Assembly (NCBI GenBank): GCA_903913215.1
Contig: CAIWKE010000028.1
Coordinates: forward strand, 124,001 to 188,000
Source of the DNA: an uncultured Holophagaceae bacterium
GTDB lineage: Bacteria; Acidobacteriota; Holophagae; Holophagales; Holophagaceae
Length of the DNA stretch: 64,000 nt
Direction of reading: 5' to 3'
Each line of letters opens with the position of its first letter. The first letter of the stretch is position 1. The translations under genes and the position numbers were made by a program. The notes below the pieces were generated by a model. The model ran no database searches. It was not told the origin of the DNA and saw only the letters and a list, made by a program, of their open reading frames with translations. Below, piece by piece: positions 1 through 64,000 of this stretch.

Positions 1-1593
1 CAGGAGATCCTGGAGCGCACCCGGGCCGAGGCGCACCTGGAAACCCGCTCCGTGGAGCTGCAGGTGCGCCTCAAGGAGCTGCACTGCCTCTATGAGCTGT
101 CCAACCTCTTCGAGGAGCACGAGGGCCAGGTGGAGGTGCTGGGCCAGCGGGCCATCGACTTGGTTCCCGGGGGCTTCAGCCACCCGGAGCGGACCTGGGG
201 CCGTCTGCGCCTGGATGACCGGGCCTTCTGTTCCGCGGACTTCCGGGAGGGCCCCTCATGCCTCAAGGCCTCCCTCACCATCAACGGCGAGGCCCGGGGC
301 TCGCTGGAGGTGTACGCGGATCCAGACCCCGATGCACCGGCCTTCCTGGTCGAAGAGCAGGAGCTGGTGAAGAGCATCGCTGACCTCATCCAGGGCCTGG
401 TGGACCACGTGGAGGTGGAGGCGGACAACCGGCGGGTCGAGCAGGCGCTGCTGCAGAGCCAGAAGCTGGAGGCTCTTGGTACCTTGGCCGGTGGCATCGC
501 CCACGACTTCAACAATGCCCTGACGCCCATCATCGCCCTGGCGGATCTCAGCCTGATGAAGCTGGGGGATGAAAGCCCCCTCCGCCGGCACCTCGAGTTG
601 ATCAAAGTATCTGGGAACAGGGCCAAGGACCTGGTGGATCAGATTCTCCTCTTCAGCCGGAAACAGCCGCCGAGCCTGCAGGCGCTGGACCTGAGGCCCA
701 CCCTGCAGGAGGTGCTCCGGCTCATCCGGGCGACCCTGCCCAGCACCATCGAGATCCAGGAGGAGCTGCACCTGGAAGAGGGCCTGGTGCTCGGGGATCC
801 CACCCAGATCCATCAGATCGTCATGAACCTCTGCACCAACGCCTCCCACGCCATGCAAGAGGGGGGCGGCACCCTCACGGTGCGGCTGCTGCCCCATCAG
901 ATCTTCAGTGGGGATGACCTCTGCACCCTGGGCCTCGCCCCCGGACACTACGCCCAGCTGGAGGTGGCCGACACGGGCAAGGGCATGACCCCCGAGCTGC
1001 AGGCCCGGATCTTCGAGCCCTTCTTCACCACCAAGGGCGTGGGCAAGGGCACGGGTATGGGGTTGGCCGTGGTCCATGGCATCGTGACCTCCTACCACGG
1101 CCACATCTCCGTGTACAGCGAGCCCGGCCAAGGCACGACCTTCCGGATCTACCTGCCCATCACCCGGGAGGGTGGTGCAGCCCAGGCGGGCCCCGTCAAC
1201 ACCACCGACACCCCCCGGGGTGCCGAGCAGATCCTGGTGGTGGACGACGAGCCTTCCATCCGCCAGGCCCTCAGCGCCCTGCTGCAGACCCTCGGCTACC
1301 GCACCCTCAGTGCCGAGGGTGGGGCCCAGGCCCTGGAGCGCCTGCGCGATGAGGCGGGTGGGGTGGACCTCATCCTCACGGACATGACCATGCCGAAGAT
1401 GACCGGGCTGGAGCTGGCCCATCAGGTGCACGCGCAGTGGCCTGGCCTGCCCGTGGTCCTCTGCAGCGGCTTCTCAGACCAGATCAGTGCCGAGGGCCTG
1501 AGAGCTGAGGGCATCCGCGAGTTCGTCCACAAGCCCTTCACCGCCGCCCAGGTGGCCGGGGCCCTGCGGCGGGAGCTGGATCGGGAGGGCTGA
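1..1593 (+). CDS. hybrid sensor histidine kinase, 5'-truncated by window edge
   Basis: The reading frame is open to base 1, so the N-terminus lies outside the window; an internal GTG at 52 is not a convincing start. A short coiled-coil-like segment leads into a GAF-like region (roughly residues 20-130 of the visible part). A HisKA H-box follows (GGIAHDFNN, nt ~490-516), then an HATPase_c domain with N-box, a DTGKGM G1 box and a GKGTGMGL G2 box, and a C-terminal CheY-like receiver with DD pair, phospho-acceptor LTDMTMP and HKPF lysine. It is therefore a hybrid kinase that probably phosphorylates its own receiver. The input signal is unknown because the sensor end is missing. The gene downstream is convergent. 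Confidence 0.9.
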   Translation, partial: QEILERTRAEAHLETRSVELQVRLKELHCLYELSNLFEEHEGQVEVLGQRAIDLVPGGFSHPERTWGRLRLDDRAFCSADFREGPSCLKASLTINGEARGSLEVYADPDPDAPAFLVEEQELVKSIADLIQGLVDHVEVEADNRRVEQALLQSQKLEALGTLAGGIAHDFNNALTPIIALADLSLMKLGDESPLRRHLELIKVSGNRAKDLVDQILLFSRKQPPSLQALDLRPTLQEVLRLIRATLPSTIEIQEELHLEEGLVLGDPTQIHQIVMNLCTNASHAMQEGGGTLTVRLLPHQIFSGDDLCTLGLAPGHYAQLEVADTGKGMTPELQARIFEPFFTTKGVGKGTGMGLAVVHGIVTSYHGHISVYSEPGQGTTFRIYLPITREGGAAQAGPVNTTDTPRGAEQILVVDDEPSIRQALSALLQTLGYRTLSAEGGAQALERLRDEAGGVDLILTDMTMPKMTGLELAHQVHAQWPGLPVVLCSGFSDQISAEGLRAEGIREFVHKPFTAAQVAGALRRELDREG

Positions 1594-1609
1594 GCCAGAG
1601 GGGCGCGAC

Positions 1610-2113
1610 TTAATGCAGCCGCTTCTCGTAGCAGCGGAAGCGCAGGCCGGGCCGGAAGCCCAGGCCGATCTCCCCGGCCAGCGTGTAGCCCAGCTTGGGG
1701 AAGAGGGCCTGGGTGGCCGCGTTCTGCACGTTGGTGTCCACGCGCAGCGTGGCGATGCCACGGTGCCGGGCCTCGACCTCGGCCTGCGCCATGAGCCCCA
1801 GGGCCAGCCCCCGGCCCCGGGCCGCCGGGTCCACGGCCAGACGGTGGACCACGATGGCAGCCTCTGTGAGGTCCCAGCCCACCACCGCGTATTCCGGTTC
1901 CTGATCGGTGGTGATGGCCGCCATACCCAGGAGCTGCCCCGCTTCAAGGGCCACCCAGAGCTGCCCCAGCTCCGCATCCCGCGCGAAGACGGCGGCGTTG
2001 GGATACGTCGCGTCCCACTGCTGGTTGCCCTCCGCCTGCATGAGCGGCACCACCCGGCGCACCAGGGCCATGATCGCTGGCACATCCTCAAGGGTTCCTG
2101 GTCGCACCAGCAT
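1610..2113 (-). CDS. GNAT-family N-acetyltransferase
   Basis: A 167-residue protein of typical single-domain GNAT length. Motif A (acetyl-CoA pyrophosphate loop) is clear as RGRGLALGL near residue 100, preceded by the usual beta-4 strand (VHRLAVDP). The C-terminal part contains the QALFPKLGY segment typical of motif B. The ATG at 2113 has an AGGAG Shine-Dalgarno six bases upstream. The family acetylates small amines, antibiotics or protein N-termini; the substrate cannot be deduced. It is convergent with the hybrid kinase on its left and divergent from tRNA-Pro on its right, so it appears monocistronic. Confidence 0.88.
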
Positions 2114-2190
2114 GGAGGCTCCTGGGCCAAGTGTTCCAGGATTGAAGCCCGGTGTCGCGCACCCCCTGGGGCTCCGCCCAGCATCCGTCC

Positions 2191-2219
2191 TTGACCTCGG
2201 CGACCTTCAGGTCTAGAGT
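2191..2219 (+). promoter_or_regulatory. sigma-70-type promoter for tRNA-Pro
   Basis: TTGACC (2191-2196) and TAGAGT (2214-2219) are separated by 17 bases, and the tRNA 5' end follows 10 bases after the -10. Spacing and position suit a housekeeping promoter; the -10 matches 4 of 6 consensus bases. Confidence 0.55.
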
Positions 2220-2229
2220 CAATGATTCA

Positions 2230-2306
<77 letters not shown>

Positions 2307-2317
2307 AATACACCTAG

Positions 2318-2350
2318 AAGGGCCAAGACTTACGAGTCTTGGCCCTTTGT
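2318..2350 (+). terminator. intrinsic terminator after tRNA-Pro
   Basis: A perfect 13-bp stem AAGGGCCAAGACT / AGTCTTGGCCCTT around a TACG tetraloop, followed by TTGTCTTGTT. It lies 11 bases after the tRNA CCA end. Confidence 0.8.
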
Positions 2351-2552
2351 CTTGTTCGGGCTCGTATGGAAAATATGCGGAACGTCCGTTCCCGAGCAGC
2401 GGCGACGAATGGCGCAGCTGATGGGTCGAAGACAAGCTCCACGTTGGCTGAAGCAGCTGCCACGGGCCTGCGTGTGCCTGCACACTCGGACCAGCCCAGA
2501 CCATCCGATCCAAGGCGAACCTCCGTTTTCGCGCCTTCAGGTTGGCCCTGCG

Positions 2553-5500
2553 CTACGGCTGGGGTTGCTGGTTGGCTTGCATGACTTCATCAAGCAACTG
2601 CTGCAGGTCCTCCACGCTGAAGGGCTTTGGCAGCAGGGTGACGAAGGCGTAGTCCTTGATCAAGTCCATGGCGGCCTGATCAGCCCGCCCGGTAGCTACC
2701 AGGATGGGAACCGTGGGACGCAGTTCGCGGATGCGCGGCAGCGTACCAGCCCCGCCCAGCCCCGGCATGTTCATGTCCAGGATGACCAGGTGGGCCCTGA
2801 GCCCAGCTTCCAGCTTCGTCAGGGCCTCCTCCCCACTGGTCGCCAACGTCACGCCATGGCCCAGGGCCTCCAGGATGGCCTCAGTGGAGATCTGAACAAG
2901 TTCATCATCATCCACAATCAGCACGTCCAGCCGATCCTTGGAGGGAACCTTCGTTTCGATGTCCCCGAAATCAGGGGACGCGCTGGCGGGATTGCACCTC
3001 GGAAAACGTATCGAGATGCAGGTTCCCCGGCCCGGTTCGCTTTGCAGGGCCAACTGGCCTTTATGCGCCTTGATGGTGCTGTAGACGATGGACAGCCCTA
3101 GTCCTGTGCCCTTGCCGATGCCTTTGGTGGTGAAGAAGGGATCTAGAGCCTTGTCCATGATCTCCTGAGTCATGCCGGAGCCGGTATCCTCCACCGAGAC
3201 CTCGATCCAGTCACTGTCTACATTATGTGTGCGGAGCGTGAGTTTGCCGCCCTGGGGCATCGCATCAACGGCGTTGACGCAGAGGTTCATGAAGGCGTGG
3301 GTCAGGGCTGCACCATCCCCCCGTATGGGCATCAAGTCAGGGGCGAGGTCCAGTTCCAAGCGGACCTTAGATAGGGTGGTCCGCTCCAGAAGGCTCACCT
3401 CCTCACGGATGACCTCGTTCAAGTCCAGCTCGCGATCTTCGACGGGACTCTGCCGGGCAAAGCTCAGGAGGCTCTTGACCAATTTTCCGCCGCGGTCGGC
3501 GGCCTTGATGATTGTTTCAAAGGCCCGGCGGGGCCGACTTTCCAGTGGGTGGGCCTCCCGTTGGGCTGAAGCCAGCCCGAGGATGGCGCCCAGCACATTG
3601 TTCATGTCATGGGCCACCCCACTGGCCAGACTGCCAAGGCTTTCAAGCTTCTGGGCCTGGAGGAGCTGAGCCTGCAGCTTTGACCGTTCTTCCTCAGCCG
3701 ACTTGCGATCGGTGATGTCCTGGACGATTCCCGTGAGCAGCAGCGGTTGGCCCTCGGCATCCAGGGTCAGCTCGCCTGCCTCGGCCCAGACGTGCCGGAC
3801 GGACTGATCGGGCCATAGGATCCGGTAGCCCATGGGGATTGGGTGTTTCTCCAGTGCCACCCGGCGGTTGGATTCTTCCACCAGTGGCCGGTCTTCCGGA
3901 TGGATGGCGCGAGTGATTACGGTGGTCAAGTCTCCATCAAACGTGTCCCGCTCGATTCCGAATATCTTGTACATTTCATCGGACCACTCCAGCCTGTTTT
4001 CTTTGATATTCCAGGTCCAAGTTCCCAGATGGGCCACACCCTGGGCCTTACGGAGTTTGGCCTCGCTATCCTTTAGAGATTTTTCGGACTTCTTGCGCTC
4101 GGTGATGTCCCGCCCAATTCCAAGAACACCCAAGACTTCCCCGTTGACGCTCCGGATCGGCATCTTGATTGTCTCGAGGAACTCGTGATGCCCATCGTCG
4201 GCGAACGTGATTTCCTCTTCGTTGATGGTCGGCTTTTCAGCAATCATCGCCGCCTGGTCATGCTTCCTGAAGAAATCTGCGAGCTCGGGGGCGACGAAGT
4301 CATAGTCCGTCTTCCCGACGATGTCCGCCTCCTTGGCTCCGAAGAACCGCTCGAAGCGCCGATTGCACTCCAGATAGACTCCTTCAGTGTTTTTCAGCCA
4401 GACGAGGTCGGGCATTGTGTCGATCAGGGTGCGCAGCTGGGAGGCGCTCTTCTGCTGTGCCTGCTCGGCGATCCTGCGCTCAGTGATGTCCTCACCTGAG
4501 CTGAGCGTGCCGATGATCCGCCCTTCGTCGTCATGGAGCATCGAATTGTGCCAGGCGATGAGACGTCGCGTACCGTCCTTGCGGAGCACGTAGTTTTCGA
4601 AATATTCCACCGGTTCGATGTCCCCGGCCATGATTCTCTGGGCCACCGCATGCACCATTTCATAGTCTTCAGGAGGCAGGCAGACCTGGTACCAGTCTCG
4701 GCCAATCAGTTCTCCCTCCTCGTAACCCAGAACCGAATGGCCCTTGCGGTTGAGCATGGTGATGCGGCTCTGAGCGTCAATAGCCACGAGGATCACCTCG
4801 GCCACCTGGAGGTAACGCTCAGCCATGGCCCGCTCTCGGCTCGCCACTTCGAAGAGGGCGTTGAAGGCCTTGCCCAGCTTCCCGATCTCGTCGCCGCGAT
4901 CCACGTTTAGTAAGCCTCCCCGATGACTCAAGAGGCGTTCGGCCTGCACCTCGAGGTCACGCAGAGGCCTGACGGTTTCCCGGGAAAGGAACCCAATGCC
5001 TATGAACACGGCTACCAAACTGATGATAAGGAACAGGGGAGTCAGGTTGCCAGGGACTGTGTTGCCTCCGGACTTTGCGAATTCCAGCATGGACAGGATC
5101 AGCAGTGGCAACAGCCCACCGGCGCACATGGCGATCGCGAGTTTCACCTGGATTGGGAGGTCCCTGAGTCGCCAGGAACCAGGCTGGTCCTCCTGCCGTT
5201 CAAGGACCCACCAGCCCTTAACAAGCAGGCCGAGATCGCGCAGCAGTGGTGTCAACTCCCGCTGAACGGGGATGCCAACCAGTAATGAGACCACCATGTT
5301 GGAGATGGCCCATTTCGCGACCAGAGTTGGATAGGCTGCCCAGGGCGCGCCACCCAAAAGCACGATGGAGAAAGCGCCCAGCATGGAACCGCCGAGGGCC
5401 GAAGCCAGAACGCCCCATACGAGGTAGAAGAGGATGCCCTTCCGTCCAGGTATACCTGGATCCACTTTGAAGTGCCTAAAGGCCCAAGCAGGGATCAGGC

Positions 5501-5759
5501 TCTGGACCAGGTTCGCTGGGATGAAGCCCAGGATGCTGATGAAGGCCGAGTGGGTCAGTGCATTGCTGACCGAGGGGAAGAAGGCGGCCGCCAGCACGCC
5601 CCAACCCCCAAAGCAGATGCCCCCGGCCACCTGGACGACCCCGGCCGCCCAGAATCCGCTGATGCCGTGCCCCAGGGGGACCGAGATCACGCCCAGAGCG
5701 CCCAGGATCAGGCCCACCAACGTCAGGGCCAGGAAGATGGAAGGGCCGCGCTTATCCAA
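2553..5759 (-). CDS. membrane PAS hybrid sensor histidine kinase
   Basis: A 1068-residue hybrid kinase. The N-terminal ~190 residues are a multi-pass hydrophobic domain that resembles the six-helix S-components of ECF transporters more than a Cache or CHASE domain. Two further hydrophobic helices (~205-260) and a HAMP-like segment follow. Three PAS domains come next (starting near the segments AEVILVAID, LIDTMPDLVWLKN and GVAHLGTWTWN). The kinase core has an H-box (SGVAHDMNN), N-box, DTGSGM and GKGTGLGL. A receiver domain ends the protein (VDDDE, LDMNMP, PKPF). All catalytic residues look intact. It is alone on this strand, with no adjacent response regulator, consistent with phosphorelay through its own receiver. 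Confidence 0.92.
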   Translation of the reverse strand: MDKRGPSIFLALTLVGLILGALGVISVPLGHGISGFWAAGVVQVAGGICFGGWGVLAAAFFPSVSNALTHSAFISILGFIPANLVQSLIPAWAFRHFKVDPGIPGRKGILFYLVWGVLASALGGSMLGAFSIVLLGGAPWAAYPTLVAKWAISNMVVSLLVGIPVQRELTPLLRDLGLLVKGWWVLERQEDQPGSWRLRDLPIQVKLAIAMCAGGLLPLLILSMLEFAKSGGNTVPGNLTPLFLIISLVAVFIGIGFLSRETVRPLRDLEVQAERLLSHRGGLLNVDRGDEIGKLGKAFNALFEVASRERAMAERYLQVAEVILVAIDAQSRITMLNRKGHSVLGYEEGELIGRDWYQVCLPPEDYEMVHAVAQRIMAGDIEPVEYFENYVLRKDGTRRLIAWHNSMLHDDEGRIIGTLSSGEDITERRIAEQAQQKSASQLRTLIDTMPDLVWLKNTEGVYLECNRRFERFFGAKEADIVGKTDYDFVAPELADFFRKHDQAAMIAEKPTINEEEITFADDGHHEFLETIKMPIRSVNGEVLGVLGIGRDITERKKSEKSLKDSEAKLRKAQGVAHLGTWTWNIKENRLEWSDEMYKIFGIERDTFDGDLTTVITRAIHPEDRPLVEESNRRVALEKHPIPMGYRILWPDQSVRHVWAEAGELTLDAEGQPLLLTGIVQDITDRKSAEEERSKLQAQLLQAQKLESLGSLASGVAHDMNNVLGAILGLASAQREAHPLESRPRRAFETIIKAADRGGKLVKSLLSFARQSPVEDRELDLNEVIREEVSLLERTTLSKVRLELDLAPDLMPIRGDGAALTHAFMNLCVNAVDAMPQGGKLTLRTHNVDSDWIEVSVEDTGSGMTQEIMDKALDPFFTTKGIGKGTGLGLSIVYSTIKAHKGQLALQSEPGRGTCISIRFPRCNPASASPDFGDIETKVPSKDRLDVLIVDDDELVQISTEAILEALGHGVTLATSGEEALTKLEAGLRAHLVILDMNMPGLGGAGTLPRIRELRPTVPILVATGRADQAAMDLIKDYAFVTLLPKPFSVEDLQQLLDEVMQANQQPQP

Positions 5760-6432
5760 AGGAGAGACTCAACAAGAAGAGCGTAAAGGAAGTGGGCGCA
5801 TGCTTGGAACAGAGGAACTCACATTCTTCCACTTGGTCTTAAGCGCGAGAGATCCACCTTATGAATCGACGGACCTGCCCAGCTCATTAGTTCGCGTGGG
5901 GTTTGACGAGCGGCGTCGCCCATTGCTTCAGCTTCTCCTAGGCACGGACAACTCGGCAAAACCTTCTATGCCCAGGTCGATGAATGATTATAAGTCGCTA
6001 TAAATAAACAACAGCTCATTGAGGTAACATCTGTCTGGTTTGATTCAAGTGATTACAAGATTTTGTGATAATTCGTTCCAAGGGATCCCTGCATTGTAGG
6101 GTTGGCCGTTCGGGTTTAAGGGTGAAGCTGTCGGCTTGCCAAATTGCAGTAAGAACAAGTGTCCGTGACTACCCTTCTGCTGAGTCCGGAGCCCAAGTGA
6201 GAGCGGCATTCGTTGCCTTCTGAGCCGTCGCATCAATTGTGGGAGTGTTCAAAATTCCTGCGCTACGCAGGGTGCCTTAACAAGCAGGTGATGGTCCATC
6301 GGTTAAAGGCGCGATTCCACCCTCCCAGGAGTACCTGGGATCGGGCCTCGTCCAAATCGGATCCACACTTGAACAGACCGCCCGGCTCATCCCACGAAGC
6401 TTGCATACTCGTTCTCAAGGAGGAGGAACCCC
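5760..6432. other. intergenic region, no gene recognised
   Basis: This 673-base gap lies between the divergent hybrid kinase and the small membrane protein. It contains an AT-rich stretch (about 5985-6075), unusual in this GC-rich window and a plausible promoter area. The short ORFs inside it show no recognisable protein features or good ribosome-binding sites. I see no RNA gene or repeat in it. Confidence 0.5.
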
Positions 6433-6975
6433 ATGTCATTCAAGCGCACGGGAGGTTCCTATTCCTCTGGGAAGGATACCGTCACCGGGTCTCAAGACTC
6501 CGGGCCCAACGGGGAGCCGGACTCCGGTTCGGTGGCGTTTTCCGGGCCGTCGCGGTCTGGCCCCAGGTCGGCCGCCTGGGGCCTGCCCAGGGCTCGGGGG
6601 ATTGTGGACTCGCCCCTCGCGGCCATTCAGAAGGCCCAGGCCTCGGAGCGCCGTTGGAAGCTGTGGGTCGGGGTAATGATTGGTCTGGTGTTCCTGGTGT
6701 GGGTGGCCATCGGCCTCGTGCTGGGGCGTGATGGCCTGAAGACGAACGGCGATTCCGAGAGCGACCATGCCCATGAACCCTCGTTCAAGGCCGGTAGGGT
6801 GAGCAAGGGCATGCCCAAGGCAGAAGTCATGAGGATTCTGGGCAAGCCCGACATGGTCACCACCCGGCTCAGTGGCGGCATAGCCTTTGAGGACTGGACC
6901 TACTCGACCGGTGGGAGTCGGTCCTGCGTGACGTTCGCGAGCGGGAAGGTCACCGACTATCTCTCCCTGAACTAG
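6433..6975 (+). CDS. single-pass membrane protein with BamE/SmpA-like C-terminal domain
   Basis: A 180-residue protein. The first ~75 residues are polar, Gly/Ser/Pro-rich and probably disordered. A single hydrophobic helix follows (about residues 77-98, KLWVGVMIGLVFLVWVAIGL). The C-terminal ~60 residues carry the signature VSKGMPKAEVMRILGKPD, the helix-turn pattern of SmpA/OmlA/BamE-like domains. A strong AAGGAGGAGG ribosome-binding site precedes the ATG at 6433. BamE proper is a short outer-membrane lipoprotein; no lipobox is present here, so this is more likely an inner-membrane protein that borrows the fold. Its function is unknown. Confidence 0.7.
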   Translation: MSFKRTGGSYSSGKDTVTGSQDSGPNGEPDSGSVAFSGPSRSGPRSAAWGLPRARGIVDSPLAAIQKAQASERRWKLWVGVMIGLVFLVWVAIGLVLGRDGLKTNGDSESDHAHEPSFKAGRVSKGMPKAEVMRILGKPDMVTTRLSGGIAFEDWTYSTGGSRSCVTFASGKVTDYLSLN

Positions 6976-7004
6976 CGCCTGAGGCACCTGGTCACCCGGC
7001 GGGA

Positions 7005-7409
7005 CTAGCCCCGTTTCGGCGGCAGCAGGAGTCGCTCGTGCAGTGCCTTCACGGCTTTGAGGACCGGGGCCAGGTCCGTGCTGGTGCGGAGCAGGCGAGG
7101 GAAGGCAGCCTTGGGCTTGGCCACGGGGGCGGCGGGCAGCTCGTCGGGTTCGAGGCCCAGGTCCAGGCGCTGGACCAGGTGGCCGTGGGCCAGCAGCTCC
7201 GCGCAGTCCGCCACGGTGAGGCCCTCGCCCAGCCAGCCCTTGATGCGCTTGAGGCGGGGCAGCTCGTCCACGTGGTAGTAGCGGAGGTTGCCCTTGCTGC
7301 GCCGGGGCTTGATGTCGGGAATGACGTCTTCCCAATAGCGGAGGTCTTTGGGACCGACACCGACGAGGGTGGCGGCTTCCCCAATTTTGAACCACTTTTT
7401 GTCGCTCAT
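7005..7409 (-). CDS. MerR-family transcriptional regulator
   Basis: A 134-residue protein whose N-terminus is a MerR winged helix: FKIGEAATLVGVGPKDLRYWED, then the NLRYYHVDELPRLKRIKGWL wing and second helix pair. The dimerisation coiled coil is short and no effector-binding cysteines or ligand domain follow. This suits the compact MerR subfamily with an unknown signal. It starts 12 bases after the stop of the NtrC-like regulator on the same strand, so the two are probably co-transcribed and may form one regulatory unit. Confidence 0.85.
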   Translation of the reverse strand: MSDKKWFKIGEAATLVGVGPKDLRYWEDVIPDIKPRRSKGNLRYYHVDELPRLKRIKGWLGEGLTVADCAELLAHGHLVQRLDLGLEPDELPAAPVAKPKAAFPRLLRTSTDLAPVLKAVKALHERLLLPPKRG

Positions 7410-7420
7410 TGCCGCACCCC

Positions 7421-8800
7421 CTAGCTCTCCCTGGGCTCGATGCCCAGGGCCTTGAGGCGCTTGTAGAGGTTGGAACGGTCCATGCCCACGCGCTCGGCCA
7501 CGCGGGTCATGTTGCCGTTCTGGAGGCGCAGCTCCCGCTGCAGGTACGTGGTCTCAAACCAGTCCTTGGCGTCCTTGAGGCTGGCGAAGTCCGGGAAGGA
7601 GAAGGGATCCTGCTCGGCCAGGTGCCGCATGGCCAGGGGGCCCAGGTCCCGGGGGCTGAGCTCCTGGCCGCGGCTGAGGATGACGGCCCGCTCCATGAGG
7701 TTCTTCAGCTCACGCACATTGCCGGGCCAGTCGTGGCGCAGCAGGGTGTCCTTGGCGTCGGGGCCCAGGTGCTTGGGGGGCCGACCGTACTGCCGGGCGA
7801 TGCGGGAGATGAAGGCCTCCGCCAGGGGCAGGATGTCCTCGGGCCGTTCGCGCAGGGGCGGGATGCGCAGGGGCACCACGGCCAGGCGGAAGAAGAGGTC
7901 CTCCCGGAAGCGGCCTTTGGTGATCTCGCTGGGCAGGTCCTTGTTGGTGGCGGCGATGACGCGCACGTCCACACCCACGGCGCCACCGCCGCCCACGGGC
8001 TCCACACGGCCCTCCTGGAGGGCTCGCAGCACCTTGGCCTGGGTCTTGAGGGACATGTCGCCGATCTCATCCAGGAAGAGGGTGCCGCCGTCGGCCTCGC
8101 GGAACTTGCCCTTCTGATCCCGGATGGCGCCGGTGAAGGCACCCTTCTGATGACCGAAGAGTTCGCTCTCGATGAGCTCCTCAGGGATGGCCGCGCAGTT
8201 CACCTCGATGAAGGGGGCGTCCTTGCGGGGGCTCTGCAGGTGCAGCAGGCGGGCCACCTCCTCCTTGCCACTGCCGTTCTCGCCCGTGAGCAGTACCCGG
8301 CCTTCAGTAGGCGCCACCAGGGCCACATCGGCCATGAGGCGGCGCATGGCGGGGCTGTCCGCGAGGAAAAAGCGGCCGCCTTCGACTTCCGCCAGGAGGC
8401 GCTGGTTTTCTCGCTCCAGCTTGGACTGGCGCAGGGCGTTGCCCACCACCAGCAGCAGGCGGTCCAGATCGATGGGCTTCTCAAGAAAATCGAAGGCGCC
8501 CAGCTTGGTGGCCTGCAGGGCCGTGTCGATGCTGGCGTGGCCTGAGATCATCACCACCGGTAAGTCCGGGCGGATCTGCTTGGCCTGCTTCAGGGTCTCC
8601 AGGCCGTCCTGGCCCGGCAGCCACACGTCCAGCAGCATGAGCTGCAGGCTCTCGCCGTCGGGATTGTGCAACAGGTCGATGGCCTGCTCGCCCCGCTCGG
8701 CCTTCACCACCTGGTAGCCCTCGTCCTTCAGGGCTTCGCCCAGGGACCGCCGGATCCCCGGCTCGTCGTCCACCAGCAGAATGGTCGTGGGAGGGCGCAT
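7421..8800 (-). CDS. NtrC-family sigma-54-dependent response regulator
   Basis: A 459-residue protein with a receiver domain (residues ~5-120: LLVDDEP, phospho-acceptor Asp in LLDVWLP, EKPID lysine). An AAA+ domain follows with Walker A GENGSGKE, the canonical sigma-54 contact loop GAFTGA, Walker B GGTLFLDEIGD and the R-fingers. The C-terminus is a Fis-type helix-turn-helix (MTRVAERVGMDRSNLYKRLKAL). I chose ATG 8800 because the receiver begins there and a GAGG lies just upstream; the open frame extends to 8935 but that segment is not domain-like. No histidine kinase is adjacent. Targets would be sigma-54 promoters. Confidence 0.93.
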   Translation of the reverse strand: MRPPTTILLVDDEPGIRRSLGEALKDEGYQVVKAERGEQAIDLLHNPDGESLQLMLLDVWLPGQDGLETLKQAKQIRPDLPVVMISGHASIDTALQATKLGAFDFLEKPIDLDRLLLVVGNALRQSKLERENQRLLAEVEGGRFFLADSPAMRRLMADVALVAPTEGRVLLTGENGSGKEEVARLLHLQSPRKDAPFIEVNCAAIPEELIESELFGHQKGAFTGAIRDQKGKFREADGGTLFLDEIGDMSLKTQAKVLRALQEGRVEPVGGGGAVGVDVRVIAATNKDLPSEITKGRFREDLFFRLAVVPLRIPPLRERPEDILPLAEAFISRIARQYGRPPKHLGPDAKDTLLRHDWPGNVRELKNLMERAVILSRGQELSPRDLGPLAMRHLAEQDPFSFPDFASLKDAKDWFETTYLQRELRLQNGNMTRVAERVGMDRSNLYKRLKALGIEPRES

Positions 8801-8874
8801 ACCCTCATGCTGGACGCCGGACAAGCCTTTGTCTAGCAGGTGGTTGAGGGAGAACCTTCCAGAAGGGTCGAATC

Positions 8875-8904
8875 CCGACCCCGGGGCTTGGGCCCCGGGG
8901 TCGG
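8875..8904. terminator. perfect 13-bp hairpin between rhodanese gene and NtrC-like gene
   Basis: CCGACCCCGGGGC (8875-8887) pairs exactly with GCCCCGGGGTCGG (8892-8904) around a 4-base loop. It sits 49 bases after the stop of the minus-strand rhodanese gene. No clear U-tract follows on either strand, so it may be a transcription end or an mRNA-stabilising stem. Confidence 0.5.
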
Positions 8905-8952
8905 ATCCAGCACTCTGGACGGGTCTGAGAAGCACAAACTCGGCTAGGGTCC

Positions 8953-10335
8953 CTAGTCGAGGGTGAACTCACCAGTGTCGATGATGGTGATCTCAGAATT
9001 GAGGAAGCTGGCGTTATAGCCCTTTTCCTTCAGCAGGTGGTAAGCCAACTCGGCGCGGACGCCGGTGGCGCAGTGGGTGATCACCAACAGGTTCTTGTCC
9101 TTCGGAAGTTCTCCAAGGCGCGAAGCCAGGGTCGGTTCCGGGATGACCAAGGCGCCCTTGATGATGCCATTCACAGCCTCATCGTGGTTCCGCACGTCCA
9201 GGATGAGCACATTCTTGCGCTGCTCAGGCGGGAGGCTGGCGATCCGGGTGAACTCATCGTTGGAGATAGAACCTGGGCGAGGTTTGGGGACATAGGTCAC
9301 TTGGGCTGCAAGCTTGCCTTGCACCACCGGGTAGCCTGCCGCTTGCCAGGCCTTGTAGCCGCCCTCCAGCACATTCACGCCGGGGTAGCCGGCCTTGACG
9401 AGGTCTTGGGCCAGTTTTCGGGCGGGCTCGCCGCCCTCCCCGTCCACCACCAGGACCGGGGGCTTCAGCTTCGGGCTAGGGAAGGTCCGCAGCAGTTCGG
9501 TGACTTTGGTCGGATCGGTGGCCACGGCCCCTTTGAGGGCCCCCAGTTCCGCTTGGCTGCGGAGGTCCAGGATGATCGTGGGGATGTCCTTGTCGAGGAT
9601 GGCCTCCTTGAAGGACCGGGGTGCGATGGTGCCGAAATTCCTGCCATACCAGCCGGGCATGCCATCCACGAAGACCTTGACGTTGGTGTAGCCCAGGGCC
9701 TGGGCCTTCCGGAAGGATCCAGGGCTCATGTTGCAGGTCTTTCCGCTGCAGTAGTAGACGATCAGAGCAGCCTTGTCCTTAGGCAGCTTGTCCACCAGCT
9801 TGTCGAAGGCGGGGAAGGGCAGGTTCACGGCGGTGGGGATGTTCCCCTCTTGGAAGCGGGGGGCCGGGCGGCAATCCACCAGGAAGTACTTTCCCTTTTC
9901 GGGTCCCAGGGCCACCAGCTTCTCGACCTCGGCCAGGGAGATCGTGTCGTTCATGGCGAGGGAGACCGGTGGCTTCACCGACACCACCTGGGCAGTCTTG
10001 ACGCCGCCCTGCTCGGTGTATTCCACCCGGACCTCGTGGCCCTTCTTGATGGCCTTGAGGGAATCCTCCACCGTGGCGCCAGCCTCGTGTGTCTTCACCT
10101 TCAGGCTGGCCTTGTCGTAGCGGAATACCTCCATGGCGTCATCGAGCTTCACCTGGAAGGAGTTGACCTTCCCGGCGAAGTTGTCGAAGGTGCCCCGGAT
10201 GTTGCCCGGAGCTGTCTGGTGGCAGTTGAGGCAGATCTTGGCGGCGTTGGGGCGGGGTGGAGCCGGGTCCGCGGCCCTCAGTGCGAAGGCGGCGGTACAG
10301 ATCCAGAGGATGGGCAGCAGGGTTGAGCGGGGCAT
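8953..10335 (-). CDS. exported haem c-binding protein with three rhodanese domains
   Basis: A 460-residue exported protein. The signal peptide is MPRSTLLPILWICTAAFALRA; the start at 10335 is set by a GGAGG five bases upstream. A single c-type haem motif CLNCH lies at residues 35-39. Three rhodanese-like domains follow. The first has a cysteine loop (YCSGKTCN). The second has lost the cysteine (VVDGEGGEP). The third has CATGVR. Rhodaneses carry persulfide sulfur on that cysteine, so two domains could bind sulfane sulfur in the periplasm next to a haem. It is the last gene of the cytochrome operon, 33 bases after the cytochrome b gene, supporting a role in sulfur-compound or related electron transfer. 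Confidence 0.85.
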   Translation of the reverse strand: MPRSTLLPILWICTAAFALRAADPAPPRPNAAKICLNCHQTAPGNIRGTFDNFAGKVNSFQVKLDDAMEVFRYDKASLKVKTHEAGATVEDSLKAIKKGHEVRVEYTEQGGVKTAQVVSVKPPVSLAMNDTISLAEVEKLVALGPEKGKYFLVDCRPAPRFQEGNIPTAVNLPFPAFDKLVDKLPKDKAALIVYYCSGKTCNMSPGSFRKAQALGYTNVKVFVDGMPGWYGRNFGTIAPRSFKEAILDKDIPTIILDLRSQAELGALKGAVATDPTKVTELLRTFPSPKLKPPVLVVDGEGGEPARKLAQDLVKAGYPGVNVLEGGYKAWQAAGYPVVQGKLAAQVTYVPKPRPGSISNDEFTRIASLPPEQRKNVLILDVRNHDEAVNGIIKGALVIPEPTLASRLGELPKDKNLLVITHCATGVRAELAYHLLKEKGYNASFLNSEITIIDTGEFTLD

Positions 10336-10368
10336 GTAACCTCCAGGGGGGCTGAACACGAAGGGGGC

Positions 10369-10992
10369 CTAGGCTTGGTCGAAATACTCGTCGTCGTGCA
10401 GGTCTTCCCAACCCAGCAGCATGGCCTTGAGGTTGGTCATGGGTGTGTGCCCGGTGGTGGTGAGATACACGTGGCCGATCAGGAAGGCCACCAGGGCGAA
10501 GGCGCCCAGCACGTGGACCACGGCGACGAACCAGAGCGAGGTCGGGGACCAGCCCATGGTGTGCTGCAGGTTCGGGTAGAAGAAGTAGAGGGCGCCGGTG
10601 CTGATCTGCACCGGGATGATGAGCACCTTGAAGCCCAGGTAGGCCAGGCGCTGCAGGGGATTGAGCTTGGCCATGCGGTGTTTCTTCACCGGGTGCGGAG
10701 CCCCCTTGAAGATGCCCGTCAGGTAGAAACGCACCATCTCCTGGAGGAACTTGCGGGTGGGGATGTACTGGCGCCATTCCCCAGTCGTGACATGCCAGAA
10801 GATGGCGAAAACGATGAGGGTGATTAGGGCCAGGGCCAGGTAGTTGTGGAGGGTGACCGCTCGGGCGAACCCGAAGATATGGGGCCCCACCCCCCGGATC
10901 TCAAAGCCCGTGAGCATCATGGTGAGGATCAGCAGGGCCTGGGCCCAGTGCCAGAAGCGTTCAAACAGTTCGTAGAGGACGACGCGTCGCAT
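10369..10992 (-). CDS. membrane cytochrome b (cytochrome b561/FdnI-like di-haem subunit)
   Basis: A 207-residue protein with four predicted membrane helices. The haem-ligand histidines expected for the FdnI/HydC-type cytochrome b family are visible: an FERFWHWAQA helix, VTLHNYLAL, a C-terminal VVHVLGAFAL helix and the LIGHVYLTTTGHTP motif. Such subunits exchange electrons between the menaquinone pool and a periplasmic partner. It begins within 10 bases of the stop of the octahaem cytochrome gene, with a TAGGAG ribosome-binding site. It is therefore the natural quinone-linked membrane anchor for that cytochrome. Confidence 0.88.
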   Translation of the reverse strand: MRRVVLYELFERFWHWAQALLILTMMLTGFEIRGVGPHIFGFARAVTLHNYLALALITLIVFAIFWHVTTGEWRQYIPTRKFLQEMVRFYLTGIFKGAPHPVKKHRMAKLNPLQRLAYLGFKVLIIPVQISTGALYFFYPNLQHTMGWSPTSLWFVAVVHVLGAFALVAFLIGHVYLTTTGHTPMTNLKAMLLGWEDLHDDEYFDQA

Positions 10993-10999
10993 GGGGCTC

Positions 11000-12613
11000 C
11001 TACTTCCGGCCGTGAAGGGTGCGGATGAGGCCGTGGGTGGCCACGCCGAGGATGGTGAGGAGGATCATGCCGAAGCCGAGCACATCAATGCCCATGCCCC
11101 GATCCCGTCCCAGGAGGTAGAAGCCGCCGACCTGTTCCAGACGCCCCTTCTTCGCGTGGCACTCGGTGCAGGCCAGGGCCTGCTCCTTGGGGGCGACCAT
11201 GTGGGTGATGGGCCACAGCATGGTGGTGCGGACGTAGTCGAACTTGCCGCTGTAGGGCAGGCCCGCCGTCTCCATGCCCTTCTGGACGGCGACATCCATC
11301 TTCCAGTCACCCCAGTAGGCGCCGCTGCCTGCAGGGCCATCCGTGAAGGGCGCCACGAAGGTGTTGTTCACGGGATCGAAGGGCTGGGTGGCCTCGTGGA
11401 ACTTGAAGGGCCAGATCTTGGCCTTGGGATCGGCGTAGGAACCCTCGGCAGGGTTCATCACGATGGGTCGGGCGGCAGGCAGCTTGTCCGTCAGGCGGAG
11501 GAAGTCGAGGTTGCCGTTGTACCAGACGTAGGTGGGCTTGACGTTCCGCTCCCAGACCATCTTCCCGCGCATGCTGGTGTAGGTGGGCCAGCCGTTGGCG
11601 TCCTTCTCTTCGTAGGGACGGCCGTCCTTCAGGCGGCCCGAGGTGGCCCAGTCCCAGAAGGTGTTGGTGGGCCGCTCGCCGCGGGCGAAGGCCGGAATGT
11701 GGCAAGTCTGGCAGGCGATCTTCTGGTAGTGGCGGTTCAGGACATAGGACTGGTGGGGCGCCACGGTGTGACAGGCCGGGCAGGCCATGCGGGAGATGCT
11801 TTCGCCCGCGAACTTGGGCTCGTCCCGGCGATCTGCGGGGATGACGTAGTTGGGTCCGCCGACTTTGTGCTCAGCGGAGGTGTGGCAATCGACACAGTCC
11901 ATGCCCGCGCCCTGCCTGGACATGTGGACGTCTTCAGTCCGGGGAGCCTTCAGGATCGTGTCGTCCAGGTCGCCGTGCTTGGTGGCATTGGCGCCGCCGC
12001 CGAAGAAATGGCAGGCTCCACAGTTTTTGTTGGTGGGGGTACCCACTTTCTGGGCGATCTCGGCCAGGGGAACGGCCGGATTGGGCATCCCCGCCCGCTC
12101 CTTTTCGTAGTCCCCCGTGGTGTCGTGGCAGACCAGGCAGTCTACGTTCTCCTGCTTGGTGAAGTCGAAGGTCTTGTCCTTGAAGCCATAGCCCGCATGG
12201 CAGCGGGTGCAGCCTTCGGTGTTGCCGCCCACGATGGTCAGGCAGTAGTTGTTCACGAGGGCCGTGGACTTGCCATAGCCGTTCTTCCCATCCTTGGCGA
12301 CATTCCAAGTCCAGTGGGAGGTGGCCATCATCTGCTCAGCGGCCTTGGTGTGGCAGGTGAGGCAGGCCCGGGTCACCGCAGGACCATCACCATCCTTGAA
12401 GGGCCCCTTCAGGGCGGTGAACTTGCTGTGGTCAGCTGTCTGGGAGCGCATCTTGGCCGCGTGGGAGGCCGTGAATGATCCGTGGCCGGCGGGATTGGGC
12501 CCAACCGCTTCCTGGGCGCCACCTGAAAACGGGATGAGAACCAGCAGGCCGGCAAGGACGCGGAGGAAGCCCCTCATCCTGGGCGGGGATGGTCTTCGGG
12601 GAGGGTGAGGCAT
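11000..12613 (-). CDS. octahaem c-type cytochrome, tetrathionate reductase family
   Basis: A 537-residue exported cytochrome with exactly eight CXXCH motifs in order: CLTCH, CTRCH, CLVCH, CGACH, CVDCH, CPACH, CQTCH, CTECH. An N-terminal signal peptide (MRGFLRVLAGLLVLIPFSGGAQ) follows a short basic extension. One hydrophobic helix at the C-terminus (VLGFGMILLTILGVATHGLI) should anchor it in the inner membrane. Haem number, order and length match the octahaem tetrathionate reductase (OTR) family, whose Shewanella member reduces tetrathionate, nitrite and hydroxylamine in vitro. The physiological substrate here is not shown by sequence. An AGGAG site precedes the ATG. Confidence 0.9.
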   Translation of the reverse strand: MPHPPRRPSPPRMRGFLRVLAGLLVLIPFSGGAQEAVGPNPAGHGSFTASHAAKMRSQTADHSKFTALKGPFKDGDGPAVTRACLTCHTKAAEQMMATSHWTWNVAKDGKNGYGKSTALVNNYCLTIVGGNTEGCTRCHAGYGFKDKTFDFTKQENVDCLVCHDTTGDYEKERAGMPNPAVPLAEIAQKVGTPTNKNCGACHFFGGGANATKHGDLDDTILKAPRTEDVHMSRQGAGMDCVDCHTSAEHKVGGPNYVIPADRRDEPKFAGESISRMACPACHTVAPHQSYVLNRHYQKIACQTCHIPAFARGERPTNTFWDWATSGRLKDGRPYEEKDANGWPTYTSMRGKMVWERNVKPTYVWYNGNLDFLRLTDKLPAARPIVMNPAEGSYADPKAKIWPFKFHEATQPFDPVNNTFVAPFTDGPAGSGAYWGDWKMDVAVQKGMETAGLPYSGKFDYVRTTMLWPITHMVAPKEQALACTECHAKKGRLEQVGGFYLLGRDRGMGIDVLGFGMILLTILGVATHGLIRTLHGRK

Positions 12614-12695
12614 GAAAGCTCCTGAACGCAGAGGGGCCGAACGGCTGCTGAAATGGGCAGGGCCCGTAGGCTGGGAGCCTCCGGGCCCTGCAGGT

Positions 12696-14405
12696 CTAGA
12701 ACTTCACTTCGATGGAGGCGTAGAAGTTCTTCACGGTGGCGGGGTAGCCGTACTGGAGGGTGGGGTTCTTGGCCAGGTCATTGGCCGCTTCCCAGGTGCC
12801 GGACATGGGCGAGGGGCCGATCTGCCAGCCGCTCATGGCGGAGGTGTAGCTGTAGTCGATGTAGCCGAGGCGCAGGGCCGCATTCTTGGCGAAGCGCCAG
12901 TGGATGTAGGCTTCCCACACGTCGCCGCGGGCCCCGAGCTTGTCGGTGTATTCACCGGTAGCGGGGGTGTAGGTCCACCAGCGGGGTGACCCGTGGTTGA
13001 ACTCCAGGCCCACGCCGAAGGTGGAGGTGGGGTCGTAGCGCACACCCACGTAGGTGGCCGAGGCGGTCTGGCTGTTGTTGGGATCGCCCATGAGGCCGCC
13101 GAACCCGGTCACCTGCATGGTCTTGCCGCCAAGGGCCGAGGGCATGGTCCAGTAGGCGCCGTACTGGGAGACTTGGCCATTGGGATGGCTCTTGAGGTAG
13201 CCGGCGCTCACGAAGTAGGTGAAGGTGTCGCCGATCTTGTGCTTCCAGGTGGCGGTCAGCTGGTCCAAGTCGCCCAGGTTGGCCGTGGCCGTGACGTACT
13301 GGGTGGAGGGCGTCATGCCGGGGATGGGGAAGTTGACCGTGCTTCCGTAGGGGATGTCGGTCATGTTGCCCATGCGGTTGAAGCCCAGGTAGAAGTTCGC
13401 GCTGTGCACCGATTCGCCGAGCTGGAAGAGCAGGGGCATGTCGAACATGACGCCCAGCACCGTGGTGTCCTTCAGGGACCCGAAGCTGCCGACCACCGGA
13501 CTGATGACCGAGGGGTTCGTGCCGTTGAAGCCCGTGAAGTTCATGCCCACGATGGTCGAGTTGTTCTTGACTGCGCCGCCGCCGCCGAAGCCGCTCTCAT
13601 AGCCCACGCCATAGCAGAAGCCCAGCAGGGTGCCTTCGGGGAGGCCGAGCTTCTCGAGCTCGAACTTCCAGCCGATGCCGTCGATGCTGGCGTTCACGGC
13701 CAGGGCCTGGGGCGTCGCGTTGCGCTCGCTGCCTTCGCGCACTTCAAACGGCGGGCCGTCGGAGGTGTTCTGGCGGCCGATGGAGAGGATGCTGAAGGCG
13801 GAGGGGAAGTGGTAGACCAGGCTGGCCCGCTCGACCAGCAGCGCGTCCGTGGCTGGAGTCTGGCCCGCCGTGAAGGAGGTGCTGATGGTATTGGGCGTGC
13901 CATTGAAGGTGGGCACGTCGGCCCCGCCATGGACCTTGTACATTACGAGCCGGCCCATGATCTTGGCGTTCTCGTTGATGGTCATGCCCATGTTCAGGCG
14001 GAGCCGGGTGGACCACTGGACGGAGTTCGTCAGATCCTGGGAGGCCATGGGTTGGGTCATGGGCATGAAGGGGTAGCTGTTCGGATTCGCGGGATTGAAT
14101 CCGCCGAGGGTGTAGCCCGGGTTGTTCGCGAAGCCCATGAACTGGTTGTAGGGCTTGAAGTGCTCCTGAGTGCTGTCGAAGCGGGTGCGGAGATCACCGC
14201 CCCAGGAGATGTTGTTGCCGGCGACCTTGGTCTCGACCTTGACCAGGCGGTTGTCGACTTCCTGGACGGCGGCGGTCTTTTCTTCGAGGGCCTGCAACTG
14301 CGTCTTCAGCTGCTTGATCTGCTTTTGCAGATCCTCATTGGTCTGGGCACTCAGGGCCACTGGCGCCAGCATGGCGACCAGGGCGAAGGTGATGCGGGAT
14401 TTCAT
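12696..14405 (-). CDS. outer-membrane beta-barrel protein with N-terminal coiled coil (DUF3373-like porin)
   Basis: A 569-residue protein with a signal peptide (MKSRITFALVAMLAPVALSA). A short coiled coil follows (residues ~22-60, EDLQKQIKQLKTQLQALEEK). The remainder is a long series of alternating amphipathic strands rich in Gly, Tyr and Asn, ending in an aromatic (IEVKF), the usual outer-membrane barrel C-terminal signature. The architecture suits DUF3373/trimeric-porin-like proteins. It is gene two of the cytochrome operon (AAGGAG ribosome-binding site). This placement suggests it admits substrate or forms a conduit with the cytochromes, which is inference. Confidence 0.8.
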   Translation of the reverse strand: MKSRITFALVAMLAPVALSAQTNEDLQKQIKQLKTQLQALEEKTAAVQEVDNRLVKVETKVAGNNISWGGDLRTRFDSTQEHFKPYNQFMGFANNPGYTLGGFNPANPNSYPFMPMTQPMASQDLTNSVQWSTRLRLNMGMTINENAKIMGRLVMYKVHGGADVPTFNGTPNTISTSFTAGQTPATDALLVERASLVYHFPSAFSILSIGRQNTSDGPPFEVREGSERNATPQALAVNASIDGIGWKFELEKLGLPEGTLLGFCYGVGYESGFGGGGAVKNNSTIVGMNFTGFNGTNPSVISPVVGSFGSLKDTTVLGVMFDMPLLFQLGESVHSANFYLGFNRMGNMTDIPYGSTVNFPIPGMTPSTQYVTATANLGDLDQLTATWKHKIGDTFTYFVSAGYLKSHPNGQVSQYGAYWTMPSALGGKTMQVTGFGGLMGDPNNSQTASATYVGVRYDPTSTFGVGLEFNHGSPRWWTYTPATGEYTDKLGARGDVWEAYIHWRFAKNAALRLGYIDYSYTSAMSGWQIGPSPMSGTWEAANDLAKNPTLQYGYPATVKNFYASIEVKF

Positions 14406-14454
14406 CGGATGTCTCCTTGGGTGAATCGAACCGGGGGGATTCGGGAAAGGTCGC

Positions 14455-14772
14455 TCAACCGCCGCAAGTCATGGGCTGGGGGGAGTCCGAGGCGTGGGCT
14501 GTCAGGAAGGTCTGGATGTCGTTCATCTGCTCAGGCTTCCCGACCTTGGTCAGGGGCTCGCTGCCCTTCTTGTGCTTGCCGGCTGCGAAGTAGGTCTTCC
14601 ACTGGGCCTGGGTCTTGATGAGGGGCGTGACTTCACCGCCAGGCTGGCCAACCACATGGCAGGACTTGCAGGACTTCTTGAAGAAGTACTTCCCCTTGGT
14701 GTCGCTGCCTTCGGCAGCCAGGGGCGCCGCGAGCAGGGCGAGGAGGGCGAGGAGGGGCACGGCGGTCCGCAT
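14455..14772 (-). CDS. small periplasmic monohaem cytochrome c
   Basis: A 105-residue protein with a signal peptide (MRTAVPLLALLALLAAPLAAEG) and one CKSCH haem motif near residue 35. A plausible distal Met lies in QMNDIQTFL. It is the first gene of the five-gene operon and its ATG is preceded by AAGGA. It probably shuttles electrons between the cytochrome b/octahaem pair and another periplasmic partner. The C-terminus (MTCGG) carries an extra unpaired cysteine. Confidence 0.87.
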   Translation of the reverse strand: MRTAVPLLALLALLAAPLAAEGSDTKGKYFFKKSCKSCHVVGQPGGEVTPLIKTQAQWKTYFAAGKHKKGSEPLTKVGKPEQMNDIQTFLTAHASDSPQPMTCGG

Positions 14773-14892
14773 GGGCTGGTCCTTTTTTGGGGGGGGATGG
14801 ACAGGGCGAGGCCATCCCAGTGAGGGGGGAATTTTCTGGCTACCGGAAACCCAGTGGCTCCATGCAGAGTCAGGCTGGGGGCGAAGTCACGA

Positions 14893-14906
14893 TTGATGAT
14901 GATCAG
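14893..14906. promoter_or_regulatory. FNR-type box upstream of cytochrome operon
   Basis: TTGAT-GATG-ATCAG matches the FNR consensus TTGAT-N4-ATCAA in 9 of 10 informative bases. It is ~120 bp before the operon's first start codon and suggests oxygen- or redox-responsive control. Confidence 0.5.
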
Positions 14907-14930
14907 GTGATGAACAAGGTCAAGTCGTAC

Positions 14931-14944
14931 GTGACTATGATCAC
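14931..14944. promoter_or_regulatory. Crp-type palindrome upstream of cytochrome operon
   Basis: GTGA-CTATGA-TCAC is a perfect Crp/Fnr-superfamily half-site pair (GTGA-N6-TCAC). It lies 24 bases from the FNR-like box, in an AT-rich stretch between the operon and the divergent ferredoxin-like gene, and could serve either direction. Confidence 0.5.
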
Positions 14945-15232
14945 TAATAATTAAATAACCAGACAGTAATTTAAAATGTATCTAATTCCTGGCACGGTTC
15001 TGGGGTCATGCCACTCAGGTGGAAGGTGCACCACCCGGAGAAAAATCCACACCCGGACATGGGCCAAAAGACCCTCGAACGCCGGTAAGCGTTTGGGGAG
15101 CTCCGCGACTTTCTGGCTGCCACCGAACCTCTGGGTGTGGCGGTGGCAGCCAGGCTCAGTGCCAAACCTAGGTTGTTCCAGCGCCCTCGCCCTAAGCTTG
15201 ATTACGCTGCTCTGATCGCCGAGGATGGCTTC

Positions 15233-15610
15233 ATGGATGAACCTCACCCCCTGCCCAGCCCTGAACAGGACGCCGCTCTGGCCCCCATCATCAAGCTGGA
15301 CTTGAAACGCCAAGTGCTGGTCTGTACCGCGAAAAGCTGCGCTGCCAACGGCTCCGAGGCCGTGTTGGAGGCCTTCCGCGCGCAGCTCGCGGCGGAACAG
15401 TTGCTTTTCTTCAAGGGCAACACCTCCGGTGAGATCCACTGCAGTCACTGCGGCTCCGTGGGTTTCTGCGCCATCGGCCCCGCTGTGCTGATCTACCCCG
15501 ATGGCATCTGGTACGCCCACGTCACTGTTGCGGACGTCCCCGAGATCATCGAGTCCCACCTCAAGGGCGGTGTGGCCGTTGAGCGTCTTGTCCGCAAGCG
15601 GCTGGGTTGA
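15233..15610 (+). CDS. (2Fe-2S) ferredoxin-domain protein, thioredoxin-fold type
   Basis: A 125-residue protein from ATG 15233 (GAGG eight bases upstream); an in-frame GTG at 15137 would add 32 residues. The core looks like the NuoE/HoxE-type thioredoxin-like ferredoxin: VLVCTAKSCAANGSE supplies a CX4C pair, and HCSHCGSVGFCAIGP sits where the second cysteine pair normally is. The tail VTVADVPEIIESHLKGG is also typical. The second pair is not the usual CX3C: serine occupies the expected first cysteine, with two extra cysteines just before. Cluster ligation may thus differ. It is divergent from the cytochrome operon. Confidence 0.75.
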   Translation: MDEPHPLPSPEQDAALAPIIKLDLKRQVLVCTAKSCAANGSEAVLEAFRAQLAAEQLLFFKGNTSGEIHCSHCGSVGFCAIGPAVLIYPDGIWYAHVTVADVPEIIESHLKGGVAVERLVRKRLG

Positions 15611-15624
15611 GGAAACACCAACAG

Positions 15625-15716
15625 CCGCGGAGGGCGCAGGGGAATACACCGCTAACCGCAGAGAACGCTGAGAACGCAAAGAGAAAGCAGCGAGCCGCCT
15701 GGGACGCAGAGAATGT
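15625..15716. repeat. degenerate AACCGCAGAGAAC-type intergenic repeats
   Basis: Just after the ferredoxin-like stop, several imperfect ~10-12 base units recur: CCGCGGAGGGCGC, AACCGCAGAGAACGC, TGAGAACGCAAAGAG and GGACGCAGAGAA. A related element with the same AACCGC(T/A)GAGA core occurs at 55543-55597. No coding function is evident. Confidence 0.6.
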
Positions 15717-15945
15717 AAAAATTTCAGTCCATCGCGTCATAGCGCCTGAGGCATGAGCGCTGGGATGGGCCACCCGGACGACCTGTTTCATGTGGATCCG
15801 GGTGATGGTGCCCCACCATCGTGAGGCTTTATCGGTGTTCATCAGCTTTTATCGGTGGTTTCAAGTTCTTGAATTCACGGGGCCCGCTGCACCACCGCCT
15901 GGCTGGCTTCGTTCAACAGGACGCGCCGGCAGACAGATCCTTTGG

Positions 15946-16010
15946 CCGGGGATGAACGGGGATGAAAAGCAGAACCTGTTCTATCCCCGTCCATCCCCGT
16001 TCATCCCCGG
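15946..16010. repeat. 19-bp perfect inverted repeat
   Basis: CCGGGGATGAACGGGGATG (15946-15964) and its exact reverse complement (15992-16010) flank a 27-base loop. The arms themselves contain a repeated GGGGATGAA unit. The gap 15611-16103 contains no credible gene; a related GTTCATCCCCG stretch occurs near 60740. Confidence 0.75.
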
Positions 16011-16103
16011 CGAATATGCGCTTCTGAGTGGCCTCCCCCTCCTGCCCTTTTCCGCCTCTTCTGCGGTGAAACATGCGCTAGGTGTTGCCCTACAGACTGG
16101 AGT

Positions 16104-16682
16104 TCAGCGTCCTGCCTCGAATTCGCTCCGTTCTTCGGGGGTATCCACATCAGCCCACTCGGGGCCCTCCTGCGGCAGGGCGAGGTGGGGCAGGGCCTGG
16201 ACCAGCCTCAGCAGGGAGGCGCCAGTGCTTTGGGACAGGGCCGGCCGCAGGGCCTGGGGCAGCCAGCCGCCGAGGGGCTGCAGATGCCCTTCATGGAGGG
16301 CCAGCACCCAGTGGGCCGCGGCGGGATCCGCGGCTTCACAGGTCTGGGTCCAGGCCTCGAGGCGCTCGGGGGTCCAGCGCACCTGATCGCAGGCCACCAC
16401 CCACCAGCGCTCGACGTTGAGCTGAGCAGCAGGCAGCAGGATCTTCGCCCAGTGGCGCAGGGCCAGGGCCGGTCCTTGGCGGGGATCATCCAGCCGGGGC
16501 AGGGCGGGGTGGTCTGGCAGGGCCTCGCCTAGTATCTGGATCGGGCCCTCTGGATGGAGCGCCTGGAAGACCCGCACCAGGTGCCCGCCCCAGGTGCCGC
16601 CCTCGGGATGGGCGAGGTCCTGCTTGGCGGTCCCCATGCGGCGACTGCCCCCGCCGCTGAGCAGCAGGAGTCCGGCCTTCAC
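16104..16682 (-). CDS. mobA: molybdenum cofactor nucleotidyltransferase-like protein (MobA-type)
   Basis: A 192-residue NTP-transferase. The nucleotide-binding signature LLLLSGGGSRRMGTAK corresponds to the MobA/MocA LAGGxSxRMGxxK loop, and an ACDQV segment stands at the metal-binding Asp position. MobA attaches GMP to molybdopterin. The start is the GTG at 16682, whose GTGA overlaps the stop of moaA, a translational-coupling arrangement; an open frame extends upstream to 16742 but is not domain-like. Pairing with moaA supports a cofactor role, although a MocA-type specificity cannot be excluded. Confidence 0.75.
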   Translation of the reverse strand: MKAGLLLLSGGGSRRMGTAKQDLAHPEGGTWGGHLVRVFQALHPEGPIQILGEALPDHPALPRLDDPRQGPALALRHWAKILLPAAQLNVERWWVVACDQVRWTPERLEAWTQTCEAADPAAAHWVLALHEGHLQPLGGWLPQALRPALSQSTGASLLRLVQALPHLALPQEGPEWADVDTPEERSEFEAGR

Positions 16683-17713
16683 CCGCCCACCTGCCAGGGG
16701 CCCCAGGGCAGGCCGGACTGCCCCAGGGGTAGGGCGGGACACTCCACCTTCTGAGTCAGGGCCTGGCGCACGAGGCGCACCAGCTCCTCATGGGTGGCGT
16801 GGTGGCGCAGGGGCCCCAGCAGGTCCACGGGCTCGTTGGCGAAAATGCAGGCCTTCAGCAGGCCCCGGCTGCTGAGGCGCACCCGGTGGCAGCGGTCGCA
16901 GACCGGCGTGCTGAGGGTGGCGATGATCCCCACCAGGGCGGCGCTGCCCGGGATCCTGAAGAGTCGCGCGGGGCCTTCCTCGGGCCCCAGCGAGGGCTCC
17001 GGCTCCAGGGTCTGGCCCAGGCCCTGGAGCAGCGTCTGGAAGATCTCCGCCGCCGCCATGAACCGGCCGCCGCGCCAACCATTGGCCAGGTGTGGCTGGG
17101 CAGTAGCGCCCTGGTGCAGGGTGCTGCCCGTGTGGGGCATGTACTCGATGAAGCGGATCTGGACTCCCTCCCGCTGGGCCAGACGGGCCAGGGGCAGGAT
17201 CTGATCCTCGTTGGCCCCCCGGAGCACCACGGCGTTCAGCTTGGTCTCCAGCCCCACGGCCCGGGCCGCATCTAGGCCAGCCAGGGCTCGGCTCAGCCCG
17301 TCCCGGCCCGACAGGCGCCGGAAGCTCTCACGGTCCGCCGCGTCCAGGCGGAGGTTGATGCCGGCCAGGCCCGCGTCGCGCAGGCCCCGGGCGCGCCGGG
17401 CCAGGAGGAGGCCATTGGTGCTGAGGTGGACCCGGCCCTCCACCTCGGGGCTGAGGCCAGCGATGAGGGGCTCCAGGTCCCGGCGAAGCAGCGGCTCGCC
17501 CCCGGTGAGGCGCACCTTCCGGGCGCCCAGGCTGGTGAAGACCTGCGCCAGGCGCAGGACTTCCTGCCGGGTCATGGGCGAACTGAGGCTCTTGAGCGAG
17601 TCCGGGGCCGGTGAGTAGGCACTGACCAGATTGCAGCGGGCCGTGACGGAAAGGCGGAGGTAGGTGATGTCCCGACCCAGCCCGTCCCGGAGGCACTCCT
17701 TCACCCGGAGCAT
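16679..17713 (-). CDS. moaA: MoaA-like protein lacking two of three radical-SAM cysteines
   Basis: A 344-residue protein aligned by eye to GTP 3',8-cyclase: MLRVKECLRDGLGRDITYLRLSV start region, GGEP motif, a C-terminal second-cluster motif CDRCHRVRLSSRGLLKAC, and a final Gly-Gly. MoaA normally has CX3CX2C for the SAM-binding 4Fe-4S cluster. Here the triplet is C27, S31, S34 (codons TGC, AGT, TCA at 17635-17633, 17623-17621, 17614-17612). This should prevent normal radical-SAM chemistry. The second cluster and GG tail are intact, and the gene is coupled to mobA, so it is not an obvious decayed pseudogene. Open frame and alternative starts extend to 17827. Confidence 0.82.
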   Translation of the reverse strand: MLRVKECLRDGLGRDITYLRLSVTARCNLVSAYSPAPDSLKSLSSPMTRQEVLRLAQVFTSLGARKVRLTGGEPLLRRDLEPLIAGLSPEVEGRVHLSTNGLLLARRARGLRDAGLAGINLRLDAADRESFRRLSGRDGLSRALAGLDAARAVGLETKLNAVVLRGANEDQILPLARLAQREGVQIRFIEYMPHTGSTLHQGATAQPHLANGWRGGRFMAAAEIFQTLLQGLGQTLEPEPSLGPEEGPARLFRIPGSAALVGIIATLSTPVCDRCHRVRLSSRGLLKACIFANEPVDLLGPLRHHATHEELVRLVRQALTQKVECPALPLGQSGLPWGPWQVGG

Positions 17714-17859
17714 GCGGGGCAGCAGGTGCTTCTCGGGCAGTGGGAAGAGGGCGGACACGGAGGCTCCGGGAGCTTTCAGAATGCAGGTACCCGCAGGCCC
17801 CGGGCAGGGCATCGTGCTACAGGTCACAGGGGTTGTGATCGCCGTGAGACCATGGAGGC

Positions 17860-18639
17860 ATGCTCGTGGACGCGCACTGCCATCTCACCGGTTCCTACCT
17901 GGCTCCCGACCAGGTGGCCCAGACCCTGGAGCGGGCGCGGCGGGAAGGCGTCACAGGCTTCATCGCCGTGGGTACCGACCTGGAAGATTCCCGGACTGTG
18001 TTGGATCTGGCCCGAATTACGCCCGGGGTCCAGGCCAGCCTGGGGGTCCACCCGCACGAGGCCAAGACCTGGTCCCCGGCCGTGGAGGCGGATCTGGCGG
18101 CCCTGCTGGCGGACCCGGCCGTGCGCTTTGTGGGGGAGACGGGCCTGGACTGGCACTATGACCTGAGCCCCCGGGCGGAGCAGGAGGCGGCCTTCCGGGC
18201 CCAGATCCGCCTGGCCCGGCTCGCGCACAAGCCCCTCATGATCCACACCCGCTCCGCCCCGGAGGACACCCTCCGGCTCCTGGAAGAGGAGGGCGCCGCC
18301 GAGGTCCGGGGCATCATCCACTGCTTCAGTGAGGACCGGGCCTTCGCCCGCCGGGCCCTGGACCTGGGCTTCTACCTCAGCTTCTCGGGCATCGCCACCT
18401 TCAAGAAGGCCGAGGCCGTGCGGGATGTGGCGGCCTGGGCCCCGGAGGACCGCATCCTTGTAGAAACGGATGCCCCCTTCCTGGCCCCCGTGCCCTTCCG
18501 GGGCAAGCCCAACGAGCCCGGTTACGTGCGCTTCACGGCCGAGGCCGTCGCGGAGTTGCGGGGCATCTCCTCGCTGCGCCTGGCCGAATGCACCACCCGC
18601 AACCTGGAGGCCCTGTGCGGCTGGGCACCCTCCTCCTGA
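17860..18639 (+). CDS. tatD: TatD-family metal-dependent hydrolase/DNase
   Basis: A 259-residue protein with the full set of TatD metal-site motifs. These are DAHCHL at the N-terminus, GVHPHEA, GETGLDWHYD with the metal-binding Glu, PLMIHTRSA, GIIHCFSE and the late ETDAPFLAP. Length matches the family. TatD proteins are 3'-5' exonucleases or deoxyribonucleases acting on damaged or RNA-cleaved DNA. The downstream signal-peptide gene overlaps its end by 25 bases. Confidence 0.93.
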   Translation: MLVDAHCHLTGSYLAPDQVAQTLERARREGVTGFIAVGTDLEDSRTVLDLARITPGVQASLGVHPHEAKTWSPAVEADLAALLADPAVRFVGETGLDWHYDLSPRAEQEAAFRAQIRLARLAHKPLMIHTRSAPEDTLRLLEEEGAAEVRGIIHCFSEDRAFARRALDLGFYLSFSGIATFKKAEAVRDVAAWAPEDRILVETDAPFLAPVPFRGKPNEPGYVRFTAEAVAELRGISSLRLAECTTRNLEALCGWAPSS

Positions 18640-19289
18640 GCGGGGCGCTGCTGGCGCTCCCCCTGGCCGCCGAGGGCCACCCGCGGCTCCCCTGGGAACT
18701 GCAGCCCCCCCTGGACTGGCAGCCGGTGCCCGGAAACCTCTCCCTGGCGGACGCGGCCGACCCCAACCTTGTCCCGAGCACGGGTCCCGCCACTGTGCGA
18801 CTCAGCAGCGATGGCACCTTCCAGGTCCGGGATCCCCGGGGCCTGATCCGGCTCCAGGCGGCCCTGCCGGGGCGCCCCCTGCGGGCCTGGCGGGATGGCG
18901 GTGTGCCCCTGGCCGCCCCCAGTGGCGACTGGTCCTTCCCCGAGGACACACCGCTCCGACAGGGCCTGGGCGCCCTGGGCTGGTGTGCCGAGGACTTCCG
19001 TCCCTTCCTGCGCGGCCTGCTCTGGGTGATCGAGGATGGGGAGGCCCACCTCACGGTGTTGCATCCCGCCACGGGCCGGGTTGTCTACCTGCCCCTGCCT
19101 CCCGGCCGGGACCTCCAGCTCCGCTTCCTGCGGGATCGCCTGGAGGTGCTCGCGGGCGACGTGGAGAAGGGGGCGCCCCGCCGCTGGAACCTGCCCTGGA
19201 TCGGCCTACTGCCTCGCTTGGCGGCCCTGGGGCCCAAGCCTGGCCCGGCTCACACGGGCACGGCTCTGGCGCCTTTCCCCAAGGATTGA
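18615..19289 (+). CDS. exported protein of unknown function
   Basis: A 224-residue protein. I place the start at GTG 18615 because GGAGG lies four bases upstream and the product then opens with a signal peptide (MRLGTLLLSGALLALPLAAEG). The mature part has several predicted strands (ATVRLSSDGTFQVRD, HLTVLHPATGRVVYLPL) and no motif that I recognise. Its 25-base overlap with tatD implies co-translation. The frame shows consistent codon use in a GC-rich context, and reading it as real rests on the signal peptide and ribosome-binding site. Confidence 0.65.
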   Translation: MRLGTLLLSGALLALPLAAEGHPRLPWELQPPLDWQPVPGNLSLADAADPNLVPSTGPATVRLSSDGTFQVRDPRGLIRLQAALPGRPLRAWRDGGVPLAAPSGDWSFPEDTPLRQGLGALGWCAEDFRPFLRGLLWVIEDGEAHLTVLHPATGRVVYLPLPPGRDLQLRFLRDRLEVLAGDVEKGAPRRWNLPWIGLLPRLAALGPKPGPAHTGTALAPFPKD

Positions 19290-19378
19290 CCGGCCCTTTT
19301 CAACCCTGGCACGACCCTGGCAGTCCCTAGTCTGGGAACCGATTCCATAGGATCCGGCATCCCTCCCGCGGAGCACCC

Positions 19379-21244
19379 ATGAACGCGATTTCCAAGTCCT
19401 CACGTCTCGCCGCCTTGTTATTGCCCGCGGCCCTGCTCATGGCCCAGAATCCGCCCCCGCCCTCCTACAACCCGCCGCCACCGCCGAACTCCGCGCCCTT
19501 CCTGGATGACGAGGACTACCAGGGCGAGGCCCCCGAGCGCTACGCCATGGTCCGGGCCCTGGAGGGCGACGTCCAGATCACCAAGGGCGACCTCACCGAG
19601 GCCCTCACTCGGGGCACGCCCATCGCCGAGGGCGATGTCGTGGAAAGTCGCGGCCGTGGTGTTCTGCAACTTGGTGATGGCACGCGCGTGGCCTTCGGCG
19701 GGGATACCCGCTTCACGGTGGCCGCCCTCTTCACGGATCAGAAGGGCGAAAAGCAGGTGCTCCTGCGCCTGGACCATGGGCGCCTGCGGGTGCTCCTGGG
19801 CGGGCAGGGGGAGGCGCGCTTCCGTGTGGACACGCCCTCGGGCTCTGTCACCTGCTCGGGCAAAGGGAGTTTTGCCATGGAGGCTCAGCGGGACCGTCTG
19901 GTGCGCATCAAGGTGCTCAGCGGCCGGGTCTCCTTCGCGAACGAGCGGGACGAGGCCCGCATCAACGCCGGCGAGCGCCTGACGGTGCACAGTCCCCAGG
20001 ACGCCCTGGATCGCGTGCGCAGCTTCAACACCTATGACAGCGACGCCTTCGACACCTGGAGCGAGAGCGCCATGACCTTGCGCCGGGGCCAGAGCTGGGA
20101 CCGTGTGCCCGCGGAGATCCGCTACTACGCGGACGATCTCGATGCCAACGGACACTGGGTCCAGACCGAGGAGTTCGGCTGGGTGTGGCAGCCCAATGGC
20201 GTGGCTGAGGATTGGCGCCCCTACTACCAGGGCCGCTGGGCCCCCTACGCTGGCGGCATGACCTGGATTTCCGATGAACCTTGGGCCTACGTGGCCTACC
20301 ACCATGGCCGCTGGCACTGGGGCGCGGGCCTGGGCTGGTGCTGGATTCCCGGCGTCTACTACAGTCCCGCCTGGGTGGCCTGGAACCACACGCCCGGGTA
20401 CGCCGGCTGGGCCCCCCTGGGCTTCCACAACACCCCCTGCCACTGGGGCTATGGCGCCTGGAACGGTGGCTACGCCTGGAACGTGGTGGCCATCGGCAAC
20501 CTGAACGCCTGGAATGTCCGCACTCAGATCCGTGTGGACGTGAATGTCTTCCACACCTTCAATGGCGACCGGGGCGATCGTGGCCGGGATCTGCGGGCCC
20601 CCTGGCAGCGCAGTCCTCTGGTGGTGACCCGCGCCGAGTTCCACAACCCCGCCCAGATCCAAGGCGTCTTCCAGCGCGATGTGAACAGGGAGCGCCTGCG
20701 CGTCTACGAGCATCAGGCCCAGGTCAACACTGGCCGAGTCATCTACCACGAGCCCCGGCCCAGCGCTCCCGCGGGCGGCGGCGCGGACCCGCGACTGCGA
20801 GCCCCCTTCGAGAACCGCGGTCCCGCCAATGGCGGAGCGCGGCCGACCGATCCCCGGCAGCGGCCCATGGACCCCCGGCCCAACCCTGTGGACCGGATGC
20901 CAGAGCCCTCACCGCGGCAGCGGCCCATGGACCCCCGCCCCAATCCTGTGGACCGGACCCCCGACCCTTCGCCGCGACAGCGCCCTGCGGACCCCAGGCC
21001 CGCACCTGTGGAGCGGGCACCGGAGCCTTCACCTCGGCAGCGGCCCATGGAGCCCCGGCCCACGCCCGTGGAGCGGGCCCCAGAGCCTTCACCCAGGCAG
21101 CGGCCCATGGAGTCCCGCCCCGCCCGTGAGGAACGGCGCCCCGAGTCCGCCCCTCGTGCCGAGCGCGAACCCCGCCCCGCCCCCAAGGCCGAGGCGCCCA
21201 AAGAACATCCCAAGCAAGAGCGGCCGAAGGAAGATCACAAGTAG
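19379..21244 (+). CDS. exported FecR-domain protein with aromatic (DUF6600-like) region and Pro/Arg repeat tail
   Basis: A 621-residue protein with a signal peptide (MNAISKSSRLAALLLPAALLMAQ) followed by a Pro-rich stretch. A FecR-like beta domain spans residues ~55-205 (ALEGDVQITKG, GTRVAFGGDTRFTV, KVLSGRVSFAN). A segment very rich in Trp, Tyr and Gly covers ~235-385 (WQPNGVAEDWRPYYQGRWAPY), the pattern of DUF6600/YXWY proteins. The tail contains five 20-residue repeats rich in Arg and Pro. Such proteins are thought to act at the cell surface or periplasm; no partner is encoded nearby. The tail is highly basic and probably disordered. Confidence 0.8.
   Translation: MNAISKSSRLAALLLPAALLMAQNPPPPSYNPPPPPNSAPFLDDEDYQGEAPERYAMVRALEGDVQITKGDLTEALTRGTPIAEGDVVESRGRGVLQLGDGTRVAFGGDTRFTVAALFTDQKGEKQVLLRLDHGRLRVLLGGQGEARFRVDTPSGSVTCSGKGSFAMEAQRDRLVRIKVLSGRVSFANERDEARINAGERLTVHSPQDALDRVRSFNTYDSDAFDTWSESAMTLRRGQSWDRVPAEIRYYADDLDANGHWVQTEEFGWVWQPNGVAEDWRPYYQGRWAPYAGGMTWISDEPWAYVAYHHGRWHWGAGLGWCWIPGVYYSPAWVAWNHTPGYAGWAPLGFHNTPCHWGYGAWNGGYAWNVVAIGNLNAWNVRTQIRVDVNVFHTFNGDRGDRGRDLRAPWQRSPLVVTRAEFHNPAQIQGVFQRDVNRERLRVYEHQAQVNTGRVIYHEPRPSAPAGGGADPRLRAPFENRGPANGGARPTDPRQRPMDPRPNPVDRMPEPSPRQRPMDPRPNPVDRTPDPSPRQRPADPRPAPVERAPEPSPRQRPMEPRPTPVERAPEPSPRQRPMESRPAREERRPESAPRAEREPRPAPKAEAPKEHPKQERPKEDHK
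20855..21154 (+). repeat. 5 x 60-bp in-frame tandem repeat
   Basis: Units begin at 20855, 20915, 20975, 21035 and 21095 with exact 60-bp periodicity. Each encodes a variant of RQRPMDPRPNPVDRxPEPSP. Divergence among units indicates an old array. Confidence 0.9.
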
Positions 21245-21262
21245 CCCCTCAAGCTTTTCCCA

Positions 21263-21298
21263 CCAAAAAAGAGGCCCCGAACGGGGCCCCTTTTTTGG
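21263..21298. terminator. bidirectional intrinsic terminator
   Basis: CCAAAAAAGAGGCCCCG pairs with CGGGGCCCCTTTTTTGG around AA, with one mismatch. The A-tract and T-tract on the two sides make it usable by both the FecR-domain gene (plus) and the convergent acyl-CoA dehydrogenase (minus). Confidence 0.92.
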
Positions 21299-21316
21299 TC
21301 TTCCGGAACCCCCGGC

Positions 21317-23098
21317 CTAGAACACTTCGATCGGGTAGATGCCCTTCTGGATCAGCTCGCTGGCGATGCGGCCGCGCAGGCGGGCGCTGCTGGTGGGGTG
21401 GAACTCGGTGAAGGCCTTCACACCGGCCAGGGCGTGGCGCAGGGCCTCGCCCTCGACCACGTCCGCGCAGAGCATGCGGGCATCGCCGTGGACCTTGTGC
21501 CAGCTCTCGTTCACATAGAGCTCGGTCATGTCGCGGGCGATGGCGGCCCAGCGGTGGCCGGACTCCACCATGCGCTCGGCGCGCACCACGGCGCTCTCCA
21601 TGGCGTAGATCTCCATGAGCATGTTGCTCATGCGGGCCATGACCTCCTGGTTGTCGATGAGCTTCTGGCCCAGCACCTGCACGGCCAGACCAGCCGCCAG
21701 CATGCACTGGCGCTTGCTCAGCTCCACGCCGTGCTTGAGGCGGGCCAGGGGGCCCGTGAAGGTCTCGGCCTTGACGGGGTTGGAGATCTCCTTGGCCACC
21801 TGCTGGCCGAACTGCATGAGGGGCAGCTCGCCCTTCATGGCGCGCTTGAGCAGGGTGCCGGCGATGAGGAGGCGGTTGATCTCGTTGGTGCCCTCGAAGA
21901 TGCGGTTGATGCGGCAGTCCCGCAGGGCCTTCTCAGGGGGGTATTCGGCGCTGAAGCCATAGCCGCCATAGGCCTGCACGGCCTCGTCCGCCACGAAGAA
22001 GAGCGCTTCGCTGGCCCAGACCTTGGAGATGCTGCACTCGATGGTGTACTCGTCGATGGCGGCCATCTTGTCGGCGCCGGCGGTGGGGCTGTCCCAGCTG
22101 GTGCCGTGCAGGGCCTCGTCGATGTAGCCCACGGTGCGGAAGTTCAGGGCCTCGCAGACGAAGATCTTGGTGGCCATGTCGGCCAGCTTCTGCTGGATGA
22201 GGCCGAACGAATTGATGGGCTTGTTGAACTGCTGGCGCTCGGAGGTGTAGCGGATGGCGTATTCCAGGATCCGCTTCATGCCGCCCTGGCTGCCCACGCC
22301 CAGCTTGAAGCGGCCAATGTTCAGGATGCCGAAGGCGATCTTGTGGCCCTTGCCGATATCGCCCAGGAGGCGGTCCTTGGGGATGCGGCAGTTCTCGAGG
22401 ATCACCGTGCGGGTGGAGCTGCCCTTGATGCCCAGCTTCTTCTCCTCGGCGCCGGTGCTGATCCCGGGGTCCGTCTTCTCCACGATGAAGGCGCTGAACT
22501 GCTGGCCGTCCACCTTGGCGAAGATCACGAAGACATCGGCGAAGCCGGCGTTGGTGATCCACATCTTGGTACCGTTCAGCACCCAGCTGTCCCCGTCGAG
22601 GACCGCCGTGGCCTTGGCACCCAGGGCGTCGGAGCCGCTACCGGCCTCCGTGAGGGCGTAGGCGGCCAGCCACTCACCTGAAGCCAGCTTGGGCAGGTAG
22701 GTCTGCTTCTGCGCCTCGGTGCCGAAGTAGACGATGGGCAGGGTGCCGATGCCGGTGTTGGCGCTGTAGCTCACGGCGAAGCTGCCCTGCTTGCTCATCT
22801 CCTCGAGCACGAGCATGGCGGTGCGCTTGTCCACGTCCATGCCCTCATAGGCCTCGGGGATCTCCAGGCCCAGCAGGCCCAGGTCGCCGGCCTTCTTCAT
22901 GAGCGAGACCGTGAGGGGCAGGTCCAGCTTGTCGATGGCCTCATCCTGGGGAACCACCTCGCCCTGGATGAAGTCCTTGGCGGCCCGGGCGAACTCCTTG
23001 GCATCATCGCCGAAGTCCTCGGGGGTGAACTGGGGCATGGCTCCGATGGGAGTCAGGAGAAAACTGCCTCCCTTGACCTGCTCGACGGTGGTGCTCAT
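21317..23098 (-). CDS. acyl-CoA dehydrogenase (long-chain/VLCAD-like, with C-terminal extension)
   Basis: A 593-residue FAD enzyme of fatty-acid beta-oxidation. The acyl-CoA dehydrogenase signatures are present: ALTEAGSGSDA, WITNAGFADVFVIFAKV, and the C-terminal AYGGYGFSAEYPPEKALRDCRINRIFEGTNEI segment (given here as landmarks within residues ~365-400), with catalytic Glu in the FEGT motif. About 190 residues follow the core, as in VLCAD/ACAD9-type and Bacillus FadE-type enzymes. The start has GGAGG 6 bases upstream. No electron-transfer flavoprotein gene is adjacent. Confidence 0.92.
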   Translation of the reverse strand: MSTTVEQVKGGSFLLTPIGAMPQFTPEDFGDDAKEFARAAKDFIQGEVVPQDEAIDKLDLPLTVSLMKKAGDLGLLGLEIPEAYEGMDVDKRTAMLVLEEMSKQGSFAVSYSANTGIGTLPIVYFGTEAQKQTYLPKLASGEWLAAYALTEAGSGSDALGAKATAVLDGDSWVLNGTKMWITNAGFADVFVIFAKVDGQQFSAFIVEKTDPGISTGAEEKKLGIKGSSTRTVILENCRIPKDRLLGDIGKGHKIAFGILNIGRFKLGVGSQGGMKRILEYAIRYTSERQQFNKPINSFGLIQQKLADMATKIFVCEALNFRTVGYIDEALHGTSWDSPTAGADKMAAIDEYTIECSISKVWASEALFFVADEAVQAYGGYGFSAEYPPEKALRDCRINRIFEGTNEINRLLIAGTLLKRAMKGELPLMQFGQQVAKEISNPVKAETFTGPLARLKHGVELSKRQCMLAAGLAVQVLGQKLIDNQEVMARMSNMLMEIYAMESAVVRAERMVESGHRWAAIARDMTELYVNESWHKVHGDARMLCADVVEGEALRHALAGVKAFTEFHPTSSARLRGRIASELIQKGIYPIEVF

Positions 23099-23232
23099 CT
23101 TGTTCCTCCAGATTGGGTAGGGTTCACGATGGGGGTCGGCGCGCTTCTTGACTAGCCTCTACCTACGGTCAGGGCTTGGATACCTCAGGTAGGCCTGGGA
23201 TCTGGTTCAATGGAGTCTCCCCTGGAGGTTGG

Positions 23233-23925
23233 ATGCCGGAAGGCAGGCAAGTGCAGCAGATGTTCTCGGCCATCGCCGGGAAGTACGACGTGCTCAACCA
23301 CGTGCTCTCCGGCGGAGCGGACTTCTGGTGGTGGTGGCGCATGGCCCGCCGCAGCGGCGCGGCCCCGGGCAAGCGCTTCCTGGATGTGGCCGCGGGCACC
23401 GGGGACTCCAGCCTGGCCCTGGCCCGGCGGGGGGCCGAGGTCATCAGCACGGACTTCACCCACGCTATGCTGCGCCTGGGCCCCGCCAAGTTCGCCCGCA
23501 AAGGCTTCGCCGGGCTCATCTGGGCCTCCAGCGACGCCGACGCCCAGCAGCTCCCCTTCCGGGACGCCAGCTTCGACGGCATCACCATCTGCTACGGCAT
23601 CCGCAACGTGGAGGCCCGGCCCCGGGCCTATGCGGAGTTCCTGCGGGTGCTGCGCCCCGGGGGCCAGCTCACCATCCTGGAGTTCAGCACGCCGGTCTTC
23701 CCTGGCCTCAAGGCCTTCTATGACTGGTACAGCCTGCGGGTCCTGCCCCGCGTGGGCGCCTGGATCAGCGGGGACGCCTCCGCCTATACCTACCTGCCCG
23801 AGAGCATCCGCACCTTCCCCGATCAGGCCGCCCTGGCCAAGGAACTCGAGACCGCGGGCTTCCGCGAGGTCCAATGGACCAACCTCACGGGCGGCATCGT
23901 GGCCCTGCACACGGGGACCCGGTAG
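23233..23925 (+). CDS. ubiE: demethylmenaquinone methyltransferase UbiE/MenG
   Basis: A 230-residue class I SAM methyltransferase. The family signatures are AIAGKYDVLNHVLS near the start, SAM-binding FLDVAAGTGDSSLAL, and ITICYGIRNVEARPRAYAEFLRVLRPGG with the ILEFS strand. It catalyses the last methylation of menaquinone (or ubiquinone). The start at 23233 is set by a GGAGG four bases upstream; the open frame begins at 23176. It stands alone, divergent from the acyl-CoA dehydrogenase. Menaquinone fits the anaerobic respiratory genes elsewhere in the window. Confidence 0.92.
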   Translation: MPEGRQVQQMFSAIAGKYDVLNHVLSGGADFWWWWRMARRSGAAPGKRFLDVAAGTGDSSLALARRGAEVISTDFTHAMLRLGPAKFARKGFAGLIWASSDADAQQLPFRDASFDGITICYGIRNVEARPRAYAEFLRVLRPGGQLTILEFSTPVFPGLKAFYDWYSLRVLPRVGAWISGDASAYTYLPESIRTFPDQAALAKELETAGFREVQWTNLTGGIVALHTGTR

Positions 23926-24009
23926 GCCATCGGCTCCACGCCAGCGGATGGACCCGTGGATCAATTCATCCCGCGCCCCGTGCCAACCGGGCGCGTTGCT
24001 GTGAGCTGG

Positions 24010-25473
24010 TCAGGAAACGGAATTCCGGTGCCGCTCCTCCACCATGCGGTCGATGGTCTGGACGACCTGATCGCTGGCATTTTCGGCGGCGGCGAAGTGA
24101 TCGTAGATGCGCTGTTGCAGTTCTGGGTCATTGTCCCAGTGCTGTCCCAGGAGGGCCACGGCTTCCTGGATGTTTGTGTGGACTGAGGCGTGGGGGCTCT
24201 CCAGACGGGGGAAGGAGGGCACATGGGAGAAGTGGGTCTTGCCCTGACCCTCGTAGTACCAAGTGCCCAGTCGGCACGTGAGGTGGGTGGCTTGGATGGC
24301 GCGGGCCTCAGGGGAGTTGGTGCCCTGATAGAGAACCCGGTAGCCGTTCTGCTTGAACAGGAAGTGGTCCATCTTGACCAGTGAGGCGAAGCTGGAGTCT
24401 TGGGCTTTGTTGATCTGGGTGAAGGAGGTCTTGGCGGAGTCCGCGAACTTCAGGACCTGGGCGCGGAAGTCGAGCACGGCGCTCTGGCTGCCTTCGGCCA
24501 GATCCTTCACGCGGGCCGAGTCATCGATCATGCGGGCGGTGGCTTGGCCGAAGGACTCGATGGTCAAGGCGATGCTGGCGGCGGCGTCCTTGGTGTTTTC
24601 GGAGAGGGTGCGGACCTCCTCGGCCACCACGGCGAAGCCCTTGCCCACATCCCCGGCATGGGCGGCCTCGATGGCGGCATTGAGGGCCAGCAGGTTGGTG
24701 CGGTCGGCCACGTCGGTGATGACCTGGACGATCTGGTTGATCTCGTCGCTCTTCTCATGGAGCAGGCCGATCTGGGCATTGGTCTCGGCCACCATGCGGA
24801 CCACCTCGTCGAGGTTGGTCACCAGGCTTTCGATGATGCTGCGGCTGTTGTCGGCGTCCTGGGCGGTGACGTTGGAGATCTGGGCCACGGAGCCCAGCTG
24901 CTGGGTCATGTCCACCAGGTATTCCTGAATGGACTTCAGGTTCACGATGAGGTTGCCGGAGTTCAGATCCGTGATCCGGGCGATCAGCTTCTCCTTGAGG
25001 GCCATCTGCTGCACCTGGCCCAAGCTGGAGACGGAGACGTTGACATTGTGCATGGCCTCCTTGAAGGAGCCGTGCAGGCCCTGATCCATGGCCAGGCGGT
25101 AGGTCTGGCCCCGGCTGGCGTGGTCGAAGGCGGAGGAGACTTCCCGGAAGTAGGCCTCCTGCTGGTCCAGCAGGTCATTCAGGGCCCAGGCCTGACCGCC
25201 CGTGGCAGCGCCGGCCTTGATGCCGGTGATGCGCTGGTCCAGGTCTCCCTCGGCGGCCCGCCTCAGGTTGCTGGTCAGCTTCTTGATGCCCACCAGGATG
25301 CGGTGGACCGTGTAGGTGAGCACCAGCAGGAGCAGAGTCTCCAGGGCAAAGATCCACCACACCAGGCTGGACAGGGGCCCCGGCCGGGTCATGAGGAGAC
25401 CCAGGAACAGGAACAGGCCCAGGGTCACGCCGACGAGGTAGCGGGCCTTAGATCCCAAAGATGAATTCAGCAT
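24010..25473 (-). CDS. methyl-accepting chemotaxis protein with C-terminal CZB zinc domain
   Basis: A 487-residue protein. Two closely spaced hydrophobic helices near the N-terminus (residues ~10-60) leave almost no periplasmic loop, so sensing should be internal. The conserved MCP hairpin tip is present ([16 protein letters not shown], then [29 protein letters not shown] region). After the coiled coil comes a CZB domain with His/Cys pattern ([24 protein letters not shown]), which in other receptors binds zinc and can sense hypochlorite or zinc. Its start overlaps by 26 bases the end of an Aer-type PAS gene in another frame. Confidence 0.9.
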
Positions 25474-25969
25474 AGCCCACGCCCTTCTGGTCGAGTGTCT
25501 GTTGGAGCAGCGCCATGGAGGCCTTCATGCCCGCCTGGCCATCGCCGGCGCGGCGCTCGGCCTCCAGCAGGGCACGGTAGATGGGTTCGATGACCTGGAT
25601 GGCCTCGGGCCTCGGCTTGCGCCGAACCGAGAAGTAGCCGATGGGACTGCCGGACGGGTCATAGGAGGGCGTGATGTTGGCCCAGACCCAGTAGAAGCTC
25701 CCGTCCTTGGCCAGGTTCTTCACGTATGCACTGATCTCGCGGTTGGCCTGGAGGGTGTCCCACAGCAGCTTGAACACGACCCGGGGCATGTCCGGGTGGC
25801 GCAGGATGTTGTGGGGCGCGCCCAGCAGTTCGCGCTCGCTGTAGCCGGACATCTTGATGAAGATGCGGTTCCCGTAGGTGATGATGCCTTTGAGGTCGGT
25901 CTTGGAAACGATGAAGTCGTCCTCGGCCAGGACTTTCTCCTGCTGGGTGGGCTGGGGCCGGATGCTCAT
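25448..25969 (-). CDS. Aer-type PAS domain protein
   Basis: A 173-residue protein that is essentially one PAS domain of the Aer aerotaxis type: [31 protein letters not shown] and [14 protein letters not shown] are near-identical in pattern to Aer. It lacks any membrane or signalling domain. A short C-terminal helix follows. The next gene, overlapping by 26 bases, supplies membrane helices and an MCP signalling domain. The pair therefore looks like an Aer receptor divided in two. I chose ATG 25969 (GGAG upstream); the frame is open to 26098. Confidence 0.85.
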
Positions 25970-26034
25970 GGGGAGGTCTCCGCCCTTTACATCGGTGAAA
26001 TCTGCCGGCAACCCAAGTTTTGTCGAGGTTCCGC

Positions 26035-26583
26035 TCAGAGAAGGCGCTTCTGCCCTTTGGGGTGGTTCAGCACCACGTCCTTGACCCGGCCGATCCACTG
26101 GGGCCGGGCCCCGGGCTCCAGGCGCTCATGGGGGATGGAGCGCTCGTCCAGGAGCTTGTCCACCAGGTGGTCCACGGCCTCCGCGAAGAAAGTGTCCGTA
26201 TCGCGCACGCCGTCTGCGGCCAGTTGACCGCTGAAGGGCACCTTGAAGAGCAGGTCGTAGCTCTTCATCCAGTGGTGCATGAAGCGTTCGATGGGCAACT
26301 GGCGCCCGAAAGCCAGCATCAGGTAGGCGTAGTTGTCCAGCACGCTGCGGTCGCAGACCACCACGTCATGCTGGCTGCTGGAGCGGATCTCCTCGGCCAT
26401 CTGCGTGAAGAAGATCCAGCTCTGGGCCTCGAGGGAGGTCTTCTGGTTGATGGGCATGGGCGAGAGGCGGGCCACCTCCTTCACGATGTCCACATGGACG
26501 CCCTCCCGTTTGAGGGCCGCGGCCAGCTCGTAGCAGAGGGTGGTCTTGCCCACACCGTGAGTGCCGATAAAGGCGATCTTCAT
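26035..26583 (-). CDS. P-loop NTPase of the AAA_28/NadR-kinase-like type
   Basis: A 182-residue protein beginning with a Walker A motif right at the N-terminus (MKIAFIGTHGVGKTTL). A Walker B-like VVVCDRSVLDNYAY follows, with a DRS motif like those of deoxynucleoside or ribosylnicotinamide kinases. No other domain is present. It could phosphorylate a small metabolite; the substrate is unknown. It lies between a Cache-PAS sensor and the Aer-like pair, all on the minus strand with gaps of about 60 bases, so co-transcription is possible. Confidence 0.75.
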   Translation of the reverse strand: MKIAFIGTHGVGKTTLCYELAAALKREGVHVDIVKEVARLSPMPINQKTSLEAQSWIFFTQMAEEIRSSSQHDVVVCDRSVLDNYAYLMLAFGRQLPIERFMHHWMKSYDLLFKVPFSGQLAADGVRDTDTFFAEAVDHLVDKLLDERSIPHERLEPGARPQWIGRVKDVVLNHPKGQKRLL

Positions 26584-26645
26584 CCCCCCAGTATCCAGGC
26601 TCCGGGGGCTTGGACGAAGTGCCCGCCGTCACCGATGGACGGCCT

Positions 26646-28268
26646 TTAGTCGAGCGGCCGCTGGGCCCGGCGGGTCTGCATCTCTTCGCGCATGATCTGG
26701 GCGCAATCGGGACAGACGCCATGGGTGAAGGTGGCGTCTGTGTGCTGGGAGAGGTAGGCCTCCACGTTGTTCCAGTAGCCGTGGTCATCCCGGATCTTCT
26801 TACAGTGGCCGCAGATGGGGAGCATGCCTTCGAGGTTCTTCACCTCGGCCAGGGCCAGGCGCAGTTCGCGGATGAGGCCTTCCCGCTCGGCCTCTTTCTG
26901 GATTCGCTGGGTGATGTCACGGGTCACGCCCTGGAGGCCCAGGAACTCGCCGTGGGCTCCCCAGATGACGCGGGGCCTGATCTCGGCTTGGATCCGGGTT
27001 CCATCCTTCCTGGGCAGTTCGGCCACGATCCATTCACCTTCAAAAGGCTGGGAATTGGCAGGCAGGCCTGAGGCCCGGTCCAACAGCCCCCGGAAGGGAT
27101 CCACGGCATCCCCCACTCCCACCCGGTCCTGGAAGGGGACACCGATCAGTTCCTCTGGCCGGTAGCCCCGCTGGGTAAGCACGGCGGGACTGATGTAGGT
27201 CAGGATGCCGTTCTTGTCAGAGGTCCAGATGACATCCTCGGCATTCTCGGCCAGCAGCCGGAATTTGGCCTCCTGGGCCTCGATCACGGCCTTGACCCGG
27301 GCCTGGCGCCGCCAGGCCATTCGGGCCATCCAGACGATGCCCAGGGACAGGCCCACCAGGGCCAGCACGGAGAGGCTGGCCATGAGCACCTCCTGCCGCC
27401 AGGGCGCCAGGAACTCTTCCTGGGCGAAGCCCACCAGGATGTAGAAAGTGGGGTTGGCGATTTTGCGATAGGCATAGGTGCGGGGCTGGCCGTCGATCTT
27501 GGAGGGGCTGCTGAAGTGGAACTCCGAGCGGTTCGATTGCACAGCCCGGAGGTAATCGCCCTCGACCCTGCTCTCACCGATGCTGCGGTCCGACTCTGGC
27601 GAACGGGGGAAGCGGACCAGCAGTTCCAGGTTGCCCCCGCGCAGGGAGATGGAGCCCTTCTGGCCCACATCCACGTCGGCCAGCAGCTTGCCCAGGCTGT
27701 CCAAGGTGAGGGTGCCGTAGACTAGGCCCTTGAAGGAGCCGTCGGGCCAGTTAAGGCGCCGCGCCAGGATCACCATCCAGATGCCGTTGATGCGCCCCTG
27801 CACCGGCCGGGAAATATAGAGCCCCGCCTCGGCGTGGGCCTTGAGGTACTGGAAATAGTCCCGGTCCTGGACGCTGACGGCAGGCCCCGGGGGCAGGCCC
27901 GTTCCGCCGACCACGTAGCCCTGGGCGTCCGTTAGGCGGATGCCCTCCAGGATCCGCACCCGGGAAAACTGGGCGCGGAGGGCGGTTTCGAGCCGTTGCT
28001 CAGAACCCGGCTGGGCCGGGCGCTCCGCCTCATCCTTGAGGAAAAGCAGGACCAGGTCGATCTGGTTGACGGTGCCCACCACGTTCTGTTCCAGGACCTG
28101 GGCCAGGTTCTGGGTCGCGGCCTGGGCTTGCAGGATGTATTGCCGGCGGCTCATGGCCAGGGTCCAGACGGCGAAGGCCACGATCAGGACGTTGAGCACT
28201 GCCACCAGGACCAGGGGCCAGGCGAAGGAACTCGGCGCTCGGGGCGCCTCGGGCTGAGACAAGGGCAT
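26646..28268 (-). CDS. membrane Cache-PAS sensor without recognised output domain
   Basis: A 540-residue protein. A first membrane helix (residues ~16-40) is followed by a ~240-residue periplasmic double-Cache-like domain (DRDYFQYLKAHAEAGLYISRP is a Cache landmark), and a second helix lies near residue 285. A cytoplasmic PAS domain (~335-455) and a coiled coil follow. The C-terminus has no kinase, GGDEF or EAL domain. It carries a conserved-looking cysteine motif instead: LPICGHCKKIRDDHGYW, then FTHGVCPDC, i.e. two CXXC pairs that could bind zinc. How the signal leaves this protein is unclear. Confidence 0.8.
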   Translation of the reverse strand: MPLSQPEAPRAPSSFAWPLVLVAVLNVLIVAFAVWTLAMSRRQYILQAQAATQNLAQVLEQNVVGTVNQIDLVLLFLKDEAERPAQPGSEQRLETALRAQFSRVRILEGIRLTDAQGYVVGGTGLPPGPAVSVQDRDYFQYLKAHAEAGLYISRPVQGRINGIWMVILARRLNWPDGSFKGLVYGTLTLDSLGKLLADVDVGQKGSISLRGGNLELLVRFPRSPESDRSIGESRVEGDYLRAVQSNRSEFHFSSPSKIDGQPRTYAYRKIANPTFYILVGFAQEEFLAPWRQEVLMASLSVLALVGLSLGIVWMARMAWRRQARVKAVIEAQEAKFRLLAENAEDVIWTSDKNGILTYISPAVLTQRGYRPEELIGVPFQDRVGVGDAVDPFRGLLDRASGLPANSQPFEGEWIVAELPRKDGTRIQAEIRPRVIWGAHGEFLGLQGVTRDITQRIQKEAEREGLIRELRLALAEVKNLEGMLPICGHCKKIRDDHGYWNNVEAYLSQHTDATFTHGVCPDCAQIMREEMQTRRAQRPLD

Positions 28269-28342
28269 TCACACTCCGGTGCTGGTGCGGTACACCGGCT
28301 TATCGACCCGATCCTGGGCCGATATGAGCTTGGTTGTAAATT

Positions 28343-29866
28343 TCAAAAGAGGCTCTTCCCGTCCATGACTTCGGGCTGGGTAAGGCCGAAGAGCTTGAGC
28401 AGGGTGGGGGCCACGTCACTGAGGGCGCCGTTGGCCCGGAGCTGCCGGGCCTCGAAGCCCTGGGCCACCAGCACGGCGGGCACGAGGTTGAGGGTGTGGG
28501 CCGTGTGGGGATTGCCTCCTTCATCCCGCATGCACTCGCAGTTGCCATGGTCGGCGGTGATGAAGAGGGCCCCGCCCATGGCCAGGGTGGCGTCGGCGAT
28601 GCGGCCCACGGCGCCGTCCACAGCCTCGCAGGCGGTGACGGCGGGGGCCAGATCGCCGGTGTGGCCGATCATGTCCGGGTTGGCGAAGTTGCTGACCAGG
28701 AGCCGGTACTGGCCCGAACGGATGGCCGCCTCCAGCCCCTGACTCACATCCAGCAGGCTCATCTCCGGCTGCAGGTCGTAGGTGGCCACCTTGGGGGAGG
28801 GCACCAGTCGGCGCACCTCACCCGGGAAGGGTGTCTCCTGCCCTCCGTTGAAGAAGTAGGTGACGTGGGCGTATTTCTCGGTTTCGGCGGTGCGGAACTG
28901 GGCCCAGCCCTGGGCCCCGATGAGCTCGCCCAGGATCAGGTCCAGGCTCTGGGGGGGGTAGGCCGCGGCCGAATAGGGGTCCAGCTCCACATCGTAGGCG
29001 GTGAAGGTCACCAACTTCACCTTCGGGCGGTGTCTGGGGGTGAAGCCCTGGAACTCCGGGTGCACCAGGGCGTGGCACATCTGCCGGGCCCGGTCTGCGC
29101 GGAAATTGAAGAAGAGCACGCCGTCGCCGTCGGCGAAGGGGTGGAAGGCGTCCAGTTTCGTGGGTGCCACGAACTCGTCGGTCTCACCCCGGGCGTAGGC
29201 GGCGGTGATGGCCGCGAGGGCATCCGGCGCCGAGTGGGCGGCCTCGCCATCCACATAGAGCTTCCAGGCCTGCTCGGTGCGCTCCCAGCGCTTGTCCCGG
29301 TCCATGGCCGTGTAGCGTCCGCACACGGAGCCGATGCTGACCAGGGGGCAGGCGCGGAGCTGGAATCCGAGCCATTGCAGGAAGCCGTCGGCGCTCTTCT
29401 GGCCCGTGTCCCGACCGTCAGTGATGGCGTGGAGGGTGGTAGGGACGCCCTCGGCCTGGGCCCACTGGGCCAGGGCCACCACGTGGTTCTGATGGCTGTG
29501 GACGCCGCCATCGCTGATGAGGCCCAGCAGGTGGAGCCGTTTGCCCGTGGCCTTGAGGTCCGCCAGGAGCGCTCCCATGGTGGGGTTCTCCCGGAAGGTG
29601 CCCCGGCGGATGGCGGCGTCGATGCGGGTCAGCTCCTGCCATACCACCCGGCCGGCCCCCAGATTCATGTGGCCCACCTCAGAGTTGCCGAACTGGCCCT
29701 CGGGCAGGCCCACAGCCTCCCCACTGGTCTGGAGCTGGGTGGTGGCATAGGCCTTCCGCAGCTCATTGAACCGCGGCATGGAGGCCACATAGGTGGCATC
29801 GAAGGCGTTCCGGGGACCGTCGCCGAAGCCGTCGAGGATGAGCAGGGTGATGGGGCCAGTGAGCAT
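28343..29866 (-). CDS. gpmI: 2,3-bisphosphoglycerate-independent phosphoglycerate mutase
   Basis: A 507-residue enzyme from ATG 29866, matching the usual ~510 residues; the open frame extends to 29935 without domain similarity. It interconverts 3- and 2-phosphoglycerate in glycolysis/gluconeogenesis. Evidence includes the metal-binding LLILDGFGD start, the catalytic serine in GQFGNSEVGHMNLGAGR, the DGRDTG motif, VSNFANPDMIGHTG, and TADHGNCE near the end. Its promoter region is shared with the divergent XRE-receiver gene (134 bases). Confidence 0.95.
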   Translation of the reverse strand: MLTGPITLLILDGFGDGPRNAFDATYVASMPRFNELRKAYATTQLQTSGEAVGLPEGQFGNSEVGHMNLGAGRVVWQELTRIDAAIRRGTFRENPTMGALLADLKATGKRLHLLGLISDGGVHSHQNHVVALAQWAQAEGVPTTLHAITDGRDTGQKSADGFLQWLGFQLRACPLVSIGSVCGRYTAMDRDKRWERTEQAWKLYVDGEAAHSAPDALAAITAAYARGETDEFVAPTKLDAFHPFADGDGVLFFNFRADRARQMCHALVHPEFQGFTPRHRPKVKLVTFTAYDVELDPYSAAAYPPQSLDLILGELIGAQGWAQFRTAETEKYAHVTYFFNGGQETPFPGEVRRLVPSPKVATYDLQPEMSLLDVSQGLEAAIRSGQYRLLVSNFANPDMIGHTGDLAPAVTACEAVDGAVGRIADATLAMGGALFITADHGNCECMRDEGGNPHTAHTLNLVPAVLVAQGFEARQLRANGALSDVAPTLLKLFGLTQPEVMDGKSLF

Positions 29867-29950
29867 GCAGAATTCTAGCAAAGTCCAGCCGATCCGGGGT
29901 TTCGATGCTCGTGTGGCGTAGGCAAATAAACGCATGACAACTGGCCCGGT

Positions 29951-29981
29951 AGGCTTTATTGATAATGGATTAAGAAAGCCT
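29951..29981. promoter_or_regulatory. inverted repeat in gpmI / XRE-fusion intergenic region
   Basis: AGGCTTT (29951-29957) and AAAGCCT (29975-29981) form a perfect 7-bp dyad with a 17-base AT-rich spacer that includes GATAAT. It is ~20 bases before the XRE-fusion start codon, and could be an autoregulatory operator. Confidence 0.4.
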
Positions 29982-29999
29982 GGTGGTTATGGTTGCAGC

Positions 30000-31787
30000 A
30001 TGATCGGTCCACGCCTTCGTCAGCTACGTCAAGCCAAGGGGTTTACCCTCGACCAACTTGCGGGCGTGTCTGGCATCAATCGGGGCACCATCCATCGGAT
30101 CGAGTTGGGCCAGGTCTCCCCGCGCCTGGACACCCTGGCGCTCCTGGCTCAGGCCCTGCAGACGGACTTGCCCTGCTTCTTCCAGCCCCCGACCCAGCCG
30201 CCCAGGGCCCACCCCGCGGCGGGGTCATCCCCCGCTTCCCGTGAACCTGCGGCGCCCAGGCCCCCTGGGGTTGGCGATTTCCGCGAGGGCATCCAGCACT
30301 GGCTGGAGCATCTGGAGGCCCTGCTCCAGGCCAGCGCCGACGGCTTGGCCGTCGCGGACTCGGCTGGCTTCATCCTCTACCAGTCCCAGGTCTCCCTATG
30401 CCTGCGGGGGGACACGGTGCGGGGCCAGCAGTCGGAGCCCTGGCACCAGCGCGCCCACCCCGAGGACCAGGCCGCTCTGGCGGCGGGCTTCCAGGCCATC
30501 CTGGAGCGGCCCCAGGAGCAGGTCCGCCTGGAATACCGGGCCCCGAACCCGGAGGGCGGGTGGCGCTGGTTTCGCTCCACCCTGCAGAACTGCCTGGAGC
30601 ACCCCAGCATCCAGGGCATCGTCATCAATACCCAGGACATCTCGGCCTGGAAGCAGAGCGAGGAACAGCGCTGGCGCCTTCAGAAGCAGGAGTCCCAGAT
30701 CCAGGTTCTGGGGGCCATGACGACGGAGTTCAGCAACCTCTGGACTGGCGTCCAGGCCCACCTCGATGCCGCGCAGGTGGGCAGCGAGACCCAGGGGGCC
30801 CTGTGGGAAATGCAGGGGACCCTGGACCGGGCGAGCCGCCTGTTGCACCAGATGCGGGATGTCTGCGGGCACCCCCGGCTGGACCTCCGGCCCCTGGACC
30901 TGAACCAGCTCGTCCGGGACCAAGCCGCGGCCCTGAAGGCGATCCTCGGCTCTCTGACCCGCATTGAGATGGACCTGGACACCTCCCTCCCCGCAGTGGA
31001 AGGGGACCAGGAGTTGCTGGGTCGTCTGGTGGGCTACCTGGTGGACAACCTCGTGGAGGCCCTGGATGACGATGCTGGAATCCTGCGCATCAGCACCTCC
31101 CGGGCGACCTTCTCCGCGGCCGAACGGAACCGTCGATTCGACGGCACCCAGGACGATTCCGACGGGGACTTCGTCCTGCTGGAGCTCCAGGAATCCAAGG
31201 GCTCCAGGCCTCAGCCCAGCCAACCTGAATCCCTGAACCTGGTGAGCCCCGCGGGCTTCCCGGAGCGGGGCCTGACCCTGCCTGCCGCCTTCCGGACGGT
31301 TCGGGACCACGGGGGTGAGATCGAGCTGCAATCCCAGGCCGGGGACAACCGGATCCGGGTGTTCCTGCCCGTGGCCCAGGTCGCGGAGCTGCCACTCCCG
31401 GAGGCTCCAGCGCCAGCGATCCCCCGAGTGATCGTCCTCGTGGTGGAGGACGAGGAGGAGATCCTCCAAGCTGCTGCTGAAATGCTCATGGAACTGGGCT
31501 ACGACGCCCTCCTCGCCCGGAACGGCCAGGAGGCCCTGGAGCTCTATCCCCAGGCCCAGGGCGCCATCCGCCTGGTGCTCCTGGACCTCAACATGCCGGT
31601 CATGAACGGGGGGGATACCTATCGGAAACTGCGGACCATGGACCCCCGGGTAAAGGTCCTGCTCTGCACCGGAGCCGCCGCCACGCCGGCCCACGGGAAC
31701 TGGAATCGGGGCGTGGCGGGCGTCCTGCGCAAGCCCTACCGCTTCGAGGATCTACGGGACGCCGTCACGGCCCTGCTGCCGGTCTAG
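30000..31787 (+). CDS. XRE-HTH / PAS / degenerate histidine kinase / receiver fusion protein
   Basis: A 595-residue protein with an unusual domain order. Residues ~5-60 form a Cro/C1-type HTH (RLRQLRQAKGFTLDQLAGVSGINRGTIHRIELG). A PAS domain spans ~95-215. A kinase-like region follows whose phospho-accepting His is missing: where kinases have GGIAHDFNN this has TTEFSNL (nt ~30718-30738). In its ATPase part the G1 and G2 boxes have decayed (LELQESKGSRP), although an N-box remnant (LVDNLVEAL) and HGGEIELQS persist. The C-terminal receiver is intact (VVEDEEE, LLDLNMP, CTG, RKPY). It should thus bind DNA under PAS/receiver control but not autophosphorylate. ATG 30000 is chosen because the HTH begins there. 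Confidence 0.85.
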   Translation: MIGPRLRQLRQAKGFTLDQLAGVSGINRGTIHRIELGQVSPRLDTLALLAQALQTDLPCFFQPPTQPPRAHPAAGSSPASREPAAPRPPGVGDFREGIQHWLEHLEALLQASADGLAVADSAGFILYQSQVSLCLRGDTVRGQQSEPWHQRAHPEDQAALAAGFQAILERPQEQVRLEYRAPNPEGGWRWFRSTLQNCLEHPSIQGIVINTQDISAWKQSEEQRWRLQKQESQIQVLGAMTTEFSNLWTGVQAHLDAAQVGSETQGALWEMQGTLDRASRLLHQMRDVCGHPRLDLRPLDLNQLVRDQAAALKAILGSLTRIEMDLDTSLPAVEGDQELLGRLVGYLVDNLVEALDDDAGILRISTSRATFSAAERNRRFDGTQDDSDGDFVLLELQESKGSRPQPSQPESLNLVSPAGFPERGLTLPAAFRTVRDHGGEIELQSQAGDNRIRVFLPVAQVAELPLPEAPAPAIPRVIVLVVEDEEEILQAAAEMLMELGYDALLARNGQEALELYPQAQGAIRLVLLDLNMPVMNGGDTYRKLRTMDPRVKVLLCTGAAATPAHGNWNRGVAGVLRKPYRFEDLRDAVTALLPV

Positions 31788-31826
31788 CCCAGGCGCTTTG
31801 GCCGAGCGGAAAACCCCCGGACAGAA

Positions 31827-32786
31827 TTAAGGCACTTGCTCGCCATGGGGGTTGGAGAGCAGGTAGAGGACGGCCATGCGGACCGGCACGCCGTTGGTGA
31901 CCTGCTGGAGGATGAGGTTGTTGGGGCCATCAGCCACGTCGCTGGTGATCTCCAGGCCCCGGTTGATGGGACCCGGGTGGAGGACCACCACATCCTTCTT
32001 GGCCTGCTTCATGCGGGCGGGATTGAGCTGGAAGAAGCGGCTGTATTCGCCTTGGCCGGGGATGTAGGCGCCGGTGCCCCGTTCGAACTGGGCCCGCAGC
32101 ATCATGATGGCGTCCTGCTTGGGGATCACCTCGTCAAAGTCGTGGCAGATCTCGATGTCGGGCCAGGTGGCTTTCATCTCCTGGGGCACCAGGGTGGGGG
32201 GGCCCACCAGGGTCACCCGGGCGCCCATGCGGGTGAGGAGCCAGAGGTTGGAGCGCACCACGCGGCTGTTGCGGATATCGCCCACGATGGCCACCTTGAG
32301 GCCCTCCAGGCGGCCGAAGTGCTTGCGCAACGTGTAGGCGTCCAGCAGGGCCTGGGTGGGGTGCTCGTGGGAGCCATCCCCGGCATTCACGATGCTGGCC
32401 TTCATGTGGCGGGACAGCAGGGTGTGGGCCCCGGGGGCGCTGTGGCGCATGACGATGAGGTCTGGATGCATGGCCTCCAGGTTCATGGCTGTGTCGATGA
32501 GGGTCTCGCCCTTGTTGAGGCTGCTGGTGTCCGCGTCGAAGTTGATGATCTCGGCGGAGAGCCGCTTCTCCGCGATCTCGAAGCTGTTGCGGGTGCGGGT
32601 GCTGTTCTCGAAGAAGAGGTTCACCACCAGCTTCTTGCGCAGGGCCGGGACGATCTTGATGGAGGGCCGCTCGCAGACCTCCTCAAAGGCCTGGGCCTGG
32701 TCCAGGAGGGCCGTGATGTCCTTGGGGCTGAGGGGCTCGATGCCCAGCAAGTGCTTGTGGGGAAAGACGTAGCGTTCGGAGGTCAT
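31827..32786 (-). CDS. pyrB: aspartate carbamoyltransferase catalytic subunit
   Basis: A 319-residue enzyme that makes carbamoyl-aspartate in pyrimidine synthesis. Active-site motifs are present: FFENSTRTRNSFE (carbamoyl-phosphate binding), HPTQALLD, GDIRNSRV and HPGPINRGLEI. Its ATG overlaps the pyrR stop by one base (TGATG), so the two are translationally coupled. No pyrI regulatory subunit is visible; the next gene downstream is convergent, so any pyrC must lie elsewhere. Confidence 0.96.
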   Translation of the reverse strand: MTSERYVFPHKHLLGIEPLSPKDITALLDQAQAFEEVCERPSIKIVPALRKKLVVNLFFENSTRTRNSFEIAEKRLSAEIINFDADTSSLNKGETLIDTAMNLEAMHPDLIVMRHSAPGAHTLLSRHMKASIVNAGDGSHEHPTQALLDAYTLRKHFGRLEGLKVAIVGDIRNSRVVRSNLWLLTRMGARVTLVGPPTLVPQEMKATWPDIEICHDFDEVIPKQDAIMMLRAQFERGTGAYIPGQGEYSRFFQLNPARMKQAKKDVVVLHPGPINRGLEITSDVADGPNNLILQQVTNGVPVRMAVLYLLSNPHGEQVP

Positions 32787-33328
32787 CAGCAGGTCTCCAC
32801 AGTCACGCCATCCTCGCCGTCCAATTCCTTCATCCTCACCGAGACCCGGTGGCCCTTGGGGACCTCGACCCGGACCCCGGCGATGTCCGCCTGGATAGGC
32901 AGTTCCCGGCCGCTGCGGTCAGCCATGACCACCAGCATGACCCGGTGGGGGCGGCCGTGGTCCAGCAGGGCGTCCAGGGCGGCCCGGACCGTCCGGCCCG
33001 TGTAGAGCACATCGTCCACCAGGACCACGGTGCGGTCCTTGAGGCTGAAGGGGATCTCTGTGGGGCGGACGATGGGGCTGCCCACCATTTCCGTCAGGTC
33101 GTCCCGGTAGAGGGTGATATCCAGGGATCCAACGGGCACCTGGGCCCCGGTGCTGGCCCGCAGGAGGGTCGCCAGGCGCTCGGCCAGGGGCAGGCCCCGG
33201 GAGCGGATGCCCAGCAGGACCAGCTCTTCCTGAGGCCCCACCTGGGCGATCAGGTCGGCGGCCATCTGCCGCAGGGTACTCTCCATCTGGCCGGGGTCCA
33301 TGGGGCAGGTGCCTGGGGCAGGGGACAT
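32786..33328 (-). CDS. pyrR: bifunctional PyrR: pyrimidine operon regulator / uracil phosphoribosyltransferase
   Basis: A 180-residue type I phosphoribosyltransferase. The PRPP loop VVLVDDVLYTGRTVRAALDAL and the VPVGSLDITLYRDDL segment are characteristic of PyrR. In Bacillus, PyrR binds pyr mRNA and causes attenuation. I see no clear attenuator ahead of this operon, so RNA regulation is not demonstrated here. The ATG at 33328 is preceded by GGAGG. Confidence 0.94.
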   Translation of the reverse strand: MSPAPGTCPMDPGQMESTLRQMAADLIAQVGPQEELVLLGIRSRGLPLAERLATLLRASTGAQVPVGSLDITLYRDDLTEMVGSPIVRPTEIPFSLKDRTVVLVDDVLYTGRTVRAALDALLDHGRPHRVMLVVMADRSGRELPIQADIAGVRVEVPKGHRVSVRMKELDGEDGVTVETC

Positions 33329-33473
33329 GAAACCTCCGGGGTGCGTCCCCAGCGGGGCGCGCGCACGCCTTCCAGTCTAGCCGAGGCGACCCCCGGACCG
33401 GAAAGGTCCGGGTCAGCAATTGCAGGATTCAAGTCGAAATGCCCAGGCTCCGATGCCCCTCTTGAGGACAACT

Positions 33474-33869
33474 ATGAGCCAGGAACGCCGACAATTCCGA
33501 CGGATTCCCCTTGAGGCCAGCCTGAGCTTTCAGGAACTGAGCTTCCACAAGGGGGAAACCCCCGCCGCCTCCAGCTACCGGGACGTGTCAGCCGGCGGCC
33601 TGCTGCTGGATTCCCCCCGGGCCTACCCCCTGGGCACCCTGCTCAAGATGGAGTGCCGGGTTCCAGGCTGGGGCCGCTACCAGAACCACTTCGGCCCCGT
33701 GCAGGACGCCGAGGTCCGCCCTCTGGTGGCCCTGGGTATGGTGGTACGGGTCGAACAGATGGATTCTGGTGAATACGAACTCGGGATTAAATTCCAAAAT
33801 GTCTACCCTGATGACCTCGATGCCCTCGTGAAGTTCCTGGAGGCCACTGCGCCTTCTTCCTCTCTCTGA
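33474..33869 (+). CDS. PilZ-domain protein (predicted c-di-GMP receptor)
   Basis: A 131-residue protein consisting of one PilZ domain: RRQFRRIP supplies the RXXXR arm and RDVSAGGLLLDSP the D-x-S-x-x-G motif that together bind cyclic di-GMP. It starts at ATG 33474 with GAGG upstream; the frame is open from 33420. It sits immediately before cheY (31-base gap) on the same strand. This suggests that c-di-GMP input is linked to this chemotaxis-like pathway. Confidence 0.87.
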   Translation: MSQERRQFRRIPLEASLSFQELSFHKGETPAASSYRDVSAGGLLLDSPRAYPLGTLLKMECRVPGWGRYQNHFGPVQDAEVRPLVALGMVVRVEQMDSGEYELGIKFQNVYPDDLDALVKFLEATAPSSSL

Positions 33870-33900
33870 TTCTGCTCCACCCCCTTTCCAGGAGGCCCCC

Positions 33901-34257
33901 GTGAAGATCCTCATCGTGGACGATTCCTCGACGATGCGGCGCATCATCATCAACACCCTGTCCCGCATCGGCTATACCGATGTGGTCGAGGGTGAGAACG
34001 GCAAAAGCGGGCTTGAAAAGCTCGGCCAGGGCGGTGTGGAGATGATCATCACCGACTGGAACATGCCCGAGATGGATGGCCTCGAGTTCGTGAAGACCGT
34101 GCGCGGCCAGAATGCCGCCATCCCCATCCTCATGGTGACGACCAACGCCGCCAAGGAGGACATCGTGGAGGCCCTGCAGGCCGGCGTGAACAACTACGTG
34201 GTGAAGCCGTTCACCCCGGAAACCCTCAAAGAAAAGATCGAATCCCTCCTAGGGTAG
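33901..34257 (+). CDS. cheY: CheY-type single-domain response regulator
   Basis: A 118-residue receiver only, with a GTG start preceded by AGGAGG. Key residues are all present: DDSSTMRR with the acidic pair, phospho-acceptor Asp in IITDWNMPEMDG, Thr in MVTTNA, and the KPF lysine near the C-terminus. It is the first of six closely packed genes ending with the CheW-CheZ fusion and asnS. Partners are cheA and the two CheZ-like proteins encoded downstream. Confidence 0.95.
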   Translation: MKILIVDDSSTMRRIIINTLSRIGYTDVVEGENGKSGLEKLGQGGVEMIITDWNMPEMDGLEFVKTVRGQNAAIPILMVTTNAAKEDIVEALQAGVNNYVVKPFTPETLKEKIESLLG

Positions 34258-34267
34258 GGAGTACGCC

Positions 34268-34870
34268 ATGGACCAGTCCGAGATCGACGCCCTCCTCGCC
34301 GGAGGCGGTAAGTCCGCCAAGAAGCCCAAGGCCGACAAGGCCCCAGCTCCCGCGCCAGCGCCCCCACCGGCCGCCGCGAAGCCCGCGGCCCACGAGGAAC
34401 CCCACAAGGACGGCGCCGGGCATGTCATCTCGGAGCTGGACACGGTCACCTCCGTGACCGAGCGGGAGTCCAACAAGATCATGGACCAGCTGGACCAGAT
34501 CAGCCGCCTGGTCTCCCGCCAGCAGGAACTCATCACCGGGATGATGCAGCATGATGCGGCCCAGGCCCCGGGGGTCCAGTCCGCCATCCACGAGGTCATG
34601 AGTGCCGGCAAGGAGATCCAGGACAAGGTCTTCGAGGCCATGGATCTCATGCAGTTCCAGGATATTACAAGGCAGAAGCTGGAGCGCATCGTGCACCACC
34701 TGCGCCAGATCCACGACTACATCGTGGACCTCCTGGGTAGCGGCCTGAAGAGCGATGCGGAGCGGCCGTCCATCAGCCATACCATCGCCCAGACTGGCAC
34801 CACGCCCGATGAGAACAAGGCCCACGCGGACGCTGTGATCGAGGCCTTCAAGACCCAGAAGAAAGGGTGA
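34268..34870 (+). CDS. CheZ-like CheY-P phosphatase with FliM-type N-terminal peptide
   Basis: A 200-residue protein. The first ten residues, MDQSEIDALL, match the CheY-P-binding peptide at the N-terminus of FliM/FliN. An Ala/Pro/Lys-rich linker follows (residues ~15-50). The rest is helical and contains MQFQDITRQKLERIV. In this, D132 and Q136 correspond in spacing (DXXXQ) to the catalytic Asp143 and Gln147 of E. coli CheZ. I infer a phosphatase that docks CheY-P via the FliM-like peptide. It starts 10 bases after cheY and ends 3 bases before the triple-CheW gene. Confidence 0.8.
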   Translation: MDQSEIDALLAGGGKSAKKPKADKAPAPAPAPPPAAAKPAAHEEPHKDGAGHVISELDTVTSVTERESNKIMDQLDQISRLVSRQQELITGMMQHDAAQAPGVQSAIHEVMSAGKEIQDKVFEAMDLMQFQDITRQKLERIVHHLRQIHDYIVDLLGSGLKSDAERPSISHTIAQTGTTPDENKAHADAVIEAFKTQKKG

Positions 34871-34873
34871 CCC

Positions 34874-36406
34874 ATGGCTGTTGAGTCCACCCAGAGCCTT
34901 CTTGCCACGGAGCTGGTCCCCTCGGGCCAGATGGTCACCTTCACGCTGGACGGCGTGGAATTCGGCCTGGATATCGACCGGGTGCAGGAGATCACGCACC
35001 GCACCGACATCACCCCCGTGCCCGGGAGTCCGACCTTCATCATGGGGGTCATCAACCTGCGCGGCCTCATCATCCCCGTCATCGACAGCCGGGTGCGGTT
35101 CCACCTGGCCCCCCAGGAACCCACCAGCAAGACCCGCATCATCGTCCTGCGGCTAGCCAGCGGGGCCACCGGCCTCCAGGTGGATTCCGTGGCCGAGGTT
35201 GTGCGCCTTGAGGACCATGCCATTCGCGAAACCCCGCCCCTCGTGGCTGGCATCCGCGCCGAGTACCTGGCCGGCATGGTCACCGTGGGGACCCGCCTCA
35301 TCACCCTCATCCACCTGGAGAAGCTGCTGGACAGCGTCGAGCTGAGCCGCCGGGCGGAGCTCGAGGACCTGGGCATGGCCGGCATGGTCGGCACCTCCGA
35401 GGCGGATTTCGAGGAAGAGGCCGAGCAGGACGGGCGCCCCGTGGTGACCTTCCGGCTGGGCTCCGAATCCTTCGGCATCGCGCTCCACGAGGTGGAGGAG
35501 ATCGTCGAACTGCCCGCTGTCACCAAGGTGCCCGACGCCCCCGACTACGTGTTGGGAGTCATCTGCCTCCGGGACCAGGTCATGCCCCTGATCGACCTCT
35601 CGGAAATCCTCTCCATCCAGCAGGGCGATGCCGAGCGCAAGCGCGACATGGTGGTGCTGCTTTCCTTCGGGACCGCCAAGATCGGCGTGGTGGTGGACGA
35701 GATCCAGGAGATCCTCCGCATCCAGGAGGGTCAGACCCTGCCACCGCCCCAGACCCTCTCTGAGGCCGAGCGTGAGCACCTGGAGGGCATCCTCCTGCTG
35801 CCGGGCCGCATGGTGAGCCTCATCAATGTCCTCAAGATCATCACCGGCGACGACCAGGAGAAGATCGCGGCCATGGGCCAGGGCCTCGGATTGGTGGACA
35901 GCCGGGCCACGGAAACCGTGCCCAGCATCGAGCTGGTGGTGTTCCGCCTCGGCCCCGAGAGCTACGGCCTGCGCCTGCATGAGGTCCGCGAGATCATCAT
36001 GGTGGGCCAGATCACCCCCGTGCCCCGGGCGCCCTCCTTCGTGGACGGCGTGCTGAACCTCCGCGGCGAGGTCATGCCCGTGGTGGATCTCCGCACCCGC
36101 TTCGGCCTGGACCGAGTCGAGGCCAACACCATCTCCCGCATCCTCATCACAAGCATCGGCGGCGTGTTCACGGGCCTGGTGGTGGATGCCGTGGACGAAG
36201 TCCGACCAGTGGAACTGAACCGCTTCGGCCCCCCACCCTCCGTCACCGCCGTGGGCGCCAACCGCTACATCGACAAGGTGGCGCGGCTGGATAACGGCAT
36301 GATCTTCCTTCTCGAGCTGAAACAGCTCCTCACCGACACAGAGACCACGCAGCTGCAGGGCCTCCAGGGTCGCCGGAGCACGGCCAACAAGACGGGTGAA
36401 GCATGA
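34874..36406 (+). CDS. triple CheW-domain scaffold protein
   Basis: A 510-residue protein made of three successive CheW domains (approx. residues 15-160, 180-330, 345-495). Each has the signatures of CheW: V-x-F-x-L-G/D-x-E-x-(F/Y)-G-(L/I), then a P-x-x-(P)-x-F/Y-x-x-G-V-(I/L)-(N/C)-L-R segment and a V-D-x-(V/I)-x-E strand. The three are clearly diverged, which excludes an assembly duplication. It would couple receptors to CheA with more than one contact. Its stop overlaps the cheA start by 4 bases (ATGA). Confidence 0.92.
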   Translation: MAVESTQSLLATELVPSGQMVTFTLDGVEFGLDIDRVQEITHRTDITPVPGSPTFIMGVINLRGLIIPVIDSRVRFHLAPQEPTSKTRIIVLRLASGATGLQVDSVAEVVRLEDHAIRETPPLVAGIRAEYLAGMVTVGTRLITLIHLEKLLDSVELSRRAELEDLGMAGMVGTSEADFEEEAEQDGRPVVTFRLGSESFGIALHEVEEIVELPAVTKVPDAPDYVLGVICLRDQVMPLIDLSEILSIQQGDAERKRDMVVLLSFGTAKIGVVVDEIQEILRIQEGQTLPPPQTLSEAEREHLEGILLLPGRMVSLINVLKIITGDDQEKIAAMGQGLGLVDSRATETVPSIELVVFRLGPESYGLRLHEVREIIMVGQITPVPRAPSFVDGVLNLRGEVMPVVDLRTRFGLDRVEANTISRILITSIGGVFTGLVVDAVDEVRPVELNRFGPPPSVTAVGANRYIDKVARLDNGMIFLLELKQLLTDTETTQLQGLQGRRSTANKTGEA

Positions 36407-38499
36407 GCGAATTCGCCCTCGATGATCCCAGCTTCTACGAAGATTTCCTCGTTGAGGCGCAGGAGCACTTCGAGCAGATCGAGACCAACTTCCTGGCGCT
36501 GGAAGAAGCGCCCGGGGATCTGGATCTGCTGAACGCCATTTTCCGCAGTGTGCACACCATCAAGGGGGCCGCCGGCTTCCTGGGGCTGGCCAAGGTCCAG
36601 TCCGTGGCCCACATCGGCGAGAACGTGCTGGACAACCTCCGCAAGGGGCGCATGGAGCTCAGCGACCGCGTCATGGAGCTGCTCTTCGAGACGGTGGACA
36701 TGCTCAAGATCCTCGTCGAGGATGTGGGTGTGCAGGTGCGCAAGCAGGGCGAACTGTCCGATCCCGACCCCAGCGAGCTGATCCGCAACCTCGAAGCCCT
36801 CAAGATGGGTGGAGCCGCCCAGGTGGCTGCAGTTGCTGCGCCGTCCCAGGGTGAGCTGCACCTGCCCCCGGCCCTGGCCGGTGTGAGCGAGGTCGGCCGC
36901 CAGGCCGCTGCGGCTGCCCTGGCCGAAGGCAAGACCGTCATCGGCGTCCAGGCCGAGCTGTCCAGCGCCATCTACGGCACCGCGTTCAACCCCTTCTCCA
37001 TGTTCCAGATGGTGGAGCTGGTGGGGCGCCTGCTGCACAAGCAGATGATCCCGAAAGAGCCCGGCGTGGAGCTGGACACCTTCGATCCCCGAGCTTTCCA
37101 CCTGGACCTCGTGATGATCATCGAGGCCACGGAGCCCATGGAGGAGGTCCGCAAGGTCTTCGGCGCCGTCGCCAATGCCACCATCAGCCTCCACCCTCTG
37201 GCCCTGGGCGCCCCGGCGGCCACCGAGCCGACCGCGCCTGTGGAGGACCGCCGCAAGGCCGGCCGCCGCGGGGCCGATGACAAGGGCTCCTCGGACACCA
37301 TCCGCGTGAGCCAGGCCAAGCTGGAACAGTTCATGAACATCGTGGCTGAGCTGATCATCAGCAAGACCATGATCAGCCACCTGGTCGAGCGCCTCGTGCC
37401 CATGGTGAACGGCCATCAGGCTTCCACAGTCGCCAAGGAACTGGCCCATGCCTCGGTCTACCTGGACCACGTCAGCAAGGAGATCCAGGCCTCGGTGCTG
37501 GGCATCCGCATGGTGCCCGTGAAGACCATCTTCTCCAAGTTCCCCCGCATGCTCCGTGATCTGGCCAAGGCCAGCGGCAAGAAGATCGATCTGCACATGG
37601 CCGGTGAGGACACGGAAATCGACAAGAGCATCATTGAGGAGCTGGGCGACCCGATGATCCACCTCATCCGCAACAGCGCGGACCACGGCATCGAGATGCC
37701 CGCGGACCGTGTCAAGGCGGGCAAGTCCGAGGTGGGCACCGTGGTGCTGCGCGCCCGCCATGAAGGCGACAGCGTCATCGTGGAAATCGAGGACGACGGC
37801 AAGGGCATCGACCCCAGGATCATTCGTGCCAAGGCTGTGGAAAAGGGCCTCATGAGCCAGGAACGCGCCGATGCCATGCCCGATGAGGAGATCGTCGAGC
37901 TGATCTTCGCCCCGGGCTTCAGCACCGCCGCCAAGGTCACGGACATCTCGGGCCGGGGTGTGGGCATGGATGTGGTCCGCTCCAACGTGCGCAAACTCAA
38001 TGGCCGCGTGGGGGTCCGTTCCACCGTGGGCAAGGGCTCCATCTTCACCATCAAGCTGCCCCTCACCCTAGCCATCATCGATGCCCTGCTGGTGAAGAGC
38101 GGCAACCAGGTCTTCGCCCTCCCCGGCACCTCCGTGGAAGAAACGCTCATCGTGCCTCCGGCCAGCCTCTCCCACCTCACCAGCCGCCAGGCCATCAACC
38201 TCCGGGGCGAGGTCCTGGGCGTCTGCCGCTTGAAGCACCTGCTGAAGTCCGAGGCCCCCATCGACACCGCTGCCGAGGCCGACGGCCTCTCCGTGGTGGT
38301 CGTCTCCGCCGGTGGCCGCCGCATGGGCATCATCGTGGACACCTTTGTGCGCCGCCAGGAAGTGGTCATCAAGCCCCTGGCCCCCTACCTCGCCAGCCTG
38401 CCCGGCATCAGTGGAGCCTCCATCATGGGTGATGGCGGCGTCGTGCTGATCCTGGACCCCGCCGAACTCCTCCAACTCGCCGTGCAGGAGGCCGTGTGA
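36403..38499 (+). CDS. cheA: chemotaxis histidine kinase CheA
   Basis: A 698-residue CheA. The P1 Hpt domain carries the phospho-accepting histidine H51 (SVHTIKGAAGF). A non-conserved P2-like region spans ~130-270. The P3 dimerisation segment follows. The P4 ATPase has HLIRNSADHGIE, EDDGKGID and GRGVGMDVVRSNV. A P5 CheW-like domain ends the protein. No receiver is fused. It is translationally coupled to the genes on both sides (ATGA upstream, GTGA downstream). CheR and CheB are not in this window. Confidence 0.96.
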   Translation: MSEFALDDPSFYEDFLVEAQEHFEQIETNFLALEEAPGDLDLLNAIFRSVHTIKGAAGFLGLAKVQSVAHIGENVLDNLRKGRMELSDRVMELLFETVDMLKILVEDVGVQVRKQGELSDPDPSELIRNLEALKMGGAAQVAAVAAPSQGELHLPPALAGVSEVGRQAAAAALAEGKTVIGVQAELSSAIYGTAFNPFSMFQMVELVGRLLHKQMIPKEPGVELDTFDPRAFHLDLVMIIEATEPMEEVRKVFGAVANATISLHPLALGAPAATEPTAPVEDRRKAGRRGADDKGSSDTIRVSQAKLEQFMNIVAELIISKTMISHLVERLVPMVNGHQASTVAKELAHASVYLDHVSKEIQASVLGIRMVPVKTIFSKFPRMLRDLAKASGKKIDLHMAGEDTEIDKSIIEELGDPMIHLIRNSADHGIEMPADRVKAGKSEVGTVVLRARHEGDSVIVEIEDDGKGIDPRIIRAKAVEKGLMSQERADAMPDEEIVELIFAPGFSTAAKVTDISGRGVGMDVVRSNVRKLNGRVGVRSTVGKGSIFTIKLPLTLAIIDALLVKSGNQVFALPGTSVEETLIVPPASLSHLTSRQAINLRGEVLGVCRLKHLLKSEAPIDTAAEADGLSVVVVSAGGRRMGIIVDTFVRRQEVVIKPLAPYLASLPGISGASIMGDGGVVLILDPAELLQLAVQEAV

Positions 38500-39425
38500 A
38501 CCCTGGCGCCGCCGCACCTCTGCCCCAGGCCCGCGCCCAGGGCCGGGAGGCTGTCCAGCATCGGTTCATGACCTTCTTCCTGAATGACCGGGCCTATGGC
38601 CTGCCTCTGCGGCACGTGGCGGAGATCTCGCCGATCCGCGAGCTGAACAAGTTACCTCACATGCCCAAGGCCGTGGAAGGCATCCTCGACCTGCGGGGCC
38701 GTGTGGTGCCCGTGGTGAACCTGCGGGTGCGCATGTCGCTGCCGCCCCTCGAGGAGGGCCGGGTGGGTACCATCCTCGTGCTGGACCTGGCGGGCACCGC
38801 CACCGGCCTGCTGGTGGATGCCGTGGACGCCGTGGTGAGCATTCCCGAAGATGAGATCGTCCCCGCCAGCCCCCTGCTGGCTGGCCTGGGCGGCGCCTGG
38901 GTTGAGGGCTTCATCGTCCAGGGGGAGCGGGTGGTCACACTGCTGGATGCCGCCCTCATTGCCAACCTGGGCTCGGCCCGGACTGAGGGCAAGGAGATCC
39001 TCGCCGCCCGGAGCCTGGAAGAGCGCCTCGATGATGACCTGCGCCGCCTCATCGACATGGCCCCCCCCAAGGAGCAGGGCGAGCACCGGGTGATGCCCCA
39101 GATCGAGTCCTCCATCTCTTACACCGAGCAGGAAATGTCCAAAGTCATGGACCGGGTGGAGGGCATGCTGGCCAGTACGGACAAGGTCTTCCAGGGTATC
39201 GGCTACCTCAAACAGGAGGCCGGTCTGGGCAAGCTGAAGGGCCACGAGCGCGAGATCGCCGAGGTGGAGCGCCTGAACCAGGAGATGCAGGACACGGTCT
39301 TCGCCCTCATCCAGCAGATGCAGTTCCAAGACATCGCCCGCCAGAAACTGGAGCGCGTCATGGCGCACCTGAAGGGCATGCAGATGGCCGTGTCGGGGAA
39401 ATTCCGGGCGAACAAGGCCGAATAG
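38496..39425 (+). CDS. CheW domain fused to CheZ-like phosphatase helices
   Basis: A 309-residue protein with a GTG start overlapping the cheA stop. Residues ~22-165 form a CheW domain (FMTFFLNDRAYGLPLRHVAEI, GILDLRGRVVPVVNLR). After a linker, residues ~205-300 are helical and contain MQFQDIARQKLERVM, with D279 and Q283 in the CheZ-type DXXXQ arrangement. This C-terminal segment is plainly paralogous to the CheZ-like protein encoded three genes upstream. The fusion would place a CheY-P phosphatase in the receptor-CheA array, much as E. coli CheZ is held there by CheA-short. Confidence 0.82.
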   Translation: MNPGAAAPLPQARAQGREAVQHRFMTFFLNDRAYGLPLRHVAEISPIRELNKLPHMPKAVEGILDLRGRVVPVVNLRVRMSLPPLEEGRVGTILVLDLAGTATGLLVDAVDAVVSIPEDEIVPASPLLAGLGGAWVEGFIVQGERVVTLLDAALIANLGSARTEGKEILAARSLEERLDDDLRRLIDMAPPKEQGEHRVMPQIESSISYTEQEMSKVMDRVEGMLASTDKVFQGIGYLKQEAGLGKLKGHEREIAEVERLNQEMQDTVFALIQQMQFQDIARQKLERVMAHLKGMQMAVSGKFRANKAE

Positions 39426-39500
39426 GCCACCTTCGAAGGCTAGGGGTAGAGGCCTCGGCCATCCGCGGTCACAATGGAGGATTGGCCCCAGGAGCCCCCC

Positions 39501-40802
39501 GTGAGCAGCCTCCCCTTCACCGAAGTCCGATTCCTTGCCGACCAGGTCGGTGAGACTGTCCGGCTGCGGGGCTGGGTCCGCAATGCCCGCACCAGCAAGA
39601 CCCGCTTCATCGAGCTGAGGGACGGCTCTGGCTTCGTCCAGTGTGTGGTGGGGGCCGCTGAGGCGGAGCCCGAGAGCTATGAACTGGCGGGCAAGCTCAC
39701 TCAGGAGTCCGCCATCACGGTGACGGGTCTGGTGCAGCAGCACCCCAAGACTGGGCAGCCGGAGCTGCTGGTGAAGTCCCTGGAGCTGATCGGCGGGAGC
39801 ACGGACTTCCCCATCACGCCCAAGGAGCACGGCACCGAGTTCCTCATGGAGAACCGCCACCTCTGGCTGCGCAGCCGCCGTCAGTGGGCCATCCTGCGCA
39901 TTCGCCACACCCTGGTGAAGGGCATCCGCGACTTCTTCGACAGTGATGGCTTCACCCTGCTGGACGCCCCCATCCTGACCCCCAGCGCCTGCGAGGGCAC
40001 CAGTACCTTGTTCGGCACCGAGTACTTCCACGAGGGCATGGCCTTCCTGAGCCAGTCGGGCCAGCTCTACCAGGAGCCGGGCATCGCCGCCTTCGGCAAG
40101 ACCTACTGCTTCGGCCCCACATTCCGGGCCGAGAAGAGCAAGACCCGCCGCCACCTCACGGAGTTCTGGATGGTGGAGCCTGAGGTGGCCTTCGCCCATC
40201 TGGACGACGTCATGGTCCTGGGCGAGCGCATGACCAAGTTCCTCATCCAGCGGGTGCTGGAGGGGCGCCAGGAGGAGCTGAAGATCCTGGAACGGGACCA
40301 GCCCCCTCTGGAACTGGCCCTCAACACCACCTTTGACCGCATGACCTACACGGAAGCCGTGGACAAGCTCAAGACCCTGGGCAGCGACATCCAGTGGGGC
40401 GAGGACTTCGGCAACGACGACGAGACCATCCTCATGAACGCCACGGACAAGCCCCTGTGGGTGCACCGCTTCCCCAAGGCCTTCAAGGCCTTCTACATGG
40501 AACCGGACCCCCTGGATGCCCGCCTGGCCCTGGGCGCCGACCTGCTGGCCCCCGAGGGTTATGGCGAGGTCATCGGTGGCGGCGAGCGCGCCAGCGACCT
40601 CCAGTACCTCCTGGACCAGATCGAGGTCCACCAGCTGACCCGCGCCGACTATGAGTGGTACCTGGACGTCCGCAAATACGGCAGCGTCCCCCACGCCGGC
40701 TTCGGCATGGGCCTGGAGCGCGCCGTGGCGTGGATCTGCAAGCTGCCGCACGTGCGCGAGACCATTCCGTATCCGCGGATGATGGGGACGTTGCGGCCCT
40801 AG
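39501..40802 (+). CDS. asnS: asparaginyl-tRNA synthetase
   Basis: A 433-residue class IIb synthetase. It has an N-terminal OB-fold anticodon-binding domain ([23 protein letters not shown]). Motif 1 is near [13 protein letters not shown]. Motif 2 includes [22 protein letters not shown]. The C-terminal motif 3 is [13 protein letters not shown]. AsnS is favoured over AspS by length and the compact body. GTG 39501 with AGGAG upstream is preferred over the earlier in-frame ATG at 39474. It follows the chemotaxis operon by 75 bases and ends at a strong terminator. Confidence 0.93.
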
Positions 40803-40841
40803 CTGGCACCCGTTCTTGCGCGCAAGCTGCGCTTCCGCGGG

Positions 40842-40872
40842 ACAAAAACCGGGGCGATGCCCCGGTTTTTGT
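40842..40872 (+). terminator. intrinsic terminator after asnS
   Basis: ACAAAAACCGGGGC pairs perfectly with GCCCCGGTTTTTGT around GAT, with a built-in T-tract. It could also stop minus-strand transcription. Confidence 0.92.
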
Positions 40873-40915
40873 GTTTGGCGGGGGTGATCTCTCGCCAACC
40901 CAATCTTAATTCCCC

Positions 40916-40938
40916 CGAAAATCGCGTAGCGATTTTCG
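40916..40938 (-). terminator. hairpin just downstream of YbeD-type gene
   Basis: A perfect 10-bp stem CGAAAATCGC / GCGATTTTCG with a 3-base loop, 4 bases from the YbeD-type stop. The U-tract is lacking, so this is termination by inference. Confidence 0.5.
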
Positions 40939-40941
40939 CCC

Positions 40942-41214
40942 TCACAACTGCATGACAACACCAGGCAGCTTCTGGATCGCCTCCCGCAGGGGCGTCTCGG
41001 CCTCGCCGTGGGGCAGGGTGACCCAGAAGGTATAGCTGATGAAGGAGCCCTTGCAGTTGGCCTGGTGCTGCTCATCGCCCTCGGGCTGGGGGCCCAGGTG
41101 GGCGAGGATGATCTCCATGACCATGTCCGGCCGCAGCTCCTCCTGGCGCCCGATGATCTTCATCGGCACCCGGTTGGGATAGGTGACCTCAAGGCGCTGC
41201 GGAGTCTCGTCCAT
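40942..41214 (-). CDS. YbeD/DUF493-family protein
   Basis: A small 90-residue protein with the pattern of DUF493/YbeD. It opens with a YPNRVPMKIIGRQEE strand, has a conserved helix (MVMEIILAHLG), and ends in a strand rich in aromatics (SFISYTFWVTLPHGEAE). The fold is ferredoxin-like and resembles regulatory ACT domains; a role in lipoate metabolism has been proposed for YbeD in E. coli without a firm mechanism. I prefer ATG 41214 (GGGGG upstream); 41226 is the earliest alternative. Confidence 0.75.
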   Translation of the reverse strand: MDETPQRLEVTYPNRVPMKIIGRQEELRPDMVMEIILAHLGPQPEGDEQHQANCKGSFISYTFWVTLPHGEAETPLREAIQKLPGVVMQL

Positions 41215-41241
41215 AGCCCCCATCATCCCATCTTTTCACTT

Positions 41242-41266
41242 CTGCTCAACGCGCAGCGTTGAGCAG
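41242..41266 (-). terminator. hairpin just downstream of IHF/HU gene
   Basis: A perfect 11-bp stem CTGCTCAACGC / GCGTTGAGCAG with loop GCA, one base from the IHF/HU stop codon on the minus strand. Confidence 0.6.
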
Positions 41267-41267
41267 G

Positions 41268-41543
41268 CTACCCAACTTCGATCTCGCGCAGATCCTTCCC
41301 AGGCTTGAAGCGGATGCTCTTGCCCTTGGGGATCTGGACGCTGGCGCCGGTCTTGATGTTCCGGCCCATGCCCCGCTTGCGGGGACGGGGCTCGAAGACT
41401 CCAAAGCCACGGATCTCGATGCGGTGGCCATTCAGCAGGGCGTCTTTTAGGCGCTCCGTGAGGAGGTCCACGACCTGGAGGGCGGTGGCGCGAGAGCAGG
41501 GGTGGACTTTCATCAGCGAATTGGCGATGTCGATCTTGATCAT
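41268..41543 (-). CDS. HU/IHF-family nucleoid DNA-bending protein
   Basis: A 91-residue protein of the HU/IHF fold: helical N-terminal half (TALQVVDLLTERLKDALLNG), then IEIRGFGVFEPRPRKRGMGRN and TGASVQIPKGKSIRFKPGK, the DNA-embracing beta arm with its intercalating proline region. The extra Arg-rich arm (RPRKRGMGRN) is more IHF-like than HU-like. ATG 41543 with GAGG upstream is better than the TTG two codons earlier. IHF would also assist sigma-54 activators such as those encoded at 7421 and 45056. Confidence 0.92.
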   Translation of the reverse strand: MIKIDIANSLMKVHPCSRATALQVVDLLTERLKDALLNGHRIEIRGFGVFEPRPRKRGMGRNIKTGASVQIPKGKSIRFKPGKDLREIEVG

Positions 41544-41592
41544 CTGCAACCTCGGGCCGGGGAGTGGGAGAGCCAGAATAGGGGAAGGTGGG

Positions 41593-42831
41593 TCAGCGTG
41601 CCAAGGTGATTTTCACGTCGGAGTGCGGGGGCATGGGCATGATACCCCCTGGAGCCGGGGCCTGGACGGGCGGGGGGGGCTGTCCGCCACTCTCGCGGCC
41701 GCCGCCCTGAGCGATGGCCATGCCCCGCTCCATGTTGGCCTTGGCCAGGTCGCTGGTGGCCATGACGCCCTCCAGACGGAGCTTGAACTCGCCCACGTTA
41801 GTGGCCCGGAGCAGGGCCTCCTCCTCGGTGATGAGCCCCTGGCGCAAAAGGAAGTAGAGGCTCTGGTCAAAGGTCTGCATGCCGTACTGGGCCGTGCCCG
41901 AGGCGATGACGTCCTTCAGGCCCTTGGTCTTGTCCTTGTCCTCGATGCAGCTGCGGACAGACTCGGTGGTGATCATGACCTCCACGGCGGGCACCCGGCC
42001 CTGGCCATCCGCCCGGGGCACCAGGCGCTGGGAGACGATGCCCTTGAGCACCGCGGCGATCTGGAGCCGGATCTGCTTCTGATGGTGGGGGGGAAAGACT
42101 GAGATGACGCGGTTGATGGTCTCTGTGGCGTCCAGGGTGTGGAGGGTGCTGAAGACCAGGTGGCCCGTCTCGGCGGCGTGGAGGGCCGTTTCGATGGTCT
42201 CCAGGTCGCGCATCTCACCCACGAGGATCACGTCGGGATCCTGGCGGAGGGCGGCGCGGAGGGCCGAGGAGAAGCTCTTGCAGTCGGCCTCGACCTCCCG
42301 CTGGTTCACGATGCTGAGGTTGTCCCGGTGGAGGTACTCGATGGGATCCTCGATGGTGAGGATGTGCTCCGTTCGCGTGGCGTTGATGAGGTCGATCATG
42401 GCGGCCAGGGTCGTGGACTTGCCAGAGCCCGTGGTGCCCGTCACCAGCACCAGGCCCCGCTGCTCCTGGCAGATGGTCTTGAGCACCTTGGGCAGCATGA
42501 GGTCGTCGATGGTGTAGATCTTCCGCGGGATGACGCGAAGGACCAGGCCCACGGTGCCCCGCTGGTTGAAGATGTTGCAGCGGAAGCGGCCCAGGCTGGG
42601 CACGGAGTAGGCAATGTCGATGTCGAAGTTCTCTTTGAACTTATTCTTCTGCTTGTCGCTGGCCATGATGGCGTAGGCCATGGCGATGGTGTCTTCCTGG
42701 ACCAGCTTCTTGAACTGGGTCATGGGCGTCAGCTTGCCGCGAATGCGGGCAATGGGGTGGTTGCCGACCTTCAGGTGGAGGTCGCTGGCACCCTGCTCGC
42801 ACACTACAGTGAGCAGCTCATTGATATGCAT
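41593..42831 (-). CDS. pilT: type IV pilus retraction ATPase PilT
   Basis: A 412-residue secretion ATPase. The N-terminal PAS-like domain (DLHLKVGNHPIARIRGKL) and RecA-like domain with Walker A GTTGSGKSTT, the Asp box/Walker B (DPDVILVGEMRDLET), and the His box (HLVFSTLHTLDA) are typical of PilT. The C-terminal AIRE-type motif is not obvious. Instead there is a ~40-residue Gly/Pro-rich tail. It drives pilus retraction for twitching motility. GGAG precedes the ATG. No other pil gene is adjacent; the chemotaxis operon and PilZ gene lie nearby. Confidence 0.93.
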   Translation of the reverse strand: MHINELLTVVCEQGASDLHLKVGNHPIARIRGKLTPMTQFKKLVQEDTIAMAYAIMASDKQKNKFKENFDIDIAYSVPSLGRFRCNIFNQRGTVGLVLRVIPRKIYTIDDLMLPKVLKTICQEQRGLVLVTGTTGSGKSTTLAAMIDLINATRTEHILTIEDPIEYLHRDNLSIVNQREVEADCKSFSSALRAALRQDPDVILVGEMRDLETIETALHAAETGHLVFSTLHTLDATETINRVISVFPPHHQKQIRLQIAAVLKGIVSQRLVPRADGQGRVPAVEVMITTESVRSCIEDKDKTKGLKDVIASGTAQYGMQTFDQSLYFLLRQGLITEEEALLRATNVGEFKLRLEGVMATSDLAKANMERGMAIAQGGGRESGGQPPPPVQAPAPGGIMPMPPHSDVKITLAR

Positions 42832-42975
42832 GGATTCTCCCAGGTAAGGGTGGGCTTATCTTAGTCCCCTGCGCTGGCAATGGAAGGGGTTGCGATTTGA
42901 CCTCGGAAAAGGCCGAAACATCTGATAATATCAAGGGTTCTGCCTGCCCTATGTATGGGCTGCCCCGGGAGCCAG

Positions 42976-44802
42976 ATGACCCCCCTCGAAAAGATCCGCA
43001 ATCTTGCCATCATTGCCCACGTCGACCACGGCAAAACCACCCTGGTGGATGCCCTGTTCAAGGGCGCCCACATGTTCCGGGACAACCAGCGCGTCCAGGA
43101 ACGGGCCATGGACAGCAATGACCAGGAGCGCGAGCGCGGCATCACCATCCTGGCCAAGACGACCTCCCTGCACTGGGGCGGCTACCGCTTCAACATCGTG
43201 GACACCCCCGGCCACGCCGATTTCGGCGGCGAAGTGGAGCGGGTGCTCAGCATGGTGGACTCGGTGCTGCTGGTGGTGGACGCCTTCGACGGCCCCATGC
43301 CCCAGACCAAGTTCGTGACCCGCAAGGCCTTGGCCCTGGGGCTCCGGCCCATCGTGGTCATCAACAAGGTGGATCGCCCCGGCGCCCGCCCCGTGTGGTG
43401 CCAGGACCAGGTCTTCGACCTCCTCATCGAGCTGGGTGCCACCGAAGAGCAGTTGGACTTCCCCTGCGTCTTCGCCAGCGCCAAGCTTGGCTACGCCATG
43501 CTGGACATGAATGACGCCAGCGAGAACCTGGATCCCCTCTTCGACACCATCGTCAAGCACTGCCCCCACCCCACGGGCAGCTCTGACGCCCCACTCCAGA
43601 TGCTGGTCACGCTCATGGACTGGAGCGACTTCGTGGGCCAGATCGGCATCGGCCGCATCGTGAACGGCCGCATCCACGTGGGCGATGCCGTGGCCCTCAT
43701 CAAGCGCGATGGCACCATCCAGCAGCAGAAGATCACCCAGCTCTACGGCTTCGAAGGCCTGAGCCGGGTTCAGCTCACCGAGGGCAGCGCTGGCGAGATC
43801 GTGGCCATCGCGGGCATCGAGGACATCCGGGTGGGCGAGACCATCGCCGACGCCTCGAACCCCTCGGCCCTGACCTATGTGGACATTGACGAGCCCACCA
43901 TCTCCATGATGTTCATGGTGAACGCGGGTCCCTTCGCCGGCCAGGACGGCAAGTTCATCCAGAGCCGCCGCATCCGCGAGCGCCTCCAGAAGGAGCTGCA
44001 GCACAATGTCGCCCTCCGCGTGGAGGACACGGACAGCCCCGATTCCTTCAAGGTGAGCGGCCGTGGCGAGCTGCATCTCTCGGTGCTCATTGAGACCATG
44101 CGTCGCGAAGGCTTCGAGCTCTGCGTGAGCCGCCCCGAGGTGATCCTCCACTTCGACCCGATCACCGGCGAGAAGATGGAGCCCTATGAGGATGTCACCA
44201 TCGACATCCCCGATACCTACATGGGCGTGACCATGGAGCACATGGGCAACCGCAAGGCCGAGATGCAGGACATGGGCAATGAGGGTGGCCGCCTGCGGCT
44301 CCACTTCAAGATCCCCAGCCGTGGCCTCATCGGCTTCCGCAACGAGTTCATGACCGACACCCGCGGTGAAGGCATCATCCACAGCCTCTTCAGCCACTAC
44401 GGCCCCCACAAGGGTGAGCTGACCAGCCGCAAGAACGGCGTGCTCATCAGCATGGAGCAGTGCGAGTCCGTGGGCTTCGCCCTCATGAACCTCGAAGAGC
44501 GCGGTGTCATCTTCATCCAGCCCAACACCAAGTGCTACGAGGGCATGATCGTGGGCGAGCACGCCCGCGAGAACGACCTGGTGGTCAATGTGGCCAAGGC
44601 CAAGAAGCTCTCCAACATGCGCTCCAGCGGCAGCGACGAAGCCACCCGCATCACCCCGCCCCGGGAGCACACCCTGGAGCAGGCCCTGGAATACATCGAG
44701 CCCGACGAGCTGGTGGAAGTGACCCCCAACTTCATCCGCATGCGCAAGCGCGTGCTGGACACCAACGAGCGCAAAAAATCTGAGAAGCGGAACGACTCCT
44801 AA
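42976..44802 (+). CDS. typA: ribosome-associated GTPase TypA/BipA
   Basis: A 608-residue translational GTPase. G-domain motifs are G1 [10 protein letters not shown], the switch region [14 protein letters not shown]3 [13 protein letters not shown], and G4 VINKVDRP. The C-terminal BipA-specific domain includes [27 protein letters not shown] (landmark) and the KSxN-type MRSSGSDE loop. It assists 50S assembly and stress adaptation. ATG 42976 is chosen because the GTPase domain begins there with GGAG upstream. Confidence 0.96.
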
Positions 44803-44854
44803 AGAACTGCTGATCCAACACGAAGACACCAAGACTCGAAGAAAAGAAGAAGAA

Positions 44855-44890
44855 GGGCCGCGATGGGGAATCCCCAGTCGCGGTCCTTTT
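44855..44890 (+). terminator. intrinsic terminator after typA
   Basis: GGGCCGCGA-TGGGG pairs with CCCCA-G-TCGCGGTCC and is followed by TTTTCC. It lies ~50 bases after the typA stop. Confidence 0.8.
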
Positions 44891-44930
44891 CCATTGGGGT
44901 TGAAACTCCCCCTCTGAGGCTCTTTTATAA

Positions 44931-44957
44931 CTCGGCATCGGCAACGCCGATGCCGAG
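44931..44957. repeat. perfect 12-bp hairpin
   Basis: CTCGGCATCGGC pairs exactly with GCCGATGCCGAG around AAC, between the typA terminator and the NifA-like promoter. It may be a second terminator. Confidence 0.6.
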
Positions 44958-44999
44958 CGGGGCGCCGCCTGGGGCAGGACACCACCCATCACGACAAAA

Positions 45000-45038
45000 T
45001 TGAATCCAATGACGAATCATGCTACAATTTTGTAGCAT
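45000..45038 (+). promoter_or_regulatory. sigma-70 promoter with overlapping palindromic operator, NifA-like gene
   Basis: TTGAAT (45000-45005) and TACAAT (45023-45028) are spaced by 17 bases. The -10 is embedded in a 9+2+9 inverted repeat (45019-45038; arms ATGCTACAA / TTGTAGCAT). A second ACAAAATTG lies across the -35 (44994-45002). This arrangement suggests repression or autoregulation. Confidence 0.65.
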
Positions 45039-45055
45039 AAGTTATTGGAGACAGC

Positions 45056-46597
45056 ATGGCCACACGGGATGACGCCAGCAAGCTCTCACCCCTGGTGGAA
45101 GTAAGCCAGGCCCTGGCCACCTCGGATATCCGGGCGGCGCTGCCGCGGGTGCTGGAGATCCTGGCGGAGGCCTTTGAGGCCCTCAGCGGGGTCATCATGC
45201 TGGCCGAGGAGGAGGGTGGGGCCCTGCGCATGGAGGTGGCTCGGGGGCTTTCCCAGCAGGCCGTGGAACGGGCCCGCTACAAGGCCGGCGAAGGCATCAC
45301 GGGCCGGGTGTTGAAGGTGGGCAAGCCCGTGGTGGTGCCCCAGGTGAGCCAGGAGCCCCTGTTCCTGGACCGCACGGGCGTGGCCAAGCAGCAGCGCCGG
45401 ACCAAGGGCGAGCTGAGCTTTTTCTGCGTGCCCCTCTTCGTGGATGCCAAGGCGGTGGGCACCCTGTCGCTCACCATGCCCCACCACCTGGACCGTGACT
45501 ACGAGGGCGATACCAAGATCCTGCAGATCGCCGCCTCCATGGTGGGAATGGCGATGAAGGTGGCCCGCCTGGTGGCGGCGGACCGGCAGCGCCTGGTGGA
45601 GGAGAACCAGCAGCTCCGTCTGGAGCTGCGGGAGCGTTACGACCTGCGCCATCTCATTGGGCACAGCCATGCCATGCAGCGGGTCTATGAGGCCGTGGCC
45701 CAGGCCGCCCCCAGCAGCACCACGGTACTCATCCGCGGGGAATCCGGCACGGGCAAGGAGCTGGTGGCCCATGCCCTGCACTACAACTCGCCCCGGGCGG
45801 ACAAGCCCTTCGTCAAGGTGAGCTGCGGGGCCCTGCCGGAGAACCTCATCGAGTCGGAGCTCTTCGGCTACGAGCCCGGGGCCTTCACGGATGCGCGCCA
45901 CCAGAAGAAGGGCCGCTTCGAGCTGGCCCATGGCGGGACCCTCTTCCTGGACGAGGTGGGCGAGCTGTCCCCGGCCACCCAGGTGAAGCTGCTGCGAGTC
46001 CTCCAGGAGCGGGAATTCGAGCGGCTGGGCGGCGTGAAGTCCGTGAAGGTGGACGTGCGCCTGCTGGCGGCGACCCACCGCGACCTGGAGGCCGCCGTGA
46101 AGGCGGGCACCTTCCGAGAGGATCTCTACTACCGCCTGCACGTGTTCGAGGTCTTCATGCCGCCCCTGCGGGAACGCCAGGCGGACATTGTGCTGCTGGC
46201 GGACCACTTCGTGGAGAAGATCGCGGCGGCCCAGGGCAAGGATGTGCGCCGCCTCTCCACCTCGGCCATCGACATGCTGGTGGCCTACCACTGGCCCGGG
46301 AACGTGCGCGAGCTGGAGAACTGCATCGAGCGGGCCATCCTCGTCTGCGGGGGCGGGGTGATCCACGCCCACCACCTGCCGCCCTCCCTGCAGACGGCGG
46401 AAGTCTCGGGCACCCTGCCCGGGGTGGGCCTGGGCGAAGCGGTCTCCGCCTTCGAGCGGGACCTGCTCCAGGACACGCTCAAGTCCGCCCGGGGCAACCG
46501 GGCCCGGGCCGCCCGCCTGCTCCGCACCACGGAGCGAATCCTGAACTACAAGATCAAGAAATACGACCTGGATCCCGAACGGTTCAAGGCCTCCTGA
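45056..46597 (+). CDS. NifA-like GAF sigma-54-dependent activator
   Basis: A 513-residue protein. The N-terminal GAF domain (residues ~20-185) resembles that of NifA. The AAA+ domain (~200-430) has Walker A GESGTGKE, GGTLFLDEVGEL, and the R-finger region. The sigma-54 contact loop reads GAFTDA instead of GAFTGA. The C-terminal Fis-type HTH (RARAARLLRTTERILNYKIKKY) is of the NifA kind. GGAG precedes the ATG. No nif genes are nearby; the genes downstream encode ammonium transport and P-II. So I infer control of nitrogen acquisition, possibly with GAF sensing a nitrogen signal. Confidence 0.88.
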   Translation: MATRDDASKLSPLVEVSQALATSDIRAALPRVLEILAEAFEALSGVIMLAEEEGGALRMEVARGLSQQAVERARYKAGEGITGRVLKVGKPVVVPQVSQEPLFLDRTGVAKQQRRTKGELSFFCVPLFVDAKAVGTLSLTMPHHLDRDYEGDTKILQIAASMVGMAMKVARLVAADRQRLVEENQQLRLELRERYDLRHLIGHSHAMQRVYEAVAQAAPSSTTVLIRGESGTGKELVAHALHYNSPRADKPFVKVSCGALPENLIESELFGYEPGAFTDARHQKKGRFELAHGGTLFLDEVGELSPATQVKLLRVLQEREFERLGGVKSVKVDVRLLAATHRDLEAAVKAGTFREDLYYRLHVFEVFMPPLRERQADIVLLADHFVEKIAAAQGKDVRRLSTSAIDMLVAYHWPGNVRELENCIERAILVCGGGVIHAHHLPPSLQTAEVSGTLPGVGLGEAVSAFERDLLQDTLKSARGNRARAARLLRTTERILNYKIKKYDLDPERFKAS

Positions 46598-46930
46598 AGC
46601 CAGGGGCTGTTCAGGTTAGATCCAGTTGACATGACAAAATTGTAGTAATGATATAAATTTATTACAAATTTGAAGTATTTTTGTCGATATTTCTGAAACC
46701 CCCTTACTGCCACGACCCCTCCCTGGCTCCCGACCTGATTCAGCTTCCTGGGCGCCTTGGCTCCGCTCAGCCTGCAGTCGGGCAGCTTACTGACCCCGAG
46801 GCGGTGCCGGTGTTGACCTGGATGGACGAGACCAGGATCCTGTTGGCAGGCCCAGTATCCCGTCGAGCCTGCCATCCAAGTTCGAGAAGGGCCATGTCTG
46901 GATTAGAAATCATACAAAATTGTAATTCAT

Positions 46931-46946
46931 TGTTGGCCACACAACA
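46931..46946 (+). promoter_or_regulatory. TGT-N10-ACA upstream activator site
   Basis: TGT-TGGCCACACA-ACA fits the classical NifA upstream activator sequence exactly. It is ~100 bp upstream of the GG-N10-GC element and overlaps the fifth ACAATTTTGT motif. Confidence 0.5.
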
Positions 46947-47042
46947 ATTTTGTTGCGTAAAAATGATCAGGAAATTCCTGAATTGAAAAACTAAATCAAA
47001 TCAAAAATAGATTTATATAAAATATCAGAGGTTCAGCGCCAG

Positions 47043-47058
47043 AGGCATGCTTCCTGCT
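47043..47058 (+). promoter_or_regulatory. sigma-54-like -24/-12 element
   Basis: AGGCATG-CTTC-CTGCT preserves GG and GC at the required 10-base spacing, with mismatches to TGGCACG-N4-TTGCW at the outer positions. It is 145 bases before the small secreted protein gene. Confidence 0.4.
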
Positions 47059-47188
47059 CTTCTTATTGCAGGTGGGGCCGACAGCCGGTCCCAGAAATGG
47101 AAAGGGCAAGGACTTTGGCCAAGCAAAGGGGATCCACCCCGAACCGCCAGCCACAGCTCCTCCCTTTCTGCGCAGCAGGAGGCACACC

Positions 47189-47350
47189 ATGAACCGGCGA
47201 ACCCTGCGGAGACTCTTTGCGGTGGCGGTGGCCGTTGCGGCCATCACCCCCCTCTTCGCCCTTGAGTCACACGGTTGCGCCCACGGCGCCGAGAAGAAGT
47301 TCGTGTCCCAGCAGCAGGGGTTCCAGATCCAGGAACTTCAGCGCCACTGA
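47189..47350 (+). CDS. small exported protein (53 aa)
   Basis: AGGAGG lies seven bases before ATG 47189. The 53-residue product is mostly a signal peptide (MNRRTLRRLFAVAVAVAAI, cleavage likely after LFA) followed by a short mature part with one Cys and several His/Gln. No family is recognised. Its position as the first gene after the putative sigma-54 promoter, 61 bases before the TorF-type gene, suggests it belongs to the ammonium operon. It could alternatively be a leader peptide. Confidence 0.6.
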   Translation: MNRRTLRRLFAVAVAVAAITPLFALESHGCAHGAEKKFVSQQQGFQIQELQRH

Positions 47351-47411
47351 CCTCAGCGGACTTCATTATTTGACGGCCCCGCGCCGCCCCCCGACCTTTC
47401 TGGAGCATGCC

Positions 47412-48266
47412 ATGCAGCTTTTCAAGATTCTGCCCCTGACCACCGCCCTGGCCGCCCAGTTGTTGGCCCAGGCACCGGCGGCCCCAGCCCCGGCAGCAGC
47501 GCCCGCGCCACCCCCTCCGCCCGCCATCTTGGGCTTTGCGGTGACCGGGACCACCACCATCGGGTCCCAGTACATATTCAGGGGCCTGTCCCAGACGGAT
47601 GGCCAGCCCACGATCCAGGGGGAGCTGGACCTGGTACATCCGTCTGGGTTTTACCTCAGCACCGCTCTGAGCAACGTCTCCTGGTTCACGGATCAGAACC
47701 TCAACACGGCCAAGACGCCCGTGCTGACGGGTAGTGTGTCCTCCGCCAGCCTCGAGCTGGATCTCTTTGGCGGCTACAAGTGGGGCTTCGCCAAGGACTG
47801 GACCCTGGATATAGGCGTCTACCGGTACCTCTATCCGGGCACCTACGATCACCTCGTGGTTTACAAGAATCCCGCCACCACGGAGGCCTACCTGGGCCTG
47901 AGCTACAGCTGGGCCAGCCTCAAGTATTCGAGGGTGATCAGCGGCGCCGACTTTGGTGTGGCCAACGCCGAGGGCACCACCTATGTGGACTTGAGCCTGG
48001 CCTATCCCCTGGGTGAGAGCGGCTGGACGCTGCTGGCTCACGCGGGCAAGACCACCTTCGCGGGCACTGGCAACGACATCTTCTCCTACACGGACTACAA
48101 GGCGGGCATCGCCAAGGAGATCAAGGGCTACACCTTCGCCCTGGCCTACACGAATGCTGACACCAAGGCCTTCGCCGCCGACGGCCAGACCCCCGTCTAC
48201 GCGAACGCCATGGGCCGGAACATCGGCGGCAGCCGCGGGACCTTCACCATCACCAAGGCTTTCTAA
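47412..48266 (+). CDS. TorF-family putative outer-membrane porin
   Basis: A 284-residue protein with a signal peptide (MQLFKILPLTTALAAQLLAQ) and an Ala/Pro spacer. A beta-barrel region follows, opening with the family landmark GSQYIFRGLSQTDGQPTIQGELDL and ending in the aromatic C-terminus ITKAF. TorF (Gcw_chp) proteins are predicted outer-membrane channels and are often encoded beside amt and glnK genes. ATG 47412 is chosen for its GGAG and signal peptide; the frame is open from 47217. It likely lets ammonium or another solute through the outer membrane, which is inference. Confidence 0.83.
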   Translation: MQLFKILPLTTALAAQLLAQAPAAPAPAAAPAPPPPPAILGFAVTGTTTIGSQYIFRGLSQTDGQPTIQGELDLVHPSGFYLSTALSNVSWFTDQNLNTAKTPVLTGSVSSASLELDLFGGYKWGFAKDWTLDIGVYRYLYPGTYDHLVVYKNPATTEAYLGLSYSWASLKYSRVISGADFGVANAEGTTYVDLSLAYPLGESGWTLLAHAGKTTFAGTGNDIFSYTDYKAGIAKEIKGYTFALAYTNADTKAFAADGQTPVYANAMGRNIGGSRGTFTITKAF

Positions 48267-48360
48267 GCCTCTATCCAGCTGAATGAAACAACAGCGGTCC
48301 CACTGCCGCGAGGCGAAGCTGCACGCGTCAGTTCCCGCATTTCCATTCAAGGAGCCCCAC

Positions 48361-50019
48361 ATGGTTAGTCTTTCCCCCCGAGGCGAGCCCCTCAGCATGA
48401 AATCGAAATTCACGAGGCTGGCAGCCCGCATGCAGGACCCCGAGTGGCGACGCTACGGCTTCGTGATGGCCTCGGGCAAGCTGCTGGGCCTGGCTACGGT
48501 CATGGTGATGATGATCCTCATTCCGCTGCTGCTGAACGGCACCAGCGTCCGGGCCGATGTTCCGCCCAGCACGCCCCCCGCCGCTGTGGCCACGGCCGCG
48601 ACCGCCGTGGCGGCCCCTGCTCCAGCGCCCGCACCCGCCCCCCCCGTGGTGCTCGCCAAGGACATCGTGAACCCCCTCAACACCGTGTGGACCCTCATCG
48701 CGGCCTTCCTGGTCTTCGCCATGCAGGTGGGCTTCGTGATGCTGGAGGCGGGCTTCTGCCGTTCCCGGGAGACGGTGAACGTGCTGGTGGAATGCGTCTT
48801 TGACACTTGCCTCTGCGGCATCCTGTTCTGGGCCTTCGGCTACGCCTTCATGTTCAGCGAGGGCAACGGCTTCATCGGCTACCACTGGTTCTTCCTGCGG
48901 GGCGCCCCGGCCACCTATGGCGCCACGGGCGTGGCCTTCCTGGCCCACTGGATCTTCCAGTTCGCCTTCGCCGACACCTGCTCCACCATCACCTCCGGCG
49001 CCATGATCGGCCGCACGGACTTCATCGGCGATGTGCTCTACAGCCTGGCGGTATCGGGCTTCATCTACCCCATCATCGGGCACTGGGCCTGGGGCCCGGA
49101 TGGCTTCCTGGCCACCATGGGCAGCCAAGGCAAGTTCCTGGCTTCCTTGGGCATGAACTTCCATGACTTCGCCGGTTCCTCTGTGGTCCACACCATCGGC
49201 GGCGCCGTCGCCCTGGCTGGTGCCATCGTGCTGGGCCCCCGCCTGGGCCGCAAGTTCAAGCGGGATGGCGGCGGTCCCATGACCCCCCATGACCTCACCA
49301 TCGCCGTCTGCGGCGGCCTCCTGCTCTGGTTCGGCTGGTATGGCTTCAACCCAGGCAGCACCCTGTCGGCCATGGACTTTGAAGGCATCGGCCGCGTGGC
49401 CGCCAACACCACCCTGGCCGCCTGCGCCGCGGGCCTCACGGCGGTCTTCTTCATCTACCTCCGCAGCAAGGTCTGGGATCCGGGCTCCATCACCAACGGC
49501 TTCCTGGCGGGCCTGGTGGCCATCACCGCCCCCTGCTACTGGGTGAGCCCCTTCGGCTCCGTCATGATCGGCGGCATCGCCGGCATCATCGTGATCCTCG
49601 GTGTGGACCTGCTGGAATACCTCCGCATTGACGATCCCATCGGCGCCGTGCCGGTGCACATGATCAACGGCATCTGGGGCACCCTGTCCCTGGGCCTCTT
49701 CGCCAGCGGCCAGTTCGCGGCGGCCGGCAGTGATCCCATCGCCCCGGACCTTTCCAGCAAGCTTACGGGTCTCTTCTACGGCGGCGGCGCCAAGGTGCTC
49801 ATCGCCCAGCTGGTGGGTAGCGCCATTATCACTGGAGCCACCCTGGCCGTGTCCCTGCTGGTGATGTATGCGGTGGATGCCCTGGGCCTGCTGCGCCTCT
49901 CTCACGACGCTGAAATGGATGGCATGGACCTCCACGAGCACGGCATCTCGGCCTATCCCGAGTATGTGATCTCGGCCCTGGCCTCCCCGGCGGGCGCACC
50001 CCTGGTCGTGAAGAAGTGA
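48361..50019 (+). CDS. amt: ammonium transporter Amt with N-terminal extension
   Basis: A 552-residue protein. The canonical Amt core starts near residue 105 (NPLNTVWTLIAAFLVFAMQVGF) and has eleven helices. The twin histidines lie in SSVVHTIGGAVAL and VPVHMINGIWGT. Ahead of it is an unusual ~100-residue extension: a cytoplasmic segment, one hydrophobic helix ending in VRA, and an Ala/Pro linker (PAPAPAPAPP). This might be a signal peptide or an extra anchor. AGGAG precedes ATG 48361. The adjacent P-II gene is the usual partner that blocks the channel when nitrogen is sufficient. Confidence 0.93.
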   Translation: MVSLSPRGEPLSMKSKFTRLAARMQDPEWRRYGFVMASGKLLGLATVMVMMILIPLLLNGTSVRADVPPSTPPAAVATAATAVAAPAPAPAPAPPVVLAKDIVNPLNTVWTLIAAFLVFAMQVGFVMLEAGFCRSRETVNVLVECVFDTCLCGILFWAFGYAFMFSEGNGFIGYHWFFLRGAPATYGATGVAFLAHWIFQFAFADTCSTITSGAMIGRTDFIGDVLYSLAVSGFIYPIIGHWAWGPDGFLATMGSQGKFLASLGMNFHDFAGSSVVHTIGGAVALAGAIVLGPRLGRKFKRDGGGPMTPHDLTIAVCGGLLLWFGWYGFNPGSTLSAMDFEGIGRVAANTTLAACAAGLTAVFFIYLRSKVWDPGSITNGFLAGLVAITAPCYWVSPFGSVMIGGIAGIIVILGVDLLEYLRIDDPIGAVPVHMINGIWGTLSLGLFASGQFAAAGSDPIAPDLSSKLTGLFYGGGAKVLIAQLVGSAIITGATLAVSLLVMYAVDALGLLRLSHDAEMDGMDLHEHGISAYPEYVISALASPAGAPLVVKK

Positions 50020-50056
50020 GCCGACCCCGCCAACTCTTTTGCCTGAGGAGCCAACC

Positions 50057-50410
50057 ATGAAAATGATCGTAGCCATCATCCGACCTGACAAATTCGAGGC
50101 GGTGCAGGCCGCCCTGGTCGCCCACAACATCTACCTGATGACCGTGTCCGATGTCCGCGGCTGTGGCACGCAGAAGGGCTTCGCCGAGCAGTTCCGCGGC
50201 AGCAAGATCGGCCTCATCCGCCTCCTGCCCAAGGTGAAGCTGGAGATCGCCGTGAACGAGGAGTTCGTGAAGCCCGCGGTGGAGGCCATCATGGCCGCCG
50301 CCAAGTCCGAGCCCAGCCAGCTCGGAGACGGCAAGATCTTCGTGCTGAGCCTGGAAGCCTGCTACCGGGTCCGCACCGGCGAAGAAGGCGGCCTGGCCAT
50401 CGGGCCCTGA
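50057..50410 (+). CDS. P-II family nitrogen regulator (GlnK/GlnB-like) without uridylylation tyrosine
   Basis: A 117-residue P-II protein: MKMIVAIIRPDKFEAVQAAL start, T-loop (GCGTQKGFAEQFRG), LLPKVKLEIAV, GDGKIFVLSLEACYRVRTGEEG with the B- and C-loop regions. Compared with E. coli GlnB, Tyr51 is absent: residues 46-51 are FRGSKI, and the T-loop is one residue longer. Uridylylation by GlnD is therefore unlikely. Regulation would rely on ATP/ADP and 2-oxoglutarate binding. GAGGAG precedes ATG 50057, 37 bases after amt, so the two are co-transcribed. Confidence 0.92.
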   Translation: MKMIVAIIRPDKFEAVQAALVAHNIYLMTVSDVRGCGTQKGFAEQFRGSKIGLIRLLPKVKLEIAVNEEFVKPAVEAIMAAAKSEPSQLGDGKIFVLSLEACYRVRTGEEGGLAIGP

Positions 50411-50460
50411 AGCCCGGATCAGCCAAGGTTGAATAACCATTGAAACTGGTGAGCAACAGT

Positions 50461-50508
50461 GATGAACGGTGAGATCGCCAAGAAGTTTTGGCATTCTCAC
50501 CGTTCATC
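50461..50508 (+). terminator. long hairpin after P-II gene
   Basis: GATGAACGGTGAGA (50461-50474) pairs with TCTCACCGTTCATC (50495-50508), and an inner GCCAA/TTGGC extends the stem. It ends the amt-P-II operon; the tract after it is only moderately T-rich. Confidence 0.65.
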
Positions 50509-50577
50509 ATCGGTTTGTGGCTATTTAGCCTTTCCTCCGGTCGTCCATCTGCTGGTTCTAGATGCTACAAAGGGGGT

Positions 50578-51309
50578 ATGCAGGAGCCCCGCACTGATTC
50601 CTCTGGCAACTCCCCGGCCCCGATCTACGTGGCCCCGGTGCGGGCCAGTTTCTGGCAGAAGCTGGGCCCGGGAGGGGCCGCCTCCCTGGGGCTGGCCCTG
50701 CTGAGCGGATTGGGCCTGCTGGGCCTGCCCTGGCTCTATCGATGCGGCCAGGTGCTGCGCGGGGCCCAGGGCGACCCACAACAGGCCGCAGACGCCATCC
50801 TGGTGCTGGGTCGGCGCCTGGAGGGGGACACTCTCACCGCCGTCTTTACGGCCCGGTTGGCCCAGGCCGAGGACCTCTGGCGAGGCGGCCACGCCCCCCG
50901 GATCTTCGTGGCGGGGGGCACCACCGGTACCGCCACCCGCAGCGAGGCTGAGGCGGGCCAGGACTGGCTGCTGGCAAGGGGCATCCCCGAGGAGGCCATC
51001 CTCCTGGAGGATCGCAGCCAGCACACCCTGGAGAACCTTTTCAATGTCCGCATCGAGATGCGGGCTCAGGGTTGGACCACCCTGCTGATGGTCTCCGATC
51101 CCCTCCACTTGGCCCGGGCCAAAGCCACCGCCCGAGGCCTGGACCTGGCCGTCCGCTGCTGTCCCGCTCCCGCGGCGCCGCCGAAGCCGGGCTCCCTGGG
51201 CTGGTGGGCCCGGGTGGCCACGGAGGGCTTCCTGCTGCACTGGTATCACACGGGAATGCTGTACAGCCGCCTACTGGGCAGCCGAGAGCAGCTGAAGCGG
51301 GTCACCTGA
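50578..51309 (+). CDS. YdcF/SanA-family (DUF218) membrane protein
   Basis: A 243-residue protein. One hydrophobic helix near residues 30-50 anchors the DUF218 domain: AADAILVLGRRLEGD, IFVAGGTTGTATRSEAEAG, ILLEDRSQHTLENLFN and LLMVSDPLHLARAKATA match its four conserved blocks. Members are implicated in envelope biogenesis or barrier function, with unknown chemistry. AGGGGG precedes ATG 50578; the frame is open from 50488. Confidence 0.85.
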   Translation: MQEPRTDSSGNSPAPIYVAPVRASFWQKLGPGGAASLGLALLSGLGLLGLPWLYRCGQVLRGAQGDPQQAADAILVLGRRLEGDTLTAVFTARLAQAEDLWRGGHAPRIFVAGGTTGTATRSEAEAGQDWLLARGIPEEAILLEDRSQHTLENLFNVRIEMRAQGWTTLLMVSDPLHLARAKATARGLDLAVRCCPAPAAPPKPGSLGWWARVATEGFLLHWYHTGMLYSRLLGSREQLKRVT

Positions 51310-51365
51310 CAGGAGTCAGCCTGGGTCTTGCTGCTGCCGAACAGAGTGGCAAGATTGGATGTCCC

Positions 51366-52298
51366 ATGCCCACCGAACCAACCACCCCCGCCAGACCTGT
51401 CCTACCCGGTCGGGGCAAGGTTTTGGTTGTGGATGACAGCTCGGCCATGCGGTTGGCCCTGGAAAGTGTGCTTGCTGTCGAGCACCAAGTGTTCACCGCG
51501 GCCAATGGGCCTGAAGGGCTTGCCATCGCCGCCAGCGAGCGTCCTGACGTCATCCTCCTGGATGTGGTCATGGCCGGCATGGATGGCTATGCCGTCTGTG
51601 CGCACCTGAAGTCCGATCCACGAACCGAGGACATCCCGGTGCTTTTCCTGACGAGCCTGGCCGGGGAAGCCGAAGAGACCTTGGCCCTGGAGGCGGGGGC
51701 CATCGACTTCCTGGTTAAGCCCTTCCGTCCCAGAGTGGTCGCCGCGAGGGTCCGAAATCATGTGGAGTTGAAGCGGTTGCGGGACCGGATCAGACAGCAG
51801 TCCCTGGTGGACGGCCTGACAGGCGTGGCCAACCGGCGCCGCTTCGATGAGGAGCTGCTGGAAGCCTGGTCCGCCTGCGCTCTGAACCAGAAGCCGCTGG
51901 CCCTGATCATGCTGGATGTCGACTACTTCAAGCGCTACAACGACCAGTTCGGCCACCCCGAGGGTGACGCCTGCCTTCAGGCCGTGGCCGCCGTGCTGGC
52001 CCGGAGCGTGACCTCCCCGGGCAGTCTGGTGGCCCGGTACGGTGGCGAGGAGTTCACCTGCGTGCTGCCCGAGGCCGATGCGCTCCGCGCCATGGACGTG
52101 GCTGAGCACCTGTGCACGGAGGTCCGTGCCCTGGGACTGCCGCACCCCGCTTCGGATATCGAAAATATTGTCACCATCAGCCTGGGCGTGGCCAGCCTTC
52201 GGCCAGCGGCCGGTGGGGAACCCCAGGACCTCCTGCTCCGGGCTGATCAGCAGCTCTACCGGGCCAAATCCGAGGGGCGGAATCGCGCCTGCGGCTAG
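51366..52298 (+). CDS. response regulator with GGDEF diguanylate cyclase output (PleD-like)
   Basis: A 310-residue protein. The N-terminal receiver (LVVDDSSAMR, phospho-acceptor in ILLDVVMAGMDG, LVKPFRP) is followed by a short helix and a GGDEF domain: DGLTGVANRRRFDEEL, LDVDYFKRYND, and the active-site ARYGGEEF. The RXXD product-inhibition site five residues before GGEEF is absent (SPGS instead). It should make cyclic di-GMP on phosphorylation. The PilZ protein at 33474 is a possible effector. ATG 51366 is chosen because the domain begins there; the long upstream extension to 51072 overlaps ydcF in another frame. Confidence 0.93.
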   Translation: MPTEPTTPARPVLPGRGKVLVVDDSSAMRLALESVLAVEHQVFTAANGPEGLAIAASERPDVILLDVVMAGMDGYAVCAHLKSDPRTEDIPVLFLTSLAGEAEETLALEAGAIDFLVKPFRPRVVAARVRNHVELKRLRDRIRQQSLVDGLTGVANRRRFDEELLEAWSACALNQKPLALIMLDVDYFKRYNDQFGHPEGDACLQAVAAVLARSVTSPGSLVARYGGEEFTCVLPEADALRAMDVAEHLCTEVRALGLPHPASDIENIVTISLGVASLRPAAGGEPQDLLLRADQQLYRAKSEGRNRACG

Positions 52299-52355
52299 AG
52301 TTCATCCAGGTGGCCCTTTGGGCCGAAAAGTGGGTGCTGGACCCCGGAGGCATGG

Positions 52356-53474
52356 TTGGCAGATCAACGGCTCCAGAAGCGTTATGCGCGGCGGTTTGCC
52401 CCTCAGGGCGGGTCCCTGGACCGCCTGGCGGGAGCCATCCAGACCCTCATGCAGGCCGGGGGCAGCGGGGATCCCTTCTTCCTGTCCCGCAGTCTGGAGC
52501 TGCTGGCGGAGCACCTCCACGCCAGCCAGACCACCCTGGTCATGATGGCCGGGGGCGTGGCGGAGACCCGCTGGTGGCACCCGGAGCTGCCCGAGGAGGA
52601 AGCGCCCCCGGCGGTTGCCTCCTTCTGCCAGTGGCTGCTGGAGCATCCCGATCGCACCCTGGTGGTGCGGGATATGGCTGTGGGGCCACACCTGCCGGGC
52701 CTGGCTGGCCTTGCGCTGCCCTACCAGGCGGCCCTGGGTTGCGCCCTGCGCCAAGCCGATGGCGTCAAGGCCCTTGTCTTCGCCTTCTTTGATCAGCCCC
52801 AGCACTTCTCCCGGGCCCAGTTCGCCCTGGTGGAGGCGGTAGCCGGATTCATCAGCCGAGTCATGGAAATCGAGGATCTCAAGCAGTCTCTCCACCGCCT
52901 GGAGGATGCCCTGGCCATCACCCAGGCCGTCATGGAGGACAGCAGCACCCGGGACCCCGACACGGACCTGCCCAACCTGCGCTACCTGGAGATCTGGGAG
53001 AAGGCCATGCTGGCCTCAGAGCACCGCCCGACGAGCCTGGTGGTGGCCGAGTGCCACTGCCCCTCCCAGGGCCGCAAGGAGGCGGGCCGGATCAAGGTGG
53101 CCGCCGAGGGCGTCCGGGCCGGGGATCTGGTGGTGCGGGGCCCCGGCGGGCGGCTCCTGGTGATCTTCCGCCACACGCCCCGCAGCATTGCCCACGTCCT
53201 CCTCCTTCGCATGCGCACCCAGCTGGGTAGCATTCCCATGGGCGTCACCCTCTGGGTGCCGGGCCCCGAGGCACTGGGCCTGGAGTCCTGCCGCCCGCGC
53301 CTCAGCTCGGCCCTGGACGAGAGCCGCGCCATGGCCCAGCCGGGCCTGGTCTGGCACCTGCCCGAGGACATGGCGCCCGAGCCACTGCTGTCCCACCCGG
53401 AACCCCGCCCCGTGCCACCGGTCCTGGTGGAGCCGCCCCCGCGCTGGCAGCCGCTGACACTGCGGAAGGTCTGA
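52356..53474 (+). CDS. GAF protein with degenerate GGDEF-like domain
   Basis: A 372-residue protein. The TTG start at 52356 is fixed by a GGAGG five bases upstream. Residues ~25-170 look like a GAF domain. The following part shows remnants of a GGDEF domain: TDLPNLRYLEIWEKA corresponds to the LTGLPNRR motif, and VRAGDLVVRGPGGRLLVIF stands where RxxDxxxRYGGDEF would be, with the active-site residues lost (GGRLL). A Pro-rich tail ends the protein. It cannot be a cyclase in the normal sense, but may bind nucleotide or regulate the active cyclase 58 bases upstream. Confidence 0.7.
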   Translation: MADQRLQKRYARRFAPQGGSLDRLAGAIQTLMQAGGSGDPFFLSRSLELLAEHLHASQTTLVMMAGGVAETRWWHPELPEEEAPPAVASFCQWLLEHPDRTLVVRDMAVGPHLPGLAGLALPYQAALGCALRQADGVKALVFAFFDQPQHFSRAQFALVEAVAGFISRVMEIEDLKQSLHRLEDALAITQAVMEDSSTRDPDTDLPNLRYLEIWEKAMLASEHRPTSLVVAECHCPSQGRKEAGRIKVAAEGVRAGDLVVRGPGGRLLVIFRHTPRSIAHVLLLRMRTQLGSIPMGVTLWVPGPEALGLESCRPRLSSALDESRAMAQPGLVWHLPEDMAPEPLLSHPEPRPVPPVLVEPPPRWQPLTLRKV

Positions 53475-53509
53475 GCGGTCAGCCCGAGGCCTGCCAGACT
53501 GGACGAACC

Positions 53510-54361
53510 ATGACCGGCCACCTCATCCTCGTCCCCACCCCCATCGGCAACCTCGGCGACCTCACGGATCGCGCCCGGGAAGCCCTGCGCCATGCCGACC
53601 TGGTGGCCTGCGAGGACACCCGGCGCACCGGCGGGCTGCTCAAGCACCTGGAGATCGAGAAACCCCTCCTGCGCTTTGATGACCACGCCAGCGAGGCCGC
53701 CTTCGAGCGGGTGGGCCTGGAACTGCTCTCGGGCCGCACGGTGGCCTACTGCAGCGACGCGGGCATGCCGGGCATCAACGATCCGGGCTTCGAGATCGCC
53801 CGTGCTGCCCGGGCCGCCGGGGCCAAGGTCACGGTGCTGCCGGGCGCATCGGCGGTACTGCTGGCGGTGGTGGCCTCGGGCCTGCCCTGCCACACCTTCA
53901 GCTTCTGGGGCTATCTGCCCAACCGTAGTGAGCCCCGTCGCACCATGCTCCGCAAGCTCGGCACCGAGGAGGAGACCGTGGTGGTCTTCGAGACGCCCCA
54001 CCGCATCCACGAGACCCTCTCGGAGCTGGAGGAGCTGCTGCCGGATCGGGAGGTGGCCCTGGGCCGCGAGCTGACCAAGCTTCACGAGACGTGGTACCGG
54101 GGCACCCCCGCCCAGGTGAAGCAGCAGTTGGGCCGCGAGGATCGTGGCGAGATGGTGCTGGTACTGGCCGGGGCCGCCGCCAAGCGGCTGGTGACCGAGG
54201 TGCTGTCGGACTTCGAAGGCGGCGTGCTGCCCCCCTGGGCCCAGGCCTTCCTGGCCGCCGCAAGAGAAGGGGGCATGACGCTGCGCGAAGCTGTGAAGCC
54301 CCTGGCCAAGCACCTGGGCGTGTCGGCCTCGGAGCTGTACCGGATCGCGGCAGACATCTGA
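53510..54361 (+). CDS. rsmI: 16S rRNA 2'-O-ribose C1402 methyltransferase RsmI
   Basis: A 283-residue tetrapyrrole-methylase-fold enzyme. The signatures LILVPTPIGNLGDLT, CEDTRRTGGLLKHL, YCSDAGMPGINDPG, LPGASAVLLAVVASGLP and ETPHRIHETL are characteristic of RsmI. It methylates C1402 of 16S rRNA in the decoding centre. It ends 8 bases before an MFS transporter gene, which is probably co-transcribed. Confidence 0.95.
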   Translation: MTGHLILVPTPIGNLGDLTDRAREALRHADLVACEDTRRTGGLLKHLEIEKPLLRFDDHASEAAFERVGLELLSGRTVAYCSDAGMPGINDPGFEIARAARAAGAKVTVLPGASAVLLAVVASGLPCHTFSFWGYLPNRSEPRRTMLRKLGTEEETVVVFETPHRIHETLSELEELLPDREVALGRELTKLHETWYRGTPAQVKQQLGREDRGEMVLVLAGAAAKRLVTEVLSDFEGGVLPPWAQAFLAAAREGGMTLREAVKPLAKHLGVSASELYRIAADI

Positions 54362-54369
54362 AGCCTCGC

Positions 54370-55551
54370 ATGGCCCGCGACCCCTTCTCCCGCCTGCAGT
54401 GGCTGGTCTTCGCCCTGGCGGGGGCGGTGTTCACCACGGTCTACATTCCGCAGCCGGTGCTGCCGGTGCTGCGCCAGCAGTTCGGTGTGGGCGAGGGGGT
54501 GGCCTCGCTGACGGTGTCGGCGGTGGTGCTGGGCATCGCCCTGGCCAACCTGCCCTTCGGCGCCCTGGCGGACCGCCTGCCCATCCGGCCCATCCTGCTC
54601 AGTGGTGGCCTGGTGGTTTCCCTGGCGGGCATCGCCTCGGCCCTGGCCCCCAACCTGCCGTTGCTGGTGGCGGCCCGCTTCATTCAGGGCCTCTTCATCC
54701 CTGCGCTGACCACCTGCCTCGTGACCTACCTGGGCCGCGTGATGCCGCCTGAGCGTCTGAACGTGGTCATGGGATCCTATGTATCAGCTACGGTGGTGGG
54801 CGGCCTGTCGGGGCGCCTCCTGGGTGGTTTCCTGCTGCCCGCGACCCACTGGCGCTGGGCCTTCTTCCTGGCCGCAGCCCTCCTGCTGCTGGCCACCCTG
54901 GCGGGCTTCCTGGGGCTGCCTCGGGAGGAGACACCCCTGCCGCAGGCTCCGGAACCGGTGCGCTTCCGGGACGTCCTCTTCCGCCATGAGCTGCTGCGGA
55001 TCTATGGTGTGGCCGCCGGGGCCTTCTTCGTGTTCTCGTCGGTCTTCAACTACATGCCCTTCTACCTGCACGGCGCGCCCTTCCATTGGTCCACCAGGGC
55101 CGTGACCCTGCTCTACCTCTCCTACGTGGTCGGTGTGGTGACCGGACCCCTGGCCGGCAAACTCAGCAATCGTGTGGGCAATGGCCGCGCCATGGTGCTG
55201 GGCGCCCTCATCTTTGCGGTGGGCCTGGGCTTCACGCTGGTGCCCCAGGGCTGGGCCATGGCCCTGGCCCTGGCGCTAGTCTGTGCGGGCTTCTTCACCA
55301 TCCACGCTTCGGCCGCGGGTGCCCTGAACCGCAAGGTCAGCTCAGGGCGCGGCCGGGCCAACGGCTTCTATGTGCTGTTCTACTACCTGGGTGGCGCCCT
55401 GGGCATCACCCTCAGCGGCCAGGCCTACCACCTCGCCGGCTGGCACGGCGTCGTGGCCCTGGCCGGCACCGCCCTGCTGGTGCCCCTGGGCACTGGCCTC
55501 ATGGAAATCCAGGCCACGGCGACCGCAAAGCAAGGAACCGCCAACCGCTGA
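54370..55551 (+). CDS. MFS transporter (YnfM-like)
   Basis: A 393-residue protein with about twelve hydrophobic helices. The opening (WLVFALAGAVFTTVYIPQPVLPVLRQQFG) and the loop motif LPFGALADRLPIRPI (MFS motif A position) resemble the YnfM/arabinose-efflux group. The substrate is unknown. ATG 54370 follows the rsmI stop by 8 bases; a longer frame from 54091 overlaps rsmI and is not domain-like. Confidence 0.88.
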   Translation: MARDPFSRLQWLVFALAGAVFTTVYIPQPVLPVLRQQFGVGEGVASLTVSAVVLGIALANLPFGALADRLPIRPILLSGGLVVSLAGIASALAPNLPLLVAARFIQGLFIPALTTCLVTYLGRVMPPERLNVVMGSYVSATVVGGLSGRLLGGFLLPATHWRWAFFLAAALLLLATLAGFLGLPREETPLPQAPEPVRFRDVLFRHELLRIYGVAAGAFFVFSSVFNYMPFYLHGAPFHWSTRAVTLLYLSYVVGVVTGPLAGKLSNRVGNGRAMVLGALIFAVGLGFTLVPQGWAMALALALVCAGFFTIHASAAGALNRKVSSGRGRANGFYVLFYYLGGALGITLSGQAYHLAGWHGVVALAGTALLVPLGTGLMEIQATATAKQGTANR

Positions 55552-55597
55552 GAACCCAGAGAAATACAGGGCCCCTCTGCACTCTCTGCGGTTAAAC
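55543..55597. repeat. AACCGCTGAGA-type intergenic repeat (inverted)
   Basis: AACCGCTGAGAA overlaps the MFS stop codon, and TCTCTGCGGTT (inverse of AACCGCAGAGA) lies at 55583-55593. The motif matches the repeat array at 15625-15716. Confidence 0.55.
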
Positions 55598-55635
55598 CAC
55601 CGCTGGTTGTTGCCCCAATGACGGGAATCCTGGGC

Positions 55636-56511
55636 TCAGGTGGGTACGGCGGGCCGCCGCAGGGGCGCCAGGGTGTACCAGGCGATGGTGGCCAGGATGA
55701 GGAGGCCGCCCAGGAGGGCCCAGGGGGAGGGGCGCTCGCCGATGCCCAGGAAGACCCAGAGTGGATTGAGCACCGCTTCCAGGGTGCCGGTCACCACGGC
55801 GGCGGTGGCGCTGAGGTGGCGGATGCCGGCGTTGAAGAAGAGGTAGGCGAGGGCGATCTGGAAGACGCCCAGGTAGAGGATGATCCCGGTCTGGGGCAGG
55901 GTGGGGTGGAAGCCGCGCAGAGCCAGGGGCGCGCAGAACAGCGCCACCAGCAGGTTGCCGAGGATGATGGCGCCGATGGGGTCCAGCTCCGGGGCGCGAT
56001 CCCGCTGCAGCTTCAGGGTCAGGGAGAAGAGGGCCAGGCCGATGCCCGAGACCACGGCCAGGAGGTTGCCGGCGAGGTTCCCCGCCGCGAGGCGGCCCAG
56101 GAAGAAGAGGCCCATGGCAGACAGCACCAGGATCACGGCCACCAGATCCCGGGCCCGGAGGGCACGCTTCGTGACCCAGGGCTCCAGGAAGACGAGGTAG
56201 ATGGGGGCCGAGAACTGGAGAAAGATGGCGTTGGCCGCGGTGGTGAGCTTGGTGGCGGCCACGAAGAGGATGAGGATGCTGGCGTAGGCCAGGGCACAGC
56301 CCAGGGAGAGGGCGCTGGGGCGGGGAAAGGGGTTGCCACCCCGCAGGCGCACCACCAGGGCCATGGCGGGCACGGCCACGAGGCTGCGGGCGAAGGCGAT
56401 CTGTAGGGGCCCCAGGCTGAGCACCTTGATGAAGAGCCCGCTGGAACTCCAGAGCAGGGCCGCCAACGCCACCAGGGCCGCGCCCCGAACCTGATCCCTG
56501 CCGTGTGCCAT
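55636..56511 (-). CDS. DMT-superfamily (EamA) transporter
   Basis: A 291-residue protein with ten predicted membrane helices in two EamA repeats (LAALLWSSSGLFIKVLS at the start, AVVTGTLEAVLNPLWVFLGIGE late in the second). EamA transporters export amino acids or other metabolites. The substrate is not deducible. It is the downstream neighbour of the ChrR-like gene on the minus strand (30-base gap), so it could be part of that operon or its target. Confidence 0.87.
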   Translation of the reverse strand: MAHGRDQVRGAALVALAALLWSSSGLFIKVLSLGPLQIAFARSLVAVPAMALVVRLRGGNPFPRPSALSLGCALAYASILILFVAATKLTTAANAIFLQFSAPIYLVFLEPWVTKRALRARDLVAVILVLSAMGLFFLGRLAAGNLAGNLLAVVSGIGLALFSLTLKLQRDRAPELDPIGAIILGNLLVALFCAPLALRGFHPTLPQTGIILYLGVFQIALAYLFFNAGIRHLSATAAVVTGTLEAVLNPLWVFLGIGERPSPWALLGGLLILATIAWYTLAPLRRPAVPT

Positions 56512-56541
56512 GGCCCCATTGGACCATGACCGGGGGTGGAT

Positions 56542-57321
56542 CTAGCGGACGGTCCCAAGCAGGCTCCGCCAGCCTTCGAAGCGGAGGCCGCCTTCGAGGC
56601 GCACAATGGCCAGGCACTCGGGACCGGCATCGGCCTCAGGCGCGTGGAAGCTACCCTGCTGGTGCCGGATCCAGTCCCCCGGATGCAAGTGGGCCGGGCC
56701 ATCCTGGAGGCCACCGCAGAGCAGCACGGACACCTCCGGTCCCAGATGGCCATGGCGGGGGATGCGGTTGCCGCCGGGCATGCGGGCGAGGCTGAGCACG
56801 GCACCGGTCTGGCTGTCCTCGGCCAGTCGGGCCACCTCGCTGCCGCCCAGGCCCCACTTGGACCAGGACCACCGGGTGTCCGCGGGGAGGTGGGGGCGCA
56901 GGCCCTCCAGGGTGTTGGCCTCGGGGGGGATGGCTCGCTCAGAGCCGTGAACTGCCTGACAGCTGGGGCAGTGGCCCAGGTGCACCCGCAGGAGCAGGGA
57001 TAGGAGGGGATCCCCCCCGGGGGCCAGGGCCGCCCAGTCCTCAGCCTCGGGGTGGTGCTGGGGGCCCTTGGGGACGCGTCCCTCCCGCAGCAGGGCCAGG
57101 GCGCTGGAGAGGGCGTGCTCCGCCTGCGGTGTGGGGGTGTCGTCCCAGGCTTCGCGCAGCAGGGCCGGCGCCCGCTTGAGCTTGTCCAGGAAGGCCTGAC
57201 AGGGGGGGCAGAAGCCCAGGTGGAGCTTCACGCCCAGCCAGGCGAAGGGGCCCAGGGCGCCTTCCTCATAATCGGTGAGCAGAGCTGTCACCTCTGCGCA
57301 GCTGGGGGTCAGCAGGGTCAT
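56542..57321 (-). CDS. ChrR-like anti-sigma factor with two zinc-finger motifs and cupin domain
   Basis: A 259-residue protein. The N-terminus has a ZAS-type anti-sigma zinc motif (C8, H34, C38, C41 in VKLHLGFCPPC). About 75 residues later there is a second such motif, LRVHLGHCPSC (H114, C118, C121), without an obvious first cysteine. The C-terminal ~100 residues form a ChrR-type cupin (RHGHLGPEVSVLLCGGLQDG, HLHPGDWI). In Rhodobacter ChrR the cupin senses singlet oxygen and releases the sigma factor. Its ATG overlaps the sigma stop by four bases. Confidence 0.88.
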   Translation of the reverse strand: MTLLTPSCAEVTALLTDYEEGALGPFAWLGVKLHLGFCPPCQAFLDKLKRAPALLREAWDDTPTPQAEHALSSALALLREGRVPKGPQHHPEAEDWAALAPGGDPLLSLLLRVHLGHCPSCQAVHGSERAIPPEANTLEGLRPHLPADTRWSWSKWGLGGSEVARLAEDSQTGAVLSLARMPGGNRIPRHGHLGPEVSVLLCGGLQDGPAHLHPGDWIRHQQGSFHAPEADAGPECLAIVRLEGGLRFEGWRSLLGTVR

Positions 57322-57944
57322 GGGCCCTCCAGGGAATGGGGGGTGAACTCAGGCAGCATGGCCCGCAGCGCCAGCCGGGCCCGATGGACGCGCTGGCGCA
57401 CCAGCTCTCGCGTGATGCCCAGGTGACTGGCAATCTCTTCGGTATTCCAACCTTCCAGGTCGCGCAGGACGAAGACGGCGCGCTGATCATCGGACAGGCG
57501 GTCCAGGCCCGCGCGGACCCTGGCCTTCAGCTCCTGATGCTCGACCTGCACGTGCGCCTCCGGATCCTCACTCCAATCGAGAACGGTATCTACGTTCATG
57601 TGATGCCCGTCGTCACCGAAACGTGGCATCAGATCCTCGATGGCGTCTTCCCGGCGGCGGACCCGCTTGCGGCGGGCCATGAGGGCCTGGTTCACGCAGA
57701 TACGGTAGGCCCAGGTGCTGAAGCGGCTGGCGCCCAGGAAGCCCGGCAGCTCGCGATGCAGGGTCAGCAGGGCGTCCTGGAGGGCGTCCTGGCTTTCGGC
57801 CTCGTTGCCCAAGATGCGGTCGATGACCCGGAACAGCATGCCCAGGTGGGGCCGCACCAGGGCCTCGAAGGCTGCGGAATCGCCCGCAGCCGCTGCCTGG
57901 ACGAGGATGGCCTCGGCATTACCCGGGCCCTTGGATTCAGCCAT
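57318..57944 (-). CDS. ECF-type RNA polymerase sigma factor
   Basis: A 208-residue sigma-70-family protein with region 2 (FRVIDRILGNEAESQDALQDALLTLHREL, then RFSTWAYRICVNQALMARRK) and region 4 (LRDLEGWNTEEIASHLGITRELVRQRVHRARLAL). Region 3 is absent, as in ECF factors. I prefer ATG 57944; the frame extends to 58028. Its start overlaps by 8 bases the end of a histidine kinase gene, and its stop overlaps the anti-sigma start. The three are therefore one tightly coupled unit. Confidence 0.93.
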   Translation of the reverse strand: MAESKGPGNAEAILVQAAAAGDSAAFEALVRPHLGMLFRVIDRILGNEAESQDALQDALLTLHRELPGFLGASRFSTWAYRICVNQALMARRKRVRRREDAIEDLMPRFGDDGHHMNVDTVLDWSEDPEAHVQVEHQELKARVRAGLDRLSDDQRAVFVLRDLEGWNTEEIASHLGITRELVRQRVHRARLALRAMLPEFTPHSLEGP

Positions 57945-59118
57945 CTTCAGGCCTCGGAAGCCGGGGCAGGCGCACGGTGAAGGCGCAGCCCAGCCCCGGG
58001 CCGCGGCTGGCGACATCCACCTTGCCACGGTGGCGGGTGACGATCTCCTTCACGAGGAAGAGGCCAAGCCCCGTACCAGCCACCTGCCGGGTCAATTCGT
58101 CCCCTACGCGGAAGAAGCGGTGGAAGACCCGGGGCAGGTCCTTGTGGCTGAGGCCCTGGCCCTGGTCGCTCACGACGATGAAGACATCGTCCCCGTCTCC
58201 GTCCAAGGTGACCGTGGTTTCCCGGGGCTCGGTGGCGTATTTGCAGGCGTTGGACAGCAGGTTCTCCACCACGGTGGCCAAGGCCTTGGGGTCGGCGCTG
58301 ACCCAGAAGGGCTCTGGGCTGAACTCGAGCTTCAAGCCCAGGGCGCCTGGGCCCAGGCGCTGGTCCATGTTGTCGCAAACGCTGTGCAGCCAGGGGCCCA
58401 GTTCCAGGGGCGCCAAATGCAGCACCAGGCTGCCGGACTCGGCCCGGGCCACATCGAGGAGGTTGCCGACCAGCTCCTGGAGCCGGTCCAGGTCCTTCTC
58501 CATGAGCCCATGGATGCGCTCCTTCTGCTCGTCCGGGAGGCTATGGGTGAAGAGGGTCTCGGTCCAGACCTTCAGCGACGCGATGGGCGTCTTCAGCTCG
58601 TGAGTGACGGCGGACGTGAAGTTCCGCTGGCGCAGCTTCAGGTCCAGTTCCTGTTCCAGCTTCCGGTAGAGCAGCACGAAGCCCGAGAGCACCGCCACCA
58701 CCATGAAGGCGCCTTCAGTGGCGGCGCGGAAGACCGAGTGCCAGCGCTGGTTCTCCAGCTCGATCATGGGCTCGGGCCGCAGGGTGAGGTAGCCCGCCCC
58801 ATTCAGGAGGGCCAGGTCATCCCGTGAGAGGGGTGCGGGCACCACGGCCACATGAGGAAAATTCTGCCGAATGGCCTGACGGCGCTGCTCCAGAGAGGCT
58901 GGGTCCGAGCGGGTATGAATAGAGCTGAGCAGGTTCAGGCTGTCCATCTGCCAGGCCTGGGCGCAATTGGCCTTCAGGGCCTGGGTGCGGGCCTGGAGCA
59001 GGCGGCCGGACTCGCGGATCTGCACGTTGATCCACCACCCCACCTGGACACAGAGCACCAGGGAGACCACCAGGAAGATGATCCGCTGAAGCGAGAAGGT
59101 GGGGACCCGGTTCGTCAT
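57937..59118 (-). CDS. membrane sensor histidine kinase coupled to ECF sigma
   Basis: A 393-residue kinase. It has two membrane helices (residues ~13-32 and ~133-152) with a ~100-residue periplasmic domain of no recognised family. The kinase core includes H-box FTSAVTHELKTPIASLK, N-box NLLSNACKYA, SDQGQGLS and GTGLGLFLVKEI. No response regulator is encoded nearby. The next gene, overlapping by 8 bases, is an ECF sigma factor. Its phospho-target is unknown. It is divergent from the GAF kinase gene at 59185. Confidence 0.92.
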   Translation of the reverse strand: MTNRVPTFSLQRIIFLVVSLVLCVQVGWWINVQIRESGRLLQARTQALKANCAQAWQMDSLNLLSSIHTRSDPASLEQRRQAIRQNFPHVAVVPAPLSRDDLALLNGAGYLTLRPEPMIELENQRWHSVFRAATEGAFMVVAVLSGFVLLYRKLEQELDLKLRQRNFTSAVTHELKTPIASLKVWTETLFTHSLPDEQKERIHGLMEKDLDRLQELVGNLLDVARAESGSLVLHLAPLELGPWLHSVCDNMDQRLGPGALGLKLEFSPEPFWVSADPKALATVVENLLSNACKYATEPRETTVTLDGDGDDVFIVVSDQGQGLSHKDLPRVFHRFFRVGDELTRQVAGTGLGLFLVKEIVTRHRGKVDVASRGPGLGCAFTVRLPRLPRPEDG

Positions 59119-59184
59119 TCCTCCATCTTGGATGAAATGGGAACCCCTTGGCAGTCCCGCGAAGCCGGGCCATTCTGGAACACG

Positions 59185-60627
59185 ATGTCAGATCCCAACC
59201 AAACCTCGGGGCCCCGCCCCATTTCGCCGCCCGCCAAAGCCAGTTCCGGGCCCCGGCCTGTGGCCCAGGGGGCCGGCAACCGACCTCAGGGCGCCGAGAT
59301 GTTGGCGGAGATTGTCCAGGCCCAGCGCCAGCTGACCCAGGCCGCAGCTGAGACTCGGGACTTGCGCGCCAAGCTGAGCCGCCGCTCCCACCAGATGCAG
59401 GTCCTGCAGCATGTCTCTGAGATCCTGGCCGCCACCTCCAAGGGCGGGCAGGTCGTGAGCGTGGTGCTGGACGTGCTGGCTCAGGAGTTCCACTGCCAGC
59501 GGGCCGTAGTCTGGACGCTGGAGGATGGCGGCGCCGGCTACTTCCCCAAGGACGGCTCGGGGCTGCCCCGGCCTCAGTGGTCCGGTCTGCGCCTCCCGGC
59601 TCCGAATCCCTTCCCCGAGACCCCCCTGGTGCTCTTCCAGAGCCAGTGGCTGGACGCGGGCTGCGGCGTAGAGCTGCTCAAACCCCTGCGGGGCAGCGAA
59701 AACGCACCCCTCTACTTCATTCCGTTTGAGCACCAGCTCCTGCTCCTGGGCTTCGCGATCCTGGCCATGCCGGGCGATCGGAAGTGGGAGGAGGAGGATC
59801 TCGACTCCATCACCATCCTCCAGCGCCAGGCGGCCATCTCGCTCTACAATGCCTGGCTCTTCCGGGATCTCTCCCAGCAGCGGGACGCCCTGCAGCGTCA
59901 GGCCCTGGAACTGGAGCGCGTCAACGACGCCCTCCGGGAGGCCGACCAGCTCAAGAGCGAGTTCCTGGCCCTCACGAGCCACGAGCTGCGGACCCCCCTG
60001 ACGGGCATCCTCGGCTTCACGCGCCTGGTCATGGATGGCCTCTACGACGATGCCGAGGACATGCGGTCCATGCTTCAGGACAGCTACACCTCCGGGCAGC
60101 ACCTGCTGGGTCTGCTCAACGACATCCTGGACCTGGCCAAGATCGAGTCCGGCAAGCTGGAAGTGCATCCGGTGCCCTTTGGCCTGGCGACTCTGATCGA
60201 GGACGTGAAGCCCATCGCCGAGGCCTATCCCCGGAAGCCCGGCGTGGAACTGCTATGGCCAGACCTGAAGGACATTCCCGAGGTGGTGGTGGATCCCAAC
60301 CGCCTCAAGCAGGTGCTCCTGAACCTGCTTTCGAACTCCCTCAAGTTCACCAAGGAAGGCAGCGTCTCCCTTCTGGCGGAGCGGCATCCCGGCCTCATCG
60401 CCCTCCTGGTGGTGGACACTGGCATCGGCGTGAGCATCGAGGCTCAGGCCCGCCTCTTCCAGAAGTTCGCCCAGGCGGATGGCGGCCACAGCCGCGAGTA
60501 CGGTGGCACTGGCCTGGGCCTGGTGATCTGCAAGCACCTCATGGAGATGATGGGCGGCACCATCGAGCTGAGCAGCGAGGGCTTGGGCAAGGGCAGCACG
60601 TTGCGGATCACCATGCCGATTGCGTAG
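59185..60627 (+). CDS. soluble GAF-domain sensor histidine kinase
   Basis: A 480-residue kinase with no membrane helix. A Pro-rich, probably disordered N-terminus and a coiled coil (~35-75) precede a GAF domain (~75-235). The H-box (LTSHELRTPLTGILGF), N-box (NLLSNSLKF), DTGIGVS and GTGLGLVICKHLMEMMGG show an intact kinase. ATG 59185 is chosen since upstream frame overlaps the divergent kinase gene. No adjacent response regulator; the divergent arrangement shares a 66-base promoter region. Confidence 0.9.
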   Translation: MSDPNQTSGPRPISPPAKASSGPRPVAQGAGNRPQGAEMLAEIVQAQRQLTQAAAETRDLRAKLSRRSHQMQVLQHVSEILAATSKGGQVVSVVLDVLAQEFHCQRAVVWTLEDGGAGYFPKDGSGLPRPQWSGLRLPAPNPFPETPLVLFQSQWLDAGCGVELLKPLRGSENAPLYFIPFEHQLLLLGFAILAMPGDRKWEEEDLDSITILQRQAAISLYNAWLFRDLSQQRDALQRQALELERVNDALREADQLKSEFLALTSHELRTPLTGILGFTRLVMDGLYDDAEDMRSMLQDSYTSGQHLLGLLNDILDLAKIESGKLEVHPVPFGLATLIEDVKPIAEAYPRKPGVELLWPDLKDIPEVVVDPNRLKQVLLNLLSNSLKFTKEGSVSLLAERHPGLIALLVVDTGIGVSIEAQARLFQKFAQADGGHSREYGGTGLGLVICKHLMEMMGGTIELSSEGLGKGSTLRITMPIA

Positions 60628-60808
60628 GCGTGACTCACGAAGCTGCGCTTCCTGAGTTAGGGAAAGAGCTTCGGCGGTCGGCCGTTGCTCGCGTGGATCT
60701 GGCGGCCTGTTTGAGGGAAGGCGCTTCGGGCAGTCTCACTGTTCATCCCCGCCCATCACCGTCGATTCCCGGCTCAACAGCTTTTCCGGAATTTGGGCCG
60801 GGTTGAGA

Positions 60809-61582
60809 CTAGTTGGCCTGCGGGGCCTTCAATAGCTCGTCCAGCACGGTGCGGAAGGCCTCGTAGGACTCGGCGCCGAGAAAGACCTTGGTGGCGGTGA
60901 GCAGGCGGCCGTCCTCGCTCAGGGTGCCGATGAGGAAGGCGGGGGTGCCGTTGAGGCCCATGCGCCGGGCGCCCTGGGCGCTGCGCTGGAGGATCTCGAT
61001 GTAGCGGTCGCTTTGGATGCAGGCCTTGAATGCGTTCTCTTCCAGGCTCACGTTCTTGAGGAGCCGCTCCATGGCCTGATTGTCGAAGGGGACCTGATTC
61101 CTGAAGAGGTGGTCGTGCCCCTCCCAGAACTTCTCCTGCTCGCCCGCGCAGCGGGCGAGGCGGGCCTTGAAGGTCGCGCCTGGATGCTCGGGACCGGGCA
61201 GGTCCCGGAAGAAATACTTCACCTTGCCCGCCTGGACGTAGGCGTGATCGAGGAGGGGGTAGATGGTGGTGGCGTACTGGGCGCAGTAGGAGCAGTCGAA
61301 GTCCGAGTATTCCAGGATGGCCACCCGGGCCAGGGCGCTGCCACGGAAGGGCTCGCCATGCACGTTGACGCTGAGAACCTCAGGCCGCTTCGGTGCGATG
61401 GGAGCCTCCATCCGGGCACTGCGTTCCTGAAGCAGGGCCTTGATCTCGCGCAGCTCAGTCCGCAGCTCGTCAATCTGCTGCTGCAGCGGAGGAGTTGACG
61501 TAGCAGGGGTCTGGGCCGACAGGGATGACCCCAGCAGCAGCGCCAGGCCAGCGCAGCGAAGGAGGCAGGACCGGGGCGACAT
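60809..61582 (-). CDS. periplasmic DsbA-like thioredoxin-fold protein
   Basis: A 257-residue exported protein. A signal peptide (CLLRCAGLALLLGSSLSA) is followed by a short coiled coil (residues ~30-60) and a DsbA/BdbD-type thioredoxin domain. The redox motif is CSYC in EYSDFDCSYC, and the cis-Pro loop is GLNGTPAFLIG. It probably forms or isomerises disulfides or acts on periplasmic thiols. The gene stands alone, convergent with the GAF kinase gene. Confidence 0.88.
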   Translation of the reverse strand: MSPRSCLLRCAGLALLLGSSLSAQTPATSTPPLQQQIDELRTELREIKALLQERSARMEAPIAPKRPEVLSVNVHGEPFRGSALARVAILEYSDFDCSYCAQYATTIYPLLDHAYVQAGKVKYFFRDLPGPEHPGATFKARLARCAGEQEKFWEGHDHLFRNQVPFDNQAMERLLKNVSLEENAFKACIQSDRYIEILQRSAQGARRMGLNGTPAFLIGTLSEDGRLLTATKVFLGAESYEAFRTVLDELLKAPQAN

Positions 61583-61825
61583 GGGGAACTCCTGAACAGC
61601 GTGGATGGGGGATGGCCCATTCTGCTCGGCGATTAAAGCTATGGCAATGAAATATTTAGTCTGAAAAATACAATTAGTACAAAAATTTGATCAAATAAAA
61701 AATATAAAATTACATTGAAAAACAAGAGCTTGATTCATAGACTCCTGTCCAAACCGTTTTTGACAAATCAATCGCAAGTTTGCATCTGCGAAATCCCGTT
61801 CATCCCCCTTTCTCTAAGGAGCACC
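61583..61825. promoter_or_regulatory. AT-rich divergent promoter region
   Basis: This 243-base region, much richer in A/T than its surroundings (especially 61640-61730), separates the DsbA-like and EXORDIUM-like genes. Many -10-like hexamers occur, so no single promoter can be assigned. Confidence 0.45.
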
Positions 61826-62788
61826 ATGAAAAAGCTGCTTAAGTTCAACCTCTGCGCCGCCCTCCTGGCGGGGCTGCTCTGCGCGCCCGTCTTCGCCCAG
61901 GAATCCCCCAGCACCCACCTCGATGAGCGGGGCAAGGAGATCATCCACCACCGCGTGAACGACCAGGGCCACGCCTCAGTCGGCTACGCGCCCACCGTGG
62001 GCTCCACCAGCGCCCTGGCCAGCCGCAGCCAGCTCACCTACCACAAGGGGCCCGTCTTCAGCACGCCCAGCGTCTACATCATCTGGTATGGCAGCTGGAC
62101 CCAGACCAACGGCACGGACACCGCGGCCGGTCAGCAGATCATCCGGGACTTCTTCTCGGCCATCGGCGGTTCGCCCTACTTCATGCTCAATTCGCACTAT
62201 GTGGGTTCCAGCAACGCCATTTCGGGGAATGTCACCTGGACGGGCAAGGAGGCCAATGCCGCCTACTCCTTGGGCACCGTGCTGTCGGACGCCAACATCC
62301 AGACCGTCGTGGCCAATGCCATCAGCGCTGGCACCCTGCCCGCGGATAGCAACGGCCTCTACTTCGTGCTCACCTCCTCGGACGTGAATGAGTCCTCAGG
62401 CTTCTGCACCCAGTACTGCGGCTGGCACACCCACGGGACCATCGGCGGGCAGAACCTCCGCTACGCCTTCATCGGCAATGCCGCCCGCTGCCTCAGCAGC
62501 TGCGCGGCCCAGACCATCAGTCCCAACGCCAACCCCGGGGTGGATGGCATGGTTTCCGTGCTGGCCCACGAGCTGGAGGAAGCCACTACGGACGCCGACG
62601 GCACCGCCTGGTATGCCCGCAGCGGCTACGAGAACGGCGATGACTGCGCCTGGACCTTCGGCACCACCTACGCGGTCGCCAATGGTTCCTACGCGAACAT
62701 GAAGCTGGGTACCCGCGACTTCCTCATCCAGCGCAACGTGGACTTCCGGTCCACGGGTGGCCAGTACTGCGATCTCGCCCACAAGTAG
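61826..62788 (+). CDS. secreted EXORDIUM/phosphate-induced protein 1 family protein
   Basis: A 320-residue secreted protein with a signal peptide (MKKLLKFNLCAALLAGLLCAPVFA). The mature part shows the EXO/PHI-1 family pattern known mainly from plants: LTYHKGPVFSTPSVYIIWYGSW, IIRDFFSAIGGSPYF, LTSSDVNESSGFCTQYCGWH, and a late metalloprotease-like VLAHELEEATTDADGTAWY segment. Six or more cysteines suggest disulfides. The plant family promotes growth signalling; the bacterial function is unknown. AAGGAG precedes ATG 61826. Residues HELEEATTD could bind a metal (inference). Confidence 0.8.
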   Translation: MKKLLKFNLCAALLAGLLCAPVFAQESPSTHLDERGKEIIHHRVNDQGHASVGYAPTVGSTSALASRSQLTYHKGPVFSTPSVYIIWYGSWTQTNGTDTAAGQQIIRDFFSAIGGSPYFMLNSHYVGSSNAISGNVTWTGKEANAAYSLGTVLSDANIQTVVANAISAGTLPADSNGLYFVLTSSDVNESSGFCTQYCGWHTHGTIGGQNLRYAFIGNAARCLSSCAAQTISPNANPGVDGMVSVLAHELEEATTDADGTAWYARSGYENGDDCAWTFGTTYAVANGSYANMKLGTRDFLIQRNVDFRSTGGQYCDLAHK

Positions 62789-62808
62789 ACCGGCCCTTTC
62801 CTCCCAGC

Positions 62809-62832
62809 ACCGGCGGGCCTCGGCCCGCCGGT
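62809..62832 (+). terminator. GC-rich hairpin after EXORDIUM-like gene
   Basis: ACCGGCGGGCC pairs perfectly with GGCCCGCCGGT around a 2-base loop, 20 bases after the stop. There is no strong U-tract. Confidence 0.6.
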
Positions 62833-62897
62833 GGTCTGTCCGGCCCTCGCTCAAGGCCCGGAGGGGGCGGCTACACTGGACGTTTTCCGGGGTTTCC

Positions 62898-64000
62898 ATG
62901 TCCTACGTTCGTCGTGCCGAGTTCCTTCCGTTCACCCGCCCCATGGTGGGCGAGGAGGAGATCGCGGAGATCATCGACACCATCCACAGCGGCTGGATCA
63001 CCACAGGGCCAAAGTCGGCGAAGTTCGAGGAGAAGCTGCAAGCCTACAACGGCGTGCCCCACTGCCTGGCCATGAACAGCGCCACCACGGCTCAGGAGAT
63101 CACCATGCAGGTGCTGGACCTGCAGCCCGGCGACGAAGTGATCACCACCTCGCTCACTTGGGTCAGCACCCTCAGTACCGTGGTGCTACAGGGCGGCGTG
63201 CCAGTGCTGGTGGACATCGATCCCGTCACCCTGAACCTCGATTCTGCCAAGGTGGAGGCGACCATCACGCCCCGCACCAAGGGCATCATCCCGGTGCATC
63301 TCACGGGCCTGCCCTGTCCCATGGAGGCCATCTGGAAGATCGCTGAGAAGCATGGTCTCTGGGTCATCGAGGACGCGGCCCAGGCCATGGGCGCTCACTA
63401 CAACGGCACCAAGATCGGGGGGAACCCGCGCTCGGTCATGAGCGTTTACAGCTTCCACCCCAACAAGAACATGACCACCGGCGAGGGCGGCGCCATCGCC
63501 TTCTTCAACGATGACTATGAAAGCCGCATCAAGCGCCTGCGCTTCCACGGCATCGACCGGGATGCCTGGAAGCGCTTCGCCAAGGAAGGCAGCCCCCATA
63601 CGGAAGTATTCGAGCCCGCCCGCAAAGCCAACTTCATGGACCTGCAGGCGGCCATGGGCCTGCATCAGATCGACAAGCTGGACGGCTTCAATGCCCGGCG
63701 GGGCGTGCTCTTCCACCGCTACCTGGAGCTGCTGAAGGATGTGGAAGAAGTCCTGCTGCCCTGGCCTGGCGATGCCATCCACGGCCACTGCTTCCACCTT
63801 TTCGTGCTGCGGGTCCACCCTGAGAAGCTGGGTCTGGACCGGGACGCCTTCGTGGCGGCGCTGAAGGAGGAGAACATTGGCACGGGCATCCACTACCGCC
63901 CGGCCCACGTGCACCCCTGGTACCGGGACTTCTACGCGGCGAACCCGCAGCACCTGCCCAAGGCGGGCCTGCCTCACAGCGAATGGAGCGGGGAGCGGCT
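62898..64000 (+). CDS. DegT/DnrJ/EryC1-family (ArnB-like) aminotransferase, 3'-truncated by window edge
   Basis: The frame opens at ATG 62898 and runs past the window edge; at least 367 residues are visible. It is a PLP-dependent sugar aminotransferase. Evidence includes SGWITTGPKSAKFEEKLQAY, the DEVITTSLTWVSTL block, VIEDAAQAMGAHYNG, and the PLP lysine in VYSFHPNKNMTTGEGGAIA. The WITTGPK and TWVSTL signatures resemble ArnB (UDP-4-amino-4-deoxy-L-arabinose synthesis) most, but related enzymes make other amino-sugars for lipopolysaccharide or glycans. Neighbours to the right are not visible. Confidence 0.9.
   Translation, partial: MSYVRRAEFLPFTRPMVGEEEIAEIIDTIHSGWITTGPKSAKFEEKLQAYNGVPHCLAMNSATTAQEITMQVLDLQPGDEVITTSLTWVSTLSTVVLQGGVPVLVDIDPVTLNLDSAKVEATITPRTKGIIPVHLTGLPCPMEAIWKIAEKHGLWVIEDAAQAMGAHYNGTKIGGNPRSVMSVYSFHPNKNMTTGEGGAIAFFNDDYESRIKRLRFHGIDRDAWKRFAKEGSPHTEVFEPARKANFMDLQAAMGLHQIDKLDGFNARRGVLFHRYLELLKDVEEVLLPWPGDAIHGHCFHLFVLRVHPEKLGLDRDAFVAALKEENIGTGIHYRPAHVHPWYRDFYAANPQHLPKAGLPHSEWSGER

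Follow-up and report, generated by a model that had tools for sequence, protein, structure and literature searches.

Which compound is processed by an octahaem cytochrome that is encoded together with an outer-membrane barrel and a haem-carrying rhodanese? The question is raised by a locus of an uncultured Holophagaceae bacterium (GCA_903913215.1, contig CAIWKE010000028.1, positions 124,001-188,000 of the forward strand; this whole stretch of 64,000 nt is called the window below). An earlier note on this DNA had described five co-directional, tightly spaced genes, and this was confirmed: genes for a cytochrome c, a porin, the octahaem cytochrome (OTR), a cytochrome b561 and a haem rhodanese follow one another in this order on the - strand inside 8953-14772. 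The gaps are 49 bp between cytochrome c and porin, 82 bp between porin and OTR, 7 bp between OTR and cytochrome b561, and 9 bp between cytochrome b561 and rhodanese (33 bp with the rhodanese start at the ATG at 10335). The locus is single-copy in the genome and comprises the following features:

14931..14944, - strand: palindrome GTGATCATAGTCAC of the CRP/FNR type, predicted operator, 159 bp upstream of the cytochrome c start

14455..14772, - strand: periplasmic monohaem cytochrome c of 105 aa (PF00034) with the C-terminal Cys tail DSPQPMTCGG

12696..14405, - strand: outer-membrane porin of 569 aa, DUF3373/Omp50-like (PF11853, 200 bits; PDB 10aw)

11000..12613, - strand: octahaem cytochrome OTR of 537 aa with a C-terminal membrane helix (TIGR04315, 538 bits; 1sp3)

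10369..10992, - strand: cytochrome b561-type quinol oxidoreductase of 207 aa, partner of OTR (PF01292)

8953..10359, - strand: periplasmic haem rhodanese of 468 aa with one CXXCH and three rhodanese domains (PF00581, three stretches)

7421..8935, - strand: sigma-54 response regulator, flank in both versions of the locus; likely start at an ATG near 8802

15137..15610, + strand: 2Fe-2S ferredoxin-like protein, opposite flank in both versions of the locus (NF041612)

Exactly eight CXXCH motifs are present in the OTR and one each in the cytochrome c and the rhodanese; this count and the matches to TIGR04315, PF01292 and PF11853 bear out the eight motifs in one protein, the membrane cytochrome and the barrel of the first description. 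The octahaem protein scored 538 bits with TIGR04315, whose cut-off is 375, and aligned over 427 residues to the OTR of Shewanella oneidensis (1sp3; E 1.6e-110), and it is classed by these matches as a true OTR. By position in this alignment, Cys64 of 1sp3 is matched by C124 and its Lys153 by K212. In the 1sp3 structure determined by Mowat in 2004, Lys153 is reported to be a ligand of the active-site haem, with Cys64 close by. The equivalents of C124 and K212 were invariant in 80 of 80 alignable sequences, and of 81 aligned sequences at least 80 retained any given one of the eight haem sites, with a gap in the other sequence. The Shewanella protein thus has the eight CXXCH motifs, the two residues and the overall sequence in common with the one described here, which differs from it by a C-terminal membrane helix, a cytochrome b561 partner and its place on a cytochrome c-porin chassis. 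A hydrophobic C-terminal helix was observed in 68 of 79 OTR sequences. In the great majority of 80 loci, drawn from many phyla, the cytochrome b gene directly follows the OTR gene, to which it is sometimes fused. The Shewanella OTR receives its electrons via CymA and STC (PMC4484225). An OTR with an adjoining membrane cytochrome b was noted earlier in Thermosulfurimonas dismutans (TDIS_1882-1883; PMC4911364); as far as the accessible part of that account goes, the two pairs are alike, and the porin, the haem rhodanese and an exchange with Psr/Phs go without mention in it. The genome groups with Geothrix/Holophagaceae, the named closest relatives of the OTR being Geothrix and Holophagaceae records; five distant OTRs were found on plasmids. 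In the OTR tree, close OTRs occupy both porin loci and an unrelated context of the znuA type. A second OTR-cytochrome b context in Geothrix has, just upstream, genes for a response regulator, a ZnuA-like metal-binding protein, a TrmO-like protein and usually a NifX-like protein (L034, L035, L036, L037, L041, L143).

A strong indication of what the OTR does in the cell comes from the same locus in sister Geothrix, in which psrABC-torD follows the cytochrome c-porin pair; these genes encode a PhsA/PsrA-like molybdoenzyme together with a 4Fe-4S subunit, a membrane subunit resembling NrfD and a chaperone resembling TorD. The flanks are collinear: tatD, moaA, mobA and the ferredoxin gene border the locus at one end, and merR and the gene for the sigma-54 response regulator at the opposite end. 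This identity of the flanks indicates a swap in place. The Psr version is clearest in L168 and was also seen, with some flank genes absent, in L163, L166 and L179. The sigma-54 response regulator is a neighbour of the Psr-type loci L162, L163, L166, L168 and L179, and the 2Fe-2S ferredoxin-like gene also adjoins Psr-type loci. The best score of the molybdoenzyme catalytic subunit was to PhsA (620 bits, below the NCBIfam cut-off of 694), and its closest PDB entry was the thiosulfate reductase 2vpw (E 4.8e-130). The molybdopterin catalytic, FeS and NrfD subunits are absent from the locus in the window and are found at the equivalent site in the sister species, where this complex, resembling PhsABC/PsrABC (2vpw), fills the equivalent slot with the cytochrome c, porin, operator and regulator in common. 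The two enzymes are non-homologous, the one being a molybdopterin enzyme with 4Fe-4S and NrfD subunits and the other an octahaem cytochrome. Judged by gene order and homology, the porin-cytochrome c pair, the putative operator and the flanking regulator are common to the two versions, and the predicted catalytic cassette, either OTR-cytochrome b or psrABC-torD, is exchanged.

For the comparison, the ORFs of high-GC loci were called with codon-position GC. A census of the family covered 77 genomes, which are not independent of each other, 57 with and 20 without the porin; the neighbour of the porin was a molybdoenzyme in 38, an OTR in 14 and a divergent OTR in 2, and 3 porins lay at contig ends. 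OTR or molybdoenzyme was encoded directly downstream in 43 of 43 non-redundant porin loci. The Holophagaceae porin tree (24 sequences) needs at least six changes of partner, five of them imposed by branches with good support. The hypothesis that all OTR-partnered porins form one clade was rejected on this tree (p-AU 0.00017). Nine partner changes were obtained on the phylum-wide porin tree, and L243 and L244 carry nearly identical porins next to different reductases. A tree of porins is no tree of species, and MAGs are numerous among the genomes; since the flanks are collinear within assembled contigs, misassembly is an unlikely cause of the swap. The reductase was exchanged in place at least 5-6 times. 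Some Geothrix carry OTR and molybdoenzyme at separate loci, so that the two need not be strictly equivalent, which counts against a plain replacement of one by the other. The new element is this repeated exchange of molybdenum and haem reductases on one chassis, a replacement of Mo by haem (or the reverse) in respiration. Because it takes place under a common operator, porin and cytochrome, it amounts to natural complementation evidence for the cellular role of OTR, and the slot shared with a thiosulfate/polysulfide-type reductase is a strong genomic hint of OTR function in the cell.

A porin, a divergent OTR-like octahaem protein and a molybdopterin oxidoreductase occur in one cluster in L177:5459-12936 and in G325:C220:13837-18994, and such clusters may connect the two versions. 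In the second moaA copy of the genome, which flanks the locus (16682-17827, - strand), the radical-SAM motif CxxxCxxC is lost (RCNLVSAYS versus QCNLACVYC); another moaA, scoring above cut-off, is present elsewhere in the genome. G252 and G313 show the same loss of the motif, and in G040 and G260 the copy was not seen; in most Psr-type loci the motif of the flanking moaA is intact. Since it is also intact in several OTR loci, decay of the flanking moaA with loss of the Mo enzyme is only suggested by these sequences.

The palindrome upstream of the cytochrome c gene is shared by both versions as a putative CRP/FNR-type operator. One locus type is represented by 10 Geothrix loci, of which six have OTR and four have Psr, and GTGA-N6-TCAC was found at equal distance upstream of cytochrome c in every one of them. 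The background frequency is 0.34 per kb, which gives a chance of about 0.12 per 360-bp segment. As the relatedness of the sequences inflates any product of such chances, better evidence is provided by L235 and L239, which differ in their upstream sequence and in which the arms of the palindrome are kept and the core is changed. The palindrome was not found at that place in the Geothrix OTR loci L142, L148 and L241, nor outside the genus. An Rrf2-type regulator is encoded upstream of cytochrome c in L142, L148 and L179, and downstream of cytochrome b or the rhodanese in L042 and L045.

Taken with rather more confidence than doubt, the operon would encode a quinol-linked periplasmic reductase of a small soluble S-S compound, presumably tetrathionate, thiosulfate or polysulfide, that replaces a PhsA/PsrA-type molybdoenzyme. 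The Omp50-like porin would let the substrate in. Cytochrome b561 would oxidise menaquinol and hand the electrons to the OTR, anchored in the inner membrane, by which the S-S substrate would be reduced at the Lys-ligated haem next to the conserved Cys. Serving both types of reductase, the cytochrome c with its terminal Cys would handle electrons or, possibly via its tail, sulfane sulfur, which the haem rhodanese would accept or deliver. The anaerobic-type reductase with a quinol donor that the earlier note proposed is supported by the quinol-oxidising b561 partner, and the sulfur-oxyanion flavour that it saw by the slot shared with a PhsA/PsrA-type enzyme and by OTR-cytochrome b relatives beside YeeE, SoxYZ and rhodanese. 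Its interpretation is thus partly supported, being right in direction and too wide in that it admitted an electron conduit. Against the S-S reading count the PhsA score below the cut-off, the ability of PsrA-like enzymes to take other substrates, and the activity of OTR in vitro, which extends from tetrathionate to nitrite and hydroxylamine.

That the same machinery acts on nitrite, hydroxylamine or NO, in ammonification or in relief of nitrosative stress, is quite unlikely. The reduction of nitrite and hydroxylamine by OTR in vitro, reported in PMC4484225 with reference to Atkinson 2007, is in line with it, as is the Rrf2-type regulator, of a family including NO sensors, adjoining L142/L148. 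It is opposed by the nature of the exchange partner, which is PhsA-like and no nitrite reductase, by an NrfA-like protein already encoded in the genome, and by the sulfur genes that several OTRs of other lineages have as neighbours.

These neighbours favour the S-S reading. In other Acidobacteriota (L151, L161), OTR, with or without cytochrome b, is followed by split YeeE-type transporters (PF04143), one half of which is fused to a rhodanese domain. In lucinid symbionts, rhodanese and soxYZ flank an OTR-cytochrome b fusion (PMC11237559; L048, L065). A rhodanese with several domains lies directly beside OTR in that island as in the window; the island differs in the fusion of cytochrome b to OTR, in the addition of SoxYZ and in a rhodanese without CXXCH, and neither porin nor cytochrome c was found adjoining. 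In Dethiobacter a rhodanese lies beside an Otr/SirA-like octahaem protein that is up on thiosulfate (PMC10376724). Of 80 loci, 17 had a rhodanese ORF no further than 3 kb from OTR, 8 of the 17 being similar Stutzerimonas-type loci, versus 5 of 80 at 4-7 kb (Fisher p 0.01); that the enrichment in other phyla is modest counts against the S-S reading. OTR-cytochrome b genes of Pseudomonadota near SQR-like, SoxYZ and cytochrome bd genes would also fit an oxidase of reduced sulfur, for instance from thiosulfate to tetrathionate, with the quinone pool as its electron acceptor. The usual role of cytochrome b561 partners is to supply reductases, however, and the exchange at the same site is with a PhsA/PsrA-type reductase, so that such an oxidase is considered unlikely. 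In genomes of the Hydrogenophaga type (L080, L088, L098, L106), OTR-cytochrome b is found among cydAB-like, Rieske, DUF6858, metallo-beta-lactamase, ACR3-like and globin genes, and in L106 a TsoY-family protein adjoins OTR. A search of the literature yielded nothing usable on TsoY or on growth of Geothrix with thiosulfate.

The porin scored 200 bits against a cut-off of 26.1 with PF11853 and is similar to the 50 kDa outer membrane protein (Omp50) in PDB 10aw, with E values of 1.2e-21 for the profile and 7e-16 for the single sequence. The NCBIfam models, ExtI among them, gave no match to the barrel at 0.01. The DUF3373 family (TC 1.B.62) has been listed as an 18-strand pore family (PMC4827864), and beyond a porin table nothing on DUF3373 was found in the literature. 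An AlphaFold2 model of the porin made from 8 sequences was too poor for a strand count (pLDDT 33.6), and no DUF3373 relative was found on plasmids. The ext clusters of Geobacter (extHI and further genes), one of which concerns selenite and tellurite, also unite rhodanese, porin and cytochromes (PMC5877670); the present locus differs from them in a barrel without NCBIfam match and the lack of a surface cytochrome. This likeness speaks for reduction of a selenium, tellurium or arsenic oxyanion instead of a sulfur compound. OTR is not known to be part of ext; some PsrA-like enzymes do use selenium, tellurium or arsenic oxyanions. Set against the unmatched barrel, the negligible score of OTR with ExtM (14 bits, cut-off 800) and the YeeE and SoxYZ neighbours of OTR relatives, which favour sulfur, such a substrate is improbable.

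A porin adjoining a multihaem cytochrome, in a relative of the metal-reducing Geothrix, could also be regarded as an outer-membrane electron conduit for extracellular acceptors, an alternative left standing by the earlier note. It is the least likely of the explanations and very improbable: the barrel is of the Omp50/DUF3373 type and matches no MtrB or ExtI family, and the OTR has its own C-terminal anchor in the inner membrane. As the first description already had it, no outer-surface cytochrome is present in the locus, and the 64-kb window is without a further multihaem ORF, each of the other CXXCH-bearing ORFs having one motif. The porin is moreover paired equally with OTR and with a Mo enzyme of soluble substrates, which argues for entry of substrate and not for conduction of electrons. 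The Omp50-like porin is best read, from its family and its partners, as probably admitting the substrate, and not as a conduit.

The cytochrome c has the C-terminus HAxDSxxPxTCG or a close form beside both types of reductase. Its terminal Cys was present in 35 of 36 homologues, OTR and Psr contexts together, and is often the sole cysteine outside the haem motif. The locus thus draws attention to a cytochrome c, so far unstudied, whose terminal cysteine is strongly conserved. Tentatively, and with more doubt than confidence, a chassis for sulfur respiration in Acidobacteriota may be envisaged, in which an Omp50-like porin and a cytochrome c with a C-terminal Cys carrying sulfane sulfur, in the manner of the SoxY swinging arm but on a haem protein, would be combined with interchangeable molybdopterin and octahaem reductases under one operator.

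The rhodanese does not belong to this conserved core. The earlier note had called it a haem-bearing triple rhodanese, which holds for the three PF00581 domains and the one CXXCH; a catalytic Cys is present in domains 1 and 3 only, and the middle domain is without it in 20 of 20 orthologues, so that only two of the domains can carry persulfide. The CXXCH, C204, C209 and C430 were kept in 20 of 20 orthologues. A lack of conserved gene order elsewhere, named by the earlier note as grounds for refutation, was not observed for cytochrome c-porin-OTR-cytochrome b: the four genes were found again in this order in Holophagaceae, and Acidobacteriota further removed have cytochrome c-porin-OTR. But the haem rhodanese lies inside the operon in three genomes only (window, L032, L045). 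The five genes, which the earlier note treated as one operon type, are therefore not one conserved unit, the locus being modular with a variable reductase slot. Otherwise the rhodanese gene stands alone elsewhere in the genome, in many Geothrix beside an ftsK-like gene, or, as in L167, immediately follows a psr-type operon. Among the family genomes, which are not independent, it was present in 38 of 57 with the porin and in 0 of 20 without it. It accompanied Psr-type loci in 32 of 38 cases and OTR-type loci in 5 of 14, which counts against the S-S reading of the operon given above. The haem rhodanese is best read as a mobile accessory. No relative of it was found in viral contigs, and an AlphaFold2 model from 3 sequences was too poor for a fold search (pLDDT 52.7). 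In other Geothrix (L134-L139), the haem rhodanese beside the ftsK-like gene is near a membrane protein that has no Pfam match and carries one CXXCH.

Follow-up and report, generated by a model that had tools for sequence, protein, structure and literature searches.

What becomes of a MoaA that has lost most of the motif for its radical-SAM cluster? The question is raised by moaA2, a gene found in a 64,000-nucleotide stretch of DNA (hereafter the window) from an uncultured Holophagaceae bacterium, which encodes a MoaA paralogue without the radical-SAM cluster motif. In MoaA itself, the N-terminal cluster cleaves SAM, the C-terminal one holds GTP, and both are essential for activity according to the accessible part of PMC5352715. 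An earlier, sequence-only reading of the window had proposed that either a different chemistry or regulatory role exists, or the synthesis of the molybdenum cofactor relies on another MoaA. Here, moaA2 was compared with its orthologues in the genus, with MoaA loci from the rest of the phylum and with known systems, and its gene neighbourhood was considered alongside.

Methods

The genome that contains the window (G000; 3.9 Mb, 41 contigs, 95% complete) was analyzed with a genus set of 47 genomes (Geothrix or close kin). MoaA2 matches were accepted at an E-value of 1e-60 or better, which gave 39 of the 47 genomes, and all 39 proteins were read. For the phylum survey, 129 genomes were searched and 113 MoaA loci were read, 109 of them from outside the genus; a stricter motif script placed 107 of the 113 loci, and the other six, which were without the TGGEP string, passed a looser regular expression only. 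Despite the completeness rating of the G000 assembly, rpoB had zero matches in it, and because of this six other proteins were used for the species tree (TatD, acyl-CoA dehydrogenase, ferredoxin, UbiE, a protein of unknown function, and MoaA1), which covers the 32 genomes with > 400 aligned residues out of 41 given. Selection was estimated with a custom-written codon branch model (GY94 type, F3x4) on the species tree, for 32 of the 39 genomes, and on a MoaA2 tree with all 39.

Motifs and structure model of MoaA2

moaA2 lies on the minus strand at 16679–17713 (start 17713, stop 16679), is open throughout its frame and encodes 344 amino acids; the sequence-only reading had the coordinates right and left out the strand. 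The codons confirm the remnant of the CX3CX2C motif as it had been reported (17612–17635, minus strand), with C27 (TGC) followed by S31 (AGT) and S34 (TCA). In addition, R122 (17348–17350, minus strand) replaces the SLD serine, which is S124 of the intact orthologues. An in-frame insert of 14 residues (residues 197–210; 17084–17125, minus strand), recognized in the alignment and modelled with pLDDT < 50, was absent from the other orthologues aligned, and both this insert and an altered tail ahead of the terminal GG are unconserved among the orthologues read. The translation also bears out the motifs that had been described as intact, namely GGEP, the auxiliary CX2CX13C (C272, C275, and C289) and the terminal GG (16682–16687, minus strand). 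The stretch with the auxiliary motif (16847–16900, minus strand) includes the equivalents of S. aureus R266 and R268, and the equivalent of R17 is present as well, the basis for all three being the title of PDB 2fb2 ("Arg17/266/268/Ala triple mutant").

Against TIGR02666 the protein scored 251.2 bits, below the curated cut-off of 284.05, compared with 317.9–328.4 bits for the three intact MoaA2 that were tested. Its AlphaFold model (pLDDT 78.5, pTM 0.81) had a MoaA, 1tv7_A, as best Foldseek match (TM 0.76, E 2.7e-26). The likeness to the MoaA of S. aureus (1tv7, 1tv8, 2fb2, and 2fb3) extends over the whole length and comprises the fold, GGEP, the auxiliary motif, the three arginines and the terminal GG, whereas CX3CX2C, the SLD serine and a TIGR02666 score at the cut-off are missing. 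Viewed as a member of the active radical SAM superfamily, the protein is short of the three-cysteine motif, carries arginine instead of the SLD serine, and keeps GGEP.

We take GGEP to be a SAM-site motif and, from the S. aureus structures, K160 to contact GTP and the SLD serine to contact SAM. As GGEP is kept in all of these proteins, the split into a lost SAM half and a retained GTP half is not clean. A count of the residues lost in the one half and retained in the other was dropped as proof for this reason, and also because the residues had been picked after seeing the sequences. TIGR04347 (pseudo-SAM/SPASM), by its label presumably a radical-SAM-like family that lacks the SAM cluster, matched the MoaA2 of the window weakly (68.5 bits, below its cut-off of 525) and an intact MoaA2 more strongly (78.1 bits).

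A complete MoaA1 in the same genome

The search for a second MoaA that had been suggested earlier was successful. A complete MoaA1 is encoded at G000:C11:206390-207517, with the motif CNFRCGYC, the auxiliary cysteines, the terminal GG, and 353.6 bits against TIGR02666 (cut-off 284.05), and moaC is encoded in the genome as well. The synthesis of the molybdenum cofactor therefore need not rely on moaA2, which confirms the option of another MoaA raised by the sequence-only reading. The genome encodes two enzymes of the DMSO-reductase family, plus a weak third match under the cut-off (PF00384).

MoaA2 orthologues in the genus

CX3CX2C is intact in 35 of the 39 MoaA2 orthologues and reads C/S/S in G000. 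The orthologues of G019 and G028, which are identical at 301 of 335 residues (90%), have lost all three motif cysteines (S, R, and an alignment gap), and their first cysteine does not come before residue 191; one of these two assemblies is a single contig. All three proteins keep the auxiliary CX2CX13C, R20/R265/R267, K160, GGEP, and GG (numbering of the intact orthologue L004). The fourth divergent copy, that of G067 (L069 7917-8792), keeps the cysteines and is without the SLD serine, one GTP-binding arginine, and whole segments. At the SLD position, serine is found in 35/35 intact orthologues and R, N, N, and R in the four divergent ones, and 167 columns that are invariant among the 35 intact proteins are altered 31 times in G000, 37 in G028, 38 in G019, and 66 in G067. 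In the first genus set, CX3CX2C was present in 26/26 MoaA1 loci. The genome of G067 has MoaA1 and moaC, yet only a single weak PF00384 match (29.8 bits).

Intact cysteines in close relatives, next to a gene decayed to a lone pseudogene, had been named beforehand as an outcome that would count against the claim. The intact cysteines are indeed the rule in the genus, but moaA2 of the window does not look like a simple pseudogene.

Phylogeny and selection

In the six-protein tree, G000 stands beside the G021/G003/G035 group (support 91), G019 and G028 form a pair (100) near G036/G012/G063 (70), and G067 is placed elsewhere. The simplest reading of this tree, in which some supports are low, is that the divergence of G000, of G019/G028, and of G067 represents three separate events; the residues, too, differ between the losses in G000 and in G019/G028.

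On the species tree, the background had an omega of 0.044 and G000 one of 0.105; the value was 0.213 on the stem of G019/G028, 0.050 on the two tips of this pair, and 0.138 in G067. The tips did not differ from the background (p 0.57) and omega 1 was rejected for them (p 1e-50); the G000 branch was 2.4-fold above the background (p 0.001), and omega 1 was again rejected (p 5.5e-18). The MoaA2 tree gave similar values (background 0.049, G000 0.114, stem 0.231, tips 0.051, and G067 0.140), with p 0.010 for G000 against the background, 1e-6 for G000 against 1 and 3e-50 for the tips against 1. Between G028 and G019, dN was 0.053 and dS 0.467 (NG86). A burst on the stem followed by tips at background level indicates that the putatively radical-dead form was fixed and then held, and, as judged from these codon comparisons, this form is under purifying selection in G019/G028. 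The suggestion of a different chemistry or regulatory role gains indirect support here, as the same kind of protein is maintained in these two genomes.

For the window gene itself the picture is less direct. Its species is represented by a single sequence, so that a later constrained phase would be invisible. When omega was estimated tip by tip, G000 ranked third of 32, behind G067 and G025, the value of the latter being unreliable because its branch is very short, and arithmetic from these values shows that the excess of amino-acid change in G000 could have arisen if about 6% of its branch had been neutral, an extent of change that simulated neutral genes often reached before any stop arose. 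In neutral simulations, 51, 18, and 14.5% of the genes were still stop-free at 10, 20, and 30% amino-acid change, which makes the open frame weak evidence of function for moaA2.

Gene neighbourhood

The stop codon of moaA2 and the GTG start codon of a MobA-like nucleotidyltransferase gene (16104–16682, minus strand) overlap in the sequence GGGTGAAG. The GTGA coupling to mobA described by the sequence-only reading stands as far as the overlap is concerned, and the identity of mobA is only probable: the protein matched PF12804 (45.1 bits, cut-off 27), the NCBIfam search gave zero matches, and TIGR02665 does not find it. This gene was not found adjoining moaA2 in G028, G019, and G067. Another, TIGR02665-like gene is located at G000:C39:5027-5554, and the genus may hold two MobA-like proteins with different tasks.

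Further along, the window encodes a thioredoxin-like [2Fe-2S] ferredoxin, a neighbour conserved in the genus (15137–15610, plus strand; PF01257, 30.5 bits), and then, all on the minus strand, a small cytochrome c (14455–14772; PF00034), a DUF3373 protein (12696–14405; PF11853, 200.4 bits), an octaheme cytochrome c of the tetrathionate reductase family (11000–12613; TIGR04315, 538 bits, cut-off 375), a PhsC-like cytochrome b561 (10369–10992; PF01292; NF011582 97.2 bits, below its cut-off of 204), and a protein with three rhodanese domains (8953–10359; PF00581 in three stretches). Where the contigs of genomes with an intact MoaA2 reach far enough, the genes are arranged as TatD, moaA2, MobA-like, ferredoxin, cytochrome c, DUF3373, and a PhsA-like molybdoenzyme (617.8 bits against NF012032, cut-off 694), after which come an Fe-S subunit, NrfD, and a TorD-like chaperone. 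By synteny, the cytochrome c and DUF3373 genes are therefore common to a molybdenum and a haem version of the island, and the octaheme cytochrome sits at the place of the relatives' PhsA-like gene. G000 and G028 share the haem version, with the octaheme cytochrome and cytochrome b561 after these two genes, and this whole part of the island was absent from the stretches read in G019 and G067. An octaheme island similar to 8953–14772 of the window also occurs at other places in G034 (about 7 kb off moaA2), G013, and G011, and the octaheme cytochrome is found in 21 of the 47 genomes, in some of them together with PhsA.

A PhsA-like gene was detected in 28 of the 35 genomes with intact MoaA2 vs. 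0 of the 4 with a divergent one (Fisher p 0.004, a value to be read with about three events in mind and not four independent ones), and in a hand count limited to genomes ≥ 90% complete and ≤ 5% contaminated the figures were 21/21 and 0/4. With MoaA1 as yardstick in 30 genomes, the seven most accelerated MoaA2 were those of G067, G019, G028, G000, G068, G034, and G011, all without PhsA, although the seven genomes had been separated from the 23-genome reference group ahead of the acceleration count. The cysteines are intact in G034, G011, and G068 though PhsA is absent; the remaining genomes with intact MoaA2 and without a PhsA match (G064, G036, G013, and G004) are 58–88% complete, and in one of them, G036 (84% complete, with its moaA2 on a contig of 3.7 kb), MoaA2 is unaccelerated. 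Conversely, G061, G008, and G030 have PhsA but no MoaA2 match, from which it follows that MoaA2 is not strictly needed for PhsA. Across these genomes the decay of MoaA2 tracks the apparent loss of the neighbouring PhsA-like operon, and the link is not strict.

Fate of the window gene

Our preferred reading, in which we have modest rather than strong confidence, is that moaA2 of the window encodes a MoaA pseudoenzyme that was freed by an operon swap and has probably been retained as a non-catalytic GTP/Fe-S-binding protein. The MoaA2 of the genus would be a second GTP 3',8-cyclase, its gene usually near a PhsA-like operon (thiosulfate/polysulfide reductase type) and that of MoaA1 elsewhere. In G000, the PhsA-like operon is missing and its position is taken by a haem-based octaheme cytochrome, so that the extra cofactor supply would no longer be needed; MoaA2 would then have lost its SAM-cleaving half (the SLD serine along with two of the three cysteines of the cluster) and with it the ability to start radical chemistry, leaving MoaA1 and MoaC to make the cofactor precursor. 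With the auxiliary [4Fe-4S] site, the GTP-binding arginines and the GG tail kept, the protein may still bind GTP on the auxiliary cluster without turning it over and could, for instance, regulate MoaA1 as a binding partner or serve as its decoy, MoaA1 as the partner being a guess. The loss of cyclase activity in the window MoaA2 is, by inference from its residues, nearly certain; that a non-catalytic function has been kept is well supported for G019/G028 and probable for the copy of the window.

The window copy could, however, simply be decaying, an account to which we give real weight while thinking it rather doubtful. Selection would have been lifted after the loss of the PhsA-like operon, the time elapsed would have been short enough for the frame to be stop-free so far, and G019/G028 would be a separate story. 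The raised omega of the G000 branch (2.4 times the background), the presence of MoaA1, the 31 of 167 otherwise invariant columns altered, and the co-occurrence of acceleration with PhsA loss all fit such a course; the neutral simulations make an open frame not improbable, and an omega of 0.105 could also result if a brief neutral phase had come at the end of a long time under constraint. What speaks for retention is that omega 1 was rejected for the branch as a whole on both trees, that the auxiliary cysteines, the three arginines, K160, GG, and GGEP have all survived, that the overlapping MobA-like gene is still present, and that a like loss in another lineage was followed by full constraint. 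That any of this reflects a sequencing or assembly error is hardly credible: beyond the fact that the assembly is a draft in 41 contigs, nothing points that way, and the judgement of the sequence-only reading is strengthened by the segment that is CNLACVYCKPRTG in the relatives and reads CNLVSAYSPAPDS throughout in the window and by the in-frame insert, neither of which is a single-base difference, by many codon changes across an open frame with omega < 1, and by the losses that recur in the assemblies of G019 and G028.

Continued catalysis without the SAM cluster, in the form of a novel GTP reaction at the auxiliary site, appears improbable; it would account for the retention of the auxiliary ligands and GTP-binding residues and for the purifying selection in G019/G028, but nothing that G000, G019, and G028 have in common around moaA2 hints at a new pathway, and we know of no catalytic precedent. 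Even less probable is a surviving GTP 3',8-cyclase that still binds its SAM cluster through serine or other ligands. In its favour, the window protein retains C27 and GGEP, but G019 and G028 are cysteine-free before residue 191, the SLD serine is gone in 4/4 divergent copies, a complete MoaA1 exists, and both clusters of MoaA are essential (PMC5352715, as far as the accessible part goes).

Known systems and MoaA loci outside the genus

A close counterpart to these proteins was made by mutation. The accessible part of PMC9012708 describes the C24S/C28S/C31S mutant of MoaA (Lees 2009, as cited there), in which only the second cluster is present and ENDOR shows GTP bound to it. The radical-SAM cluster is removed and the auxiliary ligands are kept in both cases, but the mutant was constructed deliberately for spectroscopy, whereas the losses reported here are natural, occurred in two lineages and appear to be selected for in at least one of them. 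The ligand set of the natural proteins is close to that of the mutant, and a GTP/Fe-S binder unable to turn GTP over is the most economical reading. A second parallel is offered by M. tuberculosis, in which moaA1-D1 exists beside moaA2-D2 as an extra set serving mainly nitrate respiration (PMC5720804, in its accessible part). There, too, a second MoaA set works mainly for one respiratory enzyme; the extra set is a gain, with no loss of radical-SAM cysteines reported in that part of the paper, while the window copy would be a remnant.

A natural MoaA without the SAM cluster separates the halves of a textbook two-cluster radical enzyme, something previously done by mutation. If functional, it would mean that the auxiliary GTP-binding cluster is useful alone and would suggest a level of control in molybdenum cofactor synthesis. 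The locus is also a clear example of a cofactor gene whose fate changes once a haem enzyme takes over from a molybdenum enzyme. Tentatively, although we find it plausible, the conversion of MoaA into a radical-free GTP/[4Fe-4S]-binding protein kept by selection may have happened at least twice in this one genus, each time without the neighbouring molybdoenzyme operon, the product probably serving the other MoaA of the genome as regulatory subunit, sensor or decoy.

Searches of the open-licence literature for cysteine-less pseudoenzymes among MoaA and other radical-SAM proteins, and for MoaA paralogues, listed no natural MoaA without the motif, and none of the 113 loci read, 109 of them from outside the genus, was without CX3CX2C (two were checked by eye). 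Two of the 113 loci (L175 and L195) had been flagged as motif-less by the regular expression; on reading, they have long upstream frames and intact motifs (CNLRCHYC and CNFKCSYC). For annotation, the window gene is a warning that a "MoaA" match need not be a cyclase. Eight of the loci outside the genus (L210, L211, and L213–L218) matched TIGR02666 over roughly the first 155–283 positions, with scores under the cut-off and C-terminal halves that look divergent or cut. In L218, for which the match ends at model position 155 and the auxiliary motif is missing in the frame read, the gene may be frameshifted.
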